Source: a virus. Taken from it: 21,876 bases of DNA. The notes beneath the pieces were generated by a model. It saw only the letters and a list, made by a program, of their open reading frames with translations, ran no database searches and was not told the origin of the DNA. The position numbers and the translations under genes were made by a program. Location of the stretch: positions 1-21,876 of the IMG/VR virus record IMGVR_UViG_3300033143_003465; one strand, given 5' to 3'. Shown in pieces: positions 1 through 21,876 of the stretch. Numbering within the stretch: the stretch's first letter is position 1; each line of letters starts with the position of its first letter.

Positions 1-1
1 A

Positions 2-1432
2 GAAGAGGCGGATGATTACGAATGGATGCGAGCCGGAGAAGGGGCATGCATCTGTAAACATGGCGAGAAGACCTACCCGATCCTCTTGCGAGAGTCCGAT
101 GCGGGGGATCTGATAGCGTGTGGCTGCGAGGCATGGAAGTTTGCACAGGGTAAAGATGTCTGTAAACATGTTGCAGTGTTCTTACATCGCACCACTCCAC
201 CACAGAAGCCGATCACAGAAGAGATCGCAAGGGACTTGATGGTGGCAGGCTGGACAGGTAGCAAAGGCAACCTGCTACCACCAGAGGCGACATCAGATCC
301 GGATGGCGAGGACAACGAGGGTGGTGACCCGGTGCCTGGCGACAACAAGAAGCCGACGCCTGGCGACAACAAGAAGCCGACACCAGAAACGAGTGATCCG
401 GAAATATCGGATAGCTCAAAACAGCAGCAGAAGGCAGTTGTCAAGGAATCCTTAACAACTGATGCAAAAACTGCAACTGTTGAAACACAACCAGAGGAGG
501 AAACAAAGATGGACGAAGATGTGATCAGAATCAAGGCAGGTGCTGAAGCTGCTGGCGCTAAGGATGTGGATGTGGAGTACATTACTGAAAAGCTCGCAAA
601 GTTGAAGGCGTTTCGTGTGACCGGCTCTGAGGCAGAGCGTAGCATCGTAAGCGGCATCTTAAGGGCGCAGGGAATCAAGCGACCGAAGGGAGAGGGTGGA
701 CATGCCGCCACCATGCTGCTGACAGTAGACCAGATCACCGCCCCGGGCGTATGGTGCAACATCAAAGTGAAGGTAACACAGCTATGGGATAGTGAGGTAC
801 CATCCATAAGGCAGACTGGGCTCGTTGGAGATGAGACTGGCGTGATGAAGTTTGTGAGCTGGGAAAAGGCAAACCTGCAACAGATCGAGGCGGATAAGTG
901 CTATTCGATTGAGAACGTAGTCACAAATGAATATGAGGGCAGGTTCTCGGTTGCGTTCACGAAGAATACGAAGATCGCTGTGATCGACGAGGATATTACT
1001 GTCGGATTCACCACATCAGAGTTTATAGGCGTCGTAGTTGCCATCCAGAATGGCTCTGGCGTGATAAAACGCTGCCCATTATGCAATCGGGCAATGCAGC
1101 ACGGCACATGTAAAGAGCATGGAACTGTCGAGGGGGCTCATGACCTGCGCATCAAAGCGGTGCTGGATAATGGGGTATCGACAAAGAATCTCCTACTCAA
1201 CCGAGAGCGAACCGAAGCACTCACCGAGATCACTCTCGAAGATGCGATCAATATGGCGCGTGAGGCTCTGGATTCTGCGGTTGTTGCAGACAAGATATGC
1301 AAAGGCATGATCGCAAAGGAGTATAAGGTATCCGGGCAGGATATGGGGGATACGTTACTGGTCGAAAGCATCGTAGAAATCAATGTCCCGGTAACAAAAG
1401 AAGAGATTGAGACGTTGCTACAGGAGGTCTAA
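2..1432 (+). CDS. SWIM zinc finger fused to archaeal RPA (single-stranded DNA-binding protein), 5' partial
   Basis: The frame is open from base 2, so the gene probably starts before the window; the first ATG inside is at 26, and residues are counted from it. Residues 32-48 hold a SWIM-type finger (C32-x-C34, then C46-x-H48). Residues about 75-160 are a Pro/Asp/Lys/Thr-rich, likely disordered linker with an eight-residue tandem repeat. From residue 162 the protein looks like archaeal RPA: an OB fold around residues 235-325 and a zinc finger with C350, C353, C362 and H365. RPA coats single-stranded DNA during replication and repair. SWIM fingers bind DNA or proteins, so a targeting role is an inference. 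A strong ribosome-binding site precedes M162, so a separate 307-residue RPA may also be made. It is followed three bases later by the RPA-associated gene, the usual archaeal pairing. Confidence 0.82.
   Translation, partial: EEADDYEWMRAGEGACICKHGEKTYPILLRESDAGDLIACGCEAWKFAQGKDVCKHVAVFLHRTTPPQKPITEEIARDLMVAGWTGSKGNLLPPEATSDPDGEDNEGGDPVPGDNKKPTPGDNKKPTPETSDPEISDSSKQQQKAVVKESLTTDAKTATVETQPEEETKMDEDVIRIKAGAEAAGAKDVDVEYITEKLAKLKAFRVTGSEAERSIVSGILRAQGIKRPKGEGGHAATMLLTVDQITAPGVWCNIKVKVTQLWDSEVPSIRQTGLVGDETGVMKFVSWEKANLQQIEADKCYSIENVVTNEYEGRFSVAFTKNTKIAVIDEDITVGFTTSEFIGVVVAIQNGSGVIKRCPLCNRAMQHGTCKEHGTVEGAHDLRIKAVLDNGVSTKNLLLNRERTEALTEITLEDAINMAREALDSAVVADKICKGMIAKEYKVSGQDMGDTLLVESIVEINVPVTKEEIETLLQEV
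335..382 (+). repeat. Two-copy 24-base tandem repeat in the RPA linker
   Basis: Bases 335-358 and 359-382 are the same 24-base unit with a single difference at the last base. In frame it encodes PGDNKKPT twice, inside the low-complexity linker between the SWIM finger and RPA. The length is a multiple of three, so copy number can vary without breaking the frame. Confidence 0.9.
494..511 (+). promoter_or_regulatory. Internal ribosome-binding site and in-frame ATG for a shorter RPA
   Basis: GAGGAGG at 494-500 lies eight bases before an in-frame ATG at 509-511. This is one of the best Shine-Dalgarno matches in the window. The ATG falls at the boundary between the linker and the RPA-like part, as expected for a nested start. 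Alternatively the purine run simply encodes the Glu-Glu-Glu of the linker. Confidence 0.5.
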
Positions 1433-1434
1433 TA

Positions 1435-1974
1435 ATGGCAGGATATACGCGAGAAGTTGCATACCGCATCTTTTCAAAAGAGTTGATGAATACGGACATC
1501 GTTCTTGAGAAAGACAAGAGCGATAAATATGCTGTGCAGTATGTTGTAACACCGACCGGAGCGAAGGTTAACCGCGTCTTTGTCATTGGCACACTTACGG
1601 AAATCGAAGACATCGGCACGGATGCGGAATATTGGCGGGCACGGTTGCAAGACCCGACGGGTGCTTTCACGGCGTACGCAGGACAGTATCAGCAGGAAGC
1701 GGCACGGGCAATGAGCGAAGTGGAGATCCCGGAGATGCTGGCAGTTGTCGGAAAGATTACCGTATACACTCCAGAAGATGGCGGAACCATATTGTCATTG
1801 CGCCCGGAGACAGTTGCAGTGGTCGATACGGATGCCAGAGATCGGTGGGTATACCAGACTGCCAGGCAGACAATGGATAGGATACGAGCGTTTGAGGCGG
1901 ACAATCCAGAATCTATAGCCGATATGAAACCGTATCGGCAGATGGTACGGGATGCGTTTGCGGGGATGGTCTGA
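1435..1974 (+). CDS. RPA-associated protein (RPA32-like, COG3390 type)
   Basis: A 179-residue protein directly after RPA with a strong Shine-Dalgarno (GGAGGT at about 1423-1428). The first 130 residues have the OB-fold pattern of the archaeal RPA-associated family: the opening Tyr-x-x-Glu-x-x-x-Arg-x-Phe segment, a VFVIGTLTEIEDIG strand, the YWRARLQDPTGAFTAYAGQY core, and a later strand MLAVVGKITVY. The C-terminal 50 residues are helical. In haloarchaea and methanogens this protein is co-transcribed with RPA and acts with it on single-stranded DNA. The family name is from memory of these motifs; the placement next to RPA supports it strongly. Confidence 0.8.
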   Translation: MAGYTREVAYRIFSKELMNTDIVLEKDKSDKYAVQYVVTPTGAKVNRVFVIGTLTEIEDIGTDAEYWRARLQDPTGAFTAYAGQYQQEAARAMSEVEIPEMLAVVGKITVYTPEDGGTILSLRPETVAVVDTDARDRWVYQTARQTMDRIRAFEADNPESIADMKPYRQMVRDAFAGMV

Positions 1975-2249
1975 TGGATGAAAAACCAGATGTTCAATGC
2001 GCAAACTGTGCGCTTGATCTGAGACCGGAAAACGCAATGATGCGAGACGGTAAACCATATTGCGATGAGTTTTGTTATGAGCAAGCGGCAAGGGAAATCC
2101 CCCTTGCTGCGGGATTGCATCAGGATGGCACCCTCCACGTCTATGTACAGGGGGAAGACTCGGGCTTAAGTGTCGGGCTGGACGATGACGGAACGCTCTG
2201 GGTACGAGTCGATGAATCGAAAAGAGCTATGAAGGTGGCAACACAATGA
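1974..2249 (+). CDS. Small zinc-binding protein of unknown function
   Basis: This 91-residue acidic protein starts at an ATG that shares one base with the upstream stop codon. Its N-terminus has a treble-clef or LIM-like arrangement: C9 and C12 (CANC), then C29 and C33 (CDEFC), separated by a short hairpin with the sequence GKPYC. The C-terminal half has two similar strand segments (QDGTLHVYV and DDGTLWVRV), which suggests a small beta structure. Nothing more specific is recognised. Its position between the RPA pair and a Gam-like gene suggests a role in DNA handling, but that is inference. Confidence 0.65.
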   Translation: MDEKPDVQCANCALDLRPENAMMRDGKPYCDEFCYEQAAREIPLAAGLHQDGTLHVYVQGEDSGLSVGLDDDGTLWVRVDESKRAMKVATQ

Positions 2250-2737
2250 TCGAAGAACGCGTAAACAAGCTTGCAGAACTGCAAGAAGAACGCAGAGAGA
2301 ACGAAGATGCGACGAACTCGAATCCAGCAGTCGCATCTTATGACGAGGAGATCGCGAGGATAGAGAGCCGACTTGCGGATATGGTACAAAAACGAAACGA
2401 CGTACTTCTGCCATACGGCGAGCGACAAGCTGCCCTTGATGAAAAAATTGACGAGATCAAAGCGCAGATCATCGATGAATGGACCGGCGAGAAGAAGACG
2501 ATGGTATTTGGTGTCAGGACTCTGAAGTTCAGAACTACGCAAAGCCTCGTGGTCGAAAATGTGACCTTGGTGCTTACCGGACTGCTTGACCATACATCGG
2601 TGAAAGATGTCGCAAAGAACTACATCACCGGGTTCAAAAAGACGGCGGTAAAGAAGTATATGGGCGTACTCGATCTGCCGATGGGGGCTGCGTATATCAA
2701 TCAGAAGACGACAGTGAAACTGGAGGAAACACAATGA
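2246..2737 (+). CDS. Coiled-coil protein resembling the Gam (host nuclease inhibitor) family
   Basis: 163 residues; the ATG overlaps the previous stop by four bases. Residues 1-85 are rich in Glu, Arg, Lys and Ala with heptad spacing, so a coiled-coil hairpin is likely. The C-terminal part (about 90-160) carries a beta segment VRTLKFRTTQSLVV, then a helix and a closing DLPMGAAYINQKTTVKLE segment. That order (long helices, then a small alpha/beta tail with a KFRTT-like strand) resembles phage Mu Gam, which binds DNA ends and blocks exonucleases such as RecBCD. Such genes often sit beside single-stranded DNA-binding genes, as here. Similarity is moderate; it could be an unrelated coiled-coil protein. 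Confidence 0.55.
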   Translation: MIEERVNKLAELQEERRENEDATNSNPAVASYDEEIARIESRLADMVQKRNDVLLPYGERQAALDEKIDEIKAQIIDEWTGEKKTMVFGVRTLKFRTTQSLVVENVTLVLTGLLDHTSVKDVAKNYITGFKKTAVKKYMGVLDLPMGAAYINQKTTVKLEETQ

Positions 2738-3072
2738 TGTATAAGATATTCGGAATGGCACCTACGATAAAGATGGTGGAATGGCTCATCGAAAATCAGG
2801 GACTCGATCACTCGATCTGGGAGATAGCGGAAGGCGCAAAACTGAGCGTAGCGGCGGCAAAGAAGAACTTCGAGCCACTCATACAGTATCATGTGGTGCG
2901 GGTCAGCCGAACCCTCCGGAGCACTTCGCTATACGTTCTCGATCTTCAGAGCCCATGCACAAGGGCCATAGTTGCATTCGATGAGAAGATTGCCAGGTGC
3001 TGCAGGGACGACGCCCCTCCCAGCGAAGAAGACACCGAGCGTTCAGAGTTCAATGTTCTGCAGGAGGAGTGA
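2734..3072 (+). CDS. Winged-helix DNA-binding protein
   Basis: 112 residues, preceded by GGAGG at 2722-2726 and overlapping the upstream stop as ATGA. Residues 8-70 read as a winged helix: a first helix (TIKMVEWLIENQ), a second (SIWEIAEGA), a recognition helix (SVAAAKKNFEPLIQY) and a wing (VVRVSRTLRSTSLYVLD). The end is acidic and lacks a second domain. It lies just before nrdD with a four-base gap, so control of nucleotide metabolism is possible but unproven. Confidence 0.7.
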   Translation: MMYKIFGMAPTIKMVEWLIENQGLDHSIWEIAEGAKLSVAAAKKNFEPLIQYHVVRVSRTLRSTSLYVLDLQSPCTRAIVAFDEKIARCCRDDAPPSEEDTERSEFNVLQEE

Positions 3073-3076
3073 ACTC

Positions 3077-4870
3077 ATGAATACAATAATCGAAGAATAT
3101 ATAAAGAACGGAACTGGCAAAGAGAACGCAAACACATCGTTCTCTGTTAGCGGACTCAAATCACATATCGCTGCAGCCATGTTGAAAGAATCCACGTTGT
3201 CGCAGTCCCCGGTGGCAGAATTTCATCGAGCAGGATCATTACATCTGCACGATCTGTCTGGTGGGGTATGGAGCGCATACTGCCGGGGGCTGGATTTAAC
3301 GCAGTTGCTTATGGAGGGAGTAAAGAATCCGTCCGGCACGTCCTCGACACCGGCAAAACATTTCGATGTCGCAGTTGATCATATCGTCAATTCGATGTAT
3401 GTTTCCCAGAATGAGTGGGAAGGGGCGCAGGCGTATAGCAATTTTGATACGCTGCTTGCTCCATTTGTGTATTACGACGATATGAGTTTTAGATCGGTTA
3501 AACAATCAATTCAACGAGCGGTGTTCAACCTTTCGTATCCGCTGAGAGCCGCATTCCAAACCCCGTTTACGAATTGGAGCTTTGATTTAAAATGTCCTGC
3601 ACACATGATGAACGAACCGGTTATCATTGGTGGGATGCCACAAGAGCGAACATACGGCGAGTTCCAGCGCGAGATGGACATGATCAACCTTGCTTTCATG
3701 GAGGTTATGATGGAAGGGGATAAGAACGGCAATCCCCATACCTTCCCGATACCTACATACAGCATAACAAAGGACTTCGATTGGGATTGCGAGGTAACGA
3801 CCAAGTTATTCGAGCTTACCGCTAAATTCGGTACACCTTACTTCATGAATTATATCGGATCTGGGCTTGATCCGTCCTCTACTCGTTCCATGTGCTGTCG
3901 GTTGAATCTTCGACTCGAAGATATTGTAGAAGCATCAAAAGGCGGGTTGTGGAACGCTGGCGTTGGTACGGGCTCATTAAGCGTCGTTACGATTAATATG
4001 CCGCAACTTGGGTATCTTGCACATAAAGATGTCAAAAATGATGGCGCAGTATCTGAATTTTTGTACGCTGACATGATCAAAGCCTTCTATACCCGTCTTG
4101 ATACACTGCTCGAAGCAGCACATAAACACAGCGAATGGAAGCGAGAGAAGATCAACGAAGGGTTCGAGATGGGACTTATGCCGTTCACAAAGAGTTATAT
4201 GGCAAATTTCAATTCATTCTTTTCGACTATCGGGCTTGTCGGGATGAACGAATGTTGTTTGAACATGTTTGGCAAACCTATATACGAATGTGTTGATTTC
4301 GTGGACGGCGTGTTGAGTTATATGCATACATACGTCCGCCGGTTGACAAGAGAACACGGATGCCCATATAATCTTGAAGAGTCCCCAGCCGAAGGCTGCT
4401 CACACAGCCTTGCATTGAAAGACAAAGTGAATTATCCAGACATAATCACTCAGGGCGAAGGTGACGGAATATTCTACACGAACTCATCACATATTTATGT
4501 CGGTGATGAACTCGGGCTCGGAGAATCTTTGCACATTCAAGAACGATTCAAGAAGCATTACAACGGAGGTACCATAGCTCATATTTTCTGTGGAGAATCT
4601 GCGCCAAGTGCAGGAGGAGTAAAAGACCTTATGAGAAACATTTGCACAAACACAACCATACCATATCTTGCATTGACCCGTGCGTATGCGGTATGTAATG
4701 AATGTGGAGTAATAAATGACTTATCTGGTATATGCCCAACGTGTGGATCGGAAACAACTGTTTGGGATCGCGTTACCGGATTTTACAGACCTGTAACCGC
4801 GTACAATGCAGGGAAGAAAGCAGAGTGGGAGAGTAGACACAGATTCGACATCGGAGGGTACAGTAAATGA
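3077..4870 (+). CDS. nrdD: Anaerobic (class III) ribonucleoside-triphosphate reductase, catalytic subunit, without ATP-cone
   Basis: This enzyme makes deoxyribonucleotides from ribonucleotides with a glycyl radical and works only without oxygen. ATG 3077 was chosen because GGAGGAG precedes it at 3063-3069; an upstream in-frame ATG at 2972 would overlap the previous gene by 100 bases. The 597 residues carry the family landmarks: C69 in AYCRGLDL and the Cys pair in SMCCRL (271-276), matching the radical-site cysteines; a zinc site C540/C543/C553/C556; and the glycyl-radical loop RVTGFY with G568. The usual roughly 100-residue N-terminal ATP-cone, which shuts the enzyme off with dATP, is missing, so it may escape feedback. 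No NrdG activase is present in the window; the host's or a distant viral one must load the radical. Confidence 0.93.
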   Translation: MNTIIEEYIKNGTGKENANTSFSVSGLKSHIAAAMLKESTLSQSPVAEFHRAGSLHLHDLSGGVWSAYCRGLDLTQLLMEGVKNPSGTSSTPAKHFDVAVDHIVNSMYVSQNEWEGAQAYSNFDTLLAPFVYYDDMSFRSVKQSIQRAVFNLSYPLRAAFQTPFTNWSFDLKCPAHMMNEPVIIGGMPQERTYGEFQREMDMINLAFMEVMMEGDKNGNPHTFPIPTYSITKDFDWDCEVTTKLFELTAKFGTPYFMNYIGSGLDPSSTRSMCCRLNLRLEDIVEASKGGLWNAGVGTGSLSVVTINMPQLGYLAHKDVKNDGAVSEFLYADMIKAFYTRLDTLLEAAHKHSEWKREKINEGFEMGLMPFTKSYMANFNSFFSTIGLVGMNECCLNMFGKPIYECVDFVDGVLSYMHTYVRRLTREHGCPYNLEESPAEGCSHSLALKDKVNYPDIITQGEGDGIFYTNSSHIYVGDELGLGESLHIQERFKKHYNGGTIAHIFCGESAPSAGGVKDLMRNICTNTTIPYLALTRAYAVCNECGVINDLSGICPTCGSETTVWDRVTGFYRPVTAYNAGKKAEWESRHRFDIGGYSK

Positions 4871-4889
4871 TAAAAAAACAAAAGGTGGA

Positions 4890-5078
4890 ATGATGCACGG
4901 GATAGAACTCAGAAGCGGTAACGACTGCTACTACTACTTTGGAGGCAGGTGCCTCCATCCGAGTACATGCCGAGGTCTGGGCATGTGGGCGGCGAACTCC
5001 CGCAATTGGGACAGCAAAGAAAACTGCCCGGTTACGCAGATCGGGACCCGGCTATGCAGCAACTACAAAGTGGAATGA
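4890..5078 (+). CDS. Small cysteine-rich protein
   Basis: 62 residues starting at tandem ATGs (4890/4893) with AAGGTGG a few bases upstream, 20 bases after nrdD. An open frame continues upstream inside nrdD, but the ribosome-binding site supports the downstream start. Cysteines at 13, 21, 27, 46 and 56 and aromatic clusters (DCYYYF) suggest a small metal-bound or disulphide fold. The family is not recognised. The stop overlaps the next start as ATGA, so it looks genuinely translated. Confidence 0.6.
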   Translation: MMHGIELRSGNDCYYYFGGRCLHPSTCRGLGMWAANSRNWDSKENCPVTQIGTRLCSNYKVE

Positions 5079-5221
5079 TGAACGAAGACTCACCAGATGG
5101 ATGCTACGGCACTCGGTGCAAAGACTGCGAGCTTAGGTACGCAAAAGTAGGCACAGAAGAACGTCGTCGATGCAGTGTACTCGTACGCAAAGCCCTATAT
5201 CGAATGAGATCGAAGGGCTGA
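5075..5221 (+). CDS. Small zinc-finger-like basic protein
   Basis: 48 residues, starting at ATG 5075 and overlapping the previous stop by four bases. C10, C15, C18 and C32 make a plausible single zinc site, and the C-terminus is rich in Arg and Lys (TEERRRCSVLVRKALYRMRSKG in part), so nucleic-acid binding is possible. It is the last gene of the left operon, followed by the 420-base non-coding block. Confidence 0.55.
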   Translation: MMNEDSPDGCYGTRCKDCELRYAKVGTEERRRCSVLVRKALYRMRSKG

Positions 5222-5331
5222 CAGGTACTATTAAGTACCAGCGAGGCAGACATACAGGCGTACTTCCCTGTTTGTCATTCAGGGCAGCACGTCCATACCC
5301 AAGAGAGTCGTGGGGTTCTCTCTGGGTTCCC

Positions 5332-5399
5332 AATTTGAGGGCATCATATTCGAGGGGTTTGTGCAGGGCAGTTTTAATTCCCTCGAATTCGATGGAATT
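5332..5399. repeat. Iteron-like ATTYGAKGG repeats and a 24-base palindrome
   Basis: Related copies are AATTTGAGGG (5332-5341), ATTCGAGGG (5348-5356), the reverse CCCTCGAAT (5380-5388) and AATTCGATGG (5386-5395). Bases 5376-5399 form a palindrome centred on the GAATTC at 5385-5390 with one mismatched pair (5382 with 5393). The first arm can also pair as a nine-base stem, 5348-5356 with 5380-5388. Iterons of this spacing are typical binding sites of replication initiators or repressors. Confidence 0.6.
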
Positions 5400-5436
5400 A
5401 GATTCTACTTTTATAAGGGACATTACTATAATTTGT

Positions 5437-5566
5437 TTCCAGGAGACACACACACATACATACACATAGAGATAGAGATAAAGAGAGAGATAAAGATAAA
5501 GAAAGAAAGAAAGCTATTTCTTTTTCTCTCTATCTCTCTCTTTATCTCTCTATCTTTCCCCTGGAA
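5437..5566. repeat. Long imperfect hairpin of purine and pyrimidine tracts
   Basis: The outer arms TTCCAGG (5437-5443) and CCTGGAA (5560-5566) are exact reverse complements. Inside, a GATAGAGATAAAGAGAGAG-type purine tract (about 5468-5512) is largely complementary to the CTCTCTATCTCTCTCTTTATC-type tract (about 5517-5557; only part of it quoted), turning around a short loop near 5513. The region between the left outer arm and the purine tract is a CA/TA run. The pyrimidine tract could also act as a terminator for the upstream operon. Confidence 0.65.
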
Positions 5567-5608
5567 TCTTTATATAATTACAAAGTAGATATAAGATAGT
5601 ACCACAAG

Positions 5609-5641
5609 CCTTATATACCTATAATGCATACTATACCTATA
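5609..5641 (+). promoter_or_regulatory. Archaeal promoter with direct repeats overlapping the AbrB start
   Basis: CCTTATATAC at 5609-5618 is a good TATA box; transcription would start about 5638-5641, at the ATG itself, giving a leaderless message. TATACCTATA occurs twice, at 5614-5623 and 5632-5641, one over the TATA box and one over the start. A regulator bound there would block transcription; the AbrB- and RHH-like products just downstream are obvious candidates. Confidence 0.65.
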
Positions 5642-5790
5642 TGAAGACCAAACATATCAGGCTGGTGCGCGAGGCAGGAACTTCGATAGCTGTGACAATC
5701 CCTTCAGACTTTGATATATTCGTGGCAGGAGATGAGGTATGGGTGGAGTTGCAGGACGGCAGAGTAATCATCTCGAAGGTAGAACAATGA
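5641..5790 (+). CDS. AbrB/SpoVT-type transcription regulator
   Basis: 49 residues with the full swapped-hairpin pattern: RLVREAGTSIAVTIPSDF, then a FVAGDEVWVEL strand and a closing VIISKVE strand. Such proteins dimerise through interlocked hairpins and bind DNA. It is likely translated from a leaderless message, because the predicted start of transcription falls at its ATG. Two TATACCTATA repeats over its promoter suggest self-regulation. A second AbrB-like gene lies at 15966. Confidence 0.8.
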   Translation: MKTKHIRLVREAGTSIAVTIPSDFDIFVAGDEVWVELQDGRVIISKVEQ

Positions 5791-5918
5791 CCCGAATAGT
5801 AATCAACTTTACGGACCCGGAAACGAAGCTCCTGGACAGGGTAGCTACAAAGACAGGACTATCATATCATGGAATGATCATGCGGGCGGGGAGAGCTTAT
5901 GACCATAAACGAAGTTGA
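5787..5918 (+). CDS. Small ribbon-helix-helix-like DNA-binding protein
   Basis: 43 residues, ATG overlapping the AbrB stop by four bases. It opens with a strand (MTRIVINFTDPE), followed by a helix (KLLDRVATKTG) and a second helix, the layout of a ribbon-helix-helix dimer. The protein at 9763 starts with nearly the same strand (MTRIITLSF), so the two look like diverged paralogues. It overlaps the next gene by 20 bases in another frame. Confidence 0.55.
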   Translation: MTRIVINFTDPETKLLDRVATKTGLSYHGMIMRAGRAYDHKRS

Positions 5919-6219
5919 GGATGTAGGCTCGTTTTCCACCGAGGCAAAGGCAAATATGCGTTCGCGGTCACAGCGCAGAGATGACCTTCTGCGGTTGATC
6001 ACGAAAAACGGACGTACAACATCAAAAGACCATATCCTTGGGATATTCATGATGCGGGCACACATCGGACTTTCGACTACATACGAGTATATCAAAGAAC
6101 TCAAAATGGCACGGCTTATAGTCGAAAGCGGCGATCAAATAATGACAACGGAGCAACGGCAGGAAGAGCAGGACGGAGATGCTAAGCGGCTTGATGAACT
6201 GGTAGCCGGAGGGGAATGA
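5899..6219 (+). CDS. Winged-helix or similar DNA-binding protein
   Basis: 106 residues. ATG 5899 lies inside the end of the previous gene with AGAG-type purines upstream. Residues about 25-80 fit a helix-turn-helix: a basic first helix (SRSQRRDDLLRLITKNG), a middle stretch (TTSKDHILGIFMMRAHIGL) and a likely recognition helix (STTYEYIKELKMARLI) followed by a short wing. The tail is acidic. It sits in a run of four small DNA-binding genes. Confidence 0.55.
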   Translation: MTINEVEDVGSFSTEAKANMRSRSQRRDDLLRLITKNGRTTSKDHILGIFMMRAHIGLSTTYEYIKELKMARLIVESGDQIMTTEQRQEEQDGDAKRLDELVAGGE

Positions 6220-6398
6220 TGGCAGCAAGATCTCCACGGTGGACACCATCAGAAAACGCGCAACTGCGCGAACTGCGCAAGCAGAAGATGACAGGGTATA
6301 GGCTGTTCACCGCGTTTCACGTTTTATTCCCCCACCGTACAGAGGAGGCAGTCAAGCAACATATTCAAATATTACGCAGGGATCGGAAAGTACGATAA
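6216..6398 (+). CDS. Myb/SANT-like helix-turn-helix protein
   Basis: 60 residues, starting with ATGATG and overlapping the upstream stop. It resembles a single Myb/SANT repeat: W9 in RWTPSENAQLRELRK, a second helix (GYRLFTAFHVLF) and a recognition helix (RTEEAVKQHIQILRR). The pattern Trp-Thr-x-x-Glu and the closing Arg-Thr-x-x-Ala-Val are characteristic. Likely a DNA-binding protein; target unknown. Confidence 0.6.
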   Translation: MMAARSPRWTPSENAQLRELRKQKMTGYRLFTAFHVLFPHRTEEAVKQHIQILRRDRKVR

Positions 6399-6417
6399 TT
6401 ATACAGGACGTGCAACA

Positions 6418-6882
6418 ATGACAACTATAACAGACAAAAGCAGCGTATACACACGCTGGATGGACCTCTCGACACGACTCATCAACATAATGGATGTGAC
6501 GGATGAACGCAGAGAGAAGATAACGAAAGAAGTTCGAGGATTTATCGAGCTTTTCGAGGACGAAGAGATACATGAATGGGATTCGATTGCAAACTATGAG
6601 TTCTATGGAGAAACGGACATAGGGGGAATAGCAAACAACGCAAACCATTTCGGAAAATATTTCGTTCTATTCGAAAGAGACGAATTTGGCGGCAGATTCT
6701 ACAACCAAATCTGTGCAGCCACCCGAGCCGGACTCGACGTTGCAACAGGTAACTGTGGCGGCGTGATCGGCTACACAATCGGAGACATACTCGAAGCATT
6801 CGACGGATGCATCCCCGATTGGGTATGTGCTGGGATGGGGATCTCCGGAGACGAAGATGAAGACCTGGGTGTGTGGCTATGA
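6418..6882 (+). CDS. Conserved-looking protein of unknown function
   Basis: 154 residues, acidic, with an N-terminal helical part (1-60) and a Gly/Cys-containing second half (RFYNQICAATRAGLDVATGNCGG in part). There is no signal peptide, membrane segment or motif I recognise. The end is very acidic (GDEDEDLG). Its stop overlaps the start of the P-loop gene as ATGA, so the two are probably translated together. Confidence 0.6.
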   Translation: MTTITDKSSVYTRWMDLSTRLINIMDVTDERREKITKEVRGFIELFEDEEIHEWDSIANYEFYGETDIGGIANNANHFGKYFVLFERDEFGGRFYNQICAATRAGLDVATGNCGGVIGYTIGDILEAFDGCIPDWVCAGMGISGDEDEDLGVWL

Positions 6883-7373
6883 TGACACAAACAAAAATAG
6901 GCATTACGGGCGTTCATGGCAGCGGGAAATCCACAAAAGCAGAAGAAATGTATGACCACTATATCGACATTGGTAGAACGGTGTTCATGGTCAATGAGGT
7001 GGCTCGTAAGTGCCCATATAAGCTCGGAACAGTCGAGGCTCAGGAATACATCTGGCATCATCAGATGTTGCGAGAGATGGAAGCTATGGCGCAGGACGTG
7101 GATGTGATCATCTGTGACCGAACCGTGATGGATAATCTGATGTACTATCGGGATCTCCTAAGAAATGCTCATGATGTCCATCGATGGTGGGGGCTATATC
7201 AAGATGCGATTGAATGGATGCCGACATACACGCGGGTTATCCGGCTGCCGATTAATCTTGAATGGTTGCAGGCAGATGACCCGATACGACCGAAGTCAGA
7301 AGAGTATGCGCTCCGGATAGATGCACTTTTCGACCGGTTCGTTTCCGTGTTCGTGACGGGAGGATCCTTATGA
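6879..7373 (+). CDS. P-loop NTPase of the AAA_28/NadR-like kinase type
   Basis: 164 residues from ATG 6879; a GTG six bases earlier is possible, but the ATGA overlap favours 6879. A Walker A motif GVHGSGKST lies at about residues 10-18. A Walker B-like segment, VDVIICDRTVMDN, follows about 75 residues later, with an Asp-Arg-Thr that suits a phosphotransferase. The size and the motif pair match small nucleotide or nucleoside kinase-like proteins often found in viruses. A role in deoxynucleotide supply alongside NrdD is plausible; the substrate cannot be named. Confidence 0.65.
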   Translation: MMTQTKIGITGVHGSGKSTKAEEMYDHYIDIGRTVFMVNEVARKCPYKLGTVEAQEYIWHHQMLREMEAMAQDVDVIICDRTVMDNLMYYRDLLRNAHDVHRWWGLYQDAIEWMPTYTRVIRLPINLEWLQADDPIRPKSEEYALRIDALFDRFVSVFVTGGSL

Positions 7374-9028
7374 CGGAATTGTCAAAAGTGCATATCAGCG
7401 TAGACCCTAAAGTTATATACATAAAGTTCAGTGACTACCGCGTAAAGAAAGTTTGCAGATCGCTGTCCACAAATTGGTGGTTAAGTAGCGGTTGGATGTG
7501 CCCCATACAAATCATTACGGAAGTGTATGATGCGTTCCAAGCGGTTAGGAACGTTTTCAGTGTCACATACTCTCCGAGATTCTTGGAGCAACTCGGTGAT
7601 GTCAATACAACCAGTGCAGGAGGGGATCTCGCTCCTGCGCATTTTGGGCATGGGGAGGAAATGATGCCATTCCAAAAAGAAGGGCTGGAATTTGCTGAGG
7701 AGGTAGGAGGGAACTGTATGATAGCGGATCAGATGGGTCTCGGTAAGACAATTCAGGCGCTTGCATATCTCGCATTGCATCCTGAGATGCGCCCGGCAGT
7801 GGTAGTATGTCCGGCATCGCTGAAGTTGAACTGGAAGAGAGAAGCAGAGGCATGGCTTGAGACCGGCGACTGGATTGAGGTAATCGGACCGAAAACCAAA
7901 CATTTGGTGACGGACGCGATATTAATCATCAATTACGACATCTTGAAAAAGTGGCTTCCGCGGCTCATAGCACTTAATCCCAAAGTTTTAATCCTTGATG
8001 AATCGCATTCGGTCAAGAACAAGAAGGCAGCACGCAGCAAGGCAGCGAAAGAACTGGCAGCCGTAACGCCGCACAAGATACTTCTGACCGGCACCCCGGT
8101 ACTCAACCGACCTGCGGAACTCTGGAACCAACTGCAGATAATCGATCCTGCGGAGTTTCCGGATAGGCGGTTCTTTAGTTGGCATCGTCGATATGCTGCA
8201 GCTCATCAGATCAAGATCGGGCGCAAACCAGACCCCGCAAATCCCGGTAAATGGTGTGACCGGACAGCCTGGGATTTCTCCGGAGCGTCGAACTTGGAGG
8301 AACTGGCGCAGTCGCTTAAGACAATCATGATCCGGAGGACAAAAGATCAGGTACTTCCCGAACTGCCAGCGAAGCGCAGATCAACTATCCTGATACCAAT
8401 CGACAACCGGAAGGAATACGACAAGGCAGATACTGCGTTCCTTGAGTGGCTGGCAGAGCAGAATGGGGCAGAGGGGGCAGAGCGCGCCAGCCATGTCGAG
8501 CAGCTTGCAAAGATCGAGTACCTTCGCCAGATAGCTATCCAGGGGAAGATGAAACAAGCCCTCGCATGGATTGAGAACTTCCTGGACTCTGGCGAGAAAC
8601 TTGTTGTTTTCGCAACACACAAGGCAACTGTTCACGCACTCGAGCGAGAGTATGGCACCATGGCGGTTAATATCGATGGCAGCGTCTCAAGCGAGAAACG
8701 ACAGGCTGCAGTTGATAAGTTCCAGAACGATCCGGATACAAAGCTTTTCATAGGAAACATCAAGGCGGCAGGAGTAGGGATCACACTCACGGCAGCGTCT
8801 AATGTGGCGTTCCTTGAACTGGACTGGACACCTGCGCTGCTGGAACAGGCAGAGGATAGATGTCACCGGATCGGGCAGAAGAACGCTGTGAATATATATT
8901 ATCTGCTTGCTGAGAACACCATAGACGTATCGATAGCGGCGATTCTGGAACGCAAGAGGGGTGTAATCGACCAGATTACCGAGGAGACCAACGGGATCGG
9001 ATTCGATCTGTTTGAGAGGGTAAAGTGA
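7370..9028 (+). CDS. SNF2-family DNA helicase/translocase (SMARCAL1/HepA-like)
   Basis: 552 residues with the complete SNF2 set: motif I DQMGLGKT (120-127), motif II DESH (210-213), motif III LTGTP (239-243), the IMIRRTKDQVLPELPAK junction, and in the second RecA lobe the GVGITLTAASNV and QAEDRCHRIGQ motifs (about 493-503). The first 95 residues are a small accessory domain. SNF2 proteins move along double-stranded DNA and can rewind or remodel forks; the short, compact form is typical of viral and SMARCAL1-like members. A GGAGGAT ribosome site precedes the ATG, which overlaps the previous stop. The methyltransferase follows immediately, which suggests DNA protection, replication-fork handling, or both. 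Confidence 0.92.
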   Translation: MTELSKVHISVDPKVIYIKFSDYRVKKVCRSLSTNWWLSSGWMCPIQIITEVYDAFQAVRNVFSVTYSPRFLEQLGDVNTTSAGGDLAPAHFGHGEEMMPFQKEGLEFAEEVGGNCMIADQMGLGKTIQALAYLALHPEMRPAVVVCPASLKLNWKREAEAWLETGDWIEVIGPKTKHLVTDAILIINYDILKKWLPRLIALNPKVLILDESHSVKNKKAARSKAAKELAAVTPHKILLTGTPVLNRPAELWNQLQIIDPAEFPDRRFFSWHRRYAAAHQIKIGRKPDPANPGKWCDRTAWDFSGASNLEELAQSLKTIMIRRTKDQVLPELPAKRRSTILIPIDNRKEYDKADTAFLEWLAEQNGAEGAERASHVEQLAKIEYLRQIAIQGKMKQALAWIENFLDSGEKLVVFATHKATVHALEREYGTMAVNIDGSVSSEKRQAAVDKFQNDPDTKLFIGNIKAAGVGITLTAASNVAFLELDWTPALLEQAEDRCHRIGQKNAVNIYYLLAENTIDVSIAAILERKRGVIDQITEETNGIGFDLFERVK

Positions 9029-9681
9029 TGTTACCAAAGCTATTGGATCTGTTCTGTGGAGCCGGAGGATGCTCTGCGGGCTACGCTGCGGCGGGGTTCG
9101 AGGTTACTGGTGTCGATATCAACCCTCAGCCAAACTACCCATACCGGTTCGTGCAGACAGACGCGCTAAACATTCATTTCATCGATGAGTATGATGCGAT
9201 CCACGCATCGCCACCATGTCAGAACTATTGCTGGAGCACGGCAAAGCACCGAGCAAAGGGAAAGAAGTACCCGGATCTAATCGGACAGGTACGCGCGATG
9301 CTGATAGATTCAGGAAAGCCTTATGTGATCGAGAATGTGCCGACTGCGCCGCTCAACAACACGACATACCTGGAGGGAACCATGTTCGGATTGAACGTCA
9401 TCCGGAGAAGATGTTTTGAAACGAACTGGTGGCTTCCGCAGCCAATGTATATCCCGAGGAAGAAGCCGATCATGCAGCAGAGCAAACGGGATCCCAGAAT
9501 ATTCATACAGAAATCTGCGTATTGTTCTGTAGCGGGGAACGGGGCGGATGGATGGTCGTGCAGAGTTGCAGATTGGCGGGTAGCTATGGGTATCGACTGG
9601 ATGACCCGGGAAGAGATAAAACAGGCAATACCATCGGTGTACACCGAGTATGTGGGCAGGTACTTGATCGGTATGATGTAG
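9028..9681 (+). CDS. DNA cytosine-C5 methyltransferase, short form
   Basis: 217 residues from ATG 9028 (sharing one base with the SNF2 stop). Motif I DLFCGAGG (7-14), the acidic GVDINPQP segment (28-35), catalytic motif IV SPPCQ with C64 and motif VI ENV (102-104) are clear; FETNWW (130-135) follows a short RRRC. Full enzymes are 300-450 residues; here the target-recognition region is short, and part of motifs IX-X is compressed. No restriction nuclease is nearby, so it looks like an orphan viral methylase used to protect viral DNA against host restriction. Confidence 0.88.
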   Translation: MLPKLLDLFCGAGGCSAGYAAAGFEVTGVDINPQPNYPYRFVQTDALNIHFIDEYDAIHASPPCQNYCWSTAKHRAKGKKYPDLIGQVRAMLIDSGKPYVIENVPTAPLNNTTYLEGTMFGLNVIRRRCFETNWWLPQPMYIPRKKPIMQQSKRDPRIFIQKSAYCSVAGNGADGWSCRVADWRVAMGIDWMTREEIKQAIPSVYTEYVGRYLIGMM

Positions 9682-9690
9682 TGGGGGAAA

Positions 9691-9716
9691 TTCCTTCTTT
9701 TCTCTCTTCTTTTTTC
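9691..9716 (+). terminator. T-rich transcription terminator
   Basis: A C/T run with several T4-T6 stretches begins ten bases after the methyltransferase stop and ends before a new promoter. Archaeal polymerase stops at such T-rich tracts without needing a hairpin. Confidence 0.55.
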
Positions 9717-9729
9717 CAGTAACAGTTAA

Positions 9730-9760
9730 GTTTATAAGGTATTACTTATAAGTTATAAGT
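9730..9760 (+). promoter_or_regulatory. Archaeal promoter with three TTATAAGK direct repeats
   Basis: GTTTATAAGG at 9730-9739 is a TATA box placed so that transcription starts near 9760, next to the ATG at 9763. TTATAAGG/TTATAAGT occurs at 9732-9739, 9746-9753 and 9753-9760, and ACTTATAAGT at 9744-9753 is a perfect palindrome. The repeats run from the TATA box to the start site, a good place for a repressor. Confidence 0.6.
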
Positions 9761-9762
9761 AC

Positions 9763-9924
9763 ATGACACGAATCATAACTCTATCATTTCGGAACGAAGA
9801 TGAAGACCTATGGGAGTTCATCGAAGAGACCACAGGGCAGCCCGTGACAGGCACGAAGATACGGGATATGCTACATGCTATCAAAGACGCAAGCGAGGCG
9901 AATGAACATGGCGAACAGAATTGA
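9763..9924 (+). CDS. Small ribbon-helix-helix-like DNA-binding protein, paralogue of 5787 gene
   Basis: 53 residues, first gene after its own promoter and probably leaderless. The N-terminal strand MTRIITLSF matches MTRIVINF of the gene at 5787, followed by two predicted helices (EDLWEFIEETTG and TKIRDMLHAIKDASE), as in ribbon-helix-helix regulators. The TTATAAGK repeats in the promoter are a natural target for self-control. The last 17 bases overlap the next gene. Confidence 0.55.
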   Translation: MTRIITLSFRNEDEDLWEFIEETTGQPVTGTKIRDMLHAIKDASEANEHGEQN

Positions 9925-10048
9925 GCACCTTGAATGCCCAGCGTGTAACGGCTCGGGCTGGATATGGGATTCTGAAACCGCAGGACTTCGCAGGAAATGT
10001 GTTGCGTGCGACGGCAAAGGATACGCGGGCAGAGCGGACGGTGAGTAA
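9908..10048 (+). CDS. DnaJ-type zinc finger miniprotein
   Basis: 46 residues with two CxxCxGxG motifs: CPACNGSG and CVACDGKG, about 13 residues apart, the signature of the DnaJ cysteine-rich zinc domain. There is no J domain, so it is a stand-alone zinc finger of the kind often seen in viral genomes; it may bind protein or nucleic acid. It starts inside the previous gene and ends just before the resolvase ATG. Confidence 0.65.
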   Translation: MANRIEHLECPACNGSGWIWDSETAGLRRKCVACDGKGYAGRADGE

Positions 10049-10049
10049 G

Positions 10050-10430
10050 ATGGTGACAAATCATCTGGTGATCTCATTCGGGCTGCCGAGTCAGAATGAT
10101 GTCATCAAGATAGCGAAGCGGCATTACATGGCGTATGCATCGGTGAAAAAGAAGAATACGAAACTGATAGAGGCAGAACTGATAGCGCAGGGATGCATCC
10201 CGGATAAGCCGTATTCGAGGATAGATATTGAATGCGTCTGGATCGAGACCGGCAGATCCAGAGATCCTGACAACATTCTTTGTGGTGGGTTGAAACCTAT
10301 CCTTGATGCAATGGTGAACCAGGGTATCATAGAGGACGATTCGATTAAACAGGTTAATCGGATCACCGCAACGTTTGAGCAAGGCAAAGAACGGGCAGTA
10401 ATCGTAAGATGGTGCGAGGCAAAACAATGA
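10050..10430 (+). CDS. RusA-family Holliday-junction resolvase
   Basis: 126 residues from ATG 10050 (GGTGA upstream); an open frame continues upstream but would overlap two genes. The diagnostic acidic core is present: RDPDN followed by LKPILDAM, then GIIEDDS and KQVNRI. These Asp residues bind metal in RusA, which cuts four-way DNA junctions and helps resolve viral DNA before packaging. The length fits the family (about 120). One normally basic position reads Cys-Gly-Gly (NILCGGLK), so activity is likely but not proven. Confidence 0.85.
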   Translation: MVTNHLVISFGLPSQNDVIKIAKRHYMAYASVKKKNTKLIEAELIAQGCIPDKPYSRIDIECVWIETGRSRDPDNILCGGLKPILDAMVNQGIIEDDSIKQVNRITATFEQGKERAVIVRWCEAKQ

Positions 10431-10576
10431 CAACACAAATAGAGGCAATGGAACAGGAATTAGATCGACTGGTAGCCCTTCGGGAGCGTTCAGTCGGGGT
10501 AGGTCTAAAGCGGACGAATTTCAGGATCGCAGAGTTGCAGAACAAGATCGATTGCATAAAGAGGTCAGAGCGATGA
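10427..10576 (+). CDS. Short coiled-coil protein
   Basis: 49 residues, mostly helical (EAMEQELDRLVALRERS and FRIAELQNKIDCIKRSE), overlapping both neighbours by four bases (ATGA). Likely a dimeric helical hairpin; no family recognised. Confidence 0.55.
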   Translation: MTTQIEAMEQELDRLVALRERSVGVGLKRTNFRIAELQNKIDCIKRSER

Positions 10577-11175
10577 GCGAAAGAACTGATCCGGCTACGC
10601 TCGACTGTGACCCCCAGCCGCAAGGATCGCAACCAGGACCCGAAGGGAAAATATGGTTCGACCCGGCTACGCCGTATTCAAAGTGTGCTCCAGAACCCGA
10701 AGAGAAAATATGGTTCGATGGTGTATGGCTTGACGCGCTGCTCTCATGCGAAAAGCAGCAGACCACCCGAAAGCAGACCGACCGGATCAAAGTCGGTGAT
10801 ACGGTGCCTGTCTACAATCATAAGTACAGAGCGATCCATGATAAGCCATTACGAACTATGACCGCAACCGGATCGAAGATGTTTATGGCTGACTATCCCT
10901 TTGTAAACACAAATAATACGCCGCCTAAGTATCATGCGCATTTCCTCGGTAAGGTCGTGATCACTGAGGTATACGACATCATTCCATCTGAGATGTCCGG
11001 CGAAGAACTCGAAGCGTGGGCTTGGGCGGACGGGTTCGATAGTATTGATGTTGCAAGGTGTTGGTTTGAGATTCGATATGGGACTCGCTGGATGCATAAG
11101 ACCTGGACAGCCATCTGTTGGCGAGGCTGGGCTGAGCGGTATTTTGAACCAGAAGTGGAGGCAGAAGACCGATGA
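10573..11175 (+). CDS. ASCH/PUA-like domain protein
   Basis: 200 residues from ATG 10573 (ATGA overlap with the upstream gene). The first 50 residues are Pro/Asp-rich with a duplicated EGKIWFD/EEKIWFD segment. From about residue 60 the pattern matches ASCH-type domains: TTRKQTDRIKVGDTVPVY, the strand FLGKVVITEVYDI, an acidic helix MSGEELEAWAWADGFDS and WFEIRYGTRWM near the end. ASCH domains are PUA-like RNA or modified-base binding folds, common in viral genomes. The final helix/strand (WTAICWRGW) closes the barrel. The function in the virus is unknown. Confidence 0.6.
   Translation: MSERTDPATLDCDPQPQGSQPGPEGKIWFDPATPYSKCAPEPEEKIWFDGVWLDALLSCEKQQTTRKQTDRIKVGDTVPVYNHKYRAIHDKPLRTMTATGSKMFMADYPFVNTNNTPPKYHAHFLGKVVITEVYDIIPSEMSGEELEAWAWADGFDSIDVARCWFEIRYGTRWMHKTWTAICWRGWAERYFEPEVEAEDR
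10638..10718 (+). repeat. 24-base direct repeat in the ASCH-like gene
   Basis: Bases 10638-10661 and 10695-10718 are the same 24-base sequence with one difference, 57 bases apart, so the reading frame is kept. They encode PEGKIWF and PEEKIWF. This looks like an in-frame duplication of 19 residues at the N-terminus. Confidence 0.85.
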
Positions 11176-11819
11176 AGCGTGGGTATTACGTACATGCAAA
11201 CGACGAGGTAGCGGGCTTTGCGGTAGTTGCCCCAACGGCGAAAGAAGCGAGGAAGATCGTGTATGCAGGGTATCCGGTGGACGTGGAATGGATCGATCTG
11301 CGCTGCCATTGGGTGCGTCATGCAGCAGTAGGCGATCTATCAGTTGGGTTGGTTGAGGACGCTCGCGAAGGGCTTCTGCGAGGATTTTATAAGATCTTGG
11401 AAGAGTATCCTTGTGATGGTTGCGGGGAGGATGCCGATGTCGTGAGCTATCAGGGGCGGGCGCTGTGCCCGTCCTGCATCCTCGCTTCGCGTGCCCAACG
11501 GAGGTACACGGTGCAAAATAAGATAATCGAGATGCTTAAGGAGCACCCACGCACATACTCGGAACTCCCGTCAGCAGTGAGCACATCGATGAGCTTATCC
11601 CACCGTATAATGGTTCACTCGATCAAGGTTGCAGGTGCGGGGAGCTTCCGCACTGTGTATTACATACGAGGCGACAAAGCCAGAGCGGTTGCATTATTTG
11701 TAGAGGTGAATAAATTGGAATTAGAGCGGCTTCGATGGGGCAGTTATAACGTTATTGACAGTGGACTATCGCGAGACACAGCGAAAGCAATCCGAGAGGC
11801 AATGACTCATGAATGCTAA
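11172..11819 (+). CDS. Zinc-ribbon and winged-helix protein of unknown function
   Basis: 215 residues in three parts: a small alpha/beta module (1-55; YYVHANDEVAGFAVVA then TAKEARKIVYAG), a zinc ribbon with C81, C84, C99 and C102, and a winged-helix-like region (about 113-170; QNKIIEMLKEHPRTYSELP and a following strand pair) with a basic helical end. The N-terminal module resembles the small protein at 16118. It is the first of four genes leading to the exported protein. DNA binding is likely; the target is unknown. Confidence 0.6.
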   Translation: MKRGYYVHANDEVAGFAVVAPTAKEARKIVYAGYPVDVEWIDLRCHWVRHAAVGDLSVGLVEDAREGLLRGFYKILEEYPCDGCGEDADVVSYQGRALCPSCILASRAQRRYTVQNKIIEMLKEHPRTYSELPSAVSTSMSLSHRIMVHSIKVAGAGSFRTVYYIRGDKARAVALFVEVNKLELERLRWGSYNVIDSGLSRDTAKAIREAMTHEC

Positions 11820-11997
11820 GAATTACGTGTATACTTGCTGCCCTGTGTGCTGCACTGAGCACAGGATACATAAGATGCGGGCGGCATGCTATATGATTCG
11901 ATGCACGAACTGCAAAGAATATTTCGCAGTCAGTAACCAGACGACAAAAGAGACGGCATTCATGAAAGCGTTCGCACCACGGAGGGAAAGATTATGA
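11809..11997 (+). CDS. Small zinc-ribbon protein
   Basis: 62 residues, start inside the previous gene by 11 bases. Two Cys clusters, CCPVCC (10-15) and CTNC (32-35), make a zinc ribbon; the end is basic (APRRERL). It overlaps the following gene by four bases. The family is not identified. Confidence 0.6.
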   Translation: MNAKNYVYTCCPVCCTEHRIHKMRAACYMIRCTNCKEYFAVSNQTTKETAFMKAFAPRRERL

Positions 11998-12842
11998 AAC
12001 CAAACGTGGTCTTGGATATAGTAGCAGTAGTAATAGTAGTAGCAGTAGTAATGATGTCAATGGTTATCTTATTCCTACCTAACGAGGTTGATGCCCCATC
12101 TGCTATCGATTCACCGGTTGCCAATATCATACAGCCGCATACAACACCAACTTATATCCCAACAATAATAGCCACACAAGCACCGATACCAAAGCCCGAT
12201 GTGCCGTATCATGCATTGGGAAACCGAAAGATGTGTGGGACTTGTCACCAATATCCCTCGTTTGATAGAAATAACGATCCTTACATGTCTGAAGGGGCAA
12301 TTTTCAAACATGCCGGTACAATCACACCAATACCGGCACAGACTGCCTTTGGTATGAGTCGTAACGTTCGTTCGACATATAACATGATGCCGATACCAGA
12401 GGAATACTATTCGCAAGGTTGTATGCTTCCGACAGACATGTCGATGCAGGAATATCTTGCAGATAGTAGATGGACAGATGATTACCAGTATGAAGCAAAC
12501 GCGTGGGATTGCTCACAGATGGCAGCATATATGGAATGGATGCTCGAAAACTGTGGATACCATGTTGTTATTAGATTGGCAGATGTAGAAGGCAAAGAGA
12601 ACGGGCACGCATGGATTCTTGTAGAATTTGAGCAGGGAATGCTTGCTTATGAATGTACTGGGCGGTACTGGGTATATCCAAGCAAAGAGATTGGGAGATC
12701 GTATAATTCAGACTCATATAATCCCAGTATGTATTATGCAGGGATTGAATACGAAAGCATTTATAATATTCGGGATGACTACAAGGGCTATATCGACGGT
12801 GAGGAAGCATTCCTGGAAGAGTTCGGATGGTGGATAATATGA
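11994..12842 (+). CDS. Membrane-anchored or secreted transglutaminase-like (Cys-His) protein with a CxxCH motif
   Basis: 282 residues. Residues 7-28 are a strong hydrophobic segment (signal or anchor, no Lys/Arg until after it), followed by a Thr/Pro-rich stretch (45-70), so the rest should lie outside the cell. Residues 171-207 carry the likely catalytic pair: C173 in WDCSQMA and H205 in GHAW, with E220 in YECT in the place of the usual acid. That order is typical of transglutaminase-like cysteine proteases and amidases. CGTCH at 81-85 is an exact c-type heme motif, but it could equally hold a metal or form a disulphide. Cutting host cell-surface material for entry or release is inference. 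GTA-rich codons repeat in the membrane segment (14-base repeat at 12021-12034 and 12039-12052). Confidence 0.65.
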   Translation: MKPNVVLDIVAVVIVVAVVMMSMVILFLPNEVDAPSAIDSPVANIIQPHTTPTYIPTIIATQAPIPKPDVPYHALGNRKMCGTCHQYPSFDRNNDPYMSEGAIFKHAGTITPIPAQTAFGMSRNVRSTYNMMPIPEEYYSQGCMLPTDMSMQEYLADSRWTDDYQYEANAWDCSQMAAYMEWMLENCGYHVVIRLADVEGKENGHAWILVEFEQGMLAYECTGRYWVYPSKEIGRSYNSDSYNPSMYYAGIEYESIYNIRDDYKGYIDGEEAFLEEFGWWII

Positions 12843-13267
12843 AGCAACAAATCAGAGTAACAAAGACGCAGAACGAATACCTAAAGGAACTCATAGACGG
12901 TCCGAAGACAACACGGGATATAGTCCTTTCACGAGAAATAAGCATGAAATCAGCAAGCAAGGTTCTCAAGAAGCTCCGGGATGCCGGGCTGATAACATCC
13001 ACCAGAGTCAAGGGCACGCCGGGCAACGTTAACATTCACGAGTTGACTGCCTCATACGCGGATCTTAACATCATTGTCAAAAACAACCATCGTAACGGTG
13101 GAGTTCCCGTTTCGGAAGAAGAGCTACAGTATGCTGCAATCCTCCGGAAAGAAGGATTAATAGGACAGCGGCTTATCGATAAGTACCACACAAGATTTCC
13201 GGATAGGTTGCCATTAACTATCCTAAATTATGTGGTACCGAAGGCACGGGCGCAAGGGTTGTTCTGA
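12839..13267 (+). CDS. MarR/winged-helix transcription regulator
   Basis: 142 residues from ATG 12839 (an ATG 12 bases earlier is in frame, but 12839 forms the ATGA overlap used throughout). The start is a clear winged helix: KTQNEYLKELIDGPKTTRDI, recognition helix SMKSASKVLKKLRDAGLI, wing ITSTRVKGTPGNV. The C-terminal half (85-142) has a second helical region with SEEELQYAAILRKEGL, resembling a helix-turn-helix of the RusA/terminase-linked kind. It lies between the exported protein and the membrane protease, so it may control them or bind DNA for packaging. Confidence 0.65.
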   Translation: MKQQIRVTKTQNEYLKELIDGPKTTRDIVLSREISMKSASKVLKKLRDAGLITSTRVKGTPGNVNIHELTASYADLNIIVKNNHRNGGVPVSEEELQYAAILRKEGLIGQRLIDKYHTRFPDRLPLTILNYVVPKARAQGLF

Positions 13268-13764
13268 TGACATACCAAAAGCACATTGAAACCGCATTGC
13301 TTGGCGCAATAGCCCTTTTGCTTGGGTGGACAGTCGGCACGCTTCTGCACGAAGGCTGCCACCTTCTCGCAGCCGGAGCGTTCAACATCCCTGCAACTCT
13401 CGGACAATGCACCCTATCGACTGGGTCAGTGGTTCTATATGGCTCGCTGACAGCCCCACAGACCGCCATCATTGCAATGGCGGGAAGTGTGGGGCTGGTG
13501 ATCGCCGGTGTCGTCATGGTGCGGCTATCAAGCAATCCTGCCATACGTATGGTGGGGGTTGTATTTCTGTGCAGGGCATGGGTGGATGTGCTCCCGATTG
13601 GCGGAATGGATGGTGCATTCATCGCTGGCAGTGCAGGATATTTTGTTGCATGGAGCATTGTTATCATCGAAATAATGATCTGTGGGGGGGTGGTATTTGG
13701 AGCAATGAACCCAAAACACGTACATGATCAGGCGTGCGAGAACGCAGGCATCCCGAAGGTTTGA
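13267..13764 (+). CDS. Small integral-membrane metalloprotease, M50 (site-2 protease) type
   Basis: 165 residues, almost all hydrophobic with about four to five membrane segments. HEGCH at 28-32 is an HExxH zinc motif inside the first membrane segment (LLHEGCHLLAAG). A second motif LPIGGMDG at 109-116 matches the NxxPxPxLDG motif of M50 intramembrane proteases, with D115 as the third zinc ligand. Both elements are needed for the family, and both are here in the right order, at the short end of its length range. Such proteases cut membrane-anchored proteins. The neighbouring anchored protein at 11994 is a possible substrate (inference). It is the last gene before the packaging operon. Confidence 0.7.
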   Translation: MTYQKHIETALLGAIALLLGWTVGTLLHEGCHLLAAGAFNIPATLGQCTLSTGSVVLYGSLTAPQTAIIAMAGSVGLVIAGVVMVRLSSNPAIRMVGVVFLCRAWVDVLPIGGMDGAFIAGSAGYFVAWSIVIIEIMICGGVVFGAMNPKHVHDQACENAGIPKV

Positions 13765-13770
13765 GGGCAA

Positions 13771-13780
13771 CTTTAATAAC
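13771..13780 (+). promoter_or_regulatory. Likely TATA box of the packaging operon
   Basis: CTTTAATAAC lies in the 45-base gap between the membrane protease and the terminase small subunit. Its position predicts transcription starting near 13800, ten bases before the ATG at 13810. The match to a TATA box is moderate. Confidence 0.45.
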
Positions 13781-13809
13781 CATCCTCAGATATAACATTT
13801 GGTTAAGGT

Positions 13810-14229
13810 ATGAAAGAACAGCAACGACACCGCGACGCATACGGTTATTACCGCGATATGGGTGCTACCGAAGGTAAGCGAAGTTTAGCGAAGGTAGCAA
13901 AAAAGTTTAGCGTTTCGGAAACGTCGATTAACAAGTGGAATGCCGCATTTGACTGGCAGGAAAAGGTTATGCTGCACGATCAGGAGGTACAGAAAGGTGT
14001 TCAAGAGAAGATGATGCCGGAGTGGATCGACGCTAAGGCATACCTCCTGAAAGTTGCGTTGGAGCAGGTTAAGAGGGGGCGTAACGAGGGCGTGGTGCCA
14101 GCATCGACACGAGACATGATGGCAGCGAGTAAGGAGGCGCGGTCGATCATGGGCGAGACGGATAGCTTAAATCTCAACACCACAATCAACGTGAAATACG
14201 AAGATCTTCCGAAAGATGACCAAGATTGA
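13810..14229 (+). CDS. Terminase small subunit (DNA-binding packaging protein)
   Basis: 139 residues directly before the large terminase, overlapping it by 14 bases. The N-terminal third holds a helix-turn-helix (GKRSLAKVAKKFSVSETSINKWNAAFDW), ending in the Trp typical of small terminases, and the rest is helical and acidic at the end. Small terminases recognise the packaging site and load the motor. The identification rests on the HTH plus the neighbour, which is the usual arrangement. Confidence 0.78.
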   Translation: MKEQQRHRDAYGYYRDMGATEGKRSLAKVAKKFSVSETSINKWNAAFDWQEKVMLHDQEVQKGVQEKMMPEWIDAKAYLLKVALEQVKRGRNEGVVPASTRDMMAASKEARSIMGETDSLNLNTTINVKYEDLPKDDQD

Positions 14230-15505
14230 ATGTGATGTTGTCCTGCGCAGACCCCATCCAGTACAGCAACTGATCCAGAACAGTCACGCAAAACGAAAGG
14301 TAGTTCGGGCGGGAAGGCGTGGAGGTAAAACCGTTTGCGCCGCATCGATCTGTGTAGAGAAGTTTCTACAGGGGCTCCGACCGCTTTATGCTGCACCAAC
14401 CTCTGACCAGCTGGACACACTCTGGTTTGAGGTCAAGAAGGCATTGCAGGAGCCAATAGATGCGGGGGTGTTCAAGAAGAACGAGACCGATCACACCATC
14501 GAACGACCGGGCACAAAGAACCGCCTCAAGGGGAAGACTGCGTGGGATAGCAACACTTTACGAGGTGATTATACTGATTTTCTGGTATTGGATGAGTTTC
14601 AAATGATGAACGAAGACACATGGGGGGTGGTGGGTGCACCCATGCTGCTTGATAATGACGGCTCTGCTATGTTTATTTACACGCCACCATCACGGTCCAC
14701 GCGGTCTATCACGAAAGCACAAGATCCGATGCACGCTGCAAAAATGTTTGCGAAGGCAGAGGAAGACCAATCTGGGCTGTGGGCGGCATTTCATTTTACA
14801 TCATTTGATAACCCCCACATCTCGAAAACCGCACTTAATGAGATCACCCAAGATATGACCGAGCTGGCGTATCGCCAAGAGATCCTCGCGAAAGATATTG
14901 ATGAAGTACCAGGGGCGCTCTGGACCCGAGCACGCATTGCTAAATGCAGAGTCAACACCTGCCCGGATTTAGTGCGGATCGTTGTGGGTATCGATCCGAC
15001 GGGCAGCACTCGCAATGAGACTGGGATAGTTGTAGCAGGCATGGACGCTACAGGACACGGCTATGTCCTCGATGATAAGAGCTTGCTTGGTACGCCGGGC
15101 GAGTGGGGGGATGCAGCCATAACCGCATATAATCACAATGATGCCGATGCAATAGTCGCAGAGGTAAATTTTGGAGGGGATATGGTGGAATCGAATATTA
15201 TGGGGATCGCCGATGCATCGAAACAGGTGTGTCGGTATAAGAATGTCCGCGCATCAAGGGGGAAAGCGGTGAGAGCAGAACCCATCGTAGCAAGGTATGA
15301 AAAAGGGATCATCCATCACATGGGTACGTTTCCGGCTATGGAGGAGGAAATGGTTTCGTGGGTTCCCGGTGAGTCAAAGTTTTCTCCAAATCGGATCGAT
15401 GCACTTGTATGGGCATTGACCGAGCTATTCATTCCACAGCCCGAGATGATCGACTCTCCCCTGCCAGTCCCGAGTGGGGGTGGTAGGCGGGTCTCGCCAG
15501 GGTAG
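14216..15505 (+). CDS. terL: Terminase large subunit (packaging ATPase and nuclease)
   Basis: 429 residues with the ATPase and nuclease halves of the family. Walker A GRRGGKT (33-39) and Walker B FLVLDEFQM (122-130, with catalytic E127) are clear. The RNase H-like nuclease carries D260 in VGIDPTGS, E316/D322 in EVNFGGDMV and D395 in NRIDALVWA, the usual metal ligands. It pumps viral DNA into empty heads and cuts it. It is normally followed by portal and capsid genes, but here four small genes follow instead. Confidence 0.94.
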   Translation: MTKIECDVVLRRPHPVQQLIQNSHAKRKVVRAGRRGGKTVCAASICVEKFLQGLRPLYAAPTSDQLDTLWFEVKKALQEPIDAGVFKKNETDHTIERPGTKNRLKGKTAWDSNTLRGDYTDFLVLDEFQMMNEDTWGVVGAPMLLDNDGSAMFIYTPPSRSTRSITKAQDPMHAAKMFAKAEEDQSGLWAAFHFTSFDNPHISKTALNEITQDMTELAYRQEILAKDIDEVPGALWTRARIAKCRVNTCPDLVRIVVGIDPTGSTRNETGIVVAGMDATGHGYVLDDKSLLGTPGEWGDAAITAYNHNDADAIVAEVNFGGDMVESNIMGIADASKQVCRYKNVRASRGKAVRAEPIVARYEKGIIHHMGTFPAMEEEMVSWVPGESKFSPNRIDALVWALTELFIPQPEMIDSPLPVPSGGGRRVSPG

Positions 15506-15523
15506 TCTGCGCGTGAGTGAGTA

Positions 15524-15571
15524 CCTTTATATACCATTACGTACCATACAGGTATTGTACCAATATGGTAT
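15524..15571 (+). promoter_or_regulatory. Promoter with overlapping TACCAT-type inverted repeats
   Basis: CTTTATATA at 15525-15533 is a strong TATA box. ATACCAT (15531-15537) and GTACCAT (15541-15547) face ATGGTAT (15565-15571), and GGTATTGTACC (15551-15561) is itself a short inverted repeat. These sites cover the TATA box and the predicted transcription start near 15556, so they look like operators. The AbrB-like protein at 15966, in the same operon, is a candidate regulator. Confidence 0.6.
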
Positions 15572-15594
15572 CACAATAAGGACGTGAATCAACA

Positions 15595-15771
15595 ATGACA
15601 ACCATCCCAACCGAACAGAAGAACAACGCGAGCAGGCTATCAACTCTGATAAAGATACTTGACGACGAGATCAAAGCACACAACCTTATAGGGATCGCGA
15701 TGTGGTCAGATGAGGCATCAAACTGCATGATTCATATCGAGGTTGATAATAATATAACGGGGGTGGCATGA
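15595..15771 (+). CDS. Small hypothetical protein
   Basis: 58 residues from ATG 15595, the first gene after the promoter at 15525. It is partly helical (RLSTLIKILDDEIKAHNLIG) with a short strand end (CMIHIEVDN). Its stop overlaps the next start as ATGATG. It has no recognised family; its place between terminase and structural genes is unusual. Confidence 0.55.
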   Translation: MTTIPTEQKNNASRLSTLIKILDDEIKAHNLIGIAMWSDEASNCMIHIEVDNNITGVA

Positions 15772-15965
15772 TGCAATACAATCACAGAGCAATTATGGCG
15801 ATGATCGCCAGTGCACTCAACCCGCTCAACCCAGAAGTGAGCGGGGGCCATATAGCATTTCACAGCGACCTTGCAGAACTCGAAGCAACACCAGACCGGA
15901 ATGCCTTACTCTTCCACATGGCGGACGGAAGTATGTTCCAGATAGACGTTACGGAGGTGGTTTGA
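15768..15965 (+). CDS. Small hypothetical protein
   Basis: 65 residues with tandem ATG start overlapping the previous stop. It reads as a helix then beta strands (GGHIAFHSDLAELEA and LLFHMADGSMFQIDVTEV). The spacing to the AbrB-like gene is 0 bases, with its stop directly before that ATG. No family recognised. Confidence 0.55.
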   Translation: MMQYNHRAIMAMIASALNPLNPEVSGGHIAFHSDLAELEATPDRNALLFHMADGSMFQIDVTEVV

Positions 15966-16115
15966 ATGAAGATCTATGAACTACACAACGCAGGCACGAC
16001 GTTCGTGCAGAAACAGTTCCGGGTCAACATATACCAGGCGTGCAAGGCGTTAGGCATCGAAGAGGGCGATGCGGTAGAAGTTTGGATCAAGCCAGTGCGC
16101 CGGGATGGTGATTGA
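15966..16115 (+). CDS. Second AbrB/SpoVT-like DNA-binding protein
   Basis: 49 residues with the same swapped-hairpin plan as the gene at 5641: KIYELHNAGTTFVQKQFRVNI, then an acidic AKALG-type turn (ACKALGIEEGDAVEVWI) where GDAVEVWI is the typical AbrB second strand. The first strand is less canonical. Located within the operon whose promoter carries paired ACCAT repeats, it may regulate it. Confidence 0.65.
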   Translation: MKIYELHNAGTTFVQKQFRVNIYQACKALGIEEGDAVEVWIKPVRRDGD

Positions 16116-16117
16116 GT

Positions 16118-16318
16118 ATGGCTGAACTCAAGCTATATGTCTGGACGGGGTTCTGCCCGGATCGTACCGGCGGGCTGGCGGTTGCGATAGCAAAGACGGT
16201 TGATGAGGCGAAGCTGCTGGTGCAGGCAGCACATAGACCGCTGTGTGTGTGGGACTGGGGCACTCTGGAGATTCACGACATCGAGCCATGCGCTTATTGT
16301 ATGCAGGGGAGTGCGTGA
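16118..16318 (+). CDS. Small alpha/beta protein
   Basis: 66 residues from ATG 16118; an in-frame TTG six bases upstream is less likely. The order is strand (LKLYVWTGF), then GLAVAIAKTVDEAKLLVQAA, then WDWGTLEIHDIE and a CAYC end. The middle part resembles the N-terminal module of the 11172 gene (GFAVVAPTAKEARKIVYAG), so the same small fold occurs twice. Function unknown. It is the last gene before the structured segment. Confidence 0.55.
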   Translation: MAELKLYVWTGFCPDRTGGLAVAIAKTVDEAKLLVQAAHRPLCVWDWGTLEIHDIEPCAYCMQGSA

Positions 16319-16329
16319 GAGAAACCGAA

Positions 16330-16491
16330 CCCCTTAAATACTATCGGGATAAATGAGGATTGCCATTGGTATAACCTCCTTTGGTTTTCCAGAATCCCCT
16401 CCACTATGCCCTCTGGCGCGGATGGTTATTGGTTACCATCGTTTCAATCGCGCCATATAGTGTTTGACGCGGGCTTTGTTCACCCGCGTCA
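16330..16491 (+). ncRNA. Candidate structured non-coding RNA or complex double hairpin
   Basis: The element CCTTAAATAC at 16332-16341, preceded by CCGAAC, looks like a BRE/TATA promoter. Downstream, TGGCGCG (16414-16420) pairs with CGCGCCA (16449-16455), stacked directly on GATGGT (16421-16426) with ACCATC (16435-16440); CTAT (16404-16407) can pair with ATAG (16457-16460). A second stem follows: TGACGCGGG (16465-16473) with CCCGCGTCA (16483-16491), loop nine bases. The last stem may end both this unit and the minus-strand gene at 16504. A 35-residue open frame at 16353-16460 covers the same bases but overlaps the stems, so RNA is preferred. Confidence 0.45.
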
Positions 16492-16503
16492 CTCTCCTTG
16501 CCT

Positions 16504-17892
16504 TCAACGCTTTTGGAATTTGAAGTTATCAAGCAGGGACTTATATTTCATTCTCTCGGCTTCGAGGGTCTGTGTGGCGGCAGAGGGTGCCATATCGGAT
16601 AGTCGATTCCATTCCATGACCTGCCGGGACTCCTGGGCTTTTGCAGTCTCGATCAGCCGCTTATCTTGCGCTATGAAATTACGATATGATACGATATTTG
16701 CGGGATCGGCTTTCATGCGCTTCTGATAATACAGGATGTCCTTTTCCATCTTTGATATGCCTTTCCGGGTTGCGAGAACGTCTTTCCATGCCGAATCGAT
16801 GATCTTCTTTCGCTTCAATGTCTCGCGCACAATCTTGCCATCTGTCTGTGTGATCAATGCTTTGACTGACCGGAGGATGTCACGCTCCTCGAACTTATCA
16901 AGCAGCAAGGACTTGCCGAATCGATCAACGATTATGGATTTGTCTGGCTCAAGCTTGCGGTACCGGAGCATTCCTTTCAGGCGTTCGAGTGGGATTACAT
17001 CAGGAACTGCCTTCCTTGCACGCTCTTCTTTGATTGTAAGCGAAAGCCCCCGGTCGATTGTTTTGATGTCGCCTTTCGGGAAATATGATCGCTGATATGT
17101 TGCAGACGCTTTCGATTGTGGCATGGGCGACCAATATTTTGATCTGAAGACGGTCGATGTTTTCTCTGCTTCCGCTACGAATTCCTTTCCGTATTGTTCC
17201 GTAAAGTTCCGTTTGCCCGGTATCTTTCCAAAGTAAGGCACAAGGCGACTGCGACAATTGAAATGCATGGGGGGGACTTGTATATCCTTGTCGCCTAACG
17301 CCCATATCGTGTCATTAAGCATCAGGCAGATGTCGGTCGTGCGCTCATCGACATGTGCTGAATACTGTACGCCATCCACCACACCAGAATCCTCGTATCG
17401 GTCGAGGTGCGCACGGTTGTACGTGTCATTCGTTACGGTCCGCGCCATCCGGGTAGAGGATGCACGGTTGTTATCGAAATATCGATCAAGCCGATTGGAT
17501 AGTTTCGGGATGGACTCCCCTTTCTCGAATCCATCACGCATGGTCGCCTGGATCTCATTCTTATGGTTGCCAAGCGAATCTTTCAGCCCGTATATAACCG
17601 CTTTCGTTGCTTTTGCTATCCGGGGATCTTCCAACGGCACCGGTGCGGCAGCTGTGAGCAGAGTGCCGCGTGGTGCATGACGATGGATGAGCTCTCCTGC
17701 GGAAGAGTATCCTTCGGAATAGACCGATACAATTTGAGCGTAGAGTGAGTCATAGAGGCTGTCAGTGAGGCGATCTTGGGCGTGGCGTATGGATATTGGA
17801 ATATCCCGAGGGTCGGCGTTACGCAGGCTCCTACGCAATCCGGCACGTATCACAGAAGCCATCCTAAATTCAAGAGACTTGATGGGGATCAT
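16504..17892 (-). CDS. Head morphogenesis protein, MuF/SPP1-gp7 type, with long C-terminal extension
   Basis: 462 residues on the minus strand; ATG at 17892 follows a GAGAGG site. Residues about 115-222 match the phage MuF/SPP1-gp7 domain: ARTVTNDTYNRAH, then DERTTDIC (183-189) and PPMHFNCRSRLVPYF (207-221), with Cys and His in the usual positions. The remaining 240 residues are unusual: a mixed central region (VPDVIPLERLKGMLRYRK; SIIVDRFGKSLLLDKFEERD), then a long basic helical tail. Normally the gene follows the portal in the late operon; here it stands in a separate reverse operon behind two winged-helix genes. In other phages MuF proteins can carry C-terminal toxin domains; the extension here matches none that I recognise. 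Confidence 0.82.
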   Translation of the reverse strand: MIPIKSLEFRMASVIRAGLRRSLRNADPRDIPISIRHAQDRLTDSLYDSLYAQIVSVYSEGYSSAGELIHRHAPRGTLLTAAAPVPLEDPRIAKATKAVIYGLKDSLGNHKNEIQATMRDGFEKGESIPKLSNRLDRYFDNNRASSTRMARTVTNDTYNRAHLDRYEDSGVVDGVQYSAHVDERTTDICLMLNDTIWALGDKDIQVPPMHFNCRSRLVPYFGKIPGKRNFTEQYGKEFVAEAEKTSTVFRSKYWSPMPQSKASATYQRSYFPKGDIKTIDRGLSLTIKEERARKAVPDVIPLERLKGMLRYRKLEPDKSIIVDRFGKSLLLDKFEERDILRSVKALITQTDGKIVRETLKRKKIIDSAWKDVLATRKGISKMEKDILYYQKRMKADPANIVSYRNFIAQDKRLIETAKAQESRQVMEWNRLSDMAPSAATQTLEAERMKYKSLLDNFKFQKR

Positions 17893-17901
17893 TATAACCT
17901 C

Positions 17902-18276
17902 TCAAAAACAGACCAAGCTGTTTTGTCCTTTGCCTTCCAGAAACAACCGCTCCCTCAATTGTGCTCCGGTTTCGTTGACACAGTACCATGTCCGTTTCCG
18001 GATGTCATTCCCGTTCATCCCCTGCATCTGCAATTCTGACAGACGGCGCATTATCCGATCTGGGGGGCGGTTAAACAGTGTTTGGAGGACTACGATCCGC
18101 TTGCTCTTAAACAGTACTCGCAGGTGGTGTTGCACCGTGCTGAGGCTATGCCCCAGTTCAATTGAGATCTCCTGTGGATATGTGGTTACTTTATCTGCGA
18201 CGTATTGGAAAATTTCCTCTTCGACGTCCATAAGTTGATCATCTGGTTCTGATTGGTACCAATCATGTTCTCCCAT
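17902..18276 (-). CDS. Winged-helix (ArsR-like) DNA-binding protein
   Basis: 124 residues on the minus strand, nine bases before the MuF gene in transcription order. The middle is a classical helix-turn-helix: VEEEIFQYVADKVTT, then EISIELGHSLSTVQHHLRVLF with SLSTVQHHLRVLF as recognition helix, followed by the wing KSKRIVVLQ. ArsR-type regulators share this plan. The C-terminal part ends with a basic helical segment. It may control the reverse operon or act together with its upstream partner. Confidence 0.7.
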   Translation of the reverse strand: MGEHDWYQSEPDDQLMDVEEEIFQYVADKVTTYPQEISIELGHSLSTVQHHLRVLFKSKRIVVLQTLFNRPPDRIMRRLSELQMQGMNGNDIRKRTWYCVNETGAQLRERLFLEGKGQNSLVCF

Positions 18277-18277
18277 C

Positions 18278-18613
18278 TTATTGCTCCCTCATCTCCATTA
18301 TTTGATACCACTTCGCATTTTTGAAATGGTTTGTTTGCAATCCGGCGGCTCGGAGTTTATTTATGTATTCGGTCTGTGCAGGAGATGGTTTTGTGGCAGT
18401 TGTATCGATTCTCTTGATCTGCTTGGTGGCAACCAGTCGCTTTAACCACTTGGATACGGTTCTTGGATCAAGTTGCAATCCATCTGACACCTCTACGCTG
18501 TAGAACATCGGCAGGTTGCCAACGAATTCAAGAATTCGATCACCTGCGGTCTGTTTGGGGGTACTCTGCTTGCCATTATGCGGTTCATCAAACCACGTTG
18601 TATTTCCGTCCAT
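18278..18613 (-). CDS. Winged-helix DNA-binding protein, first gene of the reverse operon
   Basis: 111 residues on the minus strand; the ATG at 18613 lies about 20-30 bases after a TATA box, so the message has a very short or no leader. Residues about 20-75 form a winged helix: TAGDRILEFVGNLPMFYSVEV, SDGLQLDPRTVSKWLKRLV (recognition helix) and ATKQIKRIDTTATKP (wing). Its stop is separated by one base from the next start. Two related regulators in a row, ahead of a head-type protein, is an odd pairing. Confidence 0.7.
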   Translation of the reverse strand: MDGNTTWFDEPHNGKQSTPKQTAGDRILEFVGNLPMFYSVEVSDGLQLDPRTVSKWLKRLVATKQIKRIDTTATKPSPAQTEYINKLRAAGLQTNHFKNAKWYQIMEMREQ

Positions 18614-18633
18614 AATAGTTATTTAGTGTGAGT

Positions 18634-18644
18634 GTATATAAAGG
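18634..18644 (-). promoter_or_regulatory. Minus-strand promoter of the reverse operon
   Basis: Read on the minus strand, 18644 to 18634 is CCTTTATATAC, a strong archaeal TATA box. It predicts transcription starting near 18613-18615, right at the first gene's ATG, so a leaderless message is likely. Confidence 0.7.
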
Positions 18645-19093
18645 TTATGGTGGTGTAGTTCATTATGTGTTGATGATATACATATTGCTTGCACTCATGA
18701 TAATATTCCATTACAGAAAATGAAAATGTAGGTGTGTGTGGTGGAAATTGCTCATGATATACTATATCTAAAGTCTAATACTATTATATATATATTGAAA
18801 GGATTTTTTTATTATTATTATTATTATATGTGTTACTATATGTTATTATTAAGTAAGGGACACTCATTTCTTTTTCTATATAAAAATATTCCACTATTAA
18901 AGAGCATCCCAATAATGGAGAGCATCTTTCACCCCCACACCCTCGCACAGAAATCGGGTAAAAAAGAATAATATCATCATCATCATTCCAAACTTGGGAT
19001 ACCATCCATAAATGAGATGATATATGAACTTCTTAGATAAAGCAAATCTTAAATACCTCCACGACAAACCCCATAAATAACAACGATGATTTT
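18645..19093. other. AT-rich non-coding gap with simple repeats between divergent operons
   Basis: No convincing gene is visible in these 449 bases. It holds an ATT triplet run (about 18808-18827), an ATC triplet run (18973-18984), two copies of CTCATGATA (18694-18702 and 18751-18759) and two copies of AGAGCATC (18901-18908 and 18919-18926). Plus-strand TATA-like boxes lie at 18876-18885 (CTATATAAAA) and 19048-19056 (CTTAAATAC), the second able to serve the tail operon. The base composition differs clearly from the neighbouring genes. Confidence 0.6.
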
Positions 19094-19249
19094 ATGGGCT
19101 GCACATACATGGTAATATGGGATCAAAACGACGTGCCAGGCTTTGGATCGCCAGAGGCAGCTCAGCGGTTCGTTGACACCGTTTGCAAAGTTGTAGCTCC
19201 AAACATACATTATCGCATTGGATGTAGGGGGCATGAAGTACATGGATAA
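19094..19249 (+). CDS. Small hypothetical protein at the start of the connector operon
   Basis: 51 residues from ATG 19094, about 40 bases after the CTTAAATAC box. The codons look like those of neighbouring genes and the sequence is protein-like (FGSPEAAQRFVDTVCKVVAPNIHYRIGCRG in part), with a short helix and Cys residues. It overlaps the start of the connector gene by about 17 bases. No family recognised; it may be a short remnant or a genuine small protein. Confidence 0.45.
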   Translation: MGCTYMVIWDQNDVPGFGSPEAAQRFVDTVCKVVAPNIHYRIGCRGHEVHG

Positions 19250-19583
19250 CGCTATCAATCGACTGGGGGAGTCAATCCAATTATGGGGCTCCTCATCCTC
19301 GACCGACGCACTCGGCAACCCAATCAAAACATGGGATCAGAATAAGGGGACGTTCCTGGGTGTGGTGGGACGACCGAAAGCGAATGATGTTCTGTTTGCA
19401 GCCGGGAAAATAGCAGACACCGACAAAACTCTGATAGCCCCATCCGGTACCAGTCTCGCAACAGGAGACCGGGTAGAGATCGACAGCATAATATATGATT
19501 TATTTGGCTCGCTCGCCGACTGGCAGATAAAACAAGGAACCACCACACGGCACTTGCATCTGTTCCTAAAGAGGGTGCAATGA
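19233..19583 (+). CDS. Head-tail connector/adaptor protein (SPP1 gp16-like)
   Basis: 116 residues from ATG 19233; ATG 19242 is an alternative with better spacing to the GGGGG at 19227-19231. The beta-rich pattern is typical of head-closure proteins: ESIQLWGSSSSTDALGNPIK, TFLGVVGRPKANDVLFAAGK, LIAPSGTSLATGDRVEID (the usual ‘GDRV...’ strand) and a closing HLHLFLKRV. It binds under the portal to seal the head. It is followed in order by a tail-completion protein, a terminator-like protein and the tail tube, exactly the common siphovirus order. Confidence 0.72.
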   Translation: MKYMDNAINRLGESIQLWGSSSSTDALGNPIKTWDQNKGTFLGVVGRPKANDVLFAAGKIADTDKTLIAPSGTSLATGDRVEIDSIIYDLFGSLADWQIKQGTTTRHLHLFLKRVQ

Positions 19584-19942
19584 CCGCCACAGTGAGGGGC
19601 ATCAGTGCCGTTGTGCGCAATCTCGAGCAATTAAGCAAGGATATTGAGGCGGGTGTGCGCAAGGCACAGCTCCGGGCAGCACTTGAGATCGAGCGTGAGG
19701 CTGTCGCAGAGGTTCCAGTTATTTCCGCACGGCTCAAGAACAGCATCAGCACGCAGGAGGTAGGGGATACAATCGAAGTGGGGTCTGGCGTTAAGGCAGG
19801 CTCCGAAGTCGAATATGCGCACTTTGTAGAGTTTGGAACGCAGCATCGAGCGGCGCATCCATTTCTGCAACCAGCGGTCGAGACCGTAAAAGCAAAGTAT
19901 CCACAGATGATTATTGAAGATGTTAGGTCAGAGGTACAATGA
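19580..19942 (+). CDS. HK97 gp10-like tail completion/connector protein
   Basis: 120 residues, overlapping the adaptor by four bases (ATGA). It has the family landmarks: a helical start (VVRNLEQLSKDIEAGVRKAQLRA in part), the PVISARLKNSIS motif after an Ala/Glu-rich helix, and the hallmark EYAHFVEFGTQHRAAHPFLQPA, of which YAHFVEFGT and HPFLQPA are nearly invariant. The protein links head and tail. This identification is among the surest on the structural side. Confidence 0.88.
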   Translation: MTATVRGISAVVRNLEQLSKDIEAGVRKAQLRAALEIEREAVAEVPVISARLKNSISTQEVGDTIEVGSGVKAGSEVEYAHFVEFGTQHRAAHPFLQPAVETVKAKYPQMIIEDVRSEVQ

Positions 19943-20346
19943 TAGCGGTACTCAAAGCATTCCGGGATGCGCTCGTGGCAGATGCAACACTCCTAACCCT
20001 TATTCCGGCAGCCAATATCTATGCGGGACTGCGGGATGATAAGACTCCAATTCCTGCAATCGATATATTTCAGGTCTCAGAGGTATCCACGAAACTTGCC
20101 GGAGCCAGAATCGGCGGCATGACGAAGGCGGACGTTGTGATGCAGATCTCGATATTTGCCACGACTGCTTTAGCCGCGTGGACAATCGCCGATAGGGTGC
20201 AAACGATCGTACTTGCCGATAACGTAACCTTAAATACAGCGAAGATCAAGAATATAACGATGATAGGCGGCAGCAGTTTGATGGAGGAGAACGTAATCCA
20301 CATACCGCTCAGATTCAGGCTTAACTATCATTACACGACATCATAA
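19939..20346 (+). CDS. Tail terminator-like protein (DUF3168/gp17 type)
   Basis: 135 residues, overlapping the gp10-like gene by four bases. The start IAVLKAFRDALVADATLLTLIPAANIYAG (in part), the middle TPIPAIDIFQVSE and the later QISIFATTALAAWTIADRV are typical of small proteins that cap the tail tube. The C-terminal strand MEENVIHIPLRFRLNYH fits as well. It sits directly before the tail tube gene, as expected. Confidence 0.7.
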   Translation: MIAVLKAFRDALVADATLLTLIPAANIYAGLRDDKTPIPAIDIFQVSEVSTKLAGARIGGMTKADVVMQISIFATTALAAWTIADRVQTIVLADNVTLNTAKIKNITMIGGSSLMEENVIHIPLRFRLNYHYTTS

Positions 20347-20371
20347 TAATATAAATGGAGGTAGATAAATT

Positions 20372-21094
20372 ATGGCAACAATCGTCGGAAGCGACATCCC
20401 AACAGGGGACGAAGTGAAATGGTATATGGGCGGCGCAGAAGCCACCCTGATCAAAGAAGATTTGGTACCGTCATCTGACATCATACCCTTGACGAAGACC
20501 GCAGAGTTCGGCAGCGTGGTTGTAGTTGATGCAGATGGAGCTATAACCCCTGAAATGCTTGAGCTCGACACCGCTGGAACAGGTGCAGCAACCGAAGCGC
20601 TCGGCACATTCAAGGTAGACGTTGGAACCGGAAACACAGATCCCGTAACAGCGTACTACATCGACATAGCCACAACCGCACTGGTGCAGGTAATGGCTTG
20701 CAAGGACGTAAGCACAAACCTATCTATCGACACGAAGGAAACCGAGGTGCACGGGCAGACCCAGAAGCTCCAGAAGACCGGAGCAGCAACCCGGACGGCA
20801 TCACTTGAGGAGGTAGACTACAACGATACTCTGATCGGTGCTCTGTTCGGCGATCTGATTGCAGATTCTCCAGTCGCTGCAGATGTAAAGTGGACAGACA
20901 ATTTCACTGCGGCAAAGAAGATTTCTGCACTGGTCGGCAAACAGTATCAGGGTGGAGTACTGATCAAGAAATGGTATCTTATGGGCTGCCAGGTCTCGAA
21001 GATCGATAGTTCCTTCCCGACTGCGGATTTCTACACGAAGTCCATGGATTTCCTTGTGGACTACATGGTGAGCACAACACTGGTGCCGAATTAA
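20372..21094 (+). CDS. Major tail (tube) protein
   Basis: 240 residues with a strong ribosome site (GGAGGT at about 20357-20362) and a 25-base gap, unlike the coupled genes around it, fitting high expression. The sequence is beta-rich with many Thr, Val and Asp, and holds a central DTKETEVHGQTQKLQKTGAA segment typical of tail tube proteins (the ‘T-x-E-x-H/G’ region), then helix-strand repeats. The identification is from size, composition and position between the terminator-like gene and the chaperone gene. The tube forms the shaft through which DNA passes. Confidence 0.75.
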   Translation: MATIVGSDIPTGDEVKWYMGGAEATLIKEDLVPSSDIIPLTKTAEFGSVVVVDADGAITPEMLELDTAGTGAATEALGTFKVDVGTGNTDPVTAYYIDIATTALVQVMACKDVSTNLSIDTKETEVHGQTQKLQKTGAATRTASLEEVDYNDTLIGALFGDLIADSPVAADVKWTDNFTAAKKISALVGKQYQGGVLIKKWYLMGCQVSKIDSSFPTADFYTKSMDFLVDYMVSTTLVPN

Positions 21095-21513
21095 TGCAAG
21101 ATGACCCCAATATCGCGGAGCGTAAACAGTCGCGACGCGTGAAGAAGGCGGCGGAGGATGCCGCAGGACTCACCATTGCAGATCGGTTGACACGCAGGGC
21201 GAAGGCGCAGACGATAGGGCTTACGCTCGAAGATGAGGGCGGAGAGTTCATCATCAAGATGCGGCAGCCAACTCGGGCAGAGATGGAGGATCTCCAAAAG
21301 ACGCGAGATGCACTTAAAGATGAGAAAACGCAAGATGCGGCGAACGACCGACTTTGCGGGATGCTCTCAGATCTCTGTCTTGATGAGAGTCTGGATTATG
21401 AGTTCTGGCTGGCTGGCAACTATAGCATGATAGACCTGGTAGACATCATCGACAGGCTGTTTGAGTCGTTGGTTGTGCGGGTGAAAGCGGCGCAATCCTT
21501 TCGCAACAAGTGA
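21094..21513 (+). CDS. Tail assembly chaperone (G-type)
   Basis: 139 residues, the ATG shares one base with the tube gene's stop. It is acidic and helical (EMEDLQKTRDALKDEKTQDAAN in part), with LEDEGGEFIIKMRQPTRAEM at the start of the folded part. Position and size match the chaperone that lies between tail tube and tape measure in siphoviruses. A short ORF follows in the +1 frame, as in gene pairs made by frameshifting. Confidence 0.7.
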   Translation: MQDDPNIAERKQSRRVKKAAEDAAGLTIADRLTRRAKAQTIGLTLEDEGGEFIIKMRQPTRAEMEDLQKTRDALKDEKTQDAANDRLCGMLSDLCLDESLDYEFWLAGNYSMIDLVDIIDRLFESLVVRVKAAQSFRNK

Positions 21514-21514
21514 C

Positions 21515-21667
21515 ATGGGGCAGGGGCTTTTCCAACTATGCGCAGAGTTTGGAAAGCTCCCCCATGAACTTGGCGCATGCAGCGATGAAGAGTTCGAGTA
21601 TCTTAAGACGGCATGGAACGAGAAAACAAGACGTGAGAACGATGCAATGAAAAAGGCAGGTAGATAA
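21515..21667 (+). CDS. Short ORF between chaperone and tape measure (T-type, possible frameshift extension)
   Basis: 50 residues from ATG 21515, two bases after the chaperone stop. The frame is open upstream to 21485, overlapping the chaperone's end. A +1 shift at TTT CGC (21499-21504), where the ribosome could slip to TTC, would fuse both into one longer chaperone, as happens with G/GT pairs in other phages. The sequence (LFQLCAEFGKLPHELGACSD and a helical, charged end) resembles T-type tails. A separate start by coupling at TGACATG is also possible. Confidence 0.6.
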   Translation: MGQGLFQLCAEFGKLPHELGACSDEEFEYLKTAWNEKTRRENDAMKKAGR

Positions 21668-21669
21668 AC

Positions 21670-21876
21670 ATGTCTCTCGGTTCAATCGGAAAACTGTTCG
21701 TTTCGCTCGGAGTAGACACATCTGAGCTTGAGAAAGGACTCGACGGTGCAGAGAACCGGGTATCTGGGTTGGGCGCAAAGTTCGGGGCAGCCGGAAAAGC
21801 CATTGGTGCAGGCATGACGGTGGCGGGTGTCGGCATGATGGCGCTTACAGATTCCAGCATGAAGACCAACGCGGCA
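21670..21876 (+). CDS. Tape measure protein, 5' end only
   Basis: The first 69 residues, cut by the right edge. The start GSIGKLFVSLGVDTSELEKG and the Gly/Ala-rich GLGAKFGAAGKAIGAGM segment are standard for tape measure proteins, which set tail length. It follows the chaperone pair in the normal order. The full length cannot be seen. Confidence 0.88.
   Translation, partial: MSLGSIGKLFVSLGVDTSELEKGLDGAENRVSGLGAKFGAAGKAIGAGMTVAGVGMMALTDSSMKTNAA

Follow-up and report, generated by a model that had tools for sequence, protein, structure and literature searches.

A putative compact M50-type membrane protein encoded behind a winged-helix gene in a Methanosarcinales-linked tailed virus, with homologues beside host F430 genes

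On mobile elements, an HExxH protease can accompany a repressor, as in the ImmR–ImmA system, and this arrangement serves as a comparison for a possible switch composed of a winged-helix protein and an M50-type protease. Among the site-2 proteases (S2Ps, M50B), SpoIVFB and mjS2P (MJ_0392) have two histidines and one downstream aspartate as zinc ligands, preceded by a beta re-entrant loop (PMC11486902). In these proteins, one hydrophobic segment has an HExxH motif towards its end, the next starts with an AGP motif and the third carries an [LM]DG motif close to its end. In the open-access literature we found no report of a virus-encoded M50 protein in methanogens, and two papers on viruses of methane-cycling archaea do not mention such proteins.

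The stretch of DNA analysed here (the window) is a virus record of 21,876 bases that carries genes typical of head-tailed viruses, including small and large terminase (TerS and TerL) and Mu-F-like and HK97 gp10-like proteins. Its TerL shares 54% identity with the TerL of Methanosarcina virus MetMV and 81% with that of L015, a contig of a related virus found in a Methanosarcinales metagenome-assembled genome (MAG). TerS is 65% identical in L015, and the host link is completed by DNA matches of the window to the same genomes: TerS/TerL to G001, the anaerobic ribonucleotide reductase NrdD to G034, and the genes called TG and M50 below to G027 and G037, respectively. These data support an archaeal, Methanosarcinales-linked tailed virus, and the archaeal origin put forward in an earlier, sequence-only reading is upheld. 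That reading had also described three overlapping genes as one system, and the three ORFs are indeed present on the + strand. We refer to their products as TG (the anchored Cys-His protein), HTH (the winged-helix protein) and M50 (the HEGCH protein). The features discussed are listed here, L003 being a related IMG/VR contig.

26 to 1974, + strand: two ORFs of 468 and 179 aa, 50–60% identical to a gene pair near the M50 gene in host genome G029
11172 to 11819, + strand: 215-aa ORF whose end (11709–11822) is 100% identical in L003, where it abuts the HTH gene
11809 to 11997, + strand: Cys-rich 62-aa ORF, nearly all inside the segment that varies relative to L003
11823 to 12850, no strand: segment of 1,028 bp missing from L003, comprising most of the 62-aa ORF, the whole TG gene and the first HTH codons
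11994 to 12842, + strand: TG, N-terminally anchored Cys-His-Glu protein, 282 aa (C173, H205, E220; CGTCH before the catalytic-like domain), absent in L003
12827 to 13267, + strand: HTH, winged-helix (ArsR/MarR-like) protein, 146 aa, no transmembrane (TM) segment; its gene shares one base with the M50 gene, in L003 as well
13267 to 13764, + strand: M50/site-2-protease-type membrane protein, 165 aa (HEGCH 28–32; AGS 72–74; AWVDVLPIGGMDG 104–116)
13810 to 15505, + strand: TerS and TerL genes, late module of a head-tailed virus, 45 bp downstream of the M50 gene

TG and HTH overlap by 16 bases, and HTH and M50 share a single base (TGATG). The three ORFs form the last slice of a run of at least 10 overlapping + strand ORFs that extends from 9763 to 13764 and ends 45 bp before the TerS gene, and within this layout no boundary sets them off from the upstream genes as a cassette. 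TG shows one strong N-terminal TM peak (residues 9–27) and M50 three to four hydrophobic segments, and HTH has no TM segment.

The viral M50 carries the S2P motifs in the same order and register. Its HEGCH motif lies by the end of a hydrophobic stretch at residues 9–28, AGS corresponds to the AGP of S2Ps at the start of the next segment, and LPIGGMDG (residues 109–116) ends in D115 and G116, which align with the MDG of archaeal S2Ps near the end of the third segment, where the third ligand is expected. Shuffling of its residues reproduced HExxH together with a correctly spaced P..(hydrophobic)DG in 3 of 200,000 trials. In a 17-row alignment of viral and host proteins, R103, W105, D107, P110, D115 and G116 are invariant, as are H28, E29 and H32 (17/17). 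An hhalign comparison of the family profile with archaeal S2Ps, most of which come from the same genomes, scored 85.5%, with the HExxH, AG[PS] and MDG blocks in register. Zinc ligands of two histidines and one aspartate, as in SpoIVFB and mjS2P (PMC11486902), can be predicted for the viral protein, and its residues 40–62, following HEGCH, may form the re-entrant loop.

The viral protein differs from the S2Ps in its small size (~165 aa, three to four hydrophobic segments), in lacking CBS and PDZ domains and in having GGMDG where S2Ps have (F/V)P(M/L)DGG. It also falls below every curated M50-family cut-off, and the viral sequence alone gives no match to PF02163 or PF13398. The host members alone reach PF13398, at E 3.6e-4 for the best of them, and PF02163 weakly, with the G037 copy scoring 17.1 bits against a cut-off of 26. 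A PDB profile search returned nothing meaningful, and an AlphaFold model from a two-sequence input (pLDDT 51) was poor and matched no fold. Because the viral protein lies below the cut-offs and the model is poor, it is placed in M50 on the strength of the host family and of the invariant residues. On this footing, the protease label drawn earlier from HEGCH and LPIGGMDG is supported by about 15 cellular homologues and the profile match, and we regard the protein as a compact M50/S2P-type candidate.

The cellular relatives constitute an unnamed family, chromosomally encoded and present in about 15 Methanosarcinales genomes, with 41–50% identity to the viral M50. A genome scan that used the two viral M50 sequences gave no match because its patterns were too specific; the homologues surfaced after the host order had been reached through TerL. 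M50 homologues are present in 17 of the 186 genomes of the order to which the L015 MAG belongs, the level at which the clade is placed. The main clade contains 14 homologues at 44–50% identity (E 1e-30 or better), and all 14 genes adjoin cfbA and cfbE in divergent orientation. The two cfb products belong to coenzyme F430 biosynthesis, CfbA as nickelochelatase and CfbE as synthase, and NCBIfam equivalogs confirmed their identity in G027. This arrangement, an M50-like family divergent from cfbA–cfbE, recurs in every genome checked from one Methanosarcinales clade (L073 7182–8216, L076–L083, L085 and L087). More distant members (G180, G185, G244 and G261) are located apart from cfb genes within the sequence stretches read. 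The viral and host proteins share their length, the motif LCRAW[IV]D.LP..[LM]DG and the identity noted above, whereas the host genes adjoin F430 genes and the viral gene sits behind an HTH gene; the viral protein is also ~7 residues shorter after the DG motif. We know of no protease activity or substrate for the host family, which as a cellular M50-like family is so far undescribed.

Other viral genes have counterparts in the same host neighbourhood. The first two ORFs of the window have DNA matches in many of the same genomes. In G029, their homologues lie ~5 kb from M50, beyond cfbA, cfbE and SepS (the last named by eye), and in the distant member G244 one homologue is close to M50. The coordinates of these host homologues near M50 are L144 6064–13406 and L147 6416–8000. 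The 468-aa ORF has no Pfam match, and an RPA-like (OB-fold) label for the pair was given by eye. That several viral genes have counterparts in one host neighbourhood fits the capture of host DNA, although this is a post hoc observation.

Only two relatives were found in scans of viral contigs with each protein and with profiles, the IMG/VR contigs L002 and L003. L002 is 99.7% identical over window positions 11494–14164 and diverges afterwards. L003 is 100% identical over 11709–11822 and then jumps to 12851–13698, at 94%. The flanks of the missing segment join in frame (MNAKK|IRV), so that HTH in L003 begins with MNAKKIRV. The HTH–M50 pair is kept together in the window, L002 and L003, which represent one viral lineage with two distinguishable versions, ~94% identical in DNA. 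Comparison of the window with L003 gave dN/dS values of 0.19 for HTH and 0.20 for M50 (0.09 for M50 residues 1–128), and both genes are under purifying selection.

Natural neighbourhood of all three genes in relatives had been set beforehand as the test of a three-gene system, and TG fails it in L003. Each of the three genes occurs without the others, and L015 lacks all of them, with other genes preceding its terminase. Of the two relatives among viral contigs, L003 has HTH and M50 only, and protein searches of INPHARED gave no match for M50 or TG. The proposed three-gene system is not supported by this distribution.

The reading we favour, which we judge to have about an even chance of being correct, is that a head-tailed archaeal virus captured a host M50/S2P-type gene, which sits immediately after HTH and is maintained by purifying selection, the anchored protein being separate. 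The product would be a membrane protease homologue, probably active and predicted to cut a membrane protein. It would have about four TM helices and a re-entrant loop, with zinc bound by H28, H32 and D115 and with E29 as the base, and would cleave a membrane-embedded substrate. The viral M50 would most likely act on the host version's substrate or partner, or compete for it, and a host envelope or membrane process could thereby be altered during infection. HTH would regulate viral transcription independently. TG would be a separate accessory gene from a host surface-protein family, with its product predicted to lie outside the membrane and to act either on the envelope of the host or against competing viruses. 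The branch leading to the viral M50 is long, at 1.88 changes per site, and the function of the protein may have changed as a result. Few archaeal virus genes beyond the virion and replication modules allow a plausible biochemical activity to be proposed. With intact catalytic residues, a cellular counterpart at a fixed F430-side locus and a natural relative that lacks TG, the M50 gene offers a testable route to the effects that tailed viruses of methane-cycling archaea have on the membrane of their hosts.

One alternative is that M50 and the product of the overlapping HTH gene form a switch, the regulator being freed or inactivated by the protease either directly or via a partner in the membrane. 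The 1-base overlap and the similar purifying selection on the two genes are consistent with such a pair, which stays under consideration because HTH and M50 occur together in all three contigs of the lineage. HTH, however, has no TM segment, its 42% identical relative on a small G034 contig has no M50 on that contig, and the M50 genes of the hosts lack an HTH partner. This last point covers about 14 host genomes; many of the genomes are fragmented, such that a missing neighbour is sometimes a contig end. On balance we consider this alternative unlikely.

Still more doubtful, in our judgement, is an inactive mimic that does not cleave and serves as a decoy for the host protease or its substrate. 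The long viral branch and the ~7 residues missing after the DG motif could be read in this way, but all presumed catalytic residues are retained despite only 41–50% identity to the host proteins. We would also assign a low likelihood to the fullest version of the protease reading, namely that an active intramembrane metalloprotease was taken from a host F430 and replication-protein locus and forms with HTH a switch based on regulated intramembrane proteolysis, by which the state of the host membrane would be sensed or rewired during infection. The sequence-only reading had proposed that M50 cuts the TM anchor of TG for release at the surface during entry or exit, under winged-helix control, which we regard as very improbable: the genes are adjacent and overlapping, the single N-terminal TM segment of TG is a topology that S2Ps can cut and a TG homologue (51%) in G027 lies 2.2 kb from an M50 homologue on the same strand, but L003 retains HTH and M50 without TG, the host M50 genes have no TG nearby except in G027, many anchored TG-family proteins have no M50 neighbour and the G027 copy is anchored by a lipobox, so that TM cleavage would be unneeded there.

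The winged-helix label has held up, if narrowly: HTH matches PF01022 (ArsR) at 22.4 bits against a cut-off of 22 (E 1.2e-4). With PADLOC, weak matches of winged-helix type to Csa3-type regulators were the sole result, and no defence system is indicated. A 3-kb virus-like contig of G034 (C134, L074) encodes an ERCC4/Hef-like nuclease, a relative of HTH and a TFB-like C-terminal protein, all named by eye.

The pseudomurein endoisopeptidases PeiW and PeiP have a transglutaminase-like Cys-His arrangement. To our knowledge, Methanosarcinales have no pseudomurein. Like these methanogen-virus enzymes, TG is a viral, and in its case putative, cysteine enzyme, but PeiW and PeiP are lytic against pseudomurein (PMC4592898), whereas TG is membrane-anchored and sequence searches tie it to no known family. 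Its earlier description as an anchored transglutaminase-like protein stands for the anchor and for the conserved Cys, His and Glu; the transglutaminase part is a resemblance in motif spacing only because no transglutaminase profile matches. TG has no match among Pfam (including Transglut_core), NCBIfam or PDB profiles, and hhalign of the TG family against Transglut_core, with only two template sequences, gave under 1%. A single-sequence model of very low confidence places the Cys at a helix start and the His and Glu on strands.

The C-terminal domain of TG is common to a family of lipoprotein- or TM-anchored proteins that is widespread in the host clade; C173, H205 and E220 do not vary within this family. 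Compared with members in G026–G041, TG has the same PxPYY-type, DC[SG], HAW and AxE[PC]T motifs and an ExxWW-type C-terminal end. Its best relative, in G027 (51–53% identical), is inserted between SepS and cfbE and has a lipobox where viral TG has a plain TM segment. At 0.43 (versus about 0.5), the GC content of the TG gene is below that of its neighbours, in the viral genome as well as on the contig of G027, and this points to an accessory, mobile gene. Unlike the other family members read, the window and G027 copies have an extra CGTCH stretch, in the context KxCGTCHxYPS(Y/F)DxxN. This motif resembles a c-type haem attachment site and is found at window positions 12234–12248 (TG residues 81–85) and in L073 4783–5583.

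Two further observations concern other parts of the window. Sharp mosaic breakpoints occur at the terminase (14164–15445), where the TerL sequences of L002 and L003 differ within flanks that are about 87–99% identical. The window also encodes the anaerobic ribonucleotide reductase at 2972–4870, and this region is 79% identical in DNA to a small G034 contig that also matches positions 10929–11040 and is probably a related virus.
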